64,000 nt of DNA from assembly GCA_030841085.1 (NCBI GenBank), contig JAVEDP010000030.1:1-64000 (forward strand), in the 5' to 3' direction. The DNA is from Pyrinomonadaceae bacterium. GTDB lineage: Bacteria; Acidobacteriota; Blastocatellia; Pyrinomonadales; Pyrinomonadaceae. Below, piece by piece: positions 1 to 64,000 of this stretch. The translations under genes were made by a program, and so were the position numbers. Within the stretch, counting starts at the first letter, position 1; each line of letters opens with the position of its first letter. The notes beneath the pieces were generated by a model that saw nothing but the letters and a program-made list of their open reading frames with translations, was not told the origin of the DNA and ran no database searches.

Positions 1-1050
1 GCAGTCAATCGGCGCGTCGTGGTCCACGGGCTCGATGACGTGGTCCTCGAGACGGAGCCTGAGCCGGTGCCGATCGCAGGCGAGGCCCTGGTCCGCACCA
101 CCGTCGTCGGGATCTGCGGTTCCGACCTGCACGCCGCCTGCGGCCGCCATCCGTTCATCGATCTGCCGTATCGTCCCGGTCACGAGGCGATCGGTGTTGT
201 CGAGTCGGTCGGGCCCGGTGTCGACGAGTCCTGGGTCGGCAGCCGGGTGGCAATCGAACCGAACCTGGCCTGTTGGCACTGCACGCAGTGCCGCTCCGGC
301 CGGTACAACATCTGTCGTGAACTGCTGGTGTTCGGCTGCCAGACACCGGGTGCGCTGGCCGACTCGTTCACGATCGACGTCGACCGTTTGGTCCCGTTGG
401 CCGACGATCTCGACGACCGGCACGCCATCCTGATCGAGCCGTTGGCCACCCCGGTACACACGGTGCGGCGCGCCGTGGAGGCGGTCGGTGATCTGCGGGA
501 CCGGCCCGTCGTGGTGATCGGCGCCGGACCCATTGGACTGTTCATGCTACTGGCGGCACATCACGCCGGCGCCAGGGTGATCGTCGCCGACCTGCTGGAG
601 TCCAAGCGGGCCCGGGCCGAACGTCTCGGTGCGGCAGGCACTTTCGACCCCGCGGCGCCGGACGCGATCGCCGCCGCGCGTCGGCTCCTCGGCGGCCCTG
701 CCGCGGTGGTATTCGACTGCGTGTCGCGGGAGAGCTCGGTGGCCCAGGCCGTCGAACTGGTCGACAAGGGCGGCGCGATCATGATCGTCGGGGTCGCCGA
801 AGGCGCTACCCCGGTGCCGCTTGGCCTGATCCAGGACCGCGAGCTGGCCCTGATCGGCAACCTGATGTACGTCCGCGAGGACTTCACCGCGGCGCTCGAC
901 CTGCTGGCCTCCGGCGCGGTGCCCGTCGACGAGATCATCAGCGCCGAGTTCGATTTCGAGCATTCCGCTGAGGCGTTCGCCGCGTCGGCCGACCCGGAGA
1001 ACGTGAAGGTACTCGTCACCCTCGGAAACGATCCAGGGAGATCCCGATGA
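1..1050 (+). CDS. Zinc-dependent alcohol/polyol dehydrogenase, 5'-partial
   Basis: Medium-chain, NAD(P)-dependent zinc dehydrogenase that would oxidise an alcohol or polyol in the cytoplasm. The frame is open to base 1, with AVNRRV ahead of the first GTG at 19, so the true start probably lies outside the window. From that GTG one sees the catalytic-zinc motif GICGSDLH (Cys about residue 33), a GHE motif, the structural-zinc lobe [15 protein letters not shown] with four cysteines, and the Rossmann motif GAGPIG. The stop overlaps the next ATG (ATGA at 1047-1050), so the two genes are translationally coupled. Base composition is far more G+C-rich than the rest of the window, with almost exclusive G/C third positions, as in Actinomycetota. 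The substrate cannot be told. Confidence 0.85.
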
Positions 1051-2567
1051 GCCAGGCGTTGCTCGAATGCGCAGACATCCAGAAGAGTTTCGGCGGGGTG
1101 CCGGTACTCAAGGGCATCACCCTGGACCTCCAGCCGGGGACCGTCACCGCGCTGGCCGGCGAGAACGGCGCAGGCAAGTCGACGTTGATGAAGATCCTGT
1201 ACGGCATGCAGGCGCCCGACGAGGGCGTCATGAAGGTGTTCGGCAACGAGGTCCATTTCGCCAAGCCGACCGATGCCATCGCCCTCGGCATCGGCATGGT
1301 CCATCAGCACTTCATGCTCGTCAGCACGATGACCGTCGCCGAAAATATCGTGCTGGGCGCCGAGCCGGGCAGCGAGGTGGCGCTCGACCTGAATAAGGCC
1401 TCGACCAACATTCGCAAGCTTTCAGAGGAATTCAAGCTCGCGGTTAATCCGCATGCGGTTATCGAACATTTGTCGGTGGGCCAGCAGCAGCGCGTCGAAT
1501 TATTGAAAGCTTTGTATCGTCAGGCGCGGGTTCTGATTCTCGATGAGCCGACGGCCGTGCTCACGCCGCAGGAAGTTGACGAGTTTTTCGCGATCCTCCG
1601 CGGCATGCGCCAACAGGGAAAAACTGTGGTCATCATCACGCACAAGCTTTCCGAAGTCCTGGCCATCTCTGATGAAGTAACTGTAATGCGCGACGGTCGC
1701 GTTGTCGGCCAGGTAGCGACAAAGGACACCAACGCCGCAGAGCTCGCGCGCATGATGGTTGGCCGTGAAGTTTTGCTGCGGGTCGAGAAGCCGGATGCCG
1801 ATGTCGGCACCACCGGCCTGTTGGTCAAGAATCTTTCTGTATCGACCAGCGACGGCAGCAAACGAGTTAACGGCGTTTCTTTCGAAGTACGTAAAGGCGA
1901 AATCCTCGGCATCGCCGGCGTCGAAGGCAATGGCCAAACAGAATTGATTGAGGCTCTGGCTGGCCTCGTAACCCCGGCGCATTTGACCGGCGAAATTCGG
2001 CTTGAGGGTCGCGACATTACGCGCGTTGATGCGCGGTCGCGTCGCGAACTTGGCATTGCTCACATTCCGGAAGACCGCCACCGGCGCGGGCTCTTGCTGG
2101 ATTTTAGTCTTGCCGAAAACTCGATTTTGGGCGTGCATTACCGCAAGCCCGTTGTTTCGACGGCCGGTATATTTCTCGACAATCAAGCCATTCGCAAACG
2201 CGCGGCACAAATAATTGAAGACTTCGACGTCCGGCCCACCAACCAGGAATTGCCGGCGCGCGCACTATCGGGCGGCAACCAGCAGAAGTTGATCATCGGT
2301 CGCGAGTTTGATTTGCGCCCTAAACTTTTGCTCGTCTCGCAACCGACGCGCGGTGTTGATATCGGTGCGATTGAATTTATCCATCGCAAGTTGGTTGCCC
2401 TGCGTGATGAAGGCTGCGCGGTGTTACTTGTCTCGGCGGAGTTGGAAGAAGTGACCGCGCTCGCCGATCGCTTGCTGATCATTCACGAGGGCCGCATAGT
2501 CGGCGACGTTGATCCGAAAGTTGCTACGATTGAAGAGATAGGTTTGTTGATGACGGGCGGACACTGA
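1047..2567 (+). CDS. BMP-type nucleoside/sugar ABC transporter ATP-binding protein (composition changes inside the gene)
   Basis: Tandem-ATPase subunit that powers import by a CUT2/BMP-type nucleoside transporter. It is 506 aa, the usual size. The first domain has Walker [10 protein letters not shown] (about residues 40-48), [10 protein letters not shown] around the Q-loop, signature LSVGQQQR and Walker B LILDEPT. The second has a degenerate Walker A (GVEGNGQTE), signature LSGGNQQK and Walker B LLLVSQPT, as normal for this family. It is followed by two permease genes. The first ~300 bases are G+C-rich like the upstream dehydrogenase; from about 1340-1450 codon use shifts to the A/T-tolerant style of the rest of the window. 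The protein stays in frame and looks complete. It is either a recombinant gene or an assembly chimera. Confidence 0.88.
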
Positions 2568-2659
2568 AGTTATTGCCGATTTGCGATTGCCGATTGAAAG
2601 CACTCTGGAATGAAACGCGAATCTGAGATTTGAGAGCGCAGATCTCAAAATCTAATTCT

Positions 2660-3727
2660 ATGAAACTATTGCGTGAATTATTGTTTCCACTGATTGCCGT
2701 CATCGCGGCCTTTATCGTTGGTGGAATTCTGATTCTCATCATCGGCGACGATCCGATCGTCGCGTACAAATTGCTGATCGGTAGCGCTTTGTCATGGCCC
2801 GACGGCATTGGCTACACGCTCTTTTATGCGACGCCGTTAATCTTCACCGGGCTGGCCGTTCTGGTTGCTCTTCGTTGTGGCCTGCTCAACATTGGCGCTG
2901 AAGGGCAGTTATACGTGGCCGCGTTTGCGACGGCGTGGGTCGGGATTACTTTTGCTCACCTGTCAGCCTGGCTGTTGCTGCCGCTTTGTTTCCTGGCCGC
3001 GATTGTCGCTGGTGGCGTTTGGGGTGCTATTCCGGGCGTTTTGAAAGCGCGTTTTGGTTCACATGAGGTCATCAACACCATCATGTTGAACTTTATCGCT
3101 GTCGCGCTGGTCAGTTACTTCACGCAATATCACTACAAAACGCCCGGCGATCCGATCATGCAGACGACTGAGATTGGCGGCGGCGCACACATCGCGCGCA
3201 TCGGAAAGATTCTGCCCGGATTTCCTGAACGAATTCCGCTTAACCTGGCATTCATTCTCGCGCTGGTTTGCTGTGTGCTGGTCTATCTGTTTCTCTGGCG
3301 CACGAAGTGGGGGTACGAATTGCGCGCCACGGGTTCGAATCCAACCGCGGCTGAATATGGCGGCATTTCGATTCGCAAGCAGATAATTATTGCGATGACG
3401 ATTTCAGGGTCGCTTGCCGGCTTGGTCGGCATTAACGAAGTGTTGGGGTATCGTTATCGTTATTACGACGGCTTTTCCTCCAGCTATGGATTTACCGGTA
3501 TTGCCGTGGCATTACTTGGTCGCAATCATCCGGTTGGAGTTTTACTGTCGGCCATTTTGTTTGGAATGTTGATTCGCGGCGGCATCTTTGTCGATGCCTT
3601 CACCAACAACGTAACCAAAGATCTGGTCGATGTGCTTCAGGGCGTAGTGATTCTTTTCGTTGCCGCCGAAGCATTGTTTCGCGGTCCATTCGGCAGGTTT
3701 GGTTTGCTTAAACGCTCAAAGGTGTAA
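2660..3727 (+). CDS. BMP-type nucleoside ABC transporter permease (NupP-like)
   Basis: Inner-membrane permease of the nucleoside importer, about 355 aa and largely hydrophobic. It contains family landmarks such as ALRCGLLNIGAEGQLYVAA (about residue 74 on) and, near the middle, WGYELRATGSNPTAAEYGGI, the cytoplasmic loop that contacts the ATPase. I chose ATG 2660 (MKLLRELL) over a TTG at 2630 because the extra ten residues (MRAQISKSNS) are polar and unlike the family N-terminus. It lies 92 nt after the ATPase gene, a gap with short TTGCCGATT-type repeats, and 6 nt before the next permease. A periplasmic binding lipoprotein gene, usual in such operons, is not seen. Confidence 0.9.
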   Translation: MKLLRELLFPLIAVIAAFIVGGILILIIGDDPIVAYKLLIGSALSWPDGIGYTLFYATPLIFTGLAVLVALRCGLLNIGAEGQLYVAAFATAWVGITFAHLSAWLLLPLCFLAAIVAGGVWGAIPGVLKARFGSHEVINTIMLNFIAVALVSYFTQYHYKTPGDPIMQTTEIGGGAHIARIGKILPGFPERIPLNLAFILALVCCVLVYLFLWRTKWGYELRATGSNPTAAEYGGISIRKQIIIAMTISGSLAGLVGINEVLGYRYRYYDGFSSSYGFTGIAVALLGRNHPVGVLLSAILFGMLIRGGIFVDAFTNNVTKDLVDVLQGVVILFVAAEALFRGPFGRFGLLKRSKV

Positions 3728-3733
3728 CTCAAA

Positions 3734-4687
3734 ATGAGAGACCTTTTCACCATCGCTTTGATTTGGTCAACGGTGCGCCTGGCGACGCCTTTGATTCTGG
3801 CGGCGTTGGGCGGTTTGTTTTCTGAACGCTCGGGCATCATCAACATAGCGCTCGAAGGAAAAATGTTGGCGGGCGCGTTTACGGCGGCGGCGGTTACCTA
3901 CGCCGCGGACTCGAAGCTGCATTTGGGCGCGGCCAGCCCCTGGCTCGGTTTGCTTGCCGGGATGAGCGCGGGAATTTTCATTGCTGCGATCTATGCAATC
4001 GTTTGTATTCGCTATAAGGCCGACCAGGTGGTTAGCGGAACGGCGATCAATATTCTGATGTTTGGTCTACCGGCTTTTCTTAGTGGCGCTTTCTTTCTTT
4101 CGTCGGGATCGACACCGCAAATCCCGCGCGATCGGTTGATACCGTTCACACCGCTTGTGATCGCTATTCTGCTGCTAATGCTTACCGGCATTTGCTGGTA
4201 CGTTCTTTATCGCACTCCATTCGGGCTACGGCTGCGCTCAGTCGGCGAAAACCCAGAGGCTGCAGACGCAGCGGGAGTGAGTGTTAGCCGCATTCGCTAT
4301 GCCGGAGTATTAATCGCCGGCGCGCTAGCGGGCATTGGCGGCGCGTATCTTTCAATCGGTCAGTCGTCTTTATTCACAAGAAACATGACATCGGGTCGCG
4401 GCTTCATCGCTTTGGCCGCACTGATTTTCGGTAAGTGGCGGCCGGTGCAGACGCTGCTCGCGTGTCTGTTGTTTGGTTTCACCGAAGCCGTTTCGATTCA
4501 GATGCAGGGCGCGATCAAGCTGCCGGCATTCTTTGCGACATTGCTGCGGCAAACTCCGGGTGACGATATTCCCATCCAGTTTATTCAAATGGTTCCCTAC
4601 CTTTTGACAATCATTGTGCTCGCCGGCTTCATCGGCTCGTCTCGACCGCCACGCGCACTGGGCATTCCTTACCAAAAGGAAAAATAG
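3734..4687 (+). CDS. BMP-type nucleoside ABC transporter permease (NupQ-like)
   Basis: Second membrane subunit of the same importer, 317 aa. The N-terminal region has the family pattern LATPLILAALGGLFSERSGI followed by NIALEGKMLAGAF, and the loop GLRLRSVGENPEAADAAGV matches the coupling-helix region. Most of the rest is transmembrane. It starts at ATG 3734, 6 nt after the first permease gene, so it is co-transcribed. The purine nucleoside phosphorylase start is 28 nt downstream, which supports nucleosides as the cargo. Confidence 0.9.
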   Translation: MRDLFTIALIWSTVRLATPLILAALGGLFSERSGIINIALEGKMLAGAFTAAAVTYAADSKLHLGAASPWLGLLAGMSAGIFIAAIYAIVCIRYKADQVVSGTAINILMFGLPAFLSGAFFLSSGSTPQIPRDRLIPFTPLVIAILLLMLTGICWYVLYRTPFGLRLRSVGENPEAADAAGVSVSRIRYAGVLIAGALAGIGGAYLSIGQSSLFTRNMTSGRGFIALAALIFGKWRPVQTLLACLLFGFTEAVSIQMQGAIKLPAFFATLLRQTPGDDIPIQFIQMVPYLLTIIVLAGFIGSSRPPRALGIPYQKEK

Positions 4688-4715
4688 CGCGCATCATATT
4701 TCAGGTAACGAACTG

Positions 4716-5570
4716 ATGAACGGAAACGTGTCTGAAGCCAGGGCCCAAACCGATCTATATGCAGCCGCAGAACAGGCAGCAAAAGCGATTCGTGCGCGCA
4801 CGAGTGTAAGCTCTCGCGTCGCCCTGGTGCTGGGTAGCGGACTGGGTGGCTTTGCAGATGACTTTGCAGACGCTGTTGCGATTCCTTATCAAGATATTCC
4901 CGGATTTGCGTCTTCAACCGCACAGGGGCACGCCGGCCGTTTGGTTATAGGCAAGGTTGAAGAAAATAACGTGATGGCAATGCAGGGGCGTGTGCACTTT
5001 TACGAAGGCTACTCGCTCGAGCAAGTAACGTTTCCGATTAGGACTTTCAAACTGCTGGGCATTGATACGTTGATACTTACGAACGCGTCGGGCGGAGTTA
5101 ACGTGCAACTCAATCAAGGGGCGTTGATGGTTATCAGCGATCACCTGAACCTGATGGGAGTAAACCCGTTGCGCGGCCCCAACGACGAAAGGTTTGGCCC
5201 ACGCTTTCCCGACATGACTGAAGTTTATTCGCGTGAATTGCAGGAACTCGCGATTGAAGAAGCGGGCGAATTGGGTGTCAGTCTTCGTCGCGGCATTTAT
5301 GCAGGCCTGGCCGGACCCAGCTACGAAACGCCCGCCGAAATACACATGCTGCGCGCGTTTGGCGCCGATGCGGTGGGCATGAGCACGGTGCCTGAAGCAA
5401 TTGTGGCGCGCCAGATGGGCATCAATGTACTTGGCATCTCGTGCATCACAAACATGGCCGCGGGCATCAGCGAACAACCCATTAATCATGCGGAAGTAAT
5501 GGAGACTGGCGAGCGCGTGCGGGTTACGTTTGCGCAGTTGCTGAGACGAATCATTGCCAAGCTGCCTTAG
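4716..5570 (+). CDS. punA: Purine nucleoside phosphorylase
   Basis: Cleaves purine (deoxy)nucleosides with phosphate to free base and (deoxy)ribose-1-phosphate, feeding salvage. It is about 284 aa, normal for the trimeric PNP family. Landmarks in order are LVLGSGLGGFAD (phosphate-binding region), GHAGRLVIG, MQGRVHFYEGYS, TNASGGVN, YAGLAGPSYETPAEI, GADAVGMSTVPEAI and a conserved Asn in CITNMAAGIS. A GTG further upstream (4614) would overlap the permease gene and add a run unlike the family, so ATG 4716 is preferred. It sits directly behind the nucleoside ABC transporter and ahead of udk and cdd. Confidence 0.95.
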   Translation: MNGNVSEARAQTDLYAAAEQAAKAIRARTSVSSRVALVLGSGLGGFADDFADAVAIPYQDIPGFASSTAQGHAGRLVIGKVEENNVMAMQGRVHFYEGYSLEQVTFPIRTFKLLGIDTLILTNASGGVNVQLNQGALMVISDHLNLMGVNPLRGPNDERFGPRFPDMTEVYSRELQELAIEEAGELGVSLRRGIYAGLAGPSYETPAEIHMLRAFGADAVGMSTVPEAIVARQMGINVLGISCITNMAAGISEQPINHAEVMETGERVRVTFAQLLRRIIAKLP

Positions 5571-5571
5571 T

Positions 5572-5690
5572 AGCATAGACTTTAGTCTGTGTCAGCTTGG
5601 CTACCATGTACGTCGGCGGAAGCCTATATCGCTGCAGCCACAGACTAAAGTCTGTGCCACTTGAAGACACAGACTAAAGTCTGTGCTACT
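5572..5690. repeat. Dispersed palindromic repeat cluster (CAGACTAAAGTCTG family), three copies
   Basis: Three copies of a near-palindromic unit built on CAGACTAAAGTCTGTG: one inverted at 5572-5593 (GCATAGACTTTAGTCTGTG) and two direct at 5638-5660 and 5666-5690. The outer copies can pair over about 20 bases. The same unit recurs at 18855-19013, 40986-41043, 42006-42063 and, as a half copy, 49577-49602, always between genes. The last copy runs up to the udk ribosome-binding site. Confidence 0.85.
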
Positions 5691-5705
5691 GGAAAAGGGT
5701 TTTTC

Positions 5706-6347
5706 TTGAGTTTAATCATTGGAATTTCAGGCGGGACCGGTTCAGGAAAGACGACGGTAGCAAATCGTATTTTGGAGACGGTGCGCGCCAGCGAAGTCGT
5801 CTTCATTCAACAGGATTCCTACTATCGCAACTTGAAGGATCTGCCGCTCGATTACCGGCAAGTCGCAAATTTCGATCACCCCGATGCGCTCGATAATGAT
5901 CTGCTCGTCAATCACGTGCGCAAGTTGAGAGCCGGCGAACCAATCGATCTACCGATCTATGACTTCCGCACGAATATGCGCTTGAACGAGACGCGCGCAG
6001 TCGATCCGAAGTCGATCGTGATTGTTGAAGGCATCTTGATCTTTGCTGAGCCGCGGTTGTTGGAACAGTTGGACATCAAAGTTTTTGTTGATACTCCCGA
6101 CGACATTCGTTTCATCCGCCGTTTGCGGCGCGACATTGCCGAGCGCGGCCGCACGGTCGAATCGGTAATTGAGCAATACATCGGAACGGTTCGACCAATG
6201 CATATGCAATTTGTCGAGCCTTCAAAACGCTACGCTGACGTTATTATTCCGGAAGGTGGGCATAATCTGGTGAGCATTGATTTGATAAGTGGAAAAATTC
6301 GCGAGAGGTTGGCAGGCGCTTTAACCTCGGTTGGAGGCCAATCTTGA
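5706..6347 (+). CDS. udk: Uridine kinase
   Basis: Phosphorylates uridine and cytidine to UMP and CMP. It is 213 aa, the same length as E. coli Udk. P-loop GGTGSGKTT begins near residue 10, followed by IQQDSYYRNL, the substrate segment NFDHPDALD, PIYDFRTNMR and the lid region IRRLRRDIAERGR. The start is TTG 5706, giving SLIIGISGGTG, with GGAAAAGGG just upstream. An earlier ATG at 5661 would translate part of the repeat and is unlikely. The stop overlaps the next start (TTGA at 6344-6347). Confidence 0.93.
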   Translation: MSLIIGISGGTGSGKTTVANRILETVRASEVVFIQQDSYYRNLKDLPLDYRQVANFDHPDALDNDLLVNHVRKLRAGEPIDLPIYDFRTNMRLNETRAVDPKSIVIVEGILIFAEPRLLEQLDIKVFVDTPDDIRFIRRLRRDIAERGRTVESVIEQYIGTVRPMHMQFVEPSKRYADVIIPEGGHNLVSIDLISGKIRERLAGALTSVGGQS

Positions 6348-6757
6348 GTGAAGACAGTTTGCAGGAACTAATTGAAACAGCAAAGACAGCTCGACTACGT
6401 TCTATCGCTCCTTTTTCAAATTTTCTCGTAGGTGCTGCGGTGAGAACCGCAGAAGGAAAGATCTACACCGGTTCCAACATCGAAAGCGCCAGTTATGGTT
6501 TGACAGTGTGTGGTGAACGCGTTGCCATCTGGAAAGCGTTGTCGGAAGGTGAACGTGACTTTGTGGAACTGGCAATCGTGGCGGATACCGAATCGCTGAC
6601 ACCGCCTTGCGGCACGTGTAGGCAGATTATTTGGGAATTCGCCAAACACGCGAAAATTATACTTTCCAACCTCCAGGGCGAAACCCAGGAATGTTCCATC
6701 AAGGAATTGTTGCCACGTGCTTTCGACGCACGCTTTCTGAGCGCACACAAGGATTAG
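6344..6757 (+). CDS. cdd: Cytidine deaminase
   Basis: Zinc enzyme that deaminates cytidine and deoxycytidine to uridine and deoxyuridine. It is 137 aa, typical of the short homotetrameric Cdd form. The zinc and catalytic residues are in TVCGERVAIWKAL (Cys and the proton-shuttle Glu) and PPCGTCRQ (two Cys); substrate contacts are in FSNFLVGAAV and GSNIESASYG. It starts at TTG 6344, overlapping the udk stop by four bases, so the two are translationally coupled. With Udk and PNP it forms a nucleoside salvage operon. Confidence 0.94.
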   Translation: MSEDSLQELIETAKTARLRSIAPFSNFLVGAAVRTAEGKIYTGSNIESASYGLTVCGERVAIWKALSEGERDFVELAIVADTESLTPPCGTCRQIIWEFAKHAKIILSNLQGETQECSIKELLPRAFDARFLSAHKD

Positions 6758-6777
6758 AAACTCGCGGGCATTCCATT

Positions 6778-8220
6778 ATGTTTAGTCACATGTCAAAGAA
6801 GACTATTGTTGTCATCACGCTTGCTGCCGTTGCTTTTGCCTATTGTTTGCCTGTCAGCGCTCAGCGGAGGGGCCGCCGCATGAAGCAAGTTGAACTGTTG
6901 GTGTTAGGTGGGACGCTCGTATCGATGGACCAGCAACGTCGTGTGATCCCGGACGCCGGAGTCGCCGTGGCGGGCGGGCGCATCGTCGCCGTCGGTACGC
7001 GCGGAGAGATCGCAGCTCAATACTCAGCCGCGCAAACAGTTGAGGCGAACGGAAGGTTAATCGTGCCCGGCCTCATCAACGGCCACACGCATATTCCGAT
7101 GACTTTGTTTCGCGGTCTGGCGGATGATCTTGATCTCCAGGATTGGCTGACGAAATATATATTTCCGGCCGAAGCGAAGAATGTTTCGGAAGAATTTGTG
7201 CGTGCGGGTACGCGGCTTGGTTTGGCGGAAATGATTCGCGGCGGCACGACTACTTACTGCGACATGTACTACTTCGAAGACGCGATTGCAGATGAAACTG
7301 CAAAAGCGGGCGTGCGCGGGGTGCTCGGCGAAACGATCATTGATTTCCCGGTGGCGGACAATAAGACGAACGCTGAGGGAATGGCCTACGTAGCGAAGTT
7401 TGTACAAAAGTGGAAGGGGCATGAATTAATTGTTCCGGCGATCGCGCCGCATGCGCCCTATACGGTTTCTGAAGAACACCTGAAGGCGGTGCGCGCCTTT
7501 TCCGATCGCACCGGCGCGCCCATCGTCACTCATATTTCCGAAACCAAAAGGGAAATAGAGAATAGTTTGAAAGCTCACGGCGCCAGCCCAATCGACTATC
7601 TGGCTCGCATTGGCTTTCTTAGCAACAAAGTCATCGCGGCGCACGTTGTTTGGCCGAGCGCAGAAGAACTCGGCATTCTTAAGCAAATCGGCGTCGGAAT
7701 AGTTCACAATCCGCAATCAAATATGAAACTGGCTTCAGGCGTGGCGCCCGTTCCCGAGATGCTAAAACGCGGTTTGTTCGTCGGCCTGGGAACTGACGGA
7801 GCGGCATCAAACAACGACCTGAACATGTGGGAAGAGATGGACACGGCGGCTAAGCTTCACAAAGTCTTCAGCGGTGATCCCAAGGTAATGTCGGCGAAAG
7901 AGGCTTTTGAACTGGCGACCATTCGCGGCGCGCAGGCATTGCATATGGAAAACGAAATTGGTTCGATTGAAAAAGGGAAGCGTGCCGACCTGGTGATTGT
8001 CGAACGCGATTCGCTCAATCAAATCCCGCTCTATAACGTCTATTCCGATTTGGTTTATGCCACTAAAGCGAACGATGTATTGACAGTAATCATTAACGGC
8101 CGCGTCGTGATGCGTGACCGGCGCCTCTTGACGCTGAATGAAGAAGAAATCAAAGCAAGCGCACGAAGATTCCGCGACCAGGTAGCCAGGAGCCTGGGAA
8201 CGCTTGGAATCCAGCCGTAG
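6778..8220 (+). CDS. Amidohydrolase, adenosine/S-adenosylhomocysteine/MTA deaminase-like, with possible signal peptide
   Basis: Metal-dependent amidohydrolase of the TRZ/ATZ-MtaD-SAH deaminase group. Metal ligands are in NGHTHIPMTLFRG (about residue 101 on), the later HAPYT and HISET segments, and the catalytic Asp in GTDGAASNNDLNMWEEMD. From ATG 6778 the protein begins with a convincing Sec signal (MSKKTIVVITLAAVAFAY... ending VSA-Q), suggesting export. An internal ATG at 6880 starts at the conserved core (MKQVELLVLGG) and has GGAGG at 6866-6870, nine bases upstream, whereas 6778 has no clear ribosome site. Both forms may be made. It is 20 nt after cdd and probably in the same operon. The exact substrate is not determined. 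Confidence 0.82.
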   Translation: MFSHMSKKTIVVITLAAVAFAYCLPVSAQRRGRRMKQVELLVLGGTLVSMDQQRRVIPDAGVAVAGGRIVAVGTRGEIAAQYSAAQTVEANGRLIVPGLINGHTHIPMTLFRGLADDLDLQDWLTKYIFPAEAKNVSEEFVRAGTRLGLAEMIRGGTTTYCDMYYFEDAIADETAKAGVRGVLGETIIDFPVADNKTNAEGMAYVAKFVQKWKGHELIVPAIAPHAPYTVSEEHLKAVRAFSDRTGAPIVTHISETKREIENSLKAHGASPIDYLARIGFLSNKVIAAHVVWPSAEELGILKQIGVGIVHNPQSNMKLASGVAPVPEMLKRGLFVGLGTDGAASNNDLNMWEEMDTAAKLHKVFSGDPKVMSAKEAFELATIRGAQALHMENEIGSIEKGKRADLVIVERDSLNQIPLYNVYSDLVYATKANDVLTVIINGRVVMRDRRLLTLNEEEIKASARRFRDQVARSLGTLGIQP

Positions 8221-8295
8221 CTTTTAGGTAGTGGGTAAGCTTGAGATTTCCAGAAGGGGGAGTGTTCGCTTCTATACCTGAAAGGTAGCCTGGGG

Positions 8296-8484
8296 AACGC
8301 GAAGCGATCTCATTAGCACCGCGGCTTCAGCCCGGTGATCGCAACGCGGAATTGACCAAGAACCGTTTCTAACGGTTTTCTTGGTTGGAGGATCAGGAGA
8401 AACCGTTGGAAACGGTTAAAGAGTCATTTTGTTGAATCGAACCACCGGGCTAAAGCCCCGGCGCTAATGAGATCGCTTCGCGTT
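8296..8484. repeat. Nested inverted-repeat element, copy 1; main content of the 8221-8658 gap
   Basis: The gene-free stretch 8221-8658 is dominated by a ~190-base element. Its 42-base outer arms (8296-8337 and 8443-8484, sharing GCGATCTCATTAGC and AGCCCGGTG) are inverted with only a few mismatches. Inside are two small palindromes built on AACCGTT/AACGGTT at 8361-8377 and 8401-8417. The same architecture with the same words occurs at 50849-51023. No open reading frame covers it. It resembles a miniature, non-coding mobile or REP-like element. Confidence 0.88.
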
Positions 8485-8611
8485 TTCCGTCCGCCAGTTC
8501 CAAAACAAAATAGACATAACAATCCAAACTTACGCATTCTCACCTTGCATGGAGACTTGCCATCTGGCCCCAATCTGATCATAATAACCGCGAAAATTTT
8601 GATGAACTCGT

Positions 8612-8636
8612 AAGCGAGCGTTTTACGCTCGCTTTT
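8612..8636 (+). terminator. Intrinsic terminator-like hairpin
   Basis: Perfect 9-bp stem AAGCGAGCG / CGCTCGCTT with a TTTTA loop, ending in four T. It lies between the amidohydrolase and the TonB-domain gene and only ~22 bases before that gene's start. It could end read-through from the salvage operon or attenuate the next gene. The U-tract is short. Confidence 0.5.
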
Positions 8637-8658
8637 GCATTTATATAGGAGTTAATTA

Positions 8659-9837
8659 GTGAAACGAATCTTGCCCTTCGCCGCTCGGGCCCTGCGCTCC
8701 GTCCCCCTCCTGATAATTTTTCTTCTTTGCTGTGCAAGCTTTCAAGCCCAATCCTTCATTGATGCCGCAAAGTCTGCGGAGATGGACCAGGGTCGCATCG
8801 AGCGCGCCAAAGCGCTGATGGCTGCGCACCAGTTAGAGACGGCCGCCTCGGAGCTCGAATCTGTTAGGGCCGCCACCAAAGAGCAGGCACTTCGCAATAT
8901 CACTTCAGTGATGCTGATGAATGTTTACCTGGAAGCAGGGAACTATATGCGGGCCGAGGCGCTGCTCGAGGAAAGCTTCAAATCCGACGCCGGCCGTAAT
9001 GAAGATTCGTTGCGGACTTATTTTGCTCTTGCCGGGCAGGCCGTTAACGGCGCTCGTGGCCACCTTGCGCGTTATCGTAGTTTTGGCATTAACATCGCGG
9101 ATGCAAACCTCCAGCCCGAAGCGGCGACCGATTTGAATCGCTTGCGAACGCTGATCGAGCGCATGGTCGCGCAGGCCAAAACGATAGCCAATGAGCGCAA
9201 GGCTTACGACTCGCTATCGTTGTTGGAAGATGTGCTCGGACTACGCCTGGCACTGGCAAGGGACGCGGAAGATCAAGCCGCCTGGTCAGGAGAATATTCG
9301 AGTGTGCGCGAGGTTTTAGCATCGTCACAAACGCAGGTTGCTTCCCTTGGTGCAATGCCCGTCCTGTCGCCTCGCAAACCAGCAACAGCTGCGAACAATA
9401 CGACAGCTTCCGGCACGACCGCGAAGGACATCGGAGTTGCGCAGCCGCAATCCGAATCAAATCACGCCGCTGATAACACCTCGATCGAACAGCAATCCGA
9501 ACAACCTGTTGCTGGACCAAACCTCGGGCCAACTCCAGCCATCGGTTCTGAAACTACCAAACCTATCGACAAAGGATCGCTGAACGCGATCGCATCGAGA
9601 AGGGTGACGCCACGCTATCCGCCGGTTGCTCGACAGATGGGAATGGCCGGCATGGTCCGCGTGTATGTGGTCATCGATGAGAACGGCAAGGTCATCGAAA
9701 TTCCCAAGTCCGAGGGACCGGCCATCTTGCGCACGGCCGCGGAAAGCGCGGCCAGGCAATGGGTTTTTGCGCCTTCGCTTAGCGCAGGCCAGCCCGTTCG
9801 CTTCAGTGGCTACATAGATTTTAACTTCACTCTTTAG
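8659..9837 (+). CDS. Exported TonB C-terminal domain protein
   Basis: 392-aa protein with an N-terminal signal sequence (hydrophobic VPLLIIFLLCCASFQAQS after a basic start). Then comes an Ala-rich helical region (about 40-230) resembling tetratricopeptide-type helices, a Ser/Thr/Gln/Asn-rich linker (about 230-300), and a TonB C-terminal domain (about 305-392) with VTPRYPPVARQMGMAG, YVVIDENGKV and AARQWVFAP. It starts at GTG 8659 with AGGAG at 8647-8651. Canonical TonB spans the inner membrane; here the only hydrophobic segment looks cleavable, so it may act wholly in the periplasm. No ExbB/ExbD genes are nearby. The role is unknown. Confidence 0.8.
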   Translation: MKRILPFAARALRSVPLLIIFLLCCASFQAQSFIDAAKSAEMDQGRIERAKALMAAHQLETAASELESVRAATKEQALRNITSVMLMNVYLEAGNYMRAEALLEESFKSDAGRNEDSLRTYFALAGQAVNGARGHLARYRSFGINIADANLQPEAATDLNRLRTLIERMVAQAKTIANERKAYDSLSLLEDVLGLRLALARDAEDQAAWSGEYSSVREVLASSQTQVASLGAMPVLSPRKPATAANNTTASGTTAKDIGVAQPQSESNHAADNTSIEQQSEQPVAGPNLGPTPAIGSETTKPIDKGSLNAIASRRVTPRYPPVARQMGMAGMVRVYVVIDENGKVIEIPKSEGPAILRTAAESAARQWVFAPSLSAGQPVRFSGYIDFNFTL

Positions 9838-9896
9838 CTCAAACTGATTGCCTACCTTCCAGCGCATCTCTAACAAGCAAAAGCCTTTAGCCAATG

Positions 9897-9925
9897 TTGA
9901 CTTAAAAGTAAGGATTGGTTAAACT
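9897..9925 (+). promoter_or_regulatory. Sigma-70-type promoter ahead of the suf regulator gene
   Basis: TTGACT at 9897-9902 and TAAACT at 9920-9925, separated by 17 bases, 25 bases before the regulator ATG at 9950. The sequence between and around the boxes is A/T-rich and could hold an operator for autoregulation, but no clear palindrome is seen. Confidence 0.5.
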
Positions 9926-9949
9926 GCTTCCGTCCCAGGGATTAAACCA

Positions 9950-10438
9950 ATGAAGATATCTGCACAAGAAGAATATGGATTGCGCTGCTTGCTACAGCTT
10001 GCGCGTGCCGATGTGCAGGACGAGTCGTTGACCTTGGCGCAAATTGCGCGACTGGAAGGGATTTCAGTTGCGAATGCCGGCAAGCTGATGTGGATTTTGA
10101 ACAAGGCAGGACTGGTCCAATCGCAGCGCGGTACTAAGGGTGGTTATCGGCTTGCGCGTTCAGCCGGCGACATTCATTTGAACGAAGTTATCAGCGTGCT
10201 CGACGACGAGAGCGTGGAAACCCACTGCAAGAGTTATGCAGGTGTTTTGGATTCATGTGTGCACACCGGCGATTGCGGCATCCGGCCAGTCATAGTTGAA
10301 CTGCATCAGATCGTCGACAACGCATTGTCCGACATCACGCTATCGCAACTGTTGGGGACCGAAGCCAACGTCGACGCGGTCTTACATAAAATTCAGAGTT
10401 CAAGAACCAAATTGGAGAACAATCACGTCCAAGCGTGA
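9950..10438 (+). CDS. Rrf2-family Fe-S-sensing transcriptional regulator (IscR/SufR-like)
   Basis: 162-aa winged-helix regulator. The N-terminus MKISAQEEYGLRCLLQLAR and the recognition-helix region ISVANAGKLMWILNKAGLV with RGTKGGYRLAR are classic Rrf2. Three cysteines at about residues 92-108 (C-x10-C-x5-C, in CKSYAGVLDSCVHTGDC) fit binding of an Fe-S cluster. It sits 27 nt upstream of sufB in the same direction, so it most likely senses Fe-S status and controls the suf operon, as IscR and cyanobacterial or actinobacterial SufR do. The target and the sign of regulation are inferred from context. Confidence 0.9.
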   Translation: MKISAQEEYGLRCLLQLARADVQDESLTLAQIARLEGISVANAGKLMWILNKAGLVQSQRGTKGGYRLARSAGDIHLNEVISVLDDESVETHCKSYAGVLDSCVHTGDCGIRPVIVELHQIVDNALSDITLSQLLGTEANVDAVLHKIQSSRTKLENNHVQA

Positions 10439-10465
10439 CGGCCGCCTAATGCGGTCATAATACAA

Positions 10466-11902
10466 ATGAGCACAGCAGAACTATTAAGCCAGCAGGAATA
10501 CAAATACGGTTTCGTAACTGACATCGAATCCGACGTCATCCCTCGTGGTCTGACGGAAGACACGATTCGTCTAATCGTTGCGAAGAAGAATGAACCTGAC
10601 TGGATGTTGGAGTTTCGCCTGAAGGCGTATCGTCACTGGCTGACCATGACCGAGCCGAAGCACTGGCCGAACATTTCTTATCCTGACATTAACTACCAGG
10701 ACGTTATCTACTACAGCGCGCCCAAGCGCAAGGCTTCTTTAGCCAGCCTCGATGAAGTTGATCCCGAGTTGTTGCGCACGTTCGAGAAGTTAGGCATTCC
10801 GCTAACCGAACAGAAGCAACTTGCCAACGTAGCCGTGGACGCCGTTTTTGACTCGGTTTCGGTGGCCACAACCTACAAAGAGAAGTTGAAGAAGCACGGC
10901 GTAATCTTCTGTTCATTTACGGAAGCGATTCGCGACTACCCCGATCTCGTTAAGAAGTATTTGGGCTCGGTAGTACCGACGAACGATAACTTTTTTGCAG
11001 CGCTTAACAGCGCCGTCTTTTCCGATGGCTCGTTCTGTTTCATCCCTAAGGGCGTGCGCTGTCCGATGGAATTGTCCACGTATTTTCGAATTAATAATTC
11101 CGAATCGGGACAGTTTGAAAGAACGCTGATAATTGCCGAAGAAGGTTCGCACGTTTCCTATCTCGAAGGCTGTACCGCGCCAAAGTTTGATAAAAACCAA
11201 TTGCACGCCGCGGTAGTCGAACTGGTGGCGCTCGACGATGCGCAAATTAAGTATTCAACTGTGCAGAACTGGTATGCGGGCGATGAAGAAGGCGTCGGCG
11301 GTATTTATAACTTCGTGACCAAGCGCGGCAAGTGTGCCGGCCGCAACTCGAAGATTTCCTGGACGCAAGTTGAAACGGGTTCGGCGATAACCTGGAAGTA
11401 CCCTTCGTGCATTTTGCAGGGCGACAACTCGATTGGCGAGTTTTACTCGGTGGCGCTGACTAATCACGCGCAGCAGGCCGACACCGGCACCAAGATGATT
11501 CACCTCGGCAAGAACACGCGCTCGACAATCATCTCGAAAGGGATTGCCGCCGGCAAGTCAAACAACAGCTATCGCGGTTTGGTTAAGGTGATGCCGAAAG
11601 CGGAAGGCGCGCGCAACTACACGCAGTGCGACTCGATGCTGATTGGATCGAATTCTGGCGCGAACACGTTTCCCTATATCGAGGTAATGAACAACAGCTC
11701 GAGCGTTGAGCATGAGGCATCTACTTCGAAGATTAGCGAGGAGCAATTGTTCTATCTTCAGCAGCGCGGCATTTCGCAGGAAGACGCCGTCTCGCTGATC
11801 ATCAACGGTTTCTGTAAGGATGTGTTTTTGCAACTGCCAATGGAATTTGCTGTCGAAGCTCAGCGGTTGCTTGGCTTAAAGCTGGAAGGCAGTGTCGGAT
11901 AA
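10466..11902 (+). CDS. sufB: Fe-S cluster assembly scaffold SufB
   Basis: Scaffold subunit of the SufBC2D complex on which Fe-S clusters are built. It is 478 aa, normal for SufB. Recognised segments include the N-terminal [56 protein letters not shown] and, near the C-terminus, [18 protein letters not shown] and a late segment INGFC. It is the first structural gene after the Rrf2 regulator, and sufC follows after 85 nt of spacer containing GACGCGGAGACGCGGAG-like direct repeats. Confidence 0.97.
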
Positions 11903-11987
11903 ACGGACGCGGAAGATACGGCGACGCGGAGACGCGGAGATTTTTGCTGCCGTGTAACCGCGTCATAATTTTGAGGAGTAATAATTC

Positions 11988-12764
11988 GTGTTAGAGATCA
12001 AAGATTTACATGCTGGCATCGATGGCAATGAAATCCTAAAAGGGATCAATCTCACCGTAAACAAAGGCGAGATTCACGCCATCATGGGCCCAAATGGCTC
12101 GGGAAAATCGACGCTGGCGAAAGTCTTGGCAGGCCACCCGGCGTATCAGGTTACCAAAGGTGAAGTGCTTTACGAGGGCAAGGACCTGCTGGCGTTGGCC
12201 CCGGATGAGCGCGCGCGATCCGGCATCTTCATGGCGTTTCAATATCCAATCGAGGTCCCTGGTGTGTCGAACGCGCAGTTTCTTCGCCTTGCTTATAACG
12301 AGAAGCGCAAGCACCTCGGCGAAGAAGAACTCGATCCGCTCGAGTTTAAGGATTTATTGAAAGAGCGAGCCAAAGTCGTGGAGATGGACGCCAGTTTCAT
12401 GACGCGTTCTGTGAACGATGGATTCTCAGGCGGCGAAAAAAAGCGCAACGAAATTCTGCAGATGGCTGTGCTTGAACCCAAGCTGGCGGTGCTTGATGAA
12501 ACCGATTCAGGACTCGACATCGACGCGTTAAGGATTGTGGCTGGCGGAGTCAATCAACTTCATAATGCAAACAACGCGGTGATTCTGGTCACGCATTATC
12601 AGCGCTTGCTCGATTACATCGTGCCGCAATTTGTTCACGTGCTGGCCAACGGCCGCATTGCTAAAGAGGGCGGGAAAGAGTTGGCACTCGAGCTCGAACA
12701 AAAGGGTTATGACTGGTTGAAGGCAGCACCGGATTCCAACGGCGCCGGAGCAGGTGTGAATTAG
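11988..12764 (+). CDS. sufC: Fe-S assembly ATPase SufC
   Basis: ABC-type ATPase that drives conformational change in SufBC2D. It is 258 aa. Walker [10 protein letters not shown] lies near residue 35, signature [11 protein letters not shown] near 145, Walker [13 protein letters not shown], and the H-loop is in [11 protein letters not shown]. The SufC-type DETDSGLD is a good family marker. GTG start at 11988 with GAGGAG upstream. The stop is two bases before the sufD ATG. Confidence 0.97.
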
Positions 12765-12766
12765 AG

Positions 12767-14101
12767 ATGGTTATTGAACTTCAAAAAGAGAATCTGTATC
12801 AGGAGGCTTTTCAAGCGCTGCAGAAAAGCCGCGGAGTTGAAAGCTCCTGGCTGGACCGCTTGCGCGAGAACGCCATGGAAAGGTTTGCAGAGTTAGGTTT
12901 TCCCTCGGTTAAGGAAGAGGAGTGGAAATACACAAACGTCGCCGCAATCGCGCGCACTAACTTTCAACCTGCATCTCCTTCGGCGGGAGCGACGCAATTG
13001 GATGCAGAGTTGAAACAACTCGGTTCAGTTCCCGAAGCGCGTTCGAGCCAGTTAGTCTTCGTTGACGGCATTCTGAGAAATGATTTGTCTTCATTAGGCG
13101 CTCTTTCGCAGCAAGTGGTTGCGATCGATTTGGACCAGGCGCTGGCCGATGAACGCTATAGCGAAATTGTGCGCGCGCATCTGGCGCGTCAGGCTGACTA
13201 TGTCGTAAACGGGTTCACTGCACTGAACACGGCGTTCATAAATCGCGGCGCGTTTGTTTACATTCCCAAAGGTGTGCTGGTTGCCGCGCCAATCCATTTA
13301 ATGTTCATCGCGCAAAGTGAGAACACGGCAAACTTTCCCCGTGTTCTGATCGTTGCCGAGGAAAACAGCAGCGCAACCATTGTAGAAAACTATGTAAGCG
13401 TCGAAGAAGCGCGGTATCTGACCAGCCCGGTTGTCGAAGTTGTGCTCGCTGAAGGCGCGCGGCTGGAACATTACAAGGTGCAGCGCGAAAGCGTCGAAGC
13501 GTTTCACGTTGCCACCACGGCTGTTGGTTTGGGAAGGAACTCGAGCTACGACACGACGACGATAACGTTCGGCGCCAAGCTTTCACGGCACGACATCGTA
13601 GTGAACATGGACCACGAAGGAGCAGAGTGTTGGGTCGATGGCCTTTATCTTGTCACTGGCGACCAGCACGCCGACACGCATTCGGTTATCGATCATCGCC
13701 AGCCAAATTGCACCAGTCATCAACTTTACAAAGGGATTCTGGATGGCAAGTCGCGCGCTGTTTTTAATGGCAAAGTTTTTGTGCGGCACAACGCGCAGAA
13801 AACGGACGCTATGCAAACGAACAAGAATTTGCTGCTCTCAAACGAAGCGCGCGTAGACACCAAACCGCAATTGGAGATTTTGGCGGATGACGTCAAATGC
13901 GCACACGGCGCAGCGGTAGGGCAGATTGACGAAGAAGAGTTGTTTTACCTTGAAACTCGAGGCCTTCATCCCGACCTGGGGCGAAATCTGTTGACCTATG
14001 GTTTCGCTGAAGAAGTCATCGCGAAGATCAAACTTGATTCGATCCGTAATGAGCTGGACGAAGCCGTGTTGCATCGGCTGAATGCGAAACTCGAAGTGTG
14101 A
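12767..14101 (+). CDS. sufD: Fe-S cluster assembly protein SufD
   Basis: Partner of SufB in the SufBC2D scaffold, 444 aa. The N-terminus has GFPSVKEEEWKYTNVAAI, typical of SufD. The central beta-helix includes GAFVYIPKGV and EENSSATIVENYVS, and the C-terminal SufBD core has HNAQKTDAMQTNKNLLLS and a conserved His in VKCAHGAAVGQIDEEELFYL. Starts at ATG 12767, tightly coupled to sufC. Confidence 0.96.
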   Translation: MVIELQKENLYQEAFQALQKSRGVESSWLDRLRENAMERFAELGFPSVKEEEWKYTNVAAIARTNFQPASPSAGATQLDAELKQLGSVPEARSSQLVFVDGILRNDLSSLGALSQQVVAIDLDQALADERYSEIVRAHLARQADYVVNGFTALNTAFINRGAFVYIPKGVLVAAPIHLMFIAQSENTANFPRVLIVAEENSSATIVENYVSVEEARYLTSPVVEVVLAEGARLEHYKVQRESVEAFHVATTAVGLGRNSSYDTTTITFGAKLSRHDIVVNMDHEGAECWVDGLYLVTGDQHADTHSVIDHRQPNCTSHQLYKGILDGKSRAVFNGKVFVRHNAQKTDAMQTNKNLLLSNEARVDTKPQLEILADDVKCAHGAAVGQIDEEELFYLETRGLHPDLGRNLLTYGFAEEVIAKIKLDSIRNELDEAVLHRLNAKLEV

Positions 14102-14180
14102 TTCGTGTCCTTGTTACGATATGCAAAGTGGTTGCCGCTAAGTTTTTGACGTCACCCTCCTTATACCGGGAGAAAAAGCA

Positions 14181-14534
14181 ATGAGCATCACTTATGTCGA
14201 GGGAACGGTCAGTGGCCCCAGCGGGAAGAAGACAACCACGGAGTTTCTTGTCGATAGCGGCGCAAAGTACACGCTGTTACCTTTGAAAATCTGGAAAGCA
14301 ATTGGAATCAAACCCACCCGCCGGCTTACTTTTGTGCTCGCTGATGGAACCAAAATTAAGCGTGATATTTCCGAGTGTTACATCGATTTGCCGCAGGGGA
14401 AAACCCATACGCCAGTAGTTTTAGGGAAGGCTGGCGACGAGGCTTTGCTTGGCGTAGTCACACTTGAAGAACTTGGTTTGGTTTTTAACCCGTTTCAGCG
14501 TTCGCTACAGCCGGCTCGCATGATGCTGGCTTGA
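14181..14534 (+). CDS. Retropepsin-like (clan AA) aspartyl protease-family protein within the suf operon
   Basis: 117-aa single-domain protein. The motif FLVDSGAKYTLLP (about residues 26-38) matches the D-[TS]-G-A active-site loop of dimeric retropepsin-like proteases, and LLGVVTLEELGL followed by VFNP (about 92-108) matches the conserved C-terminal psi-loop and strand. There is no signal peptide, so it should be cytoplasmic. It lies 79 nt after sufD and 9 nt before sufS on the same strand, which puts it inside the suf transcription unit. Whether it is proteolytically active, and why it sits here, is unknown. The start at ATG 14181 is preceded by GGGAG. Confidence 0.82.
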   Translation: MSITYVEGTVSGPSGKKTTTEFLVDSGAKYTLLPLKIWKAIGIKPTRRLTFVLADGTKIKRDISECYIDLPQGKTHTPVVLGKAGDEALLGVVTLEELGLVFNPFQRSLQPARMMLA

Positions 14535-14543
14535 TAAAATCTA

Positions 14544-15809
14544 ATGGCAACGATCGAAAAATCAGTCTCAATTGAACGCCAGGTGAACACTGGCTTCGAT
14601 GTCCAACGCATCCGCGAAGATTTTCCGGTGCTGCGTCAGACAGTCAACGGCAAGCCGTTGGTCTACCTCGATAACGCGGCCTCGTCGCAGGTGCCACAAG
14701 TGGTTATCGATCGCGGCAGTATTTACCTCGAAGACGAACATTCAAACATTCATCGCGGTGTTCACTACCTTAGTCAGAAGGCAACGACCGCTTACGAAGG
14801 CGCGCGCGAGAAAGTGAAGCGGTTCATCAACGCGCGTGAGTCGCGCGAATGCATTTTTGTGCGCGGCGCGACCGAAGGCATCAATCTCGTAATGCACGGC
14901 TATGGCCGAAAGTTCATCGGCGCCGGCGATGAGATCATCATCTCGGCGATGGAGCACCACGCCAATATCGTTCCCTGGCAGATGCTCTGCGAAGAGAAAG
15001 GCGCGCGGCTGCGCGTCATCCCGATGAACGACGCAGGAGAGTTGCTGCTTGATGAATATGATGCGCTGCTGAATGAGCGCACGAAGTTCGTTGCCGTAAC
15101 GCATGTCTCAAACGCGCTGGGAACGGTTAATCCGATCAAGCGGATGATCGACCAGGCGCACAAGTATGGCGTGCCGGTTTTAATCGATGGCGCTCAAGGC
15201 GTACCGCACATGCTGGTCGATGTTCAGGATCTTGATTGCGACTTTTACGCGTTCTCGGGTCACAAGATGTTCGCGCCAACCGGCAGCGGCGTGGTTTATG
15301 GTAAAGCTGCGTTGCTGGAAACGATGAACCCGTTTCAGGGCGGCGGCGACATGATCAAGAGCGTCACATTTGAAAAAACAATCTACGGCGATCTGCCGAA
15401 CAAGTTTGAGGCGGGCACGCCGGCAATCGCCTCCCAAATTGGACTGGGCGCCGCAATTGATTATTTGCATACGATTGATCGAAAGCAGGCCGCCGCACAC
15501 GAAGACGAGCTTTTGCGTTATGCCACCGAAAAGCTGAGCGCGATAGAAGGCGTACGCATCATTGGTACCGCTCGCGAGAAGCTGAGCGTTTTGTCTTTTG
15601 TTATCGACGACATTCATCCGCACGACATTGGCACGATCCTCGATCAAGAGGGCATCGCCGTCCGCGCCGGGCATCATTGCGCGCAGCCGGTGATGCAGCG
15701 GTTCAATGTGCCGGCAACCGCGCGCGCTTCGTTTGCTTTCTATAATACGAAAGAAGAGGTTGACGTGCTGGCGCGAACGATTGAGCGAGTTGTTGAGATA
15801 TTTTCGTAA
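14544..15809 (+). CDS. sufS: Cysteine desulfurase SufS
   Basis: PLP enzyme that takes sulfur from L-cysteine for Fe-S assembly. It is 421 aa. N-terminal IREDFPVLRQTVNGKPLVYL with DNAASSQ, PLP-site His pair in SAMEHHANIVPW, Asp in LIDGAQGVPH, Schiff-base Lys in YAFSGHKMFAPTGSG (about residue 241), and catalytic Cys in VRAGHHCAQPVM (about 378). This is the group II (SufS) form. It pairs with SufU downstream, its usual sulfur acceptor where SufE is absent. Confidence 0.96.
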   Translation: MATIEKSVSIERQVNTGFDVQRIREDFPVLRQTVNGKPLVYLDNAASSQVPQVVIDRGSIYLEDEHSNIHRGVHYLSQKATTAYEGAREKVKRFINARESRECIFVRGATEGINLVMHGYGRKFIGAGDEIIISAMEHHANIVPWQMLCEEKGARLRVIPMNDAGELLLDEYDALLNERTKFVAVTHVSNALGTVNPIKRMIDQAHKYGVPVLIDGAQGVPHMLVDVQDLDCDFYAFSGHKMFAPTGSGVVYGKAALLETMNPFQGGGDMIKSVTFEKTIYGDLPNKFEAGTPAIASQIGLGAAIDYLHTIDRKQAAAHEDELLRYATEKLSAIEGVRIIGTAREKLSVLSFVIDDIHPHDIGTILDQEGIAVRAGHHCAQPVMQRFNVPATARASFAFYNTKEEVDVLARTIERVVEIFS

Positions 15810-15817
15810 GGGTAAGT

Positions 15818-15876
15818 CCGATAAACGTTAGTTTGTCGTTTCGTAGCATTTCGACAAGCTGAAGTTTATCGGACAT
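15818..15876. repeat. Inverted repeat, TCCGATAAAC family
   Basis: GTCCGATAAACGTTAGTTTGTCG is followed, ~12 bases later, by CGACAAGCTGAAGTTTATCGGAC, its imperfect complement, forming a long hairpin between sufS and sufU. Related arms occur at 33833-33941 and a half arm near 22852-22880. Lacking a U-tract, it does not look like a terminator. Confidence 0.75.
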
Positions 15877-15884
15877 TTAATTTC

Positions 15885-16334
15885 ATGTCAGAACTTAGCG
15901 AGCTATACCAACAGGTCATCCTGGACCACAATAAAAAGCCGCGGAATTTTCGCAAGCTCGAGAGCGCGAACCATTCGGCGGAAGGCTTCAACCCGCTTTG
16001 CGGCGACCACCTGACCGTTTATTTAAATCTCGAAGACGATGCGGTAAAAGAAATAAGTTTCGAAGGCTCCGGATGCGCCATCTCCAAAGCTGCCGCCAGC
16101 ATGATGACCCAGGCGGTCAAGGGAAAAAGTAAAGAAGACGCCGAACAGCTTTTTACTTCCTTTCATGAGATGGTTACCAGCGATTTGGACGAAGAGAACG
16201 TAGTGGAGCGATTGGGAAACCTCAAGGTATTTTCGGGCGTGCGAGAGTTTCCGGTCCGCGTAAAGTGTGCAACGCTTCCCTGGCACACGATGCACGCGGC
16301 CTTGAATAATGAAGCTCTCGTTTCCACAGAATAA
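15885..16334 (+). CDS. sufU: SufU-type sulfur-transfer protein
   Basis: 149-aa IscU-fold zinc protein that accepts persulfide sulfur from SufS. The three conserved cysteines are in NPLCGDHL, GSGCAISKAAASMM and VKCATLPWHTM, with Asp in CGD as fourth zinc ligand. The insert between the second and third cysteine is typical of SufU and distinguishes it from scaffold IscU. It is the last gene of the suf operon; an intrinsic terminator follows at 16359. Confidence 0.95.
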   Translation: MSELSELYQQVILDHNKKPRNFRKLESANHSAEGFNPLCGDHLTVYLNLEDDAVKEISFEGSGCAISKAAASMMTQAVKGKSKEDAEQLFTSFHEMVTSDLDEENVVERLGNLKVFSGVREFPVRVKCATLPWHTMHAALNNEALVSTE

Positions 16335-16358
16335 AACTTCGGCAAATTGTGAAATTAT

Positions 16359-16384
16359 AACGGTCCCTGGCGGCCGTTTTTTAT
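16359..16384 (+). terminator. Intrinsic terminator after sufU
   Basis: Stem AACGGTC / GGCCGTT (one wobble) closing a small loop and followed by a run of T (16377-16382). It lies 25 bases after the sufU stop and marks the end of the suf operon. Confidence 0.75.
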
Positions 16385-16386
16385 TT

Positions 16387-16470
16387 GTAAAGCAAACTGT
16401 TAGTTTGCGTTGGTGGATAGCGTCCGCGTTGTGTGCCGACCAAGCACCGCAAACTAACAGTTTGCTTTAC
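16387..16470. repeat. Perfect 23-bp inverted repeat, GCAAACTAACAGTTTGC family
   Basis: GTAAAGCAAACTGTTAGTTTGC plus one G (16387-16409) is exactly complementary to 16448-16470. Each arm is itself palindromic (GCAAACT-GTT-AGTTTGC), so the element can fold as one long or two short hairpins. Related copies occur at 42081-42103 (single arm, just before pyrC) and 57482-57546. Confidence 0.88.
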
Positions 16471-16565
16471 AAAATCAGTACCAGCTTCCGTTTTGCGGCT
16501 GCGGAAAAACTCAGTGCGCATGCAATAATATTTCCGCTCCATCAAATCCAGTAAGGCATTCCAGA

Positions 16566-17675
16566 GTGTTGATAACTTCTGTAGAACTCCGCGAAATTCG
16601 TCTGCCGTTAGTGCATCCGTTTGAGACGAGCTTTGGTCGGACCACCGAGAGACGCATTATCCTGGTTCGCGTGACTGACAAGAATGGGCAGCAAGGTTGG
16701 GGCGAGTGCACGGCTGGCGAAGGCCCATTCTATTGCGAAGAATGGACCGAAAGCGCGTGGGCGACGCTCAAAACTTTTCTCGCGCAAATTGTCGTCGGCA
16801 AGGAGATTCAAAACGCCGCGCATGTTTGGAAGCTAATGCAGCCAGTGCGCGGCAATCGCATGGCCAAGGCCGCAATTGAAACGGCCTGTTGGGATCTTGA
16901 AGCCAAACAACTCGGCGTGCCGTTGTGGCAACATTTGGGCGGTGAGCGGCGTGAGATACCATGCGGTGTTTCGATCGGTATTCAGCAAACACCTGGAGAT
17001 TTGCTTGAGAAGATCGAAAGGGAATTGGCGGCCGGCTACCAACGCATCAAGATCAAAATCAAGCCAGGCTGGGATGTGAATATTGTTCAGCTCATGCGCG
17101 AGCGATTTTCTGATATTCACCTGATGGTCGATGCGAATTCAGCCTACACGTTGGCCGACGTAGATTTGTTTCGAAAGTTAGATCAGTTTGAGTTAATGAT
17201 GATTGAGCAGCCATTGGCCCACAATGATATTTTCGATCATGCAGCGTTGCAGCAGCAGATTAAGACTCCGGTCTGTCTCGACGAATCCATTCGCTCAAGC
17301 GCCGACGCCGAACACGCGATCGCGCTTGGTGCTTGCCGCGTTATCAATGTGAAACTGGGGCGGGTTGGGGGCCACGCACAGGCAAGAGAAGTAGAGAAAG
17401 TCTGTCGCACCGGCAATATCCCAGTCTGGTGTGGCGGCATGCTCGAGTCCGGTATTGGCCGCGCGCACAACATCGCGATGGCGACGCTTGCCGGATTTTC
17501 TTTGCCGGGCGATGTCTCGGCCAGCTCGCGGTATTGGGAAGAAGACATTATCGATCCGCCGGTTACTGTCAGCACCAATGGAACAATTACCGCTCATGAA
17601 AAACCGGGTATTGGATTTGACGTAAATCTTTCAAGAATTGAAAAACTAACTGTTAGAAAAGAAGTCATTGGCTGA
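16566..17675 (+). CDS. menC: Enolase-superfamily o-succinylbenzoate synthase / N-succinylamino acid racemase-like protein
   Basis: 369-aa TIM-barrel enzyme of the muconate-lactonising subgroup. Catalytic Lys pair in [11 protein letters not shown] (about residue 160), metal ligands Asp in LMVDANSAY, Glu in MIEQPL and Asp/Glu in CLDESIRS, second Lys in [10 protein letters not shown]. This fits the MenC family with OSBS and N-succinylamino acid racemase activities. No other men genes are present; instead an M20-family hydrolase follows after 17 nt. Racemase plus M20 desuccinylase is a known pairing for D-amino acid conversion, so racemase function deserves equal weight. GTG start at 16566. Confidence 0.85.
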
Positions 17676-17692
17676 TAATTGTTCGAATTCTT

Positions 17693-18853
17693 ATGAACAA
17701 CCCCGGTGTAAACATTGCTGCATTAAGTGATTACTTTCTTAGCCGGCAGGACGAGATCGTCGCCTCAATAAAAGCGCTGGTGGAAATCGAATCTCCGTCA
17801 GGTGACGAAGGGGGCAGCAGGGCTGTTGTTTCACAGCTCACGAACACCGCGGAAACGATTGCCGGTATGCAACTCGAGGTTGTACCGGTTCACAAGTATG
17901 GTCAGCACCTGCGGCTTTCTGCTTTTTCGGATGCGGCAGAATCCGCACCCGTTCTTTTGTTAGGACACACCGATACCGTTCACCCGCGCGGTTCGATAGT
18001 CGAACGACCCTGGCGGATTGAAGGCAAGAAAGCTTACGGGCCAGGCGTGTTTGATATGAAAGCGAATTGCGTACTCGCGTTGGAAGTCATTCGTGCGCTT
18101 ACGCATCTCGGAATCCAACCCAGCCGATCGGTTGTTTTGCTCTTAACGTGCGACGAGGAAACCGGGAGCACCAGCGGACGCGCGCTGGTGGAAGCGGATG
18201 CAAGACAAGCGAGCAGCGTGCTGGTACTTGAGCCTTCCGGCAGCGGCGGTCGCGCCAAGACCGGGCGCAAGGGAACGGGAATTTACTCGCTCGAAGCCAT
18301 TGGTCGTGCCGCTCACGCGGGCTTGGAACCAGAGAAAGGCGCCAGTGCGGTGCTTGAATTAGCGCGACAGACGGAACGGCTGCATGCATTCAACGGCACG
18401 GCAGGCGGTGTCAGCGTAAATGTTGGCGTCTTTCGCGGTGGCACATTGTCGAATGTCGTGGCTGCCGAAGCGCGCGCGGAAATTGATGTGCGCTTCACAA
18501 CCGCAGCCGAATCAGAGTTGATTGAGAACGAAATATTCAAGCTGCGACCGTTCGACGATCGTGTGCAACTAAAGTTAACTGGTGGTATTAATCGGCCGCC
18601 GCTCGAGCGCACGGAAAAAGTTCTGAAACTTTATCAGCAAGCGAAAGCTATCGCGGGCCAGCTCGGTTTCGATCTCGGTGAAACGCAGGTTGGCGGCGCT
18701 TCGGATGGAAACTTTGCGGCTGCGGTTGGCGCTGCAGTGCTTGATGGACTTGGAGTTGCGGGCGACGGTGCACATGCAACCCACGAACACATAATTCTTG
18801 ACGACATACCGCGGCGTGGCGCGTTGATCGCTGCCCTGATCGCGTCGCTCTAA
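17693..18853 (+). CDS. M20-family metallopeptidase/amidohydrolase (carboxypeptidase G2/ArgE-like)
   Basis: 386-aa dinuclear zinc hydrolase. Metal-binding and catalytic residues are seen in LLGHTDTVHPRG (His, Asp), PGVFDMKANCVLAL (bridging Asp), TCDEETGS (catalytic Glu then Glu), LVLEPSG and the C-terminal HATHEHI. The dimerisation domain follows GRAAHAGLEPEKGASA. No signal peptide. It probably removes an acyl or peptide-linked group from amino acids; with the upstream racemase-like gene, an N-succinyl or N-acyl amino acid is a plausible substrate. Confidence 0.88.
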   Translation: MNNPGVNIAALSDYFLSRQDEIVASIKALVEIESPSGDEGGSRAVVSQLTNTAETIAGMQLEVVPVHKYGQHLRLSAFSDAAESAPVLLLGHTDTVHPRGSIVERPWRIEGKKAYGPGVFDMKANCVLALEVIRALTHLGIQPSRSVVLLLTCDEETGSTSGRALVEADARQASSVLVLEPSGSGGRAKTGRKGTGIYSLEAIGRAAHAGLEPEKGASAVLELARQTERLHAFNGTAGGVSVNVGVFRGGTLSNVVAAEARAEIDVRFTTAAESELIENEIFKLRPFDDRVQLKLTGGINRPPLERTEKVLKLYQQAKAIAGQLGFDLGETQVGGASDGNFAAAVGAAVLDGLGVAGDGAHATHEHIILDDIPRRGALIAALIASL

Positions 18854-18854
18854 T

Positions 18855-19013
18855 GTGGCAAAGACTTTAGTCTGTAGTGGCATAGACTTTAGTCTGTGTC
18901 ACCGTAGCAAACACAGACGAAAGTCCGTACCACATACTCGGAAAAGCGAAAGAGTCTGGCACCGTAACGCCACAGACTAAAGTCTATGCCACTAAGGCTA
19001 AAGTCTGTGCTAC
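18855..19013. repeat. CAGACTAAAGTCTG repeat cluster, about five units
   Basis: Two copies on one strand at 18855-18897, a degenerate copy at 18911-18931 and two in the opposite orientation at 18969-19012 fill the gap between the M20 gene and exonuclease III. The arms can form a large hairpin. Same family as at 5572-5690. Confidence 0.85.
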
Positions 19014-19019
19014 TTACTT

Positions 19020-19787
19020 ATGAAAATCGCAACCTGGAACGTTAACTCAATTCTTGCTCGACTGCCGCACCTGATTCGCTGGCTGCAGGCAGTCGAACCG
19101 GACGTGCTTTGTCTTCAGGAAACGAAGTGCACCGACGACAAGTTTCCCTTTGCTGAACTTTCAAACATCGGTTATTGCGCCAGCGTCTTTGGCCAACAGA
19201 GCTACAACGGCGTGGCGATCTTAACTCGCGAGGAATGCGCCGAAGTGCAACGCGGCAACTATGAAGATCAGGAAGGCGCGCACGCGCGTCTGCTGGCGGC
19301 AACGATTGCTGGCGTGAAGGTCGTTAACGTTTACATTCCCAACGGGCAGTCGGTTGGTTCCGAGAAATACGAATTCAAACTTGATTGGATGAAGCGCCTG
19401 CGCAGTTTTTTTGATCACAATTACCAGCCTGATAGTTCTGTCTTGCTTTGTGGCGACTTTAACGTGGCCCCCGAAGATCGCGACATACACAATCCAAAAC
19501 TTTGGCAGGAACGAATCATGTGCAGCACCGGCGAGCGCTCGGCCCTCGATGAAATAAAGCGTTGGGGCTTTACCGATTCATTCCGTCTTCATCATGAGGA
19601 GGGCGGGCAGTTTTCCTGGTGGGATTACCGTGCCGGTGCTTTTCGTCGCAATATGGGTTTACGCATCGATCACATGTGGGCTACGAAACCGCTAGTCGCG
19701 CGCAGCCGGAATACCTGGATCGATATCGAGCCGCGCACTTGGGAACGGCCATCCGATCATGCGCCGGTCGTTGCTGAGTTTGAATAA
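19020..19787 (+). CDS. xth: Exodeoxyribonuclease III
   Basis: AP endonuclease/3'-5' exonuclease of base-excision repair. It is 255 aa, usual length. Active-site segments: MKIATWNVNSILARL (Asn), CLQETKC (catalytic Glu), SYNGVAIL, NVYIPNGQSVGS, LCGDFNVAPEDRDIHN (Asp and Asn), LRIDHMWAT and the final Asp-His in PSDHAPVVAEFE. The start ATG 19020 follows directly on the repeat cluster, with no obvious ribosome-binding site. Confidence 0.95.
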   Translation: MKIATWNVNSILARLPHLIRWLQAVEPDVLCLQETKCTDDKFPFAELSNIGYCASVFGQQSYNGVAILTREECAEVQRGNYEDQEGAHARLLAATIAGVKVVNVYIPNGQSVGSEKYEFKLDWMKRLRSFFDHNYQPDSSVLLCGDFNVAPEDRDIHNPKLWQERIMCSTGERSALDEIKRWGFTDSFRLHHEEGGQFSWWDYRAGAFRRNMGLRIDHMWATKPLVARSRNTWIDIEPRTWERPSDHAPVVAEFE

Positions 19788-19863
19788 ATCCAACACAAAG
19801 AAACTCGGCGGCGTTTGCGTAAAGCCTGACGCCGCCGATGGTCCTGTGGCGGGCGGTGAAACG

Positions 19864-20160
19864 CTAGGGGACAACTGGCGCGGGTCTCGGATAGCCAGGT
19901 ATCATCGAAACCCCAAGAGCAAAGTTCAGTACAAGCGCAATAATGATCAAGAGAGTCCAGATCATCATGACGTTTTTAATCCCATAGCGGTCCGCATTCA
20001 TCCAGCCCCAGATGAAGGCGAACAGTCCGCAAATTATTCCAAGAATCCCCTTAAGCAGACCGTCATTTTGGAATAACTTGATTAGCACGACGATGTAACA
20101 GATGGCACAGCCCAGAAATACGAGCAGTGCAACTATTCCCATTAATCCTCCAGCCAACAT
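19864..20160 (-). CDS. Small membrane protein of unknown function
   Basis: 98 aa with two or three hydrophobic segments: about 5-30 (GIVALLVFLGCAICYIVVLI), 34-55 (LLKGILGIICGLFAFIWGWM) and 65-85 (MMIWTLLIIIALVLNFALGV). The C-terminus is Pro-rich. I do not recognise the family. It is followed in the same direction after a short gap by the PreA cluster, with a DUF2752 gene just upstream. No partner suggests a role. Confidence 0.7.
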   Translation of the reverse strand: MLAGGLMGIVALLVFLGCAICYIVVLIKLFQNDGLLKGILGIICGLFAFIWGWMNADRYGIKNVMMIWTLLIIIALVLNFALGVSMIPGYPRPAPVVP

Positions 20161-20199
20161 TCTATTGTCCTCCCGGTTTGTTAGTAGAACAGGTCAGGG

Positions 20200-20652
20200 T
20201 TAACCGCGAATTAGCTGCACGAAATCTGCTTGCAGAAACAGCAAGCGTGCCAGCCAGTAAAGAATCAGACCCCCAAGAATCAGAACAGTTAATCCGGTTT
20301 TGCGTTCTATCAGCTCAGCTCTGGCAATCGCAGGCTGGAGTATTGATCGAGGTAAGAGAACGGAAAGAATCAAAGCGCCAATCGCAAATAAAAAAATAGG
20401 AGCGAATGCGTGAAATCGAAATGAACCAGCCAAGTCGCCTTTTAACAACAGCACCGTGGCCCTGCTCAAACCACATCCGGGGCAGGGAACTCCAGTCAAA
20501 CGAAAAATCGGACATTCCCATGAAGGCAGATTGAGTGAGACGAGTGCGATATGAAGACCCGTCGCTCCCACCAGCGCAAATGTGAATTTGCGATCACGCA
20601 AAATCGGCGAGATTGGGGGGAATACATGCTGGGGCAACATAGCGCGCCGCAT
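20200..20652 (-). CDS. DUF2752 membrane protein
   Basis: 150 aa. The segment CPIFRLTGVPCPGCGLSRA (about residues 47-65) with its Cys/Gly-rich CPGCG is the hallmark of DUF2752, a small family of bacterial inner-membrane proteins of unknown function. Hydrophobic helices lie before and after. It is 39 nt upstream of the small membrane protein gene, so the two may be co-expressed. Confidence 0.8.
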   Translation of the reverse strand: MRRAMLPQHVFPPISPILRDRKFTFALVGATGLHIALVSLNLPSWECPIFRLTGVPCPGCGLSRATVLLLKGDLAGSFRFHAFAPIFLFAIGALILSVLLPRSILQPAIARAELIERKTGLTVLILGGLILYWLARLLFLQADFVQLIRG

Positions 20653-20721
20653 TCTATAGCAGGTGGGCGCTAATAACTAATTTTTATCGTGTCTTGAAAG
20701 GTTTTTGAACAGGCCAGCCGT

Positions 20722-21822
20722 TCAGTTCGACGTCAATTCAGTCGTCTTCTCGGTAATGTCCTTCTGGCCCCATTCATTATCGCGACTTGCTTCCCCGGCC
20801 TTGGTGCGTTTGGCTGCTTTCATTTTTTGCACCAGCTCCATGTGAGTTGAAAAATAACCGAGACTTTTGCCCACGACTTCCTGAACTGAATTGAAACCCT
20901 TATCAGTCATAAACTTTTCCAGACCTTCTTTCAATTCGTCGATCATCTTCACGCCGTGAAGCATGACGCCGGTGCAAAGCTGGACGGTCGAAGATCCCAA
21001 CAGCAAAAACTCCAAAGCGTCATGAGAATTCTCAATACCGCCGATACCGCTGATCGAGACGTCTTGCGGTAAACCCAATGCGAGTTGGCTAACCATACGC
21101 AAAGCGATGGGCCGAACCGCTTGTGATGAGTAACCGCCCGGAACCGTGTGGCCTTCGACAGTCGGCATGGGACGCAAGGTGTTCAAGTCTACGCCGATCA
21201 CCGAAAGAATCGTGTTGATGGCCGAGATGCCAACCGCGCCGCCGCGCACTGCAGCGAGCGAAGGCTCTTTGATGTTCGTAATGTTCGGCGTCATCTTGGC
21301 CCAGACGGGAATGTTGGAAACTTCGGTTACCCAACTGGTCACTTCTTCACAAAGATCCGGATGCTCGCCCATTTCCGATCCCATGCGACGCTCGGTCATG
21401 CCGTGCGGACACGAAAAGTTCAGCTCGAACGCGTCGACGCCGGTGTCCTGGACCATGCGCGTCAATTCCTGCCAGCGGGTCTTCTCGTACTCCTCCATGA
21501 TCGAAGCGATCAGAATGTGTTTTGGATAGTCCTTCTTGATTTGGCGAAACTCGTCCAGCCAGACATCAATGGGACGATCGGAAATTAGTTCAATATTTTC
21601 AAAGCCAATGACTTCGCCCGAGGTTCTTGAACGCAGCTTGCCATACCGAGGAACGACGTTTACTACCTTGGCTGATTCCAAACTAACAGTTTTGGCGACG
21701 GCGCCGCCCCAACCTGCCTCGTACGACTTGGCGATGACGCGCGCGTTTGTTCCCGGCGGGCCTGAGCCCAGCAGAAAAGGGTTGGGGAATGTTATGCCGT
21801 TTACGGTGATCGATAAGTCCAT
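20722..21822 (-). CDS. preA: PreA-like dihydropyrimidine dehydrogenase subunit (DHOD fold), lacking the ferredoxin domain
   Basis: FMN-binding TIM-barrel enzyme of the PreA/dihydroorotate dehydrogenase superfamily, expected to reduce uracil or thymine to the dihydropyrimidine. About 366 aa. Key segments: NPFLLGSGPPGTNARVI, GWGGAVAKTVSLE, FELNFSCPHGMTERRMGSEM (catalytic Cys), VWAKMTPNIT, VPGGYSSQAVRPIALRMV and SISGIGGIENSHDALEFLLL. E. coli PreA continues into a two-[4Fe-4S] ferredoxin domain; here the tail is charged and has no Cys clusters (only three Cys in all). No PreT gene is seen. ATG 21822 has AAGGAG upstream. It is grouped with the other pyrimidine-degradation genes. Confidence 0.88.
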   Translation of the reverse strand: MDLSITVNGITFPNPFLLGSGPPGTNARVIAKSYEAGWGGAVAKTVSLESAKVVNVVPRYGKLRSRTSGEVIGFENIELISDRPIDVWLDEFRQIKKDYPKHILIASIMEEYEKTRWQELTRMVQDTGVDAFELNFSCPHGMTERRMGSEMGEHPDLCEEVTSWVTEVSNIPVWAKMTPNITNIKEPSLAAVRGGAVGISAINTILSVIGVDLNTLRPMPTVEGHTVPGGYSSQAVRPIALRMVSQLALGLPQDVSISGIGGIENSHDALEFLLLGSSTVQLCTGVMLHGVKMIDELKEGLEKFMTDKGFNSVQEVVGKSLGYFSTHMELVQKMKAAKRTKAGEASRDNEWGQKDITEKTTELTSN

Positions 21823-21837
21823 CGGGCGCTCCTTAGA

Positions 21838-21946
21838 AGTCCAATGTCCAAAGTCCAAGGTCCAAAGTCTGTCTTTCGCCAGTAGATAGTCTTAATTCAC
21901 GTTTCAACATCCGCCACAAAGACTTTGGACTTTGGACATTGGACTT
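21838..21946. repeat. Inverted repeat of TCCAAAGTCC units
   Basis: AGTCCAATGTCCAAAGTCCA (from 21838) is complementary to GACTTTGGACTTTGGACATT and following bases (21921-21943). Each arm contains direct repeats of TCCAAAGT. It lies in the short gap between the beta-ureidopropionase and PreA genes. It is a low-complexity intergenic repeat. Confidence 0.75.
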
Positions 21947-21957
21947 TAGACCAAGTA

Positions 21958-22827
21958 TTAATCGGCGACCAGCGCGCCATACGTATCCGGCCGGCGATCG
22001 CGGAAGAACTGCCAGGTGTTTCGAACTTCGCGAATCTGGTCCAGATCGAGATCGGCGACTATCAATGCATCCTGGTCGCGCGGCGCTTCCGCAATAAACT
22101 GCCCGCGCGGATCGCAGAAGTAACTCTGCCCGTAAAACTCCCCAATGTCCCACGGCTGTTCATGGCCCACGCGATTGATTGCGCCGATGAAGTATCCATT
22201 TGCGACAGCATGTGCCGGTTGTTCTATGCGCCACAGGTATTCGGAAAGTCCGGCGACCGTGGCCGAGGGATTGAAAACTATCTCCGCGCCATTCAAGCCC
22301 AACGCGCGCGCGCCTTCTGGAAAATGCCGGTCGTAGCAAATGTAAACGCCGATGCGCGCAAACGCGGTATCAAACGCCGGATAACCAAGATTGCCTGGCT
22401 TGAAGTAAAACTTTTCCCAGAAGCCGGGATTGACGTGCGGGATGTGGTTCTTGCGGTACTTGCCGAGATACTTTCCATCAGCATCAATCACCGCCGCGGT
22501 GTTGTAGTAGACGCCCGTAATCTCTTCTTCATAAATCGGCACCACGATAACCATGCCGTGCGCTTTGGCGACTTCCTGCATCAAGCGGACAGTTGGTCCA
22601 TCGGGAATTCTTTCCACTGCTTCGTACCAGCGCGTCTGTTGTTCAGCGCAAAAGTAAGGCGTGGTGAAAACTTCCTGCATGCAAATTATTTGCACGCCTT
22701 GCTGCGCCGCCTGCTCGATAAAACCAAGGTGCTTTTCAATGTTCAGCCGCTTGATGTCTTCGATCGGCAGATCGGTGGGGCCGGCATTGGTGCATTGGAT
22801 GAGTCCGCATTTCACTGTTCGTGGCAT
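21958..22827 (-). CDS. Beta-ureidopropionase / N-carbamoyl-amino acid amidohydrolase (nitrilase superfamily)
   Basis: 289-aa carbon-nitrogen hydrolase. The catalytic triad Glu-Lys-Cys appears as CMQEVFTTPYF (about residue 48), YRKNHIPH (Lys) and GVYICYDRHFPEGAR (Cys). This fits hydrolysis of N-carbamoyl-beta-alanine to beta-alanine, CO2 and ammonia, the last step of reductive pyrimidine breakdown. ATG 22827 (MPRTVKCG) is preferred, with GAGG upstream, because longer starts add a Cys/Arg-rich run unlike the family. Neighbours are PreA, an NCS1 transporter and dihydropyrimidinase, which supports this over N-carbamoylputrescine amidase. Confidence 0.92.
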   Translation of the reverse strand: MPRTVKCGLIQCTNAGPTDLPIEDIKRLNIEKHLGFIEQAAQQGVQIICMQEVFTTPYFCAEQQTRWYEAVERIPDGPTVRLMQEVAKAHGMVIVVPIYEEEITGVYYNTAAVIDADGKYLGKYRKNHIPHVNPGFWEKFYFKPGNLGYPAFDTAFARIGVYICYDRHFPEGARALGLNGAEIVFNPSATVAGLSEYLWRIEQPAHAVANGYFIGAINRVGHEQPWDIGEFYGQSYFCDPRGQFIAEAPRDQDALIVADLDLDQIREVRNTWQFFRDRRPDTYGALVAD

Positions 22828-22901
22828 ATTCAAATCCTCGTTAGTTGATCTGTCCGATAACTTCAGTTTTATCGTTCCGACGCGTGAAAAACGCTTGCAC
22901 G

Positions 22902-24458
22902 CTACGCAGCTTTTGCCATGACGGCTTCGGCAGCCTGCGGCTCGTCTGGCGGTGCAATCTTCATCAATAACAAATGTGTAACGGCAGCCGCGGCAAATCC
23001 TATGAACCATGCATAATCATAAAGCGGCCGGAGCATTGGCACTATCAAACCAATCCAGGCAAGGGTGCAACCGATCAGAGTTGCCAGTACAGCGCGCCAG
23101 TTCCAACCATTGCTGTAAGTATAACTCCCTTTTGTCCGATACAGATCGCCGAGCTCGAGCCGCTTCCTTCTGACGAACCAGTAATCGGCGATCAGCACGC
23201 CGGCAATTGAACCAAGGCCGCCTGAATAACCTACCAGCCAGGCAAAGATGTATCCGGAAGGATCGGCGAGCAGCCGCCACGGCCGCATCGATATTCCTAC
23301 CAGGCCTGTTATCAAGCCGCCGGTGCGAAACGAGATCCATTTTGGGAACGCGTTGGCAAAATCGTTAGCCGGCGAAACAACGTTTGCAGCGATGTTGACC
23401 GCCAGCGTCGCAACCACAACCGTAAACATGGAAATCGCGATCACGACAACGTTGTGAAACTGGCCCACCAGCTTTATCGGGTCCCACAACTCGTCCGCCT
23501 TCATGTGCGGATAGATCACGACAGCCGCGGAAGTGATCACGACGCTCATGGCCGCAAACAGCGTCATCGTAGTTGGCAACGCCACCACTTGTCCGATTGC
23601 CTGTTCGCGCTGGCTGTGACCGAAACGCGTAAAGTCAGGCATGTTAAGTGACAGCGTGGCCCAGAATCCGATCATGCCGGTCAGTGAAATAATGAAGATG
23701 GGCCAAAATTGTCTGAAGCTATGAAAATTACTCGGCTGCGTCAGCAGGTAACCAAGCCCGTGCGCTTTCCAAATGGCCCAGCCCAAAAGCAAAGCCGTCA
23801 TGATTAGCACAAATGGCGCTGCCCAGTTTTCAACCTTGCGCAGCAGATCCATGCCGCGATAGATAATGTAAATATTCAAGCCCCAAAAGAGCATGAACGA
23901 CAACCATTCGGTACCCATATGTCCGCCAATTGGACCACCGAGTAAACCGTTCCAGCCCGGAATTATCGCGCCAAAAAACGTATTGAGTGCTTCGCCGCCG
24001 ATCCACGCCTGAATGCCAAACCAGCCACAGGCAACGATCGCACGCATCAACGCCGGCAGATTCGAGCCGTAAGTTCCGTACGCGGCGCGTGCGAAAACTG
24101 GAAAGGGAATTCCGTATTTTGTACCGGGATGAGAGTTGAGCAGGATGGGAATCAAAACGATGGTGTTGCCGAGCAGAATTGTAATCAGCGCTTGCCACCA
24201 ATTCATGCCGGCACTGATCAGTCCCGACGACAGCATGTAAGTGGGAATGCAATGCGCCATGCTGATCCAAAGCGCCGCGTAGTTGTAAGTGGTCCAATTA
24301 CGCCGCTCGATCGGAACAGGAGCCAGGTCCTCGTTGTAGAGCGGACTAACTCTGATTGCCTGCGCAGCTTCCGGACGCAGTTCGACGCGACCATCGGGAT
24401 GTCGGATTGTTTCGAGTGGATTACTCGCGGCCACTGGATTTACCTGCTGTTGCGGCAA
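22902..24458 (-). CDS. NCS1-family nucleobase/hydantoin/allantoin permease
   Basis: 518-aa inner-membrane symporter with about 12 helices. Family landmarks: LYNEDLAPVPIERRNWTTYN near the N-terminus, YGIPFPVFARAAYGTYGSNL, CGWFGIQAWIGGEALNTFF, LNMPDFTRFGHS, and NIAANVVSPANDFANAFPKW. NCS1 members import uracil, cytosine, allantoin or hydantoins with Na+ or H+. In this cluster uracil or a dihydropyrimidine is the likely cargo. A TTG at 24458 gives the start used here; its ribosome site is weak. Confidence 0.92.
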   Translation of the reverse strand: MPQQQVNPVAASNPLETIRHPDGRVELRPEAAQAIRVSPLYNEDLAPVPIERRNWTTYNYAALWISMAHCIPTYMLSSGLISAGMNWWQALITILLGNTIVLIPILLNSHPGTKYGIPFPVFARAAYGTYGSNLPALMRAIVACGWFGIQAWIGGEALNTFFGAIIPGWNGLLGGPIGGHMGTEWLSFMLFWGLNIYIIYRGMDLLRKVENWAAPFVLIMTALLLGWAIWKAHGLGYLLTQPSNFHSFRQFWPIFIISLTGMIGFWATLSLNMPDFTRFGHSQREQAIGQVVALPTTMTLFAAMSVVITSAAVVIYPHMKADELWDPIKLVGQFHNVVVIAISMFTVVVATLAVNIAANVVSPANDFANAFPKWISFRTGGLITGLVGISMRPWRLLADPSGYIFAWLVGYSGGLGSIAGVLIADYWFVRRKRLELGDLYRTKGSYTYSNGWNWRAVLATLIGCTLAWIGLIVPMLRPLYDYAWFIGFAAAAVTHLLLMKIAPPDEPQAAEAVMAKAA

Positions 24459-24467
24459 CCGGCCGGC

Positions 24468-25208
24468 TTATTGCAATCTGAAACTGACGGTTACTTGTGC
24501 GGTAACCGAAATCAGGCCTGGCGCGATCGCGCTGTCGGATTCGCTGGACGAAAGTTCGCCGCTAATGACTGAAGTACTATTCTGCATGGCGTTGCTTGTA
24601 GAGTAACGCCCGACGACGCCCTCCGTAATTGAGAATGCGGGACCGATTGTTTGTCCAATCTCGCGCGCCAGCAGGCTTGCTTTCTCCTGCGCAGCCTTGA
24701 TCGCCATCGCTCGCGCCTGATCTCGGTGCTTGCGAATCTGGGAATCACGAAACTCAACGTCCTTGACCTTGGTGACTCCGGCTCTCAAGACGTCAGACAA
24801 CAGCGGATCAAACCGGGAAATATCCTTCAGTCTAATCGCGATTGTCTTTGACACAGCATATCCGACAAGTACCCGCTTCATGCCGCGAGGGACTTCCCCA
24901 TACTCAAAGTCATCCGTGTTGTACTTTGGCTGGACGCTTATGTAACTCGTCTGAACATCATCGGCGTTGACCTTATTGTCCTTCGCCAGCGCAAAGACCG
25001 CTTTCACACTCTCGTCAGTTTTCTTCTTGGCTGCGAGAACGTCCTTGTCAATCGACTCAACTCCGAGAGTGAAAACAACTTCGTCCGGAGGCACTCTCAT
25101 TTCAGCCTGTCCGGAGACCGTGATTAGTGGACGGTCAACCGTATTTTGCGCGAGAGCGGAGCTTGCGAACAGCGCAATTGCGAAAACTAGCAGAATGTTT
25201 TTAGTCAT
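24468..25208 (-). CDS. SIMPL (DUF541) domain periplasmic protein
   Basis: About 246 aa with an N-terminal signal peptide (MTKNILLVFAIALFASSALA-Q). The mature part begins with ITVSGQAEMRVPPDEVVFTLG, the standard opening of SIMPL/DUF541 proteins, followed by a helix-rich middle (KKKTDESVKAVFALAKDNKV), VQPKYN, AVSKTIAIRLKDISRFDPLL and the C-terminal half of the domain. Function of the family is poorly known; some members are linked to oxidative stress or outer-membrane integrity. ATG 25208 sits at the signal peptide. It lies 9 nt upstream of the NCS1 gene but has no obvious link to pyrimidines. Confidence 0.9.
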   Translation of the reverse strand: MTKNILLVFAIALFASSALAQNTVDRPLITVSGQAEMRVPPDEVVFTLGVESIDKDVLAAKKKTDESVKAVFALAKDNKVNADDVQTSYISVQPKYNTDDFEYGEVPRGMKRVLVGYAVSKTIAIRLKDISRFDPLLSDVLRAGVTKVKDVEFRDSQIRKHRDQARAMAIKAAQEKASLLAREIGQTIGPAFSITEGVVGRYSTSNAMQNSTSVISGELSSSESDSAIAPGLISVTAQVTVSFRLQ

Positions 25209-25333
25209 TCGTTTGTGATTGGCATCACTCCAACGGCTGGTCGTCAATTCTCCGCGGAGTGCTCTGAAGGGTTTAGACAGGGCGACATAGTAAGACAATC
25301 GCGGGGAGGACGACAAGCTGTTCGAGAACAGGT

Positions 25334-25810
25334 TCACTTTTGGCGCTCTTCATAGACTTCGCGAAATGCCTCGAGCAGGGGTAATTCGATCCTATCTCGG
25401 GGACGGTCAGCCGAGCGCTTGCTGGCAATAATGTCGCGAATATTCAAGACCGGAAAGCCGCTGCTTGTGTCCATGCGACTCTTGGCTTGGTCGTAGCTCT
25501 CAACTCCGTCAGGAGCAAACACCAGATCGATATCAAACGGACCTGATTTTATTTGAACAAAAACTTTTCCCCTTACAATCTCCTGCTTCAGACCATTATC
25601 CAACACGAAACCGAGGTCGAGGAGAGCGTTCACAATTCGCTCACCATTTTCCTTATCCTTGCGGGGATACACATCAACGTCCTGGGTGGTGCCAGGGTAA
25701 CCCAGCAGAATCGCGCCACTCTTACCAATGAACATGTAGTCTACGCGGTGCATCGCAAACGCCGCGGCCACCTCCTGCGCTTGCACGGGACTGAACTGAT
25801 CACGTGGCAT
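25334..25810 (-). CDS. Nucleotidyltransferase-fold protein (MNT/AbiEii-like)
   Basis: About 158 aa. The sequence GKSGAILLGYPGTTQDVDVY (about residues 29-48) matches the G-[GS]-x9-13-D-x-D signature of minimal nucleotidyltransferases, and FDIDLVF (about 99-105) supplies the later acidic strand. A C-terminal segment reads VLNIRDIIASKRSADRPRDR. Such domains occur in MNT-type and AbiE-type toxin-antitoxin systems, but also in housekeeping enzymes. It overlaps the preceding 79-aa gene by 11 bases, so the two are coupled. The partner is not a recognisable HEPN protein. Confidence 0.75.
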   Translation of the reverse strand: MPRDQFSPVQAQEVAAAFAMHRVDYMFIGKSGAILLGYPGTTQDVDVYPRKDKENGERIVNALLDLGFVLDNGLKQEIVRGKVFVQIKSGPFDIDLVFAPDGVESYDQAKSRMDTSSGFPVLNIRDIIASKRSADRPRDRIELPLLEAFREVYEERQK

Positions 25811-26039
25811 CGAGGATCTCTTTTTGTGGTAAGTCGGGCTCGCCGTAACCGAGATACTTCGGTAGATTGTCGCGGCACCACTTTCGGTAAGCGGCAGTCG
25901 AGTCGAACGACCGCCAGGGTGCGTCGTCAAGAACGGGTTTGTAAACATAGCAGAAGCCGTAGCGCATTCGTTCTTCGACAGTGCGTTGCAGATTGCGCTC
26001 GCACTGTCGCCGGAAATCCTTTAGCTCGTCCTGCTCCAT
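25800..26039 (-). CDS. Small hypothetical protein coupled to the nucleotidyltransferase-like gene
   Basis: 79 aa, charged at the N-terminus (MEQDELKDFRRQCERNLQR), then an aromatic central region (RYGFCYVYKPVLDDAPWRSF) and a conserved-looking SFDSTAAYRKWCRDNLPKYL. I do not recognise the family. The stop overlaps the nucleotidyltransferase start, the usual arrangement of two-gene operons including antitoxin-toxin pairs. Which, if either, is the antitoxin cannot be told from sequence. Confidence 0.65.
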   Translation of the reverse strand: MEQDELKDFRRQCERNLQRTVEERMRYGFCYVYKPVLDDAPWRSFDSTAAYRKWCRDNLPKYLGYGEPDLPQKEILDAT

Positions 26040-26064
26040 AAGCCGTTCCTCACGAGATTGTATT

Positions 26065-27444
26065 CTACATCGACACGCAAGTGCCGCGTTTGAGAAATTG
26101 CCCGTCGCCCGGCTTACCCTTGTATTCGCCATTTTGAATCACAACCTTGCCGCGCGACAGAACAGTTTCAACTACGCCTTTAATCTTCTTACCTTCGTAA
26201 GTGTTGTAGTCGACGTTCATGTGGCTGGTCTTGAGGCCGAGTGTCTGTTCCTTTTCCGGATCGAAGATGACGATATCGGCGTCCGAACCAACGGCAATCG
26301 TTCCTTTCTTTGGGAACAGGCCAAACATTTTCGCAGCCGCAGTTGAAGTAAGTTCCACGAAACGGTTCAGGCTGATGCGATTCTCAACAACGCCCCCGTT
26401 GTAAATCAGCGGTACGCGATTTTCGACGCCCGGCGCGCCGTTAGGAATCTTGCTGAAGTCGTTTCTGCCTAGTTCTTTTTGTTCCTTCATGCAGAAAGGG
26501 CAGTGGTCAGTTGAGATAATCTGCAGGTCGTCCGTCTTCAGACCTTTCCACAACTCCGCCTGATTAGACTTTTCGCGCAACGGCGGCGTCATCACATACT
26601 TCGCACCTTCAAAGTCGTCGCCGTAGTCATCGATGGAAAGGAAGAGATACTGCGGACAGGTTTCGGCAAAGGCGGGAATGCCGCGATCGCGTGCCTGACG
26701 CACTTGGTTCAAAGCATCGGCACAGGAAAGATGCACGATGTAAACAGGCGACTCCGCCATCTCGGCAATCGCAATCGCGCGATGTACGCCTTCAGCTTCA
26801 GCGAGCGTAGGGCGAGTCAATGCATGATACTTCGGCGCGGTATGGCCTTTAGCGAGCGCATGCTTGATGATCTCGTTAATGACGATCCCGTTTTCCGCGT
26901 GCATGCAGATCAAGCCGCCGCGCTCGCCCGCCGCTGACATGGCCCGAAAGATGGTCGCATCGTCAACCAGAAACACACCCGGATAAGCCATGAACATTTT
27001 GAAGCTGCTGATTCCTTCGTCCATCGCCGTGTGCAGCTCTTCAATCTGGTTATCCTCGAGTTCCGTGGTAATCAAATGAAAGCCATAGTCGATAGCCGTT
27101 TTGCCTTCGGCCTTTTTGTGCCAGTTGTCGATGCCTTGGATCAACGATTCGCCTTTGTATTGCACGGCAAAATCGATAATGGTTGTGGTGCCGCCGTGGG
27201 CGGCAGCGCGAGTGCCCGTCAGAAAATCGTCTGAGGCCTCGGTGCCGCCGAACGGCAATTCCATGTGCGTGTGCGGATCGATACCACCGGGGATTACGAG
27301 TTTGCCTGAAGCGTCGATGACGTTGTCGGCTTCCATTTCCAGCTTGGCGCCGATAACGGAAACGCGCTCATCTTCGATCAGAATGTCGGCCCGATAGTCG
27401 TCAACGGCAGTAACGATACGGCCGTTTTTGATTAGAGTTTTCAT
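26065..27444 (-). CDS. hydA: Dihydropyrimidinase (D-hydantoinase)
   Basis: Opens the ring of dihydrouracil or dihydrothymine to the N-carbamoyl-beta-amino acid. It is 459 aa, normal length. Metal ligands: DPHTHMELPFGG (about residue 56 on), carboxylated Lys in ISSFKMFMAYPG (about 150), His in VHLSCADAL, and Asp in STDHCPFC. It follows the pathway order with the beta-ureidopropionase and PreA genes. The ATG (27444) overlaps the stop of the upstream TIR-type gene by four bases. Confidence 0.95.
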   Translation of the reverse strand: MKTLIKNGRIVTAVDDYRADILIEDERVSVIGAKLEMEADNVIDASGKLVIPGGIDPHTHMELPFGGTEASDDFLTGTRAAAHGGTTTIIDFAVQYKGESLIQGIDNWHKKAEGKTAIDYGFHLITTELEDNQIEELHTAMDEGISSFKMFMAYPGVFLVDDATIFRAMSAAGERGGLICMHAENGIVINEIIKHALAKGHTAPKYHALTRPTLAEAEGVHRAIAIAEMAESPVYIVHLSCADALNQVRQARDRGIPAFAETCPQYLFLSIDDYGDDFEGAKYVMTPPLREKSNQAELWKGLKTDDLQIISTDHCPFCMKEQKELGRNDFSKIPNGAPGVENRVPLIYNGGVVENRISLNRFVELTSTAAAKMFGLFPKKGTIAVGSDADIVIFDPEKEQTLGLKTSHMNVDYNTYEGKKIKGVVETVLSRGKVVIQNGEYKGKPGDGQFLKRGTCVSM

Positions 27445-28285
27445 AAGGTTTGTTCAGCCTCTATTTTGTCCAGACCGTGATGCAGGCATTGAATCGTGCC
27501 TTTTGTAGACAAAACCATCCATCCCGTACCGAAGCAATCAGGACATTCTCGGATATCGCGTCTGTTCAAGTATGAAGAGGCATGGAGCTTCAGCTGTTCA
27601 AACGCGCTTGCAATCTCCGGCGGAACTTGGGAGTTGTTGAATCCTGCCTGGAACACTTTCATCATGAATGCTAACAACGCATCTCGCGGCTTATTAAATT
27701 CGCTTTCGCGCGCCTCTGAATATCTTTCGTCAGCACGAATTCTCTCAAGAATTTCCCTTACCATATCGGTTGTGGTTCTCTCTTGCCTATCAGCCCGGGG
27801 GACATGCGGAATTGCTGACAACTCCCGTTCTAGCTCGGGCCAAGCAAGGTCGAAGGTCTTGTCCAAGACATCAGTTCTTGTAAGAAGGCCGCCAGGACCT
27901 TGGGCCTGGTTAATTGTATTTGTGAGATGTCTTAGATCTTCCTTGTCAATTACGGTCGCCTGAAACTGAGCTAAGGGACCTTCGATATCACTTGGGCGAA
28001 GGTCGAAGAGCAACGGACACACATATGTATCGGGCAGAGTTTTGGATAATGCACCCGCTTCAAAGAGAATCCACGGTTTATTAGTATTATCTGCTGTAAG
28101 GCAAATAATGCCCACCCTCGTTTCCTCCAAGCTGGAGGCGAGTTCAACACCCCATCTACTGCCTTTGTGTATGTCATCCTTGGAAAGCCAAGGGTAACCG
28201 CTTGAATTACTGTAGGTAGCCAAGACCGAAGAGCTTCGGCAAGCATTTTGCTTCGCTCGCCTGACCAACTAATGAAAACCTTCAT
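27441..28285 (-). pseudogene. TIR-like domain protein, disrupted by a single-base frameshift
   Basis: Two overlapping frames together make one recognisable protein. The first, from ATG 28285, reads MKVFISWSGERSKMLAEALR and SWLPTVIQAV, the classic start of a bacterial TIR-like family. The match then moves to another frame, which continues PWLSKDDIHKGSRWGVELAS, GIICLTADNTNKPWILFEAG and PLAQFQATVI. One base is missing at about 28192-28198 (near CAAGCGGTTACCCTTGG on the minus strand). The C-terminal part carries CPDCFGTGW and a further Cys/His pair. TIR domains of this kind often act as NAD-degrading defence effectors. Either a sequencing error or a true pseudogene. The DNA is A+T-richer than its surroundings. 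Confidence 0.8.
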
Positions 28286-28302
28286 ACGGCGTATCCACTT
28301 CT

Positions 28303-28373
28303 TCGCTCCGTGGGAGCGAGACGTTTATAGAACCGGACAACGATATAAATTTTCTTCGCTCCAGCGGAGCGAA
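28303..28373. repeat. Short hairpins TCGCTCC-NNN-GGAGCGA, two copies left of the transposase
   Basis: Imperfect to perfect palindromes at 28303-28319 (TCGCTCCGTGGGAGCGA) and 28355-28373 (TTCGCTCCAGCGGAGCGAA). The same hairpin recurs at least four times to the right of the transposase gene. They sit immediately 3' of the transposase stop. Confidence 0.85.
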
Positions 28374-28376
28374 ACG

Positions 28377-28838
28377 TTATTCAAGGAAGTCGAAAACGTA
28401 CTTGTCCTCAAACGCAATGTCAAACTTTCGGAGCAAGGTTAGATACTCGTTCCTAAAAGATCTCCGGCTGTGGTGCTTTTCCTGATTCTGAATGTAGCGA
28501 ATGATTGTGTTGAGCTGCGAATGACCATAAGAGAAAGCTCCATAGCCTTCCTGCCAACTGAACTTCCCGCGAACCCACCTGTTCTTGTTTATGTAATTCG
28601 TAGAATCACATTTGATATCGCGCACCAGGTCCGCAAGTGCCATTGTCGGTTTCAAGCCTATCAAAATGTGAAGGTGGTCGGACATCCCATTAATGGCGAT
28701 TAGCTTCTGATTCTGATTTGTGACTATGCCTGTGATGTATTTATACAAGTCTTCTCTAAATGCCGATGTGATGAGCGACATTCGATTGCTAACCGAGAAA
28801 ACAGTTTGAATGTAAATCTGAGAATATGTATTTGCCAT
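28377..28838 (-). CDS. tnpA: IS200/IS605-family Y1 (HUH) transposase TnpA
   Basis: 153-aa single-strand transposase. MANTYSQIYIQTVFSVSNR is a typical start for this subfamily. The HUH metal motif is in GMSDHLHILIGL (about residues 58-69) and the catalytic Tyr is likely in GAFSYGHSQLNTIIRYIQNQ (about 107-126). No TnpB accompanies it. Dense flanking hairpins suggest either the subterminal hairpins of an IS200-type element or a REP-associated (RAYT-like) arrangement. ATG 28838 is chosen because the upstream extension reads through a hairpin. Confidence 0.9.
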   Translation of the reverse strand: MANTYSQIYIQTVFSVSNRMSLITSAFREDLYKYITGIVTNQNQKLIAINGMSDHLHILIGLKPTMALADLVRDIKCDSTNYINKNRWVRGKFSWQEGYGAFSYGHSQLNTIIRYIQNQEKHHSRRSFRNEYLTLLRKFDIAFEDKYVFDFLE

Positions 28839-28864
28839 GTAGAAGCCCTTCTTCAAGAAAAGTT

Positions 28865-29133
28865 TCGCTCCTATCGGAGCGAGGAATTCAGGGAGACGTT
28901 GATGGGCTATAAACATCTCGCTCCTCTGGAGCGAAGGCAAGGCCATTCCGCGGCTCGGGCAAAAATCCGGAAGCAAGAAGTCTTGTATGTGGGACGAGTG
29001 AAGAAATTCGACTACTGATTGAGATGCCCGCTAACGTTTCGCTCCTGCGGAGCGAAGAATATTTGTTGAGTTGTCCGGTTCTATAAACATCTCGCTCCTC
29101 TGGAGCGAAGACAACTCACACCTCTGGAGCCAA
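28865..29133. repeat. GCTCC-GGAGC hairpin array right of the transposase; content of the 28839-29297 gap
   Basis: Four clear copies at 28865-28882, 28918-28934, 29038-29056 and 29092-29108, plus a degenerate one near 29117-29133. The spacer text GGCTATAAACATC / TTCTATAAACATC before two of them is also shared, and GTTTATAGAACCGGACAA at 28322-28340 is the inverse of TTGTCCGGTTCTATAAAC at 29070-29088. The rest of the gap to 29297 holds no convincing gene. Confidence 0.82.
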
Positions 29134-29297
29134 GACAAAGGCGAAGCCATTCCGCACATCAGGCGGCACAGCCGAAAGCAAGAACACTTGCATCGCACAC
29201 CTCTCGGCAGCAAGTCGCTTGTCGTTGGACGCTAAAAACCAAAGGCGGCCGGTTCAAACTGAATCAGCCGCCCTCTCATCTCCCGATTGGCGTCTTC

Positions 29298-32003
29298 TTA
29301 TTCCGCCAGTTCTTTGGTCAAGAGTGCGCCGCCCAAACTTGGTATTGTTGCGACCATCTTGACGACCTTGTGCGTGTCCTTCGTGATCCAGACCGTTTGC
29401 TTGTCAGCATCGTTGTCGGCTGCGACCAGTTCGACTTTGTAAGTATCAAACGTGCCCGCCGGGACCGTTACCGATTCCGATCCAACCACCTTTAACTGCT
29501 TCATCTGAACTTTCTGCGTTTGAATACTAAAGTTGCGCAGCGTTGTCGCGTAACCTTCAGCAAGCGGTAACCGGCCGATCACTTCAAACGTGCCGGCGCC
29601 GTCGCCGATAATCACGCCGCCGACATCGACCGCCACCGGTCGCGCCGTACCATTGACTGTCATTGTCCCGGTGGCTTTGTTGTCTTTGAAATCGATCTCG
29701 ACGACTGTTGGTCCCTGGTTGATCGAGCGGTGCAGAAGTGTCAACGTGCCTTTCTGAATCGTCGACACATCAAGGATCTTGCCTTGGGGCGTGTCGGCTG
29801 TTTCAGTGACCAGCCAGTTCGCTCCAGCATCCGCGATTTCAGTCTTTATTGTCAGCGGAATCGTTTGCCCTCCGATAGCAATGTTTGCTTTGTAATTGAA
29901 CGTACCTGCCTGCAGGTCGCTGGCCGGCTTGGCGTCGGCAGTCGCCGCAATCTTCTTTGGCAACGATACGGTTTTTACATCGACTGAAATTTCTTTCAAT
30001 CGCTGGGTTATTTCCGGCGTCATGCTTTCCTGATAGCGTCCACCCAAATACTTCGCCAGAAACTTTTCGGCGCTCGCAAACATCGCCATGTTGTTGATGG
30101 GACGAGCAAAGCCGTGGCCTTCGTCAGGTGCTACCAAATACTCAACGGGAAAACCACGATCGCGAAGTGCAATCACGATTTGATCAGCTTCACGTTTGTT
30201 GACGCGCGGATCGTTAGCGCCCTGGACTACAAGCAGAGGCGTTTTGATTCTGGTTGCATGGTTGAGTGGCGATTGCCGTTCCATTTGTGTTCGGCCTTCA
30301 GCCGTTGCCGGATCGCCCATGCGCGCGTAGAAGAGTTTGCGAATGGGTTCCCAATACGGCGGAATCGTTTCCAGAAGTGTTATCAAATTCGAAGGCCCAA
30401 CAATGTCAACGGCTGCGGCGTACAGGTCCGGCGTAAAAGTCACCCCGGCCAAAGTGGCATAACCACCGTAAGACCCGCCCATGATGCCGACGCGTTTCGG
30501 ATCCGCGATGCCTTGTCCGATCAAATATTTCACGCCCCAGGTTAAGTCGTCCTGCATTTTGTCGCCCCATTGCTTGTTGCCGGCATCGAGAAATTTCTTT
30601 CCATAGCCGGTCGAGGCGCGGAAGTTCGGCTCCAAAACCGCATAACCACGGTTTGCCAGAAATTGCGCAAGGCCGTTGTAGCCCCACGAGTCGCGGCCCC
30701 ATGGCCCACCGTGCGGCAGAATAATTGCCGGCAAGTTTTTCGCGGGCGCTGTCATTTTGGGCAGCGTCAGATAAGCCGGAATCTCTAAACCATCGGAAGA
30801 CTTGTAACGAACCGCAGTCATCGGCGCCAGGTAATCGCGGTTCAGCTTTTCGCGAATGCGATATTGCAACGTAAGTTTTTTCGTTTGGCGATCAAAGAGA
30901 TAGCGTTCGCCCGGTTCAGTGTCGCTACTGGCTACGATCAACCAGAGGCGTTCGTCTTTGGTGCCGGAAACAAAATCAATCTCGCGACCAGGCAATTTTT
31001 GCTTCAACAACTTGTAATCTGCTTCAAAGCTTTTGTCTTTCCAGTAGATGCGTTCACGGTCGTCATCATAAGAAGTAGCAACGAGTTCATCGCTAACGTC
31101 CGAGAACGAAGGGTTGCCAAAATCGACTCGATTCAGCGGATCCGATTCAACCAGCTCTTCTTTTCCGGTAGCCGGATCAAATAGTTCCAGCCGGGTAAGA
31201 TCGATGTCACCTTTATTTGTGATGAAGTAGACGCGCTTGCCGTCCTTGTGATATCGAATCGGCCCGCAACTCTCAAAAACATTGCACGAATAAACTTTAG
31301 TGAAGCCGCTGTCATCGACGCGCAGCACTTCGGTATCGCCGTTGTCAGCAGCGCGCGTAGCCATGCGCAGTTGATCTTTCAGATCGAAAACCCAGCCGGT
31401 AATGCGCTCGCTGTTCTTGCGCACCAGGGTTTTTTCGCCGGTTGAGATTTTTATTTTGTAGAGATCATGCCAGGCGGGATCGCGATCGTTCAGTCCAACA
31501 TAAATCGCGTCGGGTTCAGTGCGCGGCACGGCATAGATGGCAGCGCGCACGCCCTTTACATCAGTTAGGTTGCGCGCCGCCGGCACGTCCTGACCGGCCG
31601 CCGGGGTATCTGCAGGATTGACCGCGTAGACGAGATAATTTTCGTCGCCGGCTTTGTCCTGTGAAAAAAGAATGTACTTGCCGTCGCGACTCCAGAAGTA
31701 TTGAGTTACCGGACGCGCCTTGTCGGCGGTAAGAGGTTTAGCGGCGTCGAACGGTTCATCCGTGCGCTTGACCCAAATGTTTCGCGTGCCTTTGAAAGGC
31801 TTGATGAAAGCGATGAACTTGCCGTCGGGCGATATCTGCGCGCCTGAAATCTCGGGGTCGCCAAAGAATAGTTCGCGATCAATCAGGGGCGGGTAAGGGT
31901 TCGCCTGCCCGAACGCTGGATGCAGCGAAGCGGCGACAAATAAGCCACAAATCAGAGCAAACATGAAAACAAACGGGCGTCGGTGGAAACTTGGAAGTGT
32001 CAT
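29298..32003 (-). CDS. S9-family prolyl oligopeptidase-like peptidase fused to a C-terminal DUF3108-like domain
   Basis: About 901 aa, exported (signal FVFMFALICGLFVAASLHPA...FG-Q). Residues ~45-420 form a WD-like beta-propeller (repeated SPDGKFIAF, WSRDGKYILF, YHKDGKRVYF). The alpha/beta-hydrolase domain has HGGPWGRDSWG, nucleophile Ser in MGGSYGGYATLAG (about 511), Asp in QGANDPRV and His in DEGHGFARP. After the normal S9 end (about 690) come ~210 more residues with VPAGTFDTYKVELVA and KQTVWITKDTHKVVKM, resembling DUF3108, also found in the gene at 36555. ATG 32003 has AGAGAGG upstream; ATG 32042 is an alternative. Confidence 0.9.
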   Translation of the reverse strand: MTLPSFHRRPFVFMFALICGLFVAASLHPAFGQANPYPPLIDRELFFGDPEISGAQISPDGKFIAFIKPFKGTRNIWVKRTDEPFDAAKPLTADKARPVTQYFWSRDGKYILFSQDKAGDENYLVYAVNPADTPAAGQDVPAARNLTDVKGVRAAIYAVPRTEPDAIYVGLNDRDPAWHDLYKIKISTGEKTLVRKNSERITGWVFDLKDQLRMATRAADNGDTEVLRVDDSGFTKVYSCNVFESCGPIRYHKDGKRVYFITNKGDIDLTRLELFDPATGKEELVESDPLNRVDFGNPSFSDVSDELVATSYDDDRERIYWKDKSFEADYKLLKQKLPGREIDFVSGTKDERLWLIVASSDTEPGERYLFDRQTKKLTLQYRIREKLNRDYLAPMTAVRYKSSDGLEIPAYLTLPKMTAPAKNLPAIILPHGGPWGRDSWGYNGLAQFLANRGYAVLEPNFRASTGYGKKFLDAGNKQWGDKMQDDLTWGVKYLIGQGIADPKRVGIMGGSYGGYATLAGVTFTPDLYAAAVDIVGPSNLITLLETIPPYWEPIRKLFYARMGDPATAEGRTQMERQSPLNHATRIKTPLLVVQGANDPRVNKREADQIVIALRDRGFPVEYLVAPDEGHGFARPINNMAMFASAEKFLAKYLGGRYQESMTPEITQRLKEISVDVKTVSLPKKIAATADAKPASDLQAGTFNYKANIAIGGQTIPLTIKTEIADAGANWLVTETADTPQGKILDVSTIQKGTLTLLHRSINQGPTVVEIDFKDNKATGTMTVNGTARPVAVDVGGVIIGDGAGTFEVIGRLPLAEGYATTLRNFSIQTQKVQMKQLKVVGSESVTVPAGTFDTYKVELVAADNDADKQTVWITKDTHKVVKMVATIPSLGGALLTKELAE

Positions 32004-32158
32004 AAAACCTCTCTCATTTGGGTTGAAGGGATTGGGATTCAAGCAGCAAAGACTGTTACGCGCAGGTGAAGCTTAGTGTTTCAGAGAATTGCCGAAACGG
32101 ACTCTGGAGTACCGGCGAGGTTCATTTTGAATGGCAGGTCCGACGAACCGACAATTAA

Positions 32159-32320
32159 TAGCCCCGTCCGTAAGGGCGGGGTATGTCGGAAAAGCATAGG
32201 CGAGCGCCGAAGGTGCGCCATAAGTTCTGCCAGCCCTTCGGGCCTCAAAGCCGTCAAGGATCGTTTCCCCGCCCTTACGGGACGGGCTACTAACTGCCAG
32301 TCCTTCGGACCTTAAAACCA
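32159..32320. repeat. Inverted-repeat element with G+C-rich 23-base arms; content of the 32004-32342 gap
   Basis: Arms 32159-32181 (TAGCCCCGTCCGTAAGGGC...) and 32267-32289 (CCCCGCCCTTACGGGACGGG...) are complementary apart from one shifted base. Inner and outer short hairpins of the form GCCAGCCCTTCGGGCC (32229 on) and GCCAGTCCTTCGGACC (32297 on) flank the right arm. No gene is seen in the gap. It is another dispersed-element type. Confidence 0.8.
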
Positions 32321-32342
32321 TCCTCATATTCAAACCGAACAA

Positions 32343-33821
32343 TCAATACAAATTTCCTTCGCGCTTTCGGCCGGTGTAATCCACATACACAACTTTCAGC
32401 TCGGTATAGAAATCCAGCGCCGTCGATCCTTGTTCGCGATCCCCGATGCCGGTGCCTTTGATTCCGCCAAAAGGAATGTGCGCTTCGCCGCCGGTGGTGG
32501 GCGAGTTGATATGCGTCATGCCGGTTTCAATCTCGTCAACAAAACGAAAGATGCGGTCCGCATCGTTGCTAAAAATGGAAGACGACAACCCGTACTCGGT
32601 GTCATTCGCAACTTGCATTGCTTCTTCGAAATTCTTCACGCGCAGGACTGACAACACCGGTCCAAAAATCTCTTCGCGGGCAACGCGCATGTCGGGCGTC
32701 ACATGATCGAAAACCGTCGGGTTTACAAAAAAGCCTTTGTCCAGTCCATCGCCAGTAGCCCGCGAGCCGCCGCAGACGAGTGTGGCGCCATCTTCACGAC
32801 CGATGTCGATGTACTGCAGCACAGTCTTGTACTGACTTTCGTCAACCGTTGGACCCATCTCTGTTTTCGGATCCGAGCCGTCGCCGATTCTCATCGACTG
32901 CGCACGCTTGCTGATGCGATCGACGAATTCATCGGCGATGTCGTTCACTACGACGGCGCGACTGGTGGCGGTGCAACGCTGTCCCGACGATCCGAACGCG
33001 CCTTGAGCCGTTGACTCAACTGCCAAATCCAAATCAGCGTCTTCAAGGATCACGACTGGATTTTTGCCGCCCATTTCACATTGCACTTTGGCGCCGCGCC
33101 GCGAGACTTCTTCGTACAAACGAATACCAACCTGATTCGACCCGGTAAACGAAACCGCTTTGACCGCCGGATGGTTAATGATTTCGTCGCCGGCTTCCGA
33201 TCCTGAACCCAACACCAAATTCAAAACGCCCGGCGGTATGCCGGCTTCCGCAAACAGTTCCACGATGCGCACCGCTGTCGCCGGCGTTAACGTCGCGGGC
33301 TTGAATACAACTGCATTCCCAGCGACCAGCGCCGGTGCGATCTTCCAAACCGGAATGGCTACCGGAAAATTCCAGGGTGTAACGACGGCGACAACGCCCA
33401 ACGGTTGTTTGATGGTGTAGGCGAAATTCGCCGGCAACTCAGATTGAATCGTTTCACCATTCATCCGTCGCGACTCGCCGGCGCAAAACTCGGCAACATT
33501 GATCGAACGCTGTAACTCACCGCGCGATTCCGCAATGGTCTTGCCTTCTTCGCGAGTTAGAATTTGCGCCAGCTCTTCCTTATTCCCCTCGAGCAAGCGG
33601 GCGGCGCGCGCGACAATTTTGCCGCGCGACGGCGCGGGTGTCCTGCGCCAACCTTGAAATGCCTCAGCGGCGGCCTCGACTGCGGCCCGGGCTTCTTCAC
33701 GCGTTGCTTGTTTCACTGTCCCGATAACGTCATCGGTGTTTGCCGGATTGATATTCGAGACGGTGCGTGACGATGACGATTCAACCCACTTGCCGTTGAT
33801 GAAGTTGCGATAGTTATCCAT
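32343..33821 (-). CDS. Aldehyde dehydrogenase family protein (semialdehyde dehydrogenase-like)
   Basis: NAD(P)-dependent ALDH, about 492 aa. NFINGKWVESSSSRTVSNIN at the N-terminus, VVTPWNFPVAIPVWKIAPAL (cofactor-binding Asn), FTGSNQVG, general base Glu in CEMGGKNPVVILEDADLD, nucleophile Cys in SSGQRCTATSRAVV, and EEIFGPVLSVLR. The family profile is close to alpha-ketoglutaric semialdehyde and glyceraldehyde-3-phosphate (non-phosphorylating) types. The substrate cannot be fixed. ATG 33821 (MDNYRNFING) fits better than 33866. Divergent from the acyl-CoA ligase. Confidence 0.92.
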   Translation of the reverse strand: MDNYRNFINGKWVESSSSRTVSNINPANTDDVIGTVKQATREEARAAVEAAAEAFQGWRRTPAPSRGKIVARAARLLEGNKEELAQILTREEGKTIAESRGELQRSINVAEFCAGESRRMNGETIQSELPANFAYTIKQPLGVVAVVTPWNFPVAIPVWKIAPALVAGNAVVFKPATLTPATAVRIVELFAEAGIPPGVLNLVLGSGSEAGDEIINHPAVKAVSFTGSNQVGIRLYEEVSRRGAKVQCEMGGKNPVVILEDADLDLAVESTAQGAFGSSGQRCTATSRAVVVNDIADEFVDRISKRAQSMRIGDGSDPKTEMGPTVDESQYKTVLQYIDIGREDGATLVCGGSRATGDGLDKGFFVNPTVFDHVTPDMRVAREEIFGPVLSVLRVKNFEEAMQVANDTEYGLSSSIFSNDADRIFRFVDEIETGMTHINSPTTGGEAHIPFGGIKGTGIGDREQGSTALDFYTELKVVYVDYTGRKREGNLY

Positions 33822-33832
33822 TTTGTCTTTGC

Positions 33833-33941
33833 TGTCCGACAAACTTTTAGTTTGTCGTCCGTTCACACTGGTTTAGTCTTAATTGAAAGGACAAGTTGTC
33901 TTTGTCTAACATTGCAGCGACAAACCGAAGTTCGTCGGACA
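33833..33941. repeat. Inverted repeat, TCCGACAAAC family, between divergent genes
   Basis: TGTCCGACAAACTTTTAGTT and following (33833-33857) faces CGACAAACCGAAGTTCGTCG and following (33918-33941). It is related to the sufS-sufU repeat at 15818. It occupies most of the divergent promoter region of the ALDH and acyl-CoA ligase genes. Confidence 0.75.
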
Positions 33942-33991
33942 TTTGGCCGGATGACTCTGACAAAACCGTAATATAACATAGGCCATAGAAC

Positions 33992-35563
33992 ATGACAGCC
34001 AGCAACAAAGACCAGAACTTTACTAACTTGCAAAACACGCCGCAGAACCTTGGACAACTTTTAAGACAGCGTGTGGCAGCGTCGCCGGAAAAGATTTTTC
34101 TCATTTCCGAAAGTGACGGTCGGCGTTTTAGTTATGCACAATTCGAGCAGGCAGTCAGACGCGTCGCCCGCCTGTTGCAGTCCCACGATGTCGGCAAAAG
34201 CGACGTGGTCGGTCTGTTGTTACCCAACGGGCCGGAATACATTATTGCCTATTACGCGTGTTGGAAACTCGGGGCGCTGGCCGGTCCAATTAATTCGCTT
34301 TTGAAGGAAGAAGAGATCTCGTTTGTCTTAAACAATTCGGAAGCGAAATTGATTTTGATTAATTCAGAATTTCAGCCGCGGCTCGACAACATCCGCGAAG
34401 AACTGCCGCACCTCAAATCTGTGCTCGTATTTGATGACGAAGCGGAGGCTACTAAAGATTTTGCGAATTCGATTGGCCCGAATTCAGGTTTGCCTGACAT
34501 CACTCCCGATGACGAGGCAATCATTATCTACACTTCGGGAACCACCGGAAAACCGAAAGGCTGCTTGCTGACGCATGGCAATCTGATCGCCAATGCGAGA
34601 CAGATAAGCCAGTGGCTGCAATTCACAAAAGGCGATCGTCTGTTAAGCATCATGCCGCTATTTCACATGAACGCGGTTTCAGTAACGACGATGGCAGCGC
34701 TGTATGCAGGTGGTTCCACCGTAGTCAGTCCCAAATTCTCAGCTTCGCGTTTCTGGCAAATCATTTCCGATTATGAAATCACGTCGTTCGGTTCGGTGGC
34801 CACGATGCTTTCGATGTTGCTCAGCACCTATCCGGACGGTGTTCCCGCTGGACTGAAAACAAACCAACTTCGCTTTGCAATGTGCGGCTCGGCGCCAGTG
34901 CCGGCGGAGGTGATGCAGCGTTTCGAAGAGACATTCAAGTGCCTGGTCATCGAAGGCTATGGCCTTTCCGAATCCACTTGCCGCTCGACTTTCAATCCGC
35001 CGGACGAAAGGCGCCGGGCTGGTTCGTGCGGCATCCCGATTGGAAATGAGATGCGCGTGGTTGACGAGGAAGATAACGAAATGCCCGACGGTGAACTCGG
35101 CGAAATCGTTATGCGCGGCGAGAATATTTTGAAAGGCTATTACCGAAACGAAGAAGCTACGGCCATCGCGTTTCGTAACGGCTGGTTTCACACAGGCGAC
35201 GTCGGCTACCGCGATGAGGATGGTTTTTTCTACATCGTCGATCGCAAAAGCGACATGATCATTCGTGGCGGCGAGAATATTTACCCGCGCGAGATCGACG
35301 AGGTCCTTTACCGGCATCCGGCTGTGGCGGCCGCTGCTGCGATCGGAGTGCCGGACCCGCTTTACGGAGAAGAAGTTGCAGCCTTCGTAGTGCTTAAGGA
35401 TGGGAAGGTGTCGAGTGAAGAAGAACTAGTTGCGTACTGTCGCGAACATTTGGCCGACTACAAAAGCCCAAAAACGATTCGGATAGTCGAGAGTATTCCT
35501 AAGGGACCAACCGGAAAGCTACTCAAGCGCGAGCTGGCGAAACAGTTTTCGACGTCCAAATGA
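33992..35563 (+). CDS. Class I adenylate-forming acyl-CoA ligase
   Basis: 523-aa AMP-dependent synthetase that activates a carboxylic acid as acyl-AMP and then acyl-CoA. P-loop-like A3 motif IIYTSGTTGKPKGCLLTHGN (about residue 176), MPLFHMNAV, A5 EGYGLSESTCRSTFNP, A7/A8 WFHTGDVGYRDEDGFFYIVD followed by RKSDMIIRGGENIYP, and catalytic Lys in PKGPTGKLLKREL. The chain length or type of acid is not predictable. Starts at ATG 33992. It is possibly part of a fatty-acid or aromatic-acid pathway with the divergent ALDH. Confidence 0.92.
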   Translation: MTASNKDQNFTNLQNTPQNLGQLLRQRVAASPEKIFLISESDGRRFSYAQFEQAVRRVARLLQSHDVGKSDVVGLLLPNGPEYIIAYYACWKLGALAGPINSLLKEEEISFVLNNSEAKLILINSEFQPRLDNIREELPHLKSVLVFDDEAEATKDFANSIGPNSGLPDITPDDEAIIIYTSGTTGKPKGCLLTHGNLIANARQISQWLQFTKGDRLLSIMPLFHMNAVSVTTMAALYAGGSTVVSPKFSASRFWQIISDYEITSFGSVATMLSMLLSTYPDGVPAGLKTNQLRFAMCGSAPVPAEVMQRFEETFKCLVIEGYGLSESTCRSTFNPPDERRRAGSCGIPIGNEMRVVDEEDNEMPDGELGEIVMRGENILKGYYRNEEATAIAFRNGWFHTGDVGYRDEDGFFYIVDRKSDMIIRGGENIYPREIDEVLYRHPAVAAAAAIGVPDPLYGEEVAAFVVLKDGKVSSEEELVAYCREHLADYKSPKTIRIVESIPKGPTGKLLKRELAKQFSTSK

Positions 35564-35564
35564 T

Positions 35565-36407
35565 CTACGCTTGAGTCAGTCGCATGGTAGGGTTCTGCCG
35601 CGAGTGTCGCATCCGATCCACCAGCCAGCCACCCAACAGCCAAAGCGCGCAGAAAGAAACCATCGCCAACGAAAACCACTTTCCATAAATCCCATCCGGC
35701 GAAAACTTTTCGGTCGCGGCATGCAGCACTTCGCTGTTTGGCAACAGTCCCGCCTCGGAAAACTCGTGAAAAGAATAAATGGCAACCTGGATCATGAAGA
35801 GCAACAGAAAAATTCCAGTGACCTGGAAGAACCTGCGGACGTTAATCAGATGAGCAAACCGGGTCCAACCCCAGGCAAACAGGCCGGCGGCACAGAGACC
35901 TAACAGTGCGCCGGTGAGCAGTTGTTCACGAACCTGCATCAACATCAACGCTGTCTCCATTCCTTCGCGCGTGATCATTAGAAACGTAAAAAGAAACACG
36001 CCACCCACCGCCGCCAGTTGCGAAGTTCGCGATGAAACCCGGCCTAACCGTTGATTGATTCGCTCTCGTAGCTTTGGTCCAGTGCGCCACATGTGAATGA
36101 CCAGTGTGCCAACCATGATGATTGCGACCACGCCAAGCACGCCTTCACGAAGTGATTCGTTTCCGAGAAACTGACCAATGTAGGCGCCGGCACTCGCACC
36201 GAACAGACGTTCTAATCGAGATTCATCAACGCCGGTAGAGAGCACGTAGCCGAGGCCCGCGCTGGCGGAAAGGCCAGCCGCGATGGCCGCGTAGACGGCG
36301 GTAGTGAGCCACTTGGTGCCTGATTTTTTTACGTAGGAAAGAATCACTGCGACCAGCAGAAAGGATTCAAAGCCTTCGCGCAAAACGATAATGAAAGAAT
36401 TAAGCAT
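35565..36407 (-). CDS. FTR1-family iron permease
   Basis: 280-aa membrane protein with about seven helices. The two iron-binding REGxE motifs are present: VLREGFESFLL near the N-terminus and ITREGMETALML in the middle. These define FTR1/EfeU high-affinity iron transport. ATG 36407 (MLNSFIIVLREG) is typical; a longer start adds a basic run. There is no EfeO or EfeB gene beside it, so the oxidising partner is unknown. The stop is one base away from the convergent acyl-CoA ligase stop. Confidence 0.92.
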   Translation of the reverse strand: MLNSFIIVLREGFESFLLVAVILSYVKKSGTKWLTTAVYAAIAAGLSASAGLGYVLSTGVDESRLERLFGASAGAYIGQFLGNESLREGVLGVVAIIMVGTLVIHMWRTGPKLRERINQRLGRVSSRTSQLAAVGGVFLFTFLMITREGMETALMLMQVREQLLTGALLGLCAAGLFAWGWTRFAHLINVRRFFQVTGIFLLLFMIQVAIYSFHEFSEAGLLPNSEVLHAATEKFSPDGIYGKWFSLAMVSFCALWLLGGWLVDRMRHSRQNPTMRLTQA

Positions 36408-36554
36408 TATGAGTTTTAACTTTCCGAGAATTCTGGCGGCACCGAAGATGCGGGGAATCAACTGAAAACCAGCCGCCCGCAGTATAGGCTAATTGAAAAC
36501 AGTTTTCAATTTCAAAATTGAGGGTCGCAGCAAACCGATGCAAAAGTACGACTT

Positions 36555-38162
36555 TTACTGCCTGGTGACGGGGATTATTGCTAAATCCGCGCGGATGGGA
36601 CCGAGTTGAGTCACCGCCGTTAAGCGTAAAGGCAGGCGGCGCGAGTCGTCGCTGATCCAGGCCCGCAATTGGTACTTGTCGCTGTCAGCATCGTCGGTCG
36701 TGAGTGAAATTTGAATTGCGGGGATGGACTGCTTACCTAACTGAACATTTTCTTTCCGGATCGCACTAATGAAAAGCGTCTTCGGTTTGTTGTTGACGAG
36801 GATCGAAATCGCGCTGCGTCGCGGCGGCGCCAGACTGAATGTGCGCAGTGCATAGAAGAATGACAAGTAGTCGTGCGTGCCGACCGGAATCTCAATACGA
36901 TCGCCCTTTTCTGAAACTGCCGAACCATAATCCTGATTGATTGCGAGTTTACTTGCGAAACGCCGCCGCCCTTCGTTGAAACTAAATTCCGTATGGAAGG
37001 GGAGTAGCGTTTTGGGATCGACATACGATGTGACGACATCGTTAGCGACGAACAGGGCCTGAAGCGCGTTACTGGTTTGGGCGCTCAGCGTAAACAACAA
37101 ACCATCGTGATCGAAATATTTTGAGCGCGCGCGCACTTGAAAATTTGCGGTGGCGGCAGGCAACGCGATGTTGGGTAGAAAGACTTGATAGTTTAATTGT
37201 TCGCCAACCTTGAACGGCAGTTCGCCCAACGCTCCGGCACTATCGGATGACGAATCAGCGCCGCCCGCGGGGGCCGCGCCATTTCCTCCAGGCGGAGCAA
37301 TAACCCGCTGGGGATCCGTTACCGGAATAATGGCCGTCGGCGTCGGACCAGGCATTGGTGGCACGGGCGGCGTTGCGACAAATTCTGATCCAGCGAGTTC
37401 AGCGTGAATGTCTCCCGCGGGGTGATGCGCAATTATTAAAACAGGCACATGCCGTTGATCGTCGCTGAAGTAAACTTTGACGTCATACTTGTTAAATTGC
37501 GAGTTGTCTCTCATTCGCAGACGGGAAACGATAGTATCGAAAGATCCGACGTTTGTTTTGATCGCTACTTTTCCGATGACGCTGACCTGCAGGTCGTAAG
37601 AATCATTCCCGTCGCGCAACGTCATGAAGTAGGTCGAGTTTTGGCTGAGCGGCAACGCCCTGACGCGATAAATCGCCGACAGAAAATCGTAGCTGCCCGG
37701 AAATTCAACGGTTCGTTTGGGGGGGAGGGCAGCAACGCCGGCGGGCTGATTAAAGTCGGCTGACGTGTCTGATGTGCGCGAAGCAGCGCGCACGATTTGC
37801 TGGCCGCGAAAAGGCGTACCGTTCGCAGGATCAATGTACGTGATGTAGTCAGTGTTCACCGCGAACAGCGCGGCGTTGACCATTCCGGTAGTTTCGATGT
37901 GCCCTTTTAGTTGGATTGCATCTCGGCCAAAAAAATTTCCGTGAGCTGCTACCAACAATTCGATATGGGCCGCGCTGACGAAGTTTGAAAAGGAGACGTT
38001 ATAGGTGAGGCGTTCGCCCACGCGATAGGGACCGGGAGAAAAAGGCTGAGAGCCCTGGCCGCTTACGACCTGGCTGCCGGATGAAACAGCCAGGATTGCC
38101 AGCAGCAGAATCGAACTAAAAATAACGGGCGGTTTCAACCTTTGGTTCACTCCCTGAATCAT
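36555..38162 (-). CDS. Exported protein with two DUF3108 domains
   Basis: 535 aa with a signal sequence (VIFSSILLLAILAVSSGSQVV). Two halves repeat the same pattern: PYRVGERLTYNVSFSNFVSA (about 43-62) with a second copy PFKVGEQLNYQVFLPN after a Pro/Gly/Ala-rich linker (about 265-315). Each is followed by a TFVD/YVDP-type hinge (DYITYIDPANGTPF; VVTSYVDPKTLLPF), RIEIPVGTHDYLSFFYALR-like segments and a final DDSRRLPLRL/SDDQRHVPVL. The DUF3108 function is not established; these are usually secreted. An internal duplication is evident. Confidence 0.88.
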   Translation of the reverse strand: MIQGVNQRLKPPVIFSSILLLAILAVSSGSQVVSGQGSQPFSPGPYRVGERLTYNVSFSNFVSAAHIELLVAAHGNFFGRDAIQLKGHIETTGMVNAALFAVNTDYITYIDPANGTPFRGQQIVRAASRTSDTSADFNQPAGVAALPPKRTVEFPGSYDFLSAIYRVRALPLSQNSTYFMTLRDGNDSYDLQVSVIGKVAIKTNVGSFDTIVSRLRMRDNSQFNKYDVKVYFSDDQRHVPVLIIAHHPAGDIHAELAGSEFVATPPVPPMPGPTPTAIIPVTDPQRVIAPPGGNGAAPAGGADSSSDSAGALGELPFKVGEQLNYQVFLPNIALPAATANFQVRARSKYFDHDGLLFTLSAQTSNALQALFVANDVVTSYVDPKTLLPFHTEFSFNEGRRRFASKLAINQDYGSAVSEKGDRIEIPVGTHDYLSFFYALRTFSLAPPRRSAISILVNNKPKTLFISAIRKENVQLGKQSIPAIQISLTTDDADSDKYQLRAWISDDSRRLPLRLTAVTQLGPIRADLAIIPVTRQ

Positions 38163-38205
38163 AATTCAAAACGCGGCGAGAGCAAATCCCGGAGCGTGCG
38201 ATCGC

Positions 38206-38287
38206 AACCACAAAGCAGTTCAGAGTCCATTTAGCTTGTTCTTTCGCGGCGGACAACCTAAAGGTTGGCTCTGAACTGCTTCGCGGT
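38206..38287. repeat. Inverted repeat between the DUF3108 gene and pyrF
   Basis: AAGCAGTTCAGAG (38213-38225) is complementary to CTCTGAACTGCTT (38269-38281), extended imperfectly by AACCAC / GCGGTT outside. No terminator-like T-run. It lies upstream of the DUF3108 gene and downstream of pyrF. Confidence 0.7.
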
Positions 38288-38345
38288 TAGCAAAGAAAAG
38301 ACGTCTTGTAACTTAAACGCGGTCGCCAGTCTGTAGTTCCTCTAT

Positions 38346-39083
38346 TCAACTTCGGCTGCCGGCCGCGCAGCTTAGCATTTCGTCAACGATCAGTTTTGCC
38401 GCGCGTGCCGGATCAGATGCAGCGATGATCGGACGGCCCACGACGAGATAGTCCGCGCCCGCCGCGATTGCCTCACGTGGTGACATCACGCGCGCCTGAT
38501 CGTCCCTGGCGGCGCCCGCGGGCCGAACGCCCGGAGTAACTACAATAAATTCTGGTTTCGTGACCGCTCGGACCAACGACACTTCGCGTGCCGAGGCGAC
38601 CACGCCATCCAGGCCGCTGTTCATCGCGAGTTGTGCCAGGCGAGCGACCATCGCATCCGCTTTTTCCTGTACACCAATCTCGCGAAGGGTGGCGTCGTCG
38701 CTGCTGGTCAACACGGTGACGCCCAGAATTGTTGGGCGCGTGAGTCCTTCACTTGCGGCACATTCCGCGACAGCGTCTGCCGTGCGACGCATCATTGCGC
38801 CGCCGCCAACGGCATGAACGTTGAACATTGAAACGCCGAGACGCGTCGCTTCCACGCCCGCGGCGGCAACAGTGTTTGGGATGTCGTGAAACTTCAAGTC
38901 GAGAAAGATTTTCTCGCCGGCCTTTATGATCTCTTTTATGAAATCGGGACCGGCTGCCGTAAACAACTGCGACCCGATCTTAAACATCGCCGCAATGCCG
39001 CGCAGCGAAGCCACCAACCCGCGCGCCTCATCCGCAGTCTCGACATCAAGTGCAACGATTAATTTATTTTGCACAACACTCAT
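38346..39083 (-). CDS. pyrF: Orotidine 5'-phosphate decarboxylase
   Basis: Last step of UMP synthesis. It is 245 aa, normal for the bacterial form. LIVALDVETADEA with the first Asp, KIGSQLFTAAGPD, the catalytic DLKFHDIPNTVAAA (Asp-Lys-Asp array), FNVHAVGGGAMM, GVTVLTS, and phosphate-binding VVTPGVRPAGAARDDQ then VVGRPIIAASDP. It lies 15 nt after pyrD on the same strand, divergent from pyrR-pyrB-pyrC. Confidence 0.96.
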   Translation of the reverse strand: MSVVQNKLIVALDVETADEARGLVASLRGIAAMFKIGSQLFTAAGPDFIKEIIKAGEKIFLDLKFHDIPNTVAAAGVEATRLGVSMFNVHAVGGGAMMRRTADAVAECAASEGLTRPTILGVTVLTSSDDATLREIGVQEKADAMVARLAQLAMNSGLDGVVASAREVSLVRAVTKPEFIVVTPGVRPAGAARDDQARVMSPREAIAAGADYLVVGRPIIAASDPARAAKLIVDEMLSCAAGSRS

Positions 39084-39098
39084 TCGGTTGATTCACTT

Positions 39099-40208
39099 TT
39101 AGTCGGCATAGTCCTCTGCGCGACATCCTACAGCTTCGTCGAATGAAACAAAGCCTTCGCTCGAGATAATGCGGCGTAGGCCTTCGTTAATGTCCTTCGC
39201 AATTGATGGTCCTTCATAGATGAAACCGGTGTATACCTGAATCAGGCTGGCGCCCGCCGCGATCAACTCCCAGCCATCGTTCGCATTAAAAATACCACCT
39301 ACGCCGATGATAGGCAGCGTACCACGGGTCAGCTTATAGAGGGTGGCGATCGCTTTCGCGGCCTGCGGTCGTAGCGGTGCGCCGCTAAGACCACCTGCGC
39401 CAAATGCCTTCACTTTGTTGGCGTTTGTTCGCAGCCCGGCGCGTTTAGTAGTCGTGTTTGTCGCGATTAATCCGGCCACTTGATGTCGCTGCGCAACTTC
39501 AACCACCTGTTCCAGCTCGTCTTTTTCGAGGTCCGGCGAAAGCTTTATTAGCAATGGTAACAACCCGGAACGGCCGGTTTTCGTTGCCAGTTTGTCATTG
39601 CGTGTTTGCAACTCTCTTAGTAGCGCCTCCAACCGATCGGCATGCTGCAACTCGCGCAGCCGAGCTGTGTTTGGCGAACTCACATTCACGGCGATGTAAT
39701 CAGCGACGGGATAGACCAGCTCGAAACTCTTCAAGTAATCGTCAACTGCGTTTTCGAGATCGACCACCTGACTCTTGCCGATGCTCACGCCGAGAACGCA
39801 GTCCGGTTTGTCCCGCGAAACTCGTTTGGCGAAATCGGCGGCGCCTTTGTTGTTGAACCCGGCACGGTTGATAAGGGCCTTGTCCAACGGCAAGCGAAAC
39901 AGACGCGGTCGCGCGTTTCCCGCCTGCGGATGATAAGTCACGGTTCCTGCTTCAATAAAACCAAAACCCAACGCCGCAAGATTTGAAAGCGCGATACCAT
40001 CCTTATCAAAACCGGCTGCAAGTCCCACCGGGTTGTCGAACGTTAAGCCAAAGCGGCGCAACTTTCCGAAAGGGCTTCGCCGGTAACGATCGCCGATCAA
40101 TTGTTTAGTAAGCGCCGAACTAAAAGAGAGGGAAGTGAGCGCCAGTTCGTGGGCTGTCTCAGCGGGCAGGCGAAACAGTAGCGGTCGCAGCAATGAGCGG
40201 TAGATCAT
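39099..40208 (-). CDS. pyrD: Dihydroorotate dehydrogenase (quinone), class 2
   Basis: Membrane-associated FMN enzyme oxidising dihydroorotate with quinone. About 369 aa from ATG 40208 (MIYRSLLRPLLFRLPAETAH), which gives the amphipathic N-terminal helices typical of class 2. Conserved blocks: GLAAGFDKDGIALS, GFIEAGTVTYHPQAGN, INRAGFNNKGA, YIAVNVSSPNTARLRELQ (catalytic Ser), LIKLSPD, IATNTTT, GGLSGAPLRPQA and GVGGIFNANDGWELIAAGAS. The longer start at 40346 would run into repeat-like AAGTGATAAGTGAC sequence. Confidence 0.95.
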   Translation of the reverse strand: MIYRSLLRPLLFRLPAETAHELALTSLSFSSALTKQLIGDRYRRSPFGKLRRFGLTFDNPVGLAAGFDKDGIALSNLAALGFGFIEAGTVTYHPQAGNARPRLFRLPLDKALINRAGFNNKGAADFAKRVSRDKPDCVLGVSIGKSQVVDLENAVDDYLKSFELVYPVADYIAVNVSSPNTARLRELQHADRLEALLRELQTRNDKLATKTGRSGLLPLLIKLSPDLEKDELEQVVEVAQRHQVAGLIATNTTTKRAGLRTNANKVKAFGAGGLSGAPLRPQAAKAIATLYKLTRGTLPIIGVGGIFNANDGWELIAAGASLIQVYTGFIYEGPSIAKDINEGLRRIISSEGFVSFDEAVGCRAEDYAD

Positions 40209-40377
40209 TAGAACCAACGACAAGTGAAAAGTGATAAGTGACGAGCGGAACGCATTGTATCTTTTTGAACGGGTTGGCTCCACTTCGCCTGTTGTGATTC
40301 GCACCAGCGTCGAAAGTATGAATGCTTGTCGCCTGTCACTTGTCACTGTTTACTTGTTCTTGTTAGTATCCCGCGCA

Positions 40378-40944
40378 ATGGATTTTCTGGAAAAAGCGCG
40401 CATCATGGATAGTGCGCGAATCAATCGCGCGCTTGCCCGACTTGCTTCCGAAATAGTTGAAGAAAACCACGGCGCCGGCGATCTTTACCTGGTTGGGATC
40501 AGGCGCCGCGGTGTGCCGCTTGCCGAACGCATGGCCGACAAAATTGCCGATTTGGAAGGCGATCGGCCGCCGGTTGGTGTGCTGGACATAACGCTCTACC
40601 GCGACGATCTTTCTACCGTTGGGGCCAAGCCGATCGTTAATCGCACCGAACTGCCGGGTGACATCGAGAGCCGCAACATCGTTTTGATTGACGACGTGCT
40701 TTACACCGGCCGCACGATTCGCGCGGCGCTGGACCAGTTGATCGACTATGGCCGGCCGCGGCGCGTGCAGTTGGCAGTGCTCATCGATCGCGGCAAAGAG
40801 CATCGCGAGCTGCCAATTCAGGCGGACTACATTGGCAAGCTGGTGCCGACCAAGAAGAGCGAGATCATTAAGGTGATGCTGCAGGAATTTGATGAAGAAG
40901 AAGGCGTGGTAATCGTCGAACGACCGGCGACGGAAACTACTTGA
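40378..40944 (+). CDS. pyrR: PyrR bifunctional regulator / uracil phosphoribosyltransferase
   Basis: 188-aa type I PRTase-fold protein. In Gram-positive bacteria PyrR binds pyr mRNA with UMP/UTP to cause attenuation and also has UPRT activity. PRPP motif [19 protein letters not shown] (about 100-118), flexible-loop region [15 protein letters not shown], and [20 protein letters not shown] are all standard. ATG 40378 ([12 protein letters not shown]) is preferred. A terminator follows seven bases after the stop, before pyrB, and may be its target. Confidence 0.94.
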
Positions 40945-40950
40945 AGCAAC

Positions 40951-40976
40951 AAGCGGCCAGCGAGGCCGCTTTTTTC
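40951..40976 (+). terminator. Intrinsic terminator between pyrR and pyrB, with PyrR-loop-like sequence (possible attenuator)
   Basis: An 8-bp stem AAGCGGCC / GGCCGCTT with pentaloop AGCGA, running into six T (40970-40975). The apex CC-AGCGA-GG differs by one base from CC-AGAGA-GG of the Bacillus PyrR-binding hairpin (consensus core CCNGNGAGGY). It starts seven bases after the pyrR stop and lies ~95 bases before the pyrB start. The terminator is firm; PyrR binding is a hypothesis. Confidence 0.8.
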
Positions 40977-40985
40977 TTACGCCAG

Positions 40986-41043
40986 TAGCATAGACTTCAG
41001 TCTTTGGATGCTTAGACGGCACAGACTAAAGTCTATGCCACAA
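40986..41043. repeat. CAGACTAAAGTCTG family inverted pair before pyrB
   Basis: GTAGCATAGACTTCAGTCT and GGCACAGACTAAAGTCTATG form arms of a hairpin that ends three bases before the pyrB ATG. Nearly the same element lies at 42006-42063 between pyrB and pyrC. In this position it may mask or replace the ribosome-binding site. Confidence 0.82.
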
Positions 41044-41045
41044 CG

Positions 41046-42002
41046 ATGAATTTTAACCGAAAACACTTATTAGGCATCCGCGAACTCGAGGCGAGTGAGA
41101 TTTCGCATCTGCTCGATACCGCCGACTCGTTTCGCGATGTCTCGAAACGTGAAGTCAAGAAGGTCCCGGCACTACGCGGACGCACCGTTATCAATCTCTT
41201 TTTCGAATCATCGACACGGACGCGCACCTCATTTGAAATTGCAGCCAAGCGACTTTCCGCCGACGCCATCAACATCAGCGTTTCAACTTCCAGCGTCAAC
41301 AAGGGTGAGACGCTGCTCGACACGGCGCGAAATTTGGAAGCGATGGCGCCCGACTGCATTGTGGTGCGGCATGCGATGTCGGGCGCAGCGCACCATTTAG
41401 CGAGAATGGGCAAGGCGCCGATTATTAACGCCGGCGACGGCTCGCATGAACATCCGACCCAGGCTTTGTTGGATGCGTTAACGATTCGCGAATACAAAGG
41501 CCGCATTGAAGGTTTGAAGGTTGCGATTATTGGCGATGCGCTGCATTCGCGTGTGGCGCGGTCGAACGTTCACCTGCTCACCAAATTAAATGCTTCGGTC
41601 AGCATCGCGGGTCCCGGCACGCTCGTGCCGGATGAATTTGCTGAACTGGTCGACAATGGTTTGCGCGTCGAGCGCCGCATCGAAGACGCCATCGAAGGCG
41701 CCGACGTCGTAATGATTCTGCGCATCCAACGTGAGCGGCAGCAGGAAGCTTTTTTCCCTTCGATGCGCGAATACGCAGTTCATTATGGCTTGCGCATGGA
41801 CCATCTGAAGCGGGCCGCGCCGGACGCGATTGTTATGCACCCTGGTCCGATGAACCGAGGCATCGAGGTATCTTCGGAGATAGCAGACAGCAGCCGCTCG
41901 CTGATTCTGGATCAAGTAACTAACGGCGTGGCGGTGCGTATGGCCGTGCTTTATTTGCTAGCCGGCGGCGCGCGCAACGATGCGGACGAGAAGGGCCACT
42001 AA
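41046..42002 (+). CDS. pyrB: Aspartate carbamoyltransferase catalytic subunit
   Basis: Condenses carbamoyl phosphate and aspartate. It is 318 aa. Carbamoyl-phosphate site [19 protein letters not shown] (about residues 56-74), [33 protein letters not shown] (His and Gln), the 240s loop region around [20 protein letters not shown], and [12 protein letters not shown]. No pyrI or inactive pyrC-like partner seen. Start ATG 41046 lies directly at the end of a repeat hairpin. Confidence 0.96.
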
Positions 42003-42005
42003 AAC

Positions 42006-42103
42006 GTAGCATAGACTTCAGTCTGTGTGATGGTTGCAAGGCACAGACTAAAGTCCATGCCACAACGCTCCGATAGCATAGGCAAACTAACGGTTTGCTT
42101 TAC
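42006..42103. repeat. Two repeat families in tandem between pyrB and pyrC
   Basis: An inverted CAGACTAAAGTCTG pair (GTAGCATAGACTTCAGTCTG at 42007 on; GGCACAGACTAAAGTCCATG by 42060) is followed at once by a single GGCAAACTAACGGTTTGCTT arm (42081-42103) of the family seen perfectly at 16387-16470. The latter ends seven bases before the pyrC ATG. Confidence 0.8.
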
Positions 42104-42109
42104 ATAAAA

Positions 42110-43441
42110 ATGAAAGTCTTAATCGCAAACGGCTATGTAATCGATCCGGTGCAGGGAATCAACACCGGCAGAAATTTGCTGTTTGAAGAAGGCCGCATTG
42201 TCGGTTTGTTGGAACGAGGCGAGCAACCACCCGAGGACGTGGCAGTCCTCGATGCCACCGGTCTAATCGTCGCTCCCGGTTTCATCGATATGCACACCCA
42301 TCTGCGCGAGCCGGGCGCGGAGTACAAAGAAACTATTGCCAGCGGTGCTGCGGCGGCGGTTGCGGGTGGTTGGACCAGCGTGTGCTCGATGCCAAACACC
42401 GATCCGGTAAACGACAGCGCCGCAGTAACCAGATTCATCATCGAGCAGGCGCAACACGCGCAACTTGCAAACGTCTTTCCGATTGGCGCGCTCACTAAAG
42501 CCTCGCAGGGAAAAGAACTGGCCGAGATGGGTGAGATGAGGAGCGCTGGAATCGTCGCGGTTTCAGACGACGGGCGATCGGTCGCGAGCGCCGGCATGAT
42601 GCGCCGGGCGATGGAATACGCGCGCGACTTTGATCTTCCGGTGATCGATCATTGTCAGGATGCGACGTTAACCGCCGGCGGTGTTATGCACGAAGGCCAC
42701 TGGTCGCTGTTGCTCGGTCTAAAGGGGATGCCGGCGGCGGCTGAAGACGTGCACGTCATTCGCGACTGCGTGCTCGCAAAGTTAACCGGCGCTGCGGTCC
42801 ACATTGCGCACGTTTCGACACGCGCGTCGCTTGAGGCGGTTCGCCGCGCTAAAGATGCAGGGTTACGGGTTACTTGCGAAGTTGCGCCACATCACTGGTC
42901 GCTGACGGATGAAGCGGTTGCCGAGTTTGACACTAATATGAAGATGAGCCCGCCGCTGCGCAGTCGCGATCATGTCGAGGCGTTGCTGGCAGGATTGCGG
43001 GACGGAACGATCGATGCAATTGCCACCGATCACGCGCCGCATCATGCAGACGAAAAGGCGTTGGAGTTTGATGAAGCGCCGTTTGGTATCACTGGATTGG
43101 AAACAGCAATTGGCCTGGCATTCGATCTGGTGCAGCAAGGGGTTATTGATTTGGAGCGGCTGGTAGCGCTGTGCTCAACAAACCCGGCGCGAATTTTCGG
43201 ACTGCAGGAACGTGGCAGGCTTGCGGCCGGCGGCCCCGCTGATATCACTATTCTCGATCCCACCTGCGAATGGACTTTCGACGTCAGCAGTTCAAGATCC
43301 AAAAGTCGCAACACTCCTTTTGATGGTCGCACAATGACGGGCGCGGCGGTTGCGACGATTGTCGCTGGACGCGTGGTCTATCTCAATCCGAATTACACTC
43401 GCATCACTGACACCAAACAGCGGCCCGCTTCGGCGAAGTAG
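42110..43441 (+). CDS. pyrC: Dihydroorotase, class I
   Basis: 443-aa amidohydrolase that cyclises carbamoyl aspartate. Metal sites: [17 protein letters not shown] (about 54-70), Asp in SDDGRSVAS, His in [10 protein letters not shown], His in [10 protein letters not shown], and Asp in [17 protein letters not shown] before the HxH and [12 protein letters not shown] near the end fit the class I family. ATG 42110 (MKVLIANG) is preferred over 42095, which falls in the repeat. Third gene of the pyrR-pyrB-pyrC row. Confidence 0.95.
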
Positions 43442-43558
43442 ACCGTTCCGCGATCAAGACCAGTCAATTTTTCATTCATCGTTTGGCAGTTCTCATTTGC
43501 CATTCGCGGATTAATTTGGAAGTGCGACTGTTGCGGAACCGAGGAGCGGCCATGTTAC

Positions 43559-44236
43559 TCAATCGATCAAGCCTTTCGTCTTTGCCATTTCTATTATGGT
43601 TTCCGCGATGTCGTCCAGCGGCATAAGGCTCGTGTCAATTGAGAGATGATAATTTTTGGCGCAGGTCCATTCGTGCTCGGTCATCTCGGAAAAGTATTTC
43701 TCGCGCATTGCATCAGATTCAACAATCATAGAACGAACAGCTTCCGAATCGAGCTCTTCGTACACTTCCATTAAACGTTTAATGCGAAAGCTCCGGGGCG
43801 CATGGCAAAAAATATTGAGCGTTCGCGAATGGCGCGGCAATATGTAGACGCCGGCCCAACCAATTACTACCGAGTTATGCTTGCTCGCGATGCGTCGCAA
43901 GATCTCGATCTGCTTTTGAAAGAGTTCATCGTCCGAAAAATTTCTAATCGGCGGTGGACTGTAAGGCGAGTCCGGACCGCCAAAGGCCAGGCCGCCAAGA
44001 ATCTTTTCCCAGAATGACGAAACTCTTTCCGCGCGCGAAGCCACAGTTTCTTCATCGCAGCCAAACTCCTGCGCCGCCAGGTGTAGCACTTCGCGATCTA
44101 CATACTTGAATCCCAGACGGGTAGCGATAATTTGTCCGAGATAGGATCCGCCGCTGCCCATCTGTCGCGAAATGGTGATAGTTGATTTCATCGTCAAGAT
44201 TTCAACCTGATCTTCAACGGGCTTTTGAATCGACAT
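43559..44236 (-). CDS. Cytidylate kinase-like family protein
   Basis: About 225 aa. TITISRQMGSGGSYLGQIIA gives a kinase-like P-loop region (GSGGSYLG in place of the canonical GxxGxGK), followed by LGFKYVDREVLHLAAQEFG, VVIGWAGVYIL, HAPRSFRIKRLMEVY, and DTSLMPLDDIAETI. This matches the cytidylate-kinase-like family (PF13189), whose members are of uncertain substrate and distinct from housekeeping Cmk. ATG 44236 is used; ATG 44191 (MKSTITIS) would also give a complete domain. It converges on pyrC and may be unrelated to it. Confidence 0.85.
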   Translation of the reverse strand: MSIQKPVEDQVEILTMKSTITISRQMGSGGSYLGQIIATRLGFKYVDREVLHLAAQEFGCDEETVASRAERVSSFWEKILGGLAFGGPDSPYSPPPIRNFSDDELFQKQIEILRRIASKHNSVVIGWAGVYILPRHSRTLNIFCHAPRSFRIKRLMEVYEELDSEAVRSMIVESDAMREKYFSEMTEHEWTCAKNYHLSIDTSLMPLDDIAETIIEMAKTKGLID

Positions 44237-44327
44237 CAAGCCGCACTATGTGACCTTCAGAGCCGTAATCCGCAGATTACGCCGATTGCACAGATTCCGA
44301 AATAAAAGGTCACCGCACTGAAGTCCA

Positions 44328-45935
44328 CTAATGCATCGCCACGCTGGCGCCTTTACTTTTCACTCTCTTGAACAAGAATACTGCCGGGATACACAAGACG
44401 CACAGGAATGCCAGCAAACGAAAGTTGTCGATATAGGACAGCAGCGTCGCTTGCTTCACGAGCGTGCCGTAAATTGCGCCATAAGTTTGCACCGACGGCG
44501 CCGCAGAAACACCGGGCGTCGCCGCACCGGCCAGCTGATGCACGCGTTCCTGGAACGCCGGATCATAAGGTGTCAGGTGCGCGACCATCGCGGCCTGGTG
44601 TGTTTGCGCACCGCGCGCCAGCATGGTGGTGACGGCTGCGATTCCGAGGCTGCCTCCGGTGTTTCGCATCAGGTTGAAAACGCCGGAAGCATTTCCGATT
44701 TGGTCGTTAGCCAGCGTACCCATCGCCATCGTAGTCAGTGGCACAAACACAAAGCCCATCGCAAAGCCGCTAATCATTCCGGGCCATACAATGCTGCTTG
44801 AAGAGATCTGAAGATTTATGTCGCTAAACAAATAAGTAGAATACGCCAACACAACGAAGCCGAATAATAGCAGGTAACGCCCATTCACCCTGCCGACCAG
44901 GCGGCCCACTATGATCATTGAAAGGACCGAACCGATACCGCGCGGGCTAACGGCCAACCCGCTTTGCAGTGCGGGGTAACCCATCAACGTTTGCAGGAAA
45001 AGCGGCAACAGCGCGATTGTTCCATAAAGGACGATGCCGAGAACCGTCATCAACGCAGTGCCGACCGCAAAATTGCGATTAGCCAAAATTTTTAGATTGA
45101 CGATCGGATCCTTTGAACGCAATTCCCAAACGATGAACGCGACGAACGTCACGGCGGCGAAGATGGCCGCCCAGGTAATTAATGACGACGAGAACCAGTC
45201 TTCTTCCTGTCCCTTGTCGAGCATGAGCTGCATGGTCCCAAGGGCCACAGCCATAAGACCAAAACCGATGTAATCGATGCGGCCCGGCCGCTGATCCTTA
45301 ATGTAGGGCGGATCTTCGATAAACGTTCTGGCCATCAGTGTGGCAATGATGCCGATGGGAACGTTGATGTAGAAGATCCAACGCCACGAATAATTATCAG
45401 TGATCCAGCCGCCGAGGGTTGGTCCAATAATCGGAGCAACCACGATTCCCATTCCGTAGATCGCCATCGCCGACCCGCGCTTCTCAGGCGGAAAACTTTC
45501 CAACAGCACCGACTGCGCGATTGGTTGCAGCGCGCCGCCGCCGGCTCCTTGCAACACGCGCGCTAGAATTAACATGCCGAGACTGGCGGCGGCGCCGCAA
45601 AGGGCGGACGATGCGGTGAAGACGATGATGCAGAAGATCAGGAAACGTTTGCGACCGAAATAGCGGCCCAGCCAGTTCGTCGCCGGCAGCATGATGGCGT
45701 TCGAAACCAGATAGCTGGTCAGCACCCAAGTCGATTCTTCTGTCGACGCAGAAAGATTTCCAGCGATGTGTGGCAGCGCAACGTTGGCGACGGAAGTATC
45801 GAGAACTTCCATGAACGTCGCCAACATCACTGAAGCTGCGATCAGCCAGGGACTGAAACTGGGACTCCATTCCCCGGGCAGCGCAGCAGGCCTCGATCGC
45901 GCCGCGCCTCTGATTCGCTCAGCAAGGCTACTCAT
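44328..45935 (-). CDS. DHA2-family drug efflux MFS transporter (EmrB/QacA-like)
   Basis: 535-aa inner-membrane proton antiporter with 14 predicted helices. Motif C-type and DHA2 markers: FMEVLDTSVANVALPHIAGN (helix 1), STEESTWVLTSYLVSNAIML, LGRYFGRKRFLIFC (motif A), LQGAGGGALQPIAQSV and PTLGGWITDNYSWRWIFYIN (motif C). It is directly followed upstream by an EmrA-like adaptor (stop one base before this start) and a TolC-type channel, so the three form a tripartite pump. Confidence 0.95.
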   Translation of the reverse strand: MSSLAERIRGAARSRPAALPGEWSPSFSPWLIAASVMLATFMEVLDTSVANVALPHIAGNLSASTEESTWVLTSYLVSNAIMLPATNWLGRYFGRKRFLIFCIIVFTASSALCGAAASLGMLILARVLQGAGGGALQPIAQSVLLESFPPEKRGSAMAIYGMGIVVAPIIGPTLGGWITDNYSWRWIFYINVPIGIIATLMARTFIEDPPYIKDQRPGRIDYIGFGLMAVALGTMQLMLDKGQEEDWFSSSLITWAAIFAAVTFVAFIVWELRSKDPIVNLKILANRNFAVGTALMTVLGIVLYGTIALLPLFLQTLMGYPALQSGLAVSPRGIGSVLSMIIVGRLVGRVNGRYLLLFGFVVLAYSTYLFSDINLQISSSSIVWPGMISGFAMGFVFVPLTTMAMGTLANDQIGNASGVFNLMRNTGGSLGIAAVTTMLARGAQTHQAAMVAHLTPYDPAFQERVHQLAGAATPGVSAAPSVQTYGAIYGTLVKQATLLSYIDNFRLLAFLCVLCIPAVFLFKRVKSKGASVAMH

Positions 45936-47402
45936 TTATTTCACTTTAACTTCAGGCACGACGGACATTCCCGGAGCAAGCAAGTGTTGCGGATCTGGAG
46001 GTTCGTCAAAAACTATTTTCACGGGCACGCGCTGCACGACCTTCACATAGTTACCGGTCGCATTCTCAGCAGGTAGCAAGCTAAAGCGCGCGCCGGTGCC
46101 TGCCTGAATGCTGTCAACGTGGCCCTTGAAGACCTTGTCGGGATAGGCATCCACCGTCAGCTCCGCGTATTCGCCGGGCCTGATTTTTCCTATCTGACTT
46201 TCCTTAAAGTTCGCAGTCACCCAAACCTCGCCGGGAACCACCGCCAGCAACGGTTGGCCCACCTGGACCAGCGCACCCACTTCCACCGACTTGCGCGTGA
46301 TACGGCCAGTCTCAGGCGCATAGATTTTTGTGTAAGAAAGTTCAAGTTCGGCCTGGTCTACCGCCGCTTTCAAACTCTCGATGTTGGCGCTCGCAGTTTG
46401 CGCTTGCGCTTCGCTAACGGAGATCTGTTCCGGCGCCGTATTCGCCTGGGCCAATCGCCCTTGCGCTTCGCTAACCTGGGCCTGCGCGCCTGTTATTTGC
46501 GTCAATGCTTTCTGCGCGTTCTGTGCTTGCGCGGATTCCGCCGAGCGAGCTTCGTTGACCCGAGCCTCGGCTGCGCTAACCTGTTGTCGCGCGGCTTCGA
46601 CTCGGGCTTCAGCGGTGCGCTGGTTTGCGATCGCCGCATCCAGCTGTTGGCGCGAAATCTCATCCTTGCTGTAGAGCTGCTGATAACGATTGACGTCCGC
46701 ACCGGCGCGGATCGCTTCCGCCTGAGCACCCGCCAGTTGAGCACGCGCCTGGTCGACATTGGCGCGGGCCGTCTGCACGCCCGCCGCGGCCTGATTAATG
46801 CGATTGCGTTCAGCCGCAGCTGTTGCTCGCGCCCCGCCCACTCCTGAGCGTGCCTCGCGAACGCCGGCGGCAGCTTGTTGCACACTGGATCGCGTAGTTG
46901 CGCGCGTCAGCGTTACTTGAGTTTGCGCCTGATGCCGTTGCGCAAGTCCGGCATCATAGGCCGCTTTGGCTTGATCGAGTTTTGCCGTGTAGTCGCGTCC
47001 GTCGAGTTCCGCCAATAGGTCGCCGGCTTTTACTTGTTGATTGTCGCTTACGTAGACTTTGGCGATATAGCCCGAAATTTTGGGACTGACCTGAATAATA
47101 TGGCCGTCAATAAAGGCATCGTCGGTAGACTCATGCGAGCGCGCATATAACCAGAAACGAAGGCCCACGATTGCCAGAACGAGCAACACAACGAGAGCGG
47201 CGATCAGGAATGCCGGACGTTTGTATAACGGCCGCCGGCGAATTTCGTGTTCGTCGTCGTGAATGAGCGGCTCGCCATATTCATCCACCGGTTGAGTGGG
47301 CTGTTTGCTAGCGCGCGGATCCGCGTCGGAAGCAACACCCGTTGTTTGGGTAATGGGTTGGTCCGCCGCGACCTTGTTATTGTCCTCTGACTTATTCGCC
47401 AT
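45936..47402 (-). CDS. EmrA-like membrane fusion (HlyD-family) protein
   Basis: Periplasmic adaptor, 488 aa. A charged N-tail precedes one membrane helix (about 69-91, FLIAALVVLLVLAIVGLRFW). Then STDDAFIDGHIIQVSPKISG (biotinyl-lipoyl half), an unusually long coiled-coil hairpin rich in Ala/Gln/Arg (about 150-345), the second half TKIYAPETGRITRKSVEVGA and beta-barrel AVVPGEVWVTANFKESQ. It bridges the MFS pump and TolC. ATG 47402 is preferred over an upstream TTG. Confidence 0.94.
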   Translation of the reverse strand: MANKSEDNNKVAADQPITQTTGVASDADPRASKQPTQPVDEYGEPLIHDDEHEIRRRPLYKRPAFLIAALVVLLVLAIVGLRFWLYARSHESTDDAFIDGHIIQVSPKISGYIAKVYVSDNQQVKAGDLLAELDGRDYTAKLDQAKAAYDAGLAQRHQAQTQVTLTRATTRSSVQQAAAGVREARSGVGGARATAAAERNRINQAAAGVQTARANVDQARAQLAGAQAEAIRAGADVNRYQQLYSKDEISRQQLDAAIANQRTAEARVEAARQQVSAAEARVNEARSAESAQAQNAQKALTQITGAQAQVSEAQGRLAQANTAPEQISVSEAQAQTASANIESLKAAVDQAELELSYTKIYAPETGRITRKSVEVGALVQVGQPLLAVVPGEVWVTANFKESQIGKIRPGEYAELTVDAYPDKVFKGHVDSIQAGTGARFSLLPAENATGNYVKVVQRVPVKIVFDEPPDPQHLLAPGMSVVPEVKVK

Positions 47403-47434
47403 AACCAATCTTCGCCAATTTAATTATTCGTTAG

Positions 47435-49006
47435 TCACCAACGAAACGCTTGTGCGCGTCCCAACGACGCAGCCAGATTCAAGCGTGCGGCGTTGTACTG
47501 CGCCAGCGCGGTGACTTGGGAAGCGCGGGCCTCAGCCAATGAAGTCTGCGCAGTGATCACTTCCAGATTGTCTGCCACGCCGGCGCTGAACCGATCGCGA
47601 GACATCTGCAATTCTCGCTGGGCCAACTCAACCGTTTTGTCCGCTGCGCGCACCGCTTCCGCAGTTGTGCGCAAGGCTGAGAAGGCAAGTCGCACATCTT
47701 CTTCCACTTGCCCGCGTGTGCTGTTTAGTTCAAGTTCGCTTTGTCTCTCCCGGCTGGCAGCGACCGCGATGCGACCCTGCGTCAAGCCGCCGTTAAAGAT
47801 CGGAACATTCAATTGCACGGCAACTCGCCGCGTTGGTAAATCTGTATTCGTCGGCGTGATGCCACTAACACCATAGTCACCGAGAAACTCGAGATTGGGA
47901 TAAAGCTCAGCGCGAGCCGCACGCCGTTCATAACTATTCAACGTGAGTTGTGCGGCGGCGATGCGCACTTCGGGCCGGTCTCGTTCCGCCTGGGCCACAG
48001 CCAAATCAATCGCCGGCAAAGTTTCGATTGTGAACGCGAGCGGATCGGTGAGAGTAACTGCGCTGCCCAACGGTATGCCGACCAGGCGCTGCAACTGCAG
48101 ATATGCTTCTTCAAGAGTTGTTTCTGACTGGGCCAGGCGAACCTGTTGTTGTGCCAGCCGCGTTTCCGCGCGTGTCACGTCCACGCCGGTGGCCACGCCG
48201 GCGTCGCGTTCGTCCTGTGCCAATTTCAAAAGGGCCTGCGCCAAATCAACATCAGCCTGGGCCGCCACCTGGAACCGATCGGCACGCAGCGCATCCAGGT
48301 ATCTGAGCGCGGTGAAGGTTGCAACCTGCTCGCGCGCCAGTTCTTCTTCGACTTCGGCCGTTCGCACGCCGGCGCGGCCCGCCTGGTAATTTCTAATTGC
48401 ACTCAGGCTGAAGATCGTCTGCTGCAAGCGCACGCGCGCGTCAAAGTTATTGAAGGGACCGATGAAGGTAGAACTAAATCCTGGAAAAGCACCCGGCTGA
48501 AAACCCAGCGCGGCGAGATTCACCGTAACGTTAGCTTGATAAGCAACCCCGGAAATGTTTGGCAGCAGACCTGCACGCGTTTCTTTCTCAACGCCCTGGG
48601 CTTCCCGCTTTCGCTCGTGCGCCAACAGTGTCGCCAAATTATTCTGTATTGCTAAGTCGATGCCTTCCGCCAGACTCAAAGTGGAGCGGGCCGTAACAGT
48701 TTTCGCAGCGCCTGGAACAGACTGTGCCGCCAATCCTCCAGGTCTTTCGCCGCCGGTAGGTAAGGTTCGTTGCGTAGGTGGACCACCAACCTGGCCAGGC
48801 TGCGTGGGGCTGGCTGGTGTCTGGGTTTGCGTTTGCGATCCCGTAACCATAGTGGCGGACGGTGTCGTAGGCGATTGGCCCAGCGCTGGATCCGTAGATT
48901 GCCACCGGCAAGCGGCGGCTGGTGGGCCAGCAAGCGAGATTGCTATTCCCATCGTTAAGGTGGACCAAAACGCCAAAAATCGCTTTCCGCCCAGGCTGCG
49001 ACCCAT
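47435..49006 (-). CDS. TolC-family outer-membrane efflux protein
   Basis: 523 aa. Signal peptide (FLAFWSTLTMGIAISLAGPP), then a Pro/Thr/Gln-rich low-complexity stretch (about 38-95). Two outer-membrane efflux protein repeats follow: LSLAEGIDLAIQNNLATLLA with TALRYLDALRADRFQVAAQA, then AQAERDRPEVRIAAAQLTLN and VQLNVPIFNGGLTQGRIAVA. The C-terminal LAEARASQVTALAQYNAARL is typical. Forms the outer-membrane channel for the EmrAB-like pair downstream. Confidence 0.94.
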   Translation of the reverse strand: MGRSLGGKRFLAFWSTLTMGIAISLAGPPAAACRWQSTDPALGQSPTTPSATMVTGSQTQTQTPASPTQPGQVGGPPTQRTLPTGGERPGGLAAQSVPGAAKTVTARSTLSLAEGIDLAIQNNLATLLAHERKREAQGVEKETRAGLLPNISGVAYQANVTVNLAALGFQPGAFPGFSSTFIGPFNNFDARVRLQQTIFSLSAIRNYQAGRAGVRTAEVEEELAREQVATFTALRYLDALRADRFQVAAQADVDLAQALLKLAQDERDAGVATGVDVTRAETRLAQQQVRLAQSETTLEEAYLQLQRLVGIPLGSAVTLTDPLAFTIETLPAIDLAVAQAERDRPEVRIAAAQLTLNSYERRAARAELYPNLEFLGDYGVSGITPTNTDLPTRRVAVQLNVPIFNGGLTQGRIAVAASRERQSELELNSTRGQVEEDVRLAFSALRTTAEAVRAADKTVELAQRELQMSRDRFSAGVADNLEVITAQTSLAEARASQVTALAQYNAARLNLAASLGRAQAFRW

Positions 49007-49286
49007 CCGTTCCTTCTCCAGCTGCGATCTCTTTTGCTTTAATCAAACACGCTATAGCCCATTCTTGTCAAAAGTTTCGCTGCTAATGGTTCTACCCGCA
49101 ACGCGCTGAGTTTCGGAATGCGCCGAGCCAGGCGTAGACTGTGGCAATAACTGCGGGAAAAAATGGGGATGACAGAAAGCAAGCTGCAGCTGCGACTTGT
49201 TTGCAGTCTCCATCGCCGTAATCTGCGGATGCCTTCAGTTGATAACTTTAATAAACAAATCAAACTAATTGGAATGGGAGATGGTG

Positions 49287-49556
49287 ATGCCCGACGAAAC
49301 GTGTGCCCACATCGAAGCGATTACAAACGTCAAACAAGCTGACCGCCGAGAGTGCGAAGAATGCGTGAAGATCGGTTCCCGCTGGATGCATTTGCGCACC
49401 TGTCAAACGTGTGGCGTGACGTTGTGCTGTGATGACTCGCCAAATCGCCATGCTACCAAGCACGCGCACGCGACCGCGCATCCGGTGATCGCGTCGGCGG
49501 AGCCGGGAGAGCGCTGGTTGTATTGCTATCCTGATGACGCCTTTGCTGAGTATTGA
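49287..49556 (+). CDS. UBP-type zinc-finger protein
   Basis: 89 aa, almost entirely a ZnF-UBP domain: CAHIEAI near the start, ECEECVKIGSRWMHLRTCQT with CGVTLCCDDSPNRHATKHAH, and a C-terminal ERWLYCYPDDAFAEY. At least six Cys and several His are in place. In eukaryotes the fold binds the ubiquitin C-terminus; small stand-alone bacterial versions are widespread but of unknown role. ATG 49287 is spaced six bases from GGGAG; ATG 49281 and TTG 49269 are alternatives. Confidence 0.88.
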   Translation: MPDETCAHIEAITNVKQADRRECEECVKIGSRWMHLRTCQTCGVTLCCDDSPNRHATKHAHATAHPVIASAEPGERWLYCYPDDAFAEY

Positions 49557-49958
49557 GGCGCTGACTTTGGGGAAAGTGTGGCATAGACTTTTAGTCTATT
49601 AGTATCTTCGATGCGAACGTCTGGTTTCGTGATGTCGAAAATCTACCTTATCGTGGGTTGATCAATCCTCTCGGCAGAGTCGTTTCGCGATCCAAAATCT
49701 TGTATGAGTCCAGTACAATGGGCCGCCCATGCCGACTACTTCATGAGCACTTTCCTCACAGTCTTCCTCATAATCAAAGCGAGCCGCTGCCTGCGGCCAT
49801 CCAGACGCAACACTTTTCCTAAGCTTCACGAATAAGCTTTTGCGCCGCTTTCGCACTCCTAACCGGTCCAGGCTTATACGAATTTCAGCCGCGCTCCGTC
49901 AAGCACCATACTTGGCCCATCAATTGCTCTAACTGGACGGTCAGGTTGGAATGAATCT
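49557..49958. other. Gene-poor 400-base gap
   Basis: It holds a half copy of the CAGACTAAAGTCTG repeat near 49577-49602 (GTGTGGCATAGACTTTTAGT). A 64-codon minus-strand frame at 49662-49856 (starting MRKRRKSLFVKLRKSVASGW) has no recognisable domain and no clear ribosome site. Otherwise I see nothing definite. Confidence 0.5.
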
Positions 49959-50519
49959 ATGAATGTACAAAACAGTCAAGTTGCTAAAACTGATGGCTTG
50001 GGTACGCCAGGTTCGAAGGGTGGGTCGGTCGATGAACTGACTCGGCGAAATGTTGAAGCGGTCCTCAACCTGGAGCAGGCCGCCAACGAACAACGTACGC
50101 CGTCAGAGTTGATTGCCGAACGAATTGCCAGATTCTGCGGCAGCATAAAATTCGTTTGGGTCCACGTCATCTGGTTCACTGGCTGGATTGTCTTTAACCT
50201 GCTGCCGGGAATAAGACATATCGATCCGTTTCCGTTTACGTTTCTGACCCTGGTTGTTTCGCTGGAAGCGATCTTTCTTTCAACTTTTATTTTGATTAGC
50301 CAGAATCACGACACGCAAATCAGTGAGCGGCGCAATCACCTCGACCTGCAGATCAACCTGCTCAGCGAACAAGAGAACACCAAGATGATCCAGATGCTGC
50401 AGGCGATTGCTGAGAAAGTCGGTGTCGACCTGAGCCATGATTCCGATCTGGAACAACTGGGCCAGGAGACGCAGCCCGAGAAGCTGGCAGAACAGATTGA
50501 ACAACGGGAAGAGAAGTAA
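49959..50519 (+). CDS. DUF1003 membrane protein
   Basis: 186 aa. Soluble N-terminus with ERIARFCGSIKFVWVHVIWF leading into two transmembrane helices (about 66-87 and 95-117: FTGWIVFNLLPG; FTFLTLVVSLEAIFLSTFIL), then ISQNHDTQISERRNHLDLQI, a hallmark of DUF1003, and a Glu/Gln-rich tail. Members are small inner-membrane proteins of unknown function. Confidence 0.88.
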   Translation: MNVQNSQVAKTDGLGTPGSKGGSVDELTRRNVEAVLNLEQAANEQRTPSELIAERIARFCGSIKFVWVHVIWFTGWIVFNLLPGIRHIDPFPFTFLTLVVSLEAIFLSTFILISQNHDTQISERRNHLDLQINLLSEQENTKMIQMLQAIAEKVGVDLSHDSDLEQLGQETQPEKLAEQIEQREEK

Positions 50520-50613
50520 TCTGGCGGCGCTTTGCGGGAAAAGGTCGAAACTGCGTAAGTGAGTCCAAGAATGTTGAAGGTTGCTAGTGTTGTCTAGAGT
50601 CGTTTCGCGGCTC

Positions 50614-50755
50614 TGCCGCCTTCCGTGCGGAAAGGCTCTGCCTTTCCGAATCGATCAATGATTCTTGAGGCTGCGCCTCCGGCGTAATGAGGCGCAGCCG
50701 CAATCCAGTCTCAGACCTTACGGAAAGACAAAGCCTTTCCGCACGGAAGGCGGCA
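50614..50755. repeat. Inverted-repeat element with perfect 24-bp arms (first half of the 50520-51170 gap)
   Basis: Arm 50614-50637 (TGCCGCCTTCCGTGCGGAAA...) is exactly complementary to 50732-50755. Inside is another perfect 10-bp stem GGCTGCGCCT / AGGCGCAGCC (50669-50678, 50690-50699). A cruciform-type non-coding element distinct from the others. The 651-base gap to the TPR gene is made almost wholly of repeats. Confidence 0.88.
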
Positions 50756-50848
50756 AAGGCGCGCGAGTGCGTTGGCGAACCGTCGATGTTTCAAAAGGAG
50801 TAGCACTTCGTCCACTTTGCACAAAAGGTCCTATGTTTAGGTCTGCTG

Positions 50849-51023
50849 CGGAGCGATCTCATTAGCACCGTGGCTTTAGCCCGGTGACCTATCCAAGATC
50901 ACGGATCCCAACCGTTTCAACGGTTTTTTGGTCTACACGAGAAACCGTTAAAACGGTTAAAGACATTGGAGCACTGCTCGTCTCACCGGGCTAAAGCCAC
51001 GGTGCTAATGAGATCGCTTCGCG
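50849..51023. repeat. Nested inverted-repeat element, copy 2
   Basis: Same element as at 8296-8484: outer arms GCGATCTCATTAGCACCGTG...AGCCCGGTG (50850-50886) and its complement (50983-51022), with inner palindromes AACCGTTTCAACGGTT and AACCGTTAAAACGGTT. The shared words and their order are conserved while the central text differs, and several arm changes are compensated on the other arm (GTGGC/GCCAC here against GCGGC/GCCCC there). Confidence 0.88.
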
Positions 51024-51098
51024 TAACTCGAACACTCCAGGATGCGGTTAGTAGCCGAGCTAACAAGGTGAAGCTGCGCAAACACACCGGCCTATCCA

Positions 51099-51167
51099 TT
51101 TACGATTCACGATTTACGATTTGCTCTTACCCATTTACGATTCACGATTTACGATCTACGATTAACG
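51099..51167 (+). repeat. Tandem TTTACGATTCACGATTTACGAT array just before the TPR gene
   Basis: Two stretches of alternating ATTTACGA and TTCACGA units (51099-51120 and 51132-51167), separated by TTGCTCTTACCC and ending three bases before the ATG at 51171. A related short run occurs near 61475-61500. It leaves no room for a normal ribosome-binding site. Confidence 0.78.
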
Positions 51168-51170
51168 CTT

Positions 51171-52853
51171 ATGAAGCGCAACCTTTTGTACGTCATCACA
51201 GTATCCGCTGTTCTTGCCGGCGCCCACTTCGTCGGTGCGCAAGAGATGCATCCGCACATGCACGAACATTCCAACATGCTCGGTCAGGTTAACTTCCGCA
51301 TCTCCTGCAACCACGAAGCCCAGATGCAATTCAATCACGCGGTGGCCTGGCTCCATTCGTTCGAATATGAAGAGGCTCAAAAGGCGTTCACCGAGGTCAC
51401 CGTTACCGACCCGCGCTGCGGCATGGGTTACTGGGGCATGGCGATGAGCAGCTACCATCCCCTCTGGGCACCGCCAACCGCGGCAGAGTTGCAGAAAGGA
51501 TTGAGCGCGGTCGAAAAGGGAAAGGCGACCGGCGCGCGCACCCAACGCGAACGAGATTATCTGGCGGCGATTGAAGTTTTTTATAAGGACGCTGACAAGC
51601 TTGATCATCGCAGGCGCGCGTTCGCTTACAGCGAAGCTATGAAGCAGTTGCACCAGCGCTATCCAGCCGACAATGAAGCCGGCGTGTTCTATGCGTTGAC
51701 GCTTATCGCAACGGGAACGATGTCGCATGACAAGACCTACGCGAGGGAGAAGGAAGCTGCTCAGATTTTGAATCGTGTGCTGGCGCGTGAGCCGCAACAT
51801 CCCGGTGTCACTCACTACCTCATTCACAGTTACGACTATCCGGCATTGGCGCGATTGGCGCTGCCGGCTGCGTTGCGCTATGCGAAGCTCGCACCCGCGT
51901 CAGCGCACGCGCAGCATATGCCTTCACACATTTTCACGCGGCTCGGTTTGTGGCAGGAAGCAATTCGATCCAATCTCGATGCTAGAACGTCGGCGCAGGC
52001 ATTTGCCGTCAGAAACCACTTGTTGGGAGTTTGGGATGAGCAGTTTCATTCAATGGACTATTTGGCTTATGCCTATCTCCAGGGCGCGCAGGACAAGCAC
52101 GCTCGCAGTGTGCTCGATGAGTTGAGCAAGATTCCGAAAGCTGAGCCTGAGACTTTCAAAGTGGCTTATGCCGTTGCGGCAATTCCCGCACGCTATGCGC
52201 TCGAACGACGCCGCTGGGACGAGGCGGCCAGATTAACATTACCAACTTTGGGAGGCTTCCCCTGGCAAGGCTTCCGCGGGGCTGAAGCACACATTTACTT
52301 CGCCCGCGCGATTGGCGCTGCGCGCACCGGCGACATCGAATCGGCAACGCGCGAGGTAAATAAACTGAAGACAATCAGACAAGAGCTCCTGGCAGCGCAA
52401 AGTAAAGGCGATTACGACTGGGCGAAGCAAGTTGAGATCGAGGTACTGGTTGCGTCCGCATGGCTGGCCCAGGCCGATGGCCGAAGTGACTTAGCGCTGC
52501 GATTGATGCGGGCAGCGGCGGATTTGGATGACGCTACTGAAAAACATCCAGTAACGCCCGGAGCAATTCTTCCCGCGCGCGAGCAACTGGGTGAACTGTT
52601 GTTGGAACTTAAGCAGCCGTCGTCGGCGTTGCAGGAATTCGAGACGTCGCTGGGCCAGGCGCCGAATCGGTTCAATGGTCTTTACGGCGCGGCGCGTGCC
52701 GCCCGGCTGGCGGGAGACCAGAAAACGGCAAAGAGTTATTACGGAAAACTTGTGGCGCTTTCGCGCTACGCCGATACCATCAGGCCAGAAATAGAGGAAG
52801 CGAAAGCAGTCCTCACTGGTGCTAAGGGAAAGAGGTCCGCGAGAACACCCTAA
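51171..52853 (+). CDS. Exported tetratricopeptide-repeat protein
   Basis: 560 aa with a signal peptide (LLYVITVSAVLAGAHFVGA). A His/Met-rich start of the mature part (MHPHMHEHSNM) could bind metal. Then AQMQFNHAVAWLHSFEYEEA and KAFTEVTVTDPRCGMGYWGM, a TPR-type unit, HPGVTHYLIHSYD, HAQHMPSHIFTRLGLWQEAI, and C-terminal TPRs (PAREQLGELLLELKQPSSAL, FNGLYGAARAARLAGDQKTA). The HIFTRLG pattern is shared with a family of uncharacterised exported TPR proteins. Function unknown. Confidence 0.88.
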   Translation: MKRNLLYVITVSAVLAGAHFVGAQEMHPHMHEHSNMLGQVNFRISCNHEAQMQFNHAVAWLHSFEYEEAQKAFTEVTVTDPRCGMGYWGMAMSSYHPLWAPPTAAELQKGLSAVEKGKATGARTQRERDYLAAIEVFYKDADKLDHRRRAFAYSEAMKQLHQRYPADNEAGVFYALTLIATGTMSHDKTYAREKEAAQILNRVLAREPQHPGVTHYLIHSYDYPALARLALPAALRYAKLAPASAHAQHMPSHIFTRLGLWQEAIRSNLDARTSAQAFAVRNHLLGVWDEQFHSMDYLAYAYLQGAQDKHARSVLDELSKIPKAEPETFKVAYAVAAIPARYALERRRWDEAARLTLPTLGGFPWQGFRGAEAHIYFARAIGAARTGDIESATREVNKLKTIRQELLAAQSKGDYDWAKQVEIEVLVASAWLAQADGRSDLALRLMRAAADLDDATEKHPVTPGAILPAREQLGELLLELKQPSSALQEFETSLGQAPNRFNGLYGAARAARLAGDQKTAKSYYGKLVALSRYADTIRPEIEEAKAVLTGAKGKRSARTP

Positions 52854-53027
52854 AGGCGTCCTTTAGTGTCATGATGTCAGTACCGCCTGCGGTAGCGGGT
52901 GGGTTCCTAATGCCATCGAACTAATGGTTCTTGATGGTAGCGCCAGCTCGGAAGAGCGGGGGCAAGCCACCCTCCCCAACCTGAAAATTTTCGCAAGAGA
53001 CGCGCTGCAACAGGGACAAGGTCGGAG

Positions 53028-56000
53028 CTATTTCCATAGCTCTAGCTGCTCTCTTCGGCTTGCGCGCAGCCGGCTCGAGTTCCGGCTCAGCTTCTCCTGC
53101 AACGAGTCCAGGTAGATGTAAATGACAGGTGTGATATAGAGCGTAATCAACTGCGAAAAGAGCAGGCCGCCGACGACTGCTAATCCCAGCGGGCGTCGCG
53201 ATGTCGCCCCCGCGCCGAATCCAAAAGCGATCGGCACAGCGCCCATCATCGCGGCGAATGTCGTCATCATGATCGGACGAAAGCGGACCACGCATCCCTG
53301 GTAAATAGATTTCTCCGCATTCCATCCTTCTTTCTTTTCTGCCGCCAGCGCAAAGTCAATCATCATGATCGCGTTCTTTTTGACAATGCCAATCAGCATG
53401 ATGATGCCGACGAAAGAATAGAGGTCGAGCTGAACTCCGAAAATTAATAGAGTCAGCAACGCGCCGAACGCTGCCGAAGGTAAACCCGAAAGAATCGTAA
53501 TCGGGTGAATAAAGCTTTCATACAAAACACCGAGTACCAGATAAATCACGAAGATCGCCACCAGCAGCAGAACCCCCAAGCCTGAGAGTGACGATTGAAA
53601 AACCTGTGCGGTCCCTTGAAAATGTCCCGTCAATGTTGCCGGCAGAGCAGAGTGCGCAATCTGATTAATTTGATTAACCACGTTGCCGATTGGAACATCG
53701 GGCCGCAGGTTAAATGAAATAGTGACGGCAGGGAGTTGGCCCAGATGATTAACCGAAAGCGGTCCGACGGTTCGCGTTACAGAAGCGATCGTGCTGAGTG
53801 GCACCATCTGAGCAATTTGCTGTGTGGCGGCATTTGTGGCCGGCGTAGTCGTGTTGGAAGTGATAGAAGTCGTTTGACTGGTGCGCAGATAGAGGTTCGA
53901 AAGAGCATTTGCGTCCATCTGATATTCCGGGGCGACTTCCAAAATAACCCAATACTCATTTGTGTCTGTGTAAATCGTTGAGACTTGCCCCGAGCCAAAC
54001 GCGCTGGCGAGGGTGCTCTCAATTTGGCTCGCCGTTATTCCCAGCGCTGAAGCTTTGTCGCGATCAATCTGCACAGTTATTTGGGGATTCTTTATTTGCA
54101 AGTCGGTAGTCACGTCGAGCACACCGGGAATGGCTCCGATTTTTTCCTGCATCGCGGTTGCACCCTGATACAGCTCGTTAGTGTCGGTCCCTTGCAACGT
54201 ATATTGATACTGGCTTTTTGAAACGATACCGCCGACGTTGATCGTTGGGGGATTTTGAAAATAGACGTTGATGCCGGGCACCTGCGCGACTTTTGGCCGC
54301 AGTTGTTGAATCACCTGGTCGGGCGTGTCTTTCCGTTGCGCTGCCGGTTTCAGCAAGATGAAGAAGCGTCCGGTATTGTTTGAATTTCCGCCAACGCTGG
54401 ATTGCAACGAAGCGATGTTCGGATTCTTCTTGACGATCTCGGCGACCTGTTGTTGATGACGCACCATCTCGTCAAAGGAAACACCCTGCGCGCCTTCGGT
54501 TGAGCCGGTCAACATTCCAATATCATCATTTGCCATGAAGCCTTTCGGCACGATGACAAACAAATAAGCTGTCGCCATGAGGATGACGAAAGAAACCATC
54601 AGCGTCGCGAACTTGTGTTTGATAACGAGCTTGAGCGTTCGCTCGTAAAAGTTAAGCATGTAGTCAAAGACTTTTTCCGACGCGTTGAACCATCGTCCAT
54701 GTCCTTTTTCATCTTCCGGGCGCAGGAAACGGCTGCACAGCATCGGCGTCAGACTCAATGAAATAAAGCCTGAAAGCAGGATGGCCACGATAATCGTCAC
54801 CGAAAATTCACGGAACAATCTACCGATAACGCCGCCCATCAAAAGAACTGGAATAAAGACCGCGGCGAGTGAAATCGTCATCGACAGAATCGTAAAGCTG
54901 ATTTCGCTGGAGCCGTTTATGGCGGCTTGAAATACGCCCTCGCCTTGCTCGATGTGCCGAACGATGTTTTCCAACATGACAATCGCATCGTCGACGACAA
55001 AGCCGACGCACAAAGTTAAAGCCATTAAAGAAATTGTATCCAGCGTGAAGTTCACCAAATACATCACTGCGAAAGTTCCGACGATAGACATTGGCACAGC
55101 CAAACTCGGAATGATTGTGGCGCGCACATTACGCAGGAAGAGAAAGATGACCAGGATCACCAAAGCAATGGTCAGCAGCAGCGTGAATTTCACATCGCTT
55201 ACCGAAGCGCGTATCGAGGCGGAGCGGTCATAGCGAATGCCCATGTTGACGGCGGCGGGAAGTTGGGCTTGAAAGGTCGGCAGCAACGCCTTGATTGAGT
55301 CAACAACGTCGATAGTATTTGTTCCGGGCTGTCTTTGAATTGCCAGGATGATGGCGCGCGAGTCGTTGAACCAACTCGCAGTCTTGTCGTTCTGAACGCT
55401 GTCGGCGACTCTGGCTACTTCATCCAGCCGCACGGGCGCGCCGTTTCGATAGGCGACGACGAGCGAACGAAAAGCATTGGCGTCGTTGAGTTGTCCATTG
55501 GCCTGGACGGTATAAGATTGATGCGTGCCATCAAGAGTTCCAGTCGGCAAATTCACGTTGCCCTGTTGAATCGCCGTTTGCAGGTCGCTCATCGTGATGC
55601 CCCGTGAAGCAAGCGCGAGCGGGTCGGCCTGAACACGCACGGCGTATTTTTGCGAACCAAACACGGAAACCTGGGCCACACCGTTAACCATCGAGATGCG
55701 CTGCGCCAACATCGTTTCGGCGTAGTCGTCAACTTTCGAAAGCGGCAGCGTGTCCGATGAAAGTGATAGGTAGAGAACAGGCTGGCTGGCCGGATTCACT
55801 TTTTGATAGGTGGGCGGCGACGGCATTCCCGGCGGCAGTTGTCTGAGCGCCGCCGCGATTGCCGCTTGAACGTCCTGCGCCGCGCCGTCGATGTCACGGC
55901 TCAAATCAAACTGCAAAGTAATCTGCGTGTTGCCAAGCGAGCTCGTTGAACTTATTGAGGTGATGCCCGCGATAGTCGAAAACTGTTTTTCCAGCGGCGT

Positions 56001-56192
56001 CGCTACCGACGAAGCCATCGTCTTTGGATCCGCACCGGAAAGTCCCGCCGAGACTTGGATCGTAGGAAAGTCAACGTTCGGTAAATCGCTCACCGGCAAA
56101 CCGCGATAGCCCATCACGCCGAAAAATAAAATCCCGACCATGATGAGCGTGGTCATCACCGGGAGATTTATGAATGGGCGCGAAAGGTTCAT
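53028..56192 (-). CDS. RND-family multidrug efflux permease (AcrB/MdtBC-like)
   Basis: 1054-aa inner-membrane proton antiporter, the usual size. N-terminal FINLPVMTTLIMVGILFFGV with GYRGLPVSDLPNVDFP, proton-relay Asp pair in CVGFVVDDAIVMLENIVRH (about 400-410), SLTPMLCSRFLRPE, and in the second half NLRPDVPIGNVVNQINQIA, IMLIGIVKKNAIMMIDFALA and RFRPIMMTTFAAMMGAVPIA. The profile is nearest MdtB/MdtC. Start overlaps the adaptor stop (ATGA, 56189-56192). No outer-membrane channel gene is adjacent; the TolC at 47435 might serve. Confidence 0.97.
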   Translation of the reverse strand: MNLSRPFINLPVMTTLIMVGILFFGVMGYRGLPVSDLPNVDFPTIQVSAGLSGADPKTMASSVATPLEKQFSTIAGITSISSTSSLGNTQITLQFDLSRDIDGAAQDVQAAIAAALRQLPPGMPSPPTYQKVNPASQPVLYLSLSSDTLPLSKVDDYAETMLAQRISMVNGVAQVSVFGSQKYAVRVQADPLALASRGITMSDLQTAIQQGNVNLPTGTLDGTHQSYTVQANGQLNDANAFRSLVVAYRNGAPVRLDEVARVADSVQNDKTASWFNDSRAIILAIQRQPGTNTIDVVDSIKALLPTFQAQLPAAVNMGIRYDRSASIRASVSDVKFTLLLTIALVILVIFLFLRNVRATIIPSLAVPMSIVGTFAVMYLVNFTLDTISLMALTLCVGFVVDDAIVMLENIVRHIEQGEGVFQAAINGSSEISFTILSMTISLAAVFIPVLLMGGVIGRLFREFSVTIIVAILLSGFISLSLTPMLCSRFLRPEDEKGHGRWFNASEKVFDYMLNFYERTLKLVIKHKFATLMVSFVILMATAYLFVIVPKGFMANDDIGMLTGSTEGAQGVSFDEMVRHQQQVAEIVKKNPNIASLQSSVGGNSNNTGRFFILLKPAAQRKDTPDQVIQQLRPKVAQVPGINVYFQNPPTINVGGIVSKSQYQYTLQGTDTNELYQGATAMQEKIGAIPGVLDVTTDLQIKNPQITVQIDRDKASALGITASQIESTLASAFGSGQVSTIYTDTNEYWVILEVAPEYQMDANALSNLYLRTSQTTSITSNTTTPATNAATQQIAQMVPLSTIASVTRTVGPLSVNHLGQLPAVTISFNLRPDVPIGNVVNQINQIAHSALPATLTGHFQGTAQVFQSSLSGLGVLLLVAIFVIYLVLGVLYESFIHPITILSGLPSAAFGALLTLLIFGVQLDLYSFVGIIMLIGIVKKNAIMMIDFALAAEKKEGWNAEKSIYQGCVVRFRPIMMTTFAAMMGAVPIAFGFGAGATSRRPLGLAVVGGLLFSQLITLYITPVIYIYLDSLQEKLSRNSSRLRASRREQLELWK

Positions 56193-57445
56193 GACCCGGC
56201 CCCGTTCGGACTCGCCGAATTGGTCGTTGCGATTTGTACTTTCGCTCCCGGCGTAACGCGAAGTTGTCCGTCGGTGATTACTGTCTCGCCAACGGCGAGG
56301 CCGCTCGCGATAACGGCTTCGTCGCCGATGGTGCGGTCAAGCACGATTTGTCTCAGCTCGACCGTTTGGTCAGGCTTGACGACATAAATGAACTGTCCTT
56401 GCTGGCTCGTTTGCACCGCCTGGGTTGGAACGACTATCGCATCGGGTTCATTCGTCAGGGTCAAAACGATGTTCACGAATCTGCCGGGCCACAACAGGTT
56501 GTCGTCATTTAGAAAAGAAGCTTTGAGTTGCAAGGTGCCGGTCGTAGTGCTCACCGCGTTATCAAAAGCGCTCAGCGATCCAATGCGACTGTTGTTGGCG
56601 TCAAGCTGTGCAACCACTTTCAACTTGCCCGATGACGCATACTTCTGCACGTCAGACAAATACTTTTCCGGAACTGTAAACGCCACATTAATCGGCGACA
56701 CCTGATTAATTGTTACGAGCGGCGTCGCATCGTTCGCGCTGACGAGATTGCCTTCCGTCACAATGGAACTGCTCGTGCGACCGTTCATCGGCGATCGCAA
56801 CTGGGTGTAACTCAATTGCACTTTCGTGTTATCAAGCGCGGCCTGACTTTGACGCACCTGCGACCTCGCCGTCTCGATGCTCGAGCGGTCCGCATTGAGC
56901 GTAGCGTTGTAGGAATCCGCGTTGGCTTTGAACTGTTCTCCCTGCTCTTTGGAGACCACTCCCTCTTTCATCAAAATGTCGTATCGGGTCGCCTCGATCG
57001 CCGCATACTTTTGCTGCGCAGTGTCTTTCACCAGAACCGCTTGCGCTTGGCCCACGCCCGCAATATCGTGTTGCAGATTCGCCTGCGCTTCTTTCATCGC
57101 CTCGACGAACGGTCGCGAATCAAGCGAAAAAAGCAACTGACCTTTTTTAACGTAATCGCCTTCTTTGAAATTCACTTTGAGCATTCGTCCGGTGACTTGC
57201 GATCTGATCGCCACGCCGACCACGGGTTGCACATTGCCGATCGCGTTGACTTCGACAGGCATCTCTTTGGCGACGGACTTTGTAACCGTCACCGGAATTG
57301 CCGGGGCGGCCTTCGGTTGTTGTTGACCTTTTGACGAGCAGGCGATTTGCAAAGCGAGTAAGAGAAAAACCAGTGCTCCCGAGAGGCAGAGAGACGTAAC
57401 GATCCGGCAATAGGTCGATGAACATTGCAAATATCTATTTTTCAT
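56189..57445 (-). CDS. RND efflux periplasmic adaptor lipoprotein (MdtA/AcrA-like)
   Basis: 418 aa. N-terminal signal ends in a lipobox-like LALQIACSS (Cys about residue 35), so it is probably lipid-anchored. Then MPVEVNAIGNVQPVVGVAIR with SQVTGRMLKVNFKEGDYVKK (biotinyl-lipoyl domain), a helical hairpin, SYTQLRSPMNGRTSSSIVTE, and a beta-barrel and membrane-proximal part ending GLAVGETVITDGQLRVTPGA. Forms the pump with the overlapping permease gene. Confidence 0.95.
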   Translation of the reverse strand: MKNRYLQCSSTYCRIVTSLCLSGALVFLLLALQIACSSKGQQQPKAAPAIPVTVTKSVAKEMPVEVNAIGNVQPVVGVAIRSQVTGRMLKVNFKEGDYVKKGQLLFSLDSRPFVEAMKEAQANLQHDIAGVGQAQAVLVKDTAQQKYAAIEATRYDILMKEGVVSKEQGEQFKANADSYNATLNADRSSIETARSQVRQSQAALDNTKVQLSYTQLRSPMNGRTSSSIVTEGNLVSANDATPLVTINQVSPINVAFTVPEKYLSDVQKYASSGKLKVVAQLDANNSRIGSLSAFDNAVSTTTGTLQLKASFLNDDNLLWPGRFVNIVLTLTNEPDAIVVPTQAVQTSQQGQFIYVVKPDQTVELRQIVLDRTIGDEAVIASGLAVGETVITDGQLRVTPGAKVQIATTNSASPNGAGS

Positions 57446-57481
57446 TCGTGTGCCTTTGTCGCCGGCTTTGAATTGCCGTGG

Positions 57482-57546
57482 AGCAAATTGTTAGTTTGCG
57501 ACGTTTGAAAAAATTCAACGCTCCGCAAAGTGACAGTTTGCTTTAC
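57482..57546. repeat. GCAAACTAACAGTTTGC family inverted pair (part of the 57446-58104 gap)
   Basis: AGCAAATTGTTAGTTTGCG at 57482-57500 faces CGCAAAGTGACAGTTTGCTT at 57523-57542 and the following TACG. Same family as 16387-16470 but more diverged. The remaining text from 57547 to 57934 shows no convincing gene. Confidence 0.75.
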
Positions 57547-57934
57547 GAAAACCATCCTGCTGTCGCTGTTGGTTCATCGGACGCCGGCGAAGGCTCTCGT
57601 GGTTGCTTTCGCCATGGATTGTAAATTGCGTCATAGCCGTTGCTCTTCACGTGAAAAACTGGGGAAGTGTTTGACGCAAATTGTAAGGCGTATAGCGGGC
57701 AGCAGCAAACTAAAGCTGGTCCTTTTATGATTCGTCGGGGAGAGGGTCGTAGGACCGTGGGTCTTCGCGGTCAGCGCCGCCAGTTACAGTTAAGACGGAG
57801 CTGCGCTCTCGACGCGGCATGATCGAAACCGGACATCAAGCTCCAGTTATGGGTGGACTCAACTTTGAAGTGCAACAGCCAATTCCGACCCGTTCAGGGG
57901 ACGTTTAGATCCTCGCCATTATGAAATACTTCGA

Positions 57935-58048
57935 TGCAGAACCGCGAGCGGTAGCGACCGGATGCTACGGTTGACGATGAAACAGAGGATTCGAGGGACC
58001 TTAAATATTCAATGCTAGCATCCGGTCGCTACCGCTCGCGGTTCCGCA
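57935..58048. repeat. Inverted-repeat element with 32-base arms (GAGCGGTAGCGACCGG family)
   Basis: TGCAGAACCGCGAGCGGTAG and the following bases to 57966 are complementary over 32 bases, with about one mismatch, to 58017-58048 (AGCATCCGGTCGCTACCGCT...). The 50-base centre is A/T-richer. It ends 57 bases before the oxidoreductase start. Confidence 0.87.
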
Positions 58049-58104
58049 ATGGTTGCACTTCAAACTTGAACCACCATGTGCGAAAAGAAGGGAAGGGCAT
58101 TGAA

Positions 58105-59022
58105 ATGAACTCGCTCAGCAAAGAAAATACCAAACTTGGTTTTATTGGCATCGGCAACATGGGAAGCCGCATCGCTAAACGTCTCCTGGACCACGGCTAC
58201 CGACTCAGCGCCTACAACCGCAGTCGCGAGGCCGCCGAGGCGCTGGTCAAATACGGCGCCACGGTCGCTGACAGTATCGCGATGCTCGCATCCGAAGCCG
58301 ACGTCATCTTCTCGTCTCTTACGAATGACGATGCAGTCAAGAGTGTGTATACCGGTCCACACGGTGTCTTTGCTCACGTGCGTCGCAGCTCGGCGATAAT
58401 CGAGATGAGCACAGTGCTTCCCGCTACTTCGCGCGAACTGTACGCGTCGAGTCGTGAAGGTGGAGTGAAATTTCTGGACACCCCGGTATCCGGCAGTACG
58501 CCTGCCGCTGAAGAGGGAACGTTGACTCTTTTCTGCGGCGGAGACGAAGAACTTTTTCAATCCGCCGAGCCAATCTTCAGCTCGATTGCCGACCAATATT
58601 TTTATTTGGGAGGCAGCGGCTCAGGCACCGCAATGAAGCTGGTTGCGAACACGCTGTTAGGAGTTGGCATGCAAGCGATCGCCGAGTCGGTCGCTCTGGG
58701 CCAAAAGGAAGGCCTTGATCGCCACCGACTGCTGGAGGTCTTAGCGCACACGGCGGTGATAGCACCGGCGCATCTCGGCAAGCTGTCACGCGCGGACCGT
58801 GGAGACTACAGCCCACAGTTCGCAATTCGGCTCATGAACAAAGATTTTGGTTTAGTTCTCGAAACCGCTGCTGCCGCGAAGGTACCAATGCCCGCAACTG
58901 CGGCAGCGTTTCAAATGAATGTCGCGCGATTCAGCGAGGGGAAAGAAGAAGACTTCTCGGCCGTGATTACGCTGATGGAGAGACTGGCGGGGCTGGAAAC
59001 ATCAAATGCCGGCAATTGCTGA
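58105..59022 (+). CDS. NAD(P)-dependent beta-hydroxyacid dehydrogenase (3-hydroxyisobutyrate dehydrogenase family)
   Basis: 305-aa two-domain reductase. Rossmann motif LGFIGIGNMGSRIAKRLLDH (about 12-31), substrate motif DTPVSGSTPAAEEGTLTLFC (about 126-145) and catalytic Lys in GSGTAMKLVANTLLG (about 178-192). This fits 3-hydroxyisobutyrate, tartronate semialdehyde or glyoxylate/succinic semialdehyde reductases; which one is unclear. ATG 58105 has GGGAAGGG upstream. Longer in-frame starts read into the repeat. Confidence 0.92.
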   Translation: MNSLSKENTKLGFIGIGNMGSRIAKRLLDHGYRLSAYNRSREAAEALVKYGATVADSIAMLASEADVIFSSLTNDDAVKSVYTGPHGVFAHVRRSSAIIEMSTVLPATSRELYASSREGGVKFLDTPVSGSTPAAEEGTLTLFCGGDEELFQSAEPIFSSIADQYFYLGGSGSGTAMKLVANTLLGVGMQAIAESVALGQKEGLDRHRLLEVLAHTAVIAPAHLGKLSRADRGDYSPQFAIRLMNKDFGLVLETAAAAKVPMPATAAAFQMNVARFSEGKEEDFSAVITLMERLAGLETSNAGNC

Positions 59023-59068
59023 ACGCGCGGGAATTTGGTGTTGTTTATGAAACTGATTAGTCGCGCCT

Positions 59069-59368
59069 CTAGATCCGCCGCTGCCATTCCGCTGGATCGC
59101 GCGCGGTGTGAAGAACTGCCAGGACAAGGACCATATCTCCTTCAATTGAAAAGTAAACCGCGTAGGGAAATTGTCGAGTCAGAGCGCGACGAATGCCGGC
59201 GCGTAGCTCTTGATATCCAAATGGATTTTCGAGTATGTGAAGATAAGCAGCACGGAGTTTTTCCAGAAACTCCAGTCCGAGACCAGCTTCCTCAGTCTCA
59301 TACCATTCGAAGGCGCTCTCAACGTCAAATTCGACGGCAGATTCAGCTTCGAATCTATATTGCTTCAC
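59069..59368 (-). CDS. RelE/ParE-family toxin
   Basis: 99-aa toxin of a type II toxin-antitoxin system. VEFDVESAFEWYETEEAGLG followed by LEFLEKLRAAYLHILENPFG is the two-helix start of ParE, and IRRALTRQFPYAVYFSIEGD, VLVLAVLHTARDPAEWQRR is the conserved sheet and C-terminal catalytic or gyrase-contact region (Arg, His). The start overlaps the antitoxin stop by four bases (59365-59368), the normal order antitoxin then toxin. Confidence 0.93.
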   Translation of the reverse strand: MKQYRFEAESAVEFDVESAFEWYETEEAGLGLEFLEKLRAAYLHILENPFGYQELRAGIRRALTRQFPYAVYFSIEGDMVLVLAVLHTARDPAEWQRRI

Positions 59369-59598
59369 TTACGCTTCTGTGACAGCCGGTCGATAACTTC
59401 AAAAGCGGGCCGCGTCGATGAAGGGCTTTTGCGATAACCCCGTAACCGTTCTTCAGCAAGTTGCAGATGACTCTCAGGCACTGGAATTTCTTCGGGGTGT
59501 TCAGAGATTTGATCCCAAAGTGACTGAAGGTAGCGGACCTGTTCAGCTTTAGGAAGCTCCGCAAAACCGGGCGGTGTTGGTATAGATGTCTCGGGCAT
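59365..59598 (-). CDS. Addiction-module antitoxin
   Basis: 77 aa. GFAELPKAEQVRYLQSLWDQ and IPVPESHLQLAEERLRGYRK match the small unstable antitoxin family (PF09720 type) that commonly precedes ParE toxins. ATG 59598 (MPETSIPTPPG) is preferred. Coupled by overlap to the toxin gene. It should bind and neutralise the toxin; autoregulation would need a DNA-binding part that is not evident. Confidence 0.88.
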   Translation of the reverse strand: MPETSIPTPPGFAELPKAEQVRYLQSLWDQISEHPEEIPVPESHLQLAEERLRGYRKSPSSTRPAFEVIDRLSQKRK

Positions 59599-59701
59599 GG
59601 CGCTTAGGTTGGTGCGATGATAACCGAGTTGGCTTTGGCCCACAATAGTTCCAGGGTGGATTCGCCTTGTTTTTAGCGGCTGCTTAGTCCGCAGAGCGTA
59701 A

Positions 59702-59780
59702 AGCATGGGGTGAAGCGCAGCGAAACCCCAGGATCGTCAGCCCAACAAGATCCCAAAGCCCACGGAGCGGGCGATAGCGG
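59702..59780. repeat. Probable dispersed repeat in the 59599-60022 gap
   Basis: GCATGGGGTGAAGCGCAGCG with ACCCCAGGATCG can pair (TGGGGT / ACCCCA), followed by CCCACGGAGCGGGCGATAGC. An 84-codon minus-strand frame (59684-59938) covers it, but reads as translated repeat rather than a protein. Nothing else definite lies in the gap. Confidence 0.4.
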
Positions 59781-60022
59781 TTGCGATTATTTATTGAACG
59801 CCACTCGTGATTGGCCGCGGCGCGGGGTTGAAAGTAATCTTTGAGGTCGCAAATTGTGACCTCAAAACCATGCCCGCCGTTTTTTGAGGCCGCCCTTTCA
59901 TTGTCCAGATTCGAAACAACAACGCCGCTCATCCGCACTCTTTTCGCCGCACCTTAACTGTAAATCCCCTTGCTTTGAATGATTATTCACGTCGCCTCAA
60001 ATTTGCATAAACCATCCGGATC

Positions 60023-61438
60023 ATGAATGAACGATTGCGCCAAAGCTTGCTTGTAATCATCGTAGGTTCGCTGCTGGGTCTTGGTGTGTGGGCATTTCTT
60101 CGTTATCAAGTGGTGAAACGCCTGCGCCAATCCGGATGCTTAGCCAATCAAGCAAACCCACAAACCACAGACGCCGACATGTGGGCTCGCGCCGTCGAAA
60201 AAGTAAAAGAAGATCGCGGCACGACCGGCGGCGCGGCGATTGAGATTCCCACACAGCTCCGGCATTACGAAGACCGGCATTGGTTCCTCGCGACGCAAGT
60301 CGCCGAAGTCGAAAAATTCAACGTGCAATCCTGTCAGGACTTTGTTGATCTCGCAGCCTTGCTCGAGCGCGGCGAATTAGTTCCGTTGCCAGCCGTCACC
60401 GAAAACTACATTCTGTTCGGCGTTGGCGCAAAGGCGGACGACGGACCGTTCAGCCGTTTCGTGGATGATCAAAACATCGCGATTTACGACGAAACCGAAC
60501 TTCGCGATGCGTACGCGCGACTCGACGCTGATCGCCTGAAACTGCAAACAGAAATATCAGACTTGCGGCAGCAGTCGGCGACAAAGCCAGAAGTCAGAAG
60601 TCAGAAGTCAGGTGGCCGCCAAAAATCAGAACTTAAAAAAGCCGAGCGCACTCACAAACAAGAACTACAAAAAGAAATCACAACGCGTCAGCAGAAGTTG
60701 CAGGCAAACACCGACGAGAAAGCATTGCTCGATCGCGCTTACGGCCAGCCCGCAAGTCGGCAAGAATTGTTGCGGGATTACGAATCGCTGCAAACGCTGG
60801 CAAAGAATTTCGCCGGACGTTCATATAACCTCGGCGACCCGTTAGATCGCTACGCGCTGAAGGTGAGTATGCTCAGCTCGCTTAGACCGCAGGCCGTGAA
60901 GATTCTCGAAGAAGTGGCGCAGGCGTATCACGATAAGTTTGCGCGTCCCTTGCCGGTCAGCTCTCTGGTGAGACCCGAGCAATACCAGCACGCCTTGCGG
61001 AAAGTGAATCGCAACGCAGTGCTCATTGATACGCCGCCGCACTCGACCGGCCTCGCCTTCGACATCGACTATCGCTACATGAGTGGTGAGGAACAGAATT
61101 TTCTGATGACGGAACTGGCGCGTCTGAAAGACGAAGGCCGCATCGAAGTAATTCGCGAGCGAAACGCCAACTACCACGTCTTCGCCTTCGTCGACGGCAA
61201 GCGACCAGCCGACGAACTAATCACCGCATCATTAGAACAAGCCGGCGCCCCACCCGACGAAGAAGCCAATCACGCATCCCCGCCACCGGCGAAGCCTGCG
61301 AAATCCGCGAGGACAGCGCAGACCGCTAAGACAAAGAAGCCGACGAGAGCAGGGAAGACAGCGAACACAGCGTTCAGGCGAGGGACCGTGAAGAAGACAA
61401 AAACGAATTCCAAAGCAAAGAAAAAGCGAAGCCACTGA
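60023..61438 (+). CDS. Membrane-anchored DUF5715/M15-peptidase-like protein
   Basis: 471 aa. One N-terminal membrane helix (about 7-27, SLLVIIVGSLLGLGVWAFL). A coiled, Lys/Gln-rich middle (about 170-240) leads to a C-terminal domain (about 280-395) with LPVSSLVRPEQYQHALRKVN, DTPPHSTGLAFDIDYRYMSG and ERNANYHVFAFVDG. The His...Asp...His pattern (H-S-T-G-x-A-x-D, then H) resembles zinc D-Ala-D-Ala carboxypeptidases/VanY, so a cell-wall role is likely. The last ~60 residues are Lys/Ala/Thr-rich and disordered. A tandem GAAGTCA repeat lies inside the gene at about 60590-60611. Confidence 0.82.
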   Translation: MNERLRQSLLVIIVGSLLGLGVWAFLRYQVVKRLRQSGCLANQANPQTTDADMWARAVEKVKEDRGTTGGAAIEIPTQLRHYEDRHWFLATQVAEVEKFNVQSCQDFVDLAALLERGELVPLPAVTENYILFGVGAKADDGPFSRFVDDQNIAIYDETELRDAYARLDADRLKLQTEISDLRQQSATKPEVRSQKSGGRQKSELKKAERTHKQELQKEITTRQQKLQANTDEKALLDRAYGQPASRQELLRDYESLQTLAKNFAGRSYNLGDPLDRYALKVSMLSSLRPQAVKILEEVAQAYHDKFARPLPVSSLVRPEQYQHALRKVNRNAVLIDTPPHSTGLAFDIDYRYMSGEEQNFLMTELARLKDEGRIEVIRERNANYHVFAFVDGKRPADELITASLEQAGAPPDEEANHASPPPAKPAKSARTAQTAKTKKPTRAGKTANTAFRRGTVKKTKTNSKAKKKRSH

Positions 61439-61781
61439 TTGCGTGGATTACTCGGAATGCCGCTTTTGCTTTTCGATTTACGATTCACTATTTACCGCTT
61501 AAGAAGCTATCCATTGGAAAGAAATTCGTTCTGCTTTGACGGTACCTGTTAAGTCAGGTGTGTCGGCGGCGAATGCTAAGTTTGGTGTGTCGCGGATACA
61601 AAGCGTATTCCCTATCCCAATGGGAGAGGGTTAGCGGGAGGGGTGCGCAGCATAGAACGCAGTCGGCGCAACCTAAGAAGAAGTTCGAACGCCCCCAACC
61701 GTTTCCGAGAAGGATTTGTTGCACCTCGGCCAATTCGTATCTAGAATTGCCGTCACACCTTTTGTAATACTGGATGTCAAC
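61439..61781. other. 343-base gap ahead of the reverse transcriptase gene
   Basis: Contains a TTTACGATTCACTATTTACC-type run (61475-61500), two loosely repeated words (AAGTCAGGTGTGTCGGC near 61551 and AAGTTTGGTGTGTCGCG near 61577) and a small hairpin CCCTATCCCAATGGGAGAGG at 61610-61630, which looks like dispersed repeat. It is a natural place for a non-coding RNA or promoter of the RT system, but no specific structure could be shown. Confidence 0.45.
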
Positions 61782-63350
61782 ATGACGCTCACGCTTCGTT
61801 CTGACAGCTTGGATTGGGCGCTCGATCACGCCCTGAATTTTGGGGACACCACTATGTTCCCTTTACCATTTGAATATGAAGCCATCAAGTACGACTGGTT
61901 GAATGTACGCGCGTTCCTTGCGGGACAGGATGTCCTGAACTGGGTGGTTCGACCGCATCGAGCCATGCTCTCACCTAAGGCCAAGTATGGCTTTCGGGTT
62001 ATGACGCAATTAGATCCACTTGACTTTCTAATTTATGCATCGCTCGTAAAGGAGATTGGACCTGATATTGAGTTGGCGCGAATAGCCTCCGATATAGCGT
62101 TCTCATATCGCTGTTTAGTGGGCACGGGAGGACAGTTGTTCGATCCAGGAATAGGTTATTCAAGTTTTAAGATTAAGACAGAACAAGTGTTGGATGGGGA
62201 TGCCAGTATTTCACATGTGGTGGCAGTCACAGACATTTCCGATTTCTATCCCCGAATTTATTCACACCGTCTCGAGAACGCGCTACACAACTCAACGCAC
62301 CGCAACTCTCATGTTAAGGCAATCATGCATTTGTTGTCAGGATGGAATGGTTCGGAGAGTTTCGGAATACCTGTAGGTAATGCTCCCTCACGTCTGTTGG
62401 CCGAAGCGACTATCAGCAACGTCGATGACGCACTACTTGCTAATGGTGTTCGCTTTGTTCGATACAATGATGACTACCGTATTTTCGCAACTAGCTACTC
62501 ACAATCATATCGACATCTTGCTTTCTTAGCGGATGTACTTTACAAGACCCAGGGGCTTACGCTTCAACCTCAGAAGACATTAACAGTGCCAACCTCCGAG
62601 TTCCGAAGGCGGTTTCTTCCTGCTCCGGAAGAACGTGAATTAGATTCTCTCAATGACAAATTCGGAGTTTTGCTTGGCGAATTGGGCCTCTCGGATCCGT
62701 ACGGTGAAATTGAGTACACCGATTTGGACCCTGACCAGCAAAAGATCATTGATTCCTTAAACCTCGTAGAGATTTTTCGGGAGGAGATCGCCAAGGATGA
62801 TCCTGATTTTGGGATTATCAGATTTGTTCTTAGTCGAATGGGACAGTTGGGCGATGATTCACTTGTTGATGATGCTCTCGACAATCTCAATTCACTGCAT
62901 CCCATATTTCCCTCGGTTGTTGGGTATCTTCGTAACCTAAGAAGTATCACCCCTACAAGAAGCGCGGAAATCGGAGGAAAAGTTCTTCGGCTTCTTGAGG
63001 ATTCTTTGATCAGCGAGTTGGATTACCATCGGATGTGGGCGTTAGATCTGTTTACTCATTCTACCGAGTGGGATAACGAGACCAGGTTCTTTGCACTTCT
63101 CGGAGCAGCAAGGGATCAGCTGAGCCGACGGAAGCTTATTCTTGCGATGGGTCGCGCAAAACAGCGCCACTGGTTCCAGTCGCAATGGAGGAGTCTTTTC
63201 GATGAGCCTCATTGGCCCCGAAGGGCGCTCTTGGCGGCTGCTAGCTGTATGCCTGCAGATGCCCGGAATCATTGGTGCCGATCTGTAGAGCCGCGTTTAG
63301 ATCCTCTTGAAAAAGCAGTGATGCGTTGGGCTAAGAATACTCCTTTTTAA
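61782..63350 (+). CDS. Reverse transcriptase with long C-terminal helical region (defence-type RT candidate)
   Basis: About 522 aa from ATG 61782 (MTLTLRSDSLDWALDHALNF). RT motifs in order: VAVTDISDFYPRIYSHRLEN (catalytic Asp about 151), GIPVGNAPSRLLAEATISNV (about 195), and RYNDDYRIFATSY with YNDD at 228-231 in place of YADD, followed by QPQKTLTVPTSEF. There is no maturase, endonuclease or integrase part, and no group II intron around it. The last ~230 residues look helical and repetitive, as in Abi/DRT-type RTs. DNA is A+T-richer than the neighbours. Not assignable to a named subtype. An NDT-like gene follows after 36 bases. Confidence 0.88.
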   Translation: MTLTLRSDSLDWALDHALNFGDTTMFPLPFEYEAIKYDWLNVRAFLAGQDVLNWVVRPHRAMLSPKAKYGFRVMTQLDPLDFLIYASLVKEIGPDIELARIASDIAFSYRCLVGTGGQLFDPGIGYSSFKIKTEQVLDGDASISHVVAVTDISDFYPRIYSHRLENALHNSTHRNSHVKAIMHLLSGWNGSESFGIPVGNAPSRLLAEATISNVDDALLANGVRFVRYNDDYRIFATSYSQSYRHLAFLADVLYKTQGLTLQPQKTLTVPTSEFRRRFLPAPEERELDSLNDKFGVLLGELGLSDPYGEIEYTDLDPDQQKIIDSLNLVEIFREEIAKDDPDFGIIRFVLSRMGQLGDDSLVDDALDNLNSLHPIFPSVVGYLRNLRSITPTRSAEIGGKVLRLLEDSLISELDYHRMWALDLFTHSTEWDNETRFFALLGAARDQLSRRKLILAMGRAKQRHWFQSQWRSLFDEPHWPRRALLAAASCMPADARNHWCRSVEPRLDPLEKAVMRWAKNTPF

Positions 63351-63386
63351 TAATCTGACTACGAATACTAATCACGGCCTTAGGAA

Positions 63387-64000
63387 ATGAAGAAATTCCA
63401 CTCTGTAGTCATTTCCGGATCCTTTAGAAAACACTTCGAAGAGATCCAAGCCGTGCGTGCCAAGTTCGAGGACTTGGGTGTGCGCGTACTCTCGCCGCGA
63501 AGTGCCACAGTCCGCGATGAAAAGTCTGGCTTCATCCTGCTGACAACAGACGAAACCGACGACCCCCAGACACTGGAAAAACGACATCTCGAAGCCATCA
63601 GAGAAGCTACGGCTCTTTACGTTGTCAATCCTGATGGATATCTTGGACATTCCATGGCACTGGAAATCGGGTGGGCAACAGGTCTCGAAAAGCCTGTGGT
63701 CACCCAGTTCAGTTTCGCGGACCAAGCAATTCAAGCTCTTGTTAATGATGTGATGTCCCCGGACGAATTTGCTCAGAGACTGATCGCAGCCTCGCCGCCT
63801 AATGTGACTCCTAGCGACGTTGCCAGTAATTCGGAACCATCCAATGATGCTAAACTCAAAGAGTATGAACTTTGCGCCATTGACGCCAATCATCTTGAAA
63901 GCGTCATTTGGACGACGGCCGGAATTCTTATTACTGGGTCCGTCGCAGGTATAGGGTTGCTCGGAGGCACTCTGCCGTCTGAGCCACGACAATACGACCT
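63387..64000 (+). CDS. Nucleoside 2-deoxyribosyltransferase-like protein with C-terminal membrane segment, 3'-partial
   Basis: Frame open from ATG 63387 to the window end (204 codons seen), preceded by TAGGAA. The N-terminal domain begins FHSVVISGSFRKHFEEIQAV and RAKFEDLGVRVLSPRSATVR, then EAIREATALYVVNPDGYLGH, SMALEIGWATGLEKPVV: the pattern of nucleoside 2-deoxyribosyltransferase and related nucleoside-processing folds (SGS near the start, Asp/Asn before GYLG, and Glu in LEIGWA). After a variable linker (about 130-165) a hydrophobic stretch (about 172-192, VIWTTAGILITGSVAGIGLL) looks transmembrane. It is probably in one operon with the RT. The substrate may be nucleosides or NAD-like molecules. 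Confidence 0.75.
   Translation, partial: MKKFHSVVISGSFRKHFEEIQAVRAKFEDLGVRVLSPRSATVRDEKSGFILLTTDETDDPQTLEKRHLEAIREATALYVVNPDGYLGHSMALEIGWATGLEKPVVTQFSFADQAIQALVNDVMSPDEFAQRLIAASPPNVTPSDVASNSEPSNDAKLKEYELCAIDANHLESVIWTTAGILITGSVAGIGLLGGTLPSEPRQYD

Follow-up and report, generated by a model that had tools for sequence, protein, structure and literature searches.

A stretch of 64,000 nucleotides from a Pyrinomonadaceae bacterium (contig JAVEDP010000030.1, positions 1 to 64,000; hereafter the window) ends in a reverse transcriptase (RT) gene of the named UG7/Drt8 lineage, which is closely followed by the gene of a predicted membrane protein with a nucleoside deoxyribosyltransferase (NDT)-like N terminus and an 8xMP-like C-terminal part. 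The identity of the RT is firm, and we hold it with near certainty. Overall, we lean toward a reading in which this UG7/Drt8 RT acts like DRT4 and AbiK, and the second gene encodes a locus-specific membrane protein on which the RT family does not depend. The features of the locus are collected in Table 1.

Table 1. Features of the RT locus in window coordinates.
Feature	Position	Strand	Description and basis
Drt8/UG7 RT gene	61782..63350	+	522 aa; PADLOC PDLC03783 Drt8 profile, RVT_1, homologues
RT motif A, DISDFY (aa 151-156)	62232..62249	+	D151 and F155 invariant in 19 RTs
RT motif C, YNDD (aa 228-231)	62463..62474	+	D230 and D231 invariant in 19 RTs
Tyr307, candidate priming residue	62700..62702	+	sole tyrosine invariant among 19 Drt8-like RTs
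HEAT-like C-terminal helical-repeat region (~aa 317-522)	62730..63347	+	AlphaFold2 model; alignment with AbiK, DRT4, and DRT6
Intergenic gap, 36 bp	63351..63386		without terminator- or promoter-like site
NDT-like/8xMP-like membrane protein gene	63387..64000, on to contig position 64385	+	332 aa; PF05014, PF24838
NDT-like domain (~aa 1-115)	63387..63731	+	SGS(F/Y)(R/H)xH and E93 in GHSMALEIGWA; alignment with three homologues
First predicted membrane segment (aa 173-196)	63903..63974	+	hydropathy

The RT and its assignment to Drt8/UG7

The RT frame with its intact motifs lies far beyond chance, and its start was set at the ATG that aligns with the starts of other family members. The PADLOC profile PDLC03783 (Drt8) matches residues 5–520 of the protein over positions 2–492 of 493 (E 1.9e-149, 497 bits), and the second-best PADLOC family, UG21, reaches 123 bits. 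RVT_1 scores 32 bits, the one RVT_1 match in the whole genome. The initial annotation had described intact RT motifs with a YNDD variant, and an alignment of 19 homologues confirms this: motifs A and C are intact, Asp-151, Asp-230, and Asp-231 are invariant, and the catalytic residues and Tyr-307 are kept in 19 of 19 RTs, which share 24–63% identity with the window RT. The window RT thus agrees with DRT8 (UG7) from end to end and in its invariant residues, and falls into a named clade; it is neither unclassified nor a new type of RT. Directly after the invariant Arg-100 (around residues 100–103), it is two residues shorter than the aligned near relatives, an in-frame deletion in the RxP segment before FSYR. 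Two Drt8 homologues look broken, one (L101, G582) with an internal TAG or split frame and one from a KSB1 bacterium (L009) with a frame change near the C terminus.

Homologues with 55–63% identity to the window RT occur in Nostoc, Bacteroidales, Syntrophaceae, Pseudomonadales, Poribacteria, KSB1, and Geothermobacter, and none at this level was found in the 59 other searched genomes of the host genus and family; the host's closer relatives lack both the RT and the second gene. Such a patchy spread across phyla is typical of a mobile defense gene. The window RT clusters with Nostoc in a 19-RT tree (support 0.78). The plasmid search returned distant RTs only (23–34% identity), and no relative was found in phages and viral contigs. 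The G+C content of the RT gene is 47.9%, compared with a window mean of 53.5%, and its third-position G+C of 0.47 is the lowest among the 43 window frames of at least 200 amino acids; the second gene has 51.0% and 0.53, respectively. The low G+C of both genes fits horizontal gain, as had been suggested from the A+T-richer DNA, and the RT is in our view an ordinary DRT8 polymerase gained by horizontal transfer.

The AlphaFold2 model (mean pLDDT 71) consists of the RT domain followed exclusively by helices (residues 271–519), in agreement with the long helical C terminus noticed initially. Foldseek ranked DRT4, DRT6, and UG15 at the top with AbiK next, and a profile search of PDB sequences put Abi-P2 and UG15/DRT4 in the first places. 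With VIA-align, the model superposed with AbiK, DRT4, and DRT6 over 414–438 residues (Z about 15–19.5, rmsd about 5), reaching Z 19.5 over 428 residues for AbiK and about 17 over 414–434 residues for DRT4 and DRT6. The top Z values (about 20) belong to the RT domains of group II introns and DGRs, which cover the RT part alone, whereas DRT4/UG15, DRT6, AbiK, and Abi-P2 are matched along the full length. By this model, the window RT possesses the C-terminal α-helical HEAT-like domain of class 1 UG/Abi RTs. It has the RT plus helical-repeat architecture in common with these four, although they belong to other UG families and share only about 11–17% sequence identity with it.

Identities as group II intron, DGR, or retron RT were ruled out by profile scores, although, taken by itself, the RT domain can be aligned in structure with all RTs. 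In type I-A retrons, an RT adjoins an NDT-like effector and an ncRNA, and retron operons include annotated NDT-like genes (PMC12548924), so that the kinds of genes are the same in name as at the window locus. However, the single retron match of the RT in NCBIfam scores 29.9 bits (retron_St85, cut-off 235) compared with 497 bits for Drt8, which upholds the initial view of a non-retron RT. Moreover, the RT belongs to a different family and carries a helical-repeat domain, the second protein has a membrane domain, and an Rfam scan of 12 kb around the locus gave no match above cut-off, a scan that an undescribed RNA would escape. Drt8 loci from different genera share no conserved flanking DNA, and in the two Nostoc loci the RT begins 45 bp past the upstream gene. 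Together with the Rfam result, this is consistent with an RT that works free of an ncRNA, and a type I-A retron is very improbable here.

The NDT-like/8xMP-like membrane protein

The second frame, placed by the initial annotation 36 bases past the RT stop, indeed starts there on the same strand. The window contains 204 of its 332 residues, and extension of the contig to the right, as had been advised, completed the gene. The resemblance to NDT enzymes holds in part: PF05014 matches with E 3.6e-4, but the score of 21.1 bits lies below the curated cut-off of 28.8, and the assignment is marginal on its own. The N-terminal domain aligns at 25–35% identity with NDT-like proteins from a Miltoncostaea plasmid and from two genomes within the phylum. 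These proteins share the SGS(F/Y)(R/H)xH motif and Glu-93 with the second protein, and Glu-93, which sits in a GxxxxxE.G.A-type motif (GHSMALEIGWA), is invariant in 4 homologues. In NDT enzymes, the glutamate of this motif is catalytic.

The hydrophobic C-terminal segment reported earlier resolves by hydropathy into three membrane segments (residues 173–196, 204–222, and 298–316), of which the first alone lies fully inside the window. PF24838 (8xMP) matches the second protein with E 2.2e-6 and 28.0 bits in hmmscan and with 30.3 bits in the genome search (cut-off 30). The helix/TM/TM/helix/TM layout agrees with that of clear 8xMP proteins, but a profile built from TIR-linked 8xMP members did not recover the second protein, and we therefore consider its 8xMP membership marginal. 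A single-sequence fold model of the window part reached a pLDDT of 51, at which a fold search is meaningless.

No homologue of the whole second protein turned up among 396 genomes of the phylum, in two other groups of 82 and 229 genomes, or in plasmids, phages, and viral contigs. Matches in the sample of 396 phylum genomes were at the domain level only, and those in plasmids were limited to the NDT domain. The eight genomes with near relatives of the RT and three further Drt8 genomes contained no convincing NDT-8xMP relative (one weak match, E 0.004). A recurrent pair of another kind occurs in L104 (G362) and L105 (G336), where an NDT-like protein precedes an AAA-domain protein of ∼655 residues that resembles IetA (PADLOC E 3.4e-15 in L104).

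In the same phylum, clear 8xMP genes adjoin ThsB-type TIR genes, as judged by Pfam (L060, L063, and L066) or by similar sequence (L061, L064, and L065), and in L062 the 8xMP gene adjoins a SEFIR/TIR gene. In some of these loci, the 8xMP gene lies between two TIR-like genes. The seven loci are possible Thoeris-like membrane-effector variants. Some 8xMP domains are fused to other N-terminal domains. The three-helix membrane module beside ThsB/TIR genes is similar in layout to the second protein, which differs by its marginal score (28–30 bits), its NDT-like N terminus, and the lack of a ThsB/TIR gene among its immediate neighbors (the RT, an HTH protein, and a response regulator). It is this 8xMP/TIR context that suggests a pore-like effector role for the second protein.

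Gene neighborhoods of Drt8 RTs

For comparison with the window locus, 23 further Drt8-like loci were taken from at least seven phyla; in eight of these loci the RT has 55–63% identity to the window RT, and L005 and L006 have short downstream flanks. NDT and 8xMP profiles were run against the own locus and 20 other Drt8 loci, and then against three more. An NDT-like or 8xMP-like neighbor was found in none of the 23, the eight nearest included, and in most of them the RT stands alone. In this sample, a conserved RT-NDT operon is not supported, and absence of the pair from related genomes had been named beforehand as an outcome that would refute the idea.

In four other Drt8 loci, the RT is followed within 75 bp by a co-directional frame, which in three of these loci is a defense-type gene. 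In the distant loci L050 (G151) and L129 (G1029), an RT-associated PD-(D/E)XK nuclease (PADLOC RTasPDDEXK) follows the RT directly (9 bp after it or overlapping); the two nucleases share 26% identity and occur in a single branch of the tree only. In L128 (G1049), a PD-Lambda-3_B-like protein with a Hypoth_Ymh domain (E 7.8e-80) begins 72 bp past the Drt8-like RT. The fourth locus, L004, has a frame of 82 amino acids. A profile built from the L050 and L129 partners matched nothing else in the window, in L002, or at the remaining loci, and because 21 of the 23 loci lack this partner, we do not treat it as defining the RT family. In place of an RTasPDDEXK neighbor, the window locus has the NDT-8xMP gene. 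The gene neighborhoods show Drt8 RTs as mostly solo, with varied partners where there are any, and a new partner at the window locus is credible.

Scans for promoters and terminators at the locus did no better than on shuffled sequences, and the repeats around it included nothing resembling target-site duplications. Homologues of the gene on the upstream flank exist in the genus, but none of the other flank genes is located near these homologues, and no clean empty site was found. A ParE-type toxin and an addiction-module antitoxin are encoded ∼2.1 kb upstream of the RT on the minus strand (59069–59706), and a second TA-like pair, DUF433 followed by a DUF5615/PIN-like gene, lies ∼5 kb beyond the second gene (L002 9355–9896). 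An XRE-type HTH regulator gene (L002 4680–5024, minus strand) is convergent to the NDT-8xMP gene, ∼300 bp beyond it; it may act as a regulator or mark where the acquired segment ends.

Mode of action and the role of the second gene

Class 1 UG/Abi RTs with helical repeats synthesize untemplated DNA, in some cases primed by a tyrosine (PMC9508834, PMC13174585). AbiK, Abi-P2, and DRT4 are protein-primed and template-independent (PMC9508834, PMC13314766), and DRT4 is a single-gene system whose single-stranded DNA turns toxic once a phage protein protects it (PMC13314766). For DRT8, no mechanism has been published (PMC13213688, PMC13314766), so that its transfer from DRT4/AbiK rests on the fold, as do the proposed template independence and protein priming of the window RT. 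A DRT4/AbiK-like action is likely. The RT would oligomerize via its helical-repeat domain and, upon phage infection, make single-stranded DNA without a nucleic-acid template. Synthesis would be primed from a residue of the RT itself, for which we infer Tyr-307 as the candidate from its conservation, and the product would stop the growth of the infected cell. The second protein would combine an N-terminal NDT-like domain that binds or cleaves nucleotides or nucleosides with a three-helix 8xMP-like membrane module, and its gene may either have been acquired as an accessory effector or be an independent defense or stress gene. The two genes are probably co-transcribed. The antiphage role of the RT is putative, as is any role of the membrane protein; judging from the compared loci, the RT appears self-sufficient in most genomes and the second gene dispensable across the RT family.

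How far the two genes belong together can be read in two further ways. In a two-gene DRT8 variant, the RT would serve as sensor and polymerase and the NDT-8xMP protein as its dedicated effector; the NDT-like domain would read RT activity (single-stranded DNA, a DNA adduct, or a change in dNTPs) and open or assemble an 8xMP membrane pore, leading to cell death. The short same-strand gap with no terminator-like site and the low third-position G+C of both genes speak for it. The close partners of other Drt8 members (RTasPDDEXK in L050 and L129, PD-Lambda-3_B-like in L128) favor a functional pairing at the window locus, too. A review lists Cap17 SLOG/PNP effectors with DRT8 (PMC10952713), which would be another nucleoside-acting partner, and coupling of an RT to an enzymatic effector is known from the RT-nitrilase DRT1 (PMC13275509), although DRT1 is a fused single protein of class 3, whereas the window locus has separate genes and a class 1-like RT. 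The ThsB/TIR genes adjoining 8xMP genes, and the fusion of some 8xMP domains to other N-terminal domains, point in the same direction. However, neither a second case among the 23 Drt8 loci nor a whole-protein homologue in any of the searched collections was found, and the two-gene variant stays an open minority reading, somewhat short of an even chance.

Alternatively, the NDT-8xMP gene may be an unrelated neighbor in a patch of accessory genes, to which we give about even odds. The pair is not conserved, TA-like genes lie nearby, and NDT-like homologues occur in other contexts such as before the AAA ATPase of L104 and L105. The short co-directional gap argues against mere adjacency, as do the defense-type genes found in this position at three of the four loci elsewhere whose Drt8 RT has a close downstream frame. 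In a further proposal, the RT of a DRT8 variant, protein-primed and untemplated, would drive an NDT-like domain joined to an 8xMP module of the TIR/Thoeris-associated kind and so couple DNA synthesis to membrane killing; we consider this rather unlikely. A DRT4/AbiK-like RT beside a locus-specific membrane protein is the reading we keep, and a new two-part defense system is possible.

The locus adds a member to DRT8, a named antiphage RT group without a published mechanism, and offers Tyr-307 as a testable candidate for the priming residue of this group. The partners of Drt8 RTs vary from none to PD-(D/E)XK, PD-Lambda-3_B-like, and possibly NDT-8xMP proteins. If the pair is functional, it would link DNA-making RTs to a membrane module that is seen beside TIR genes.
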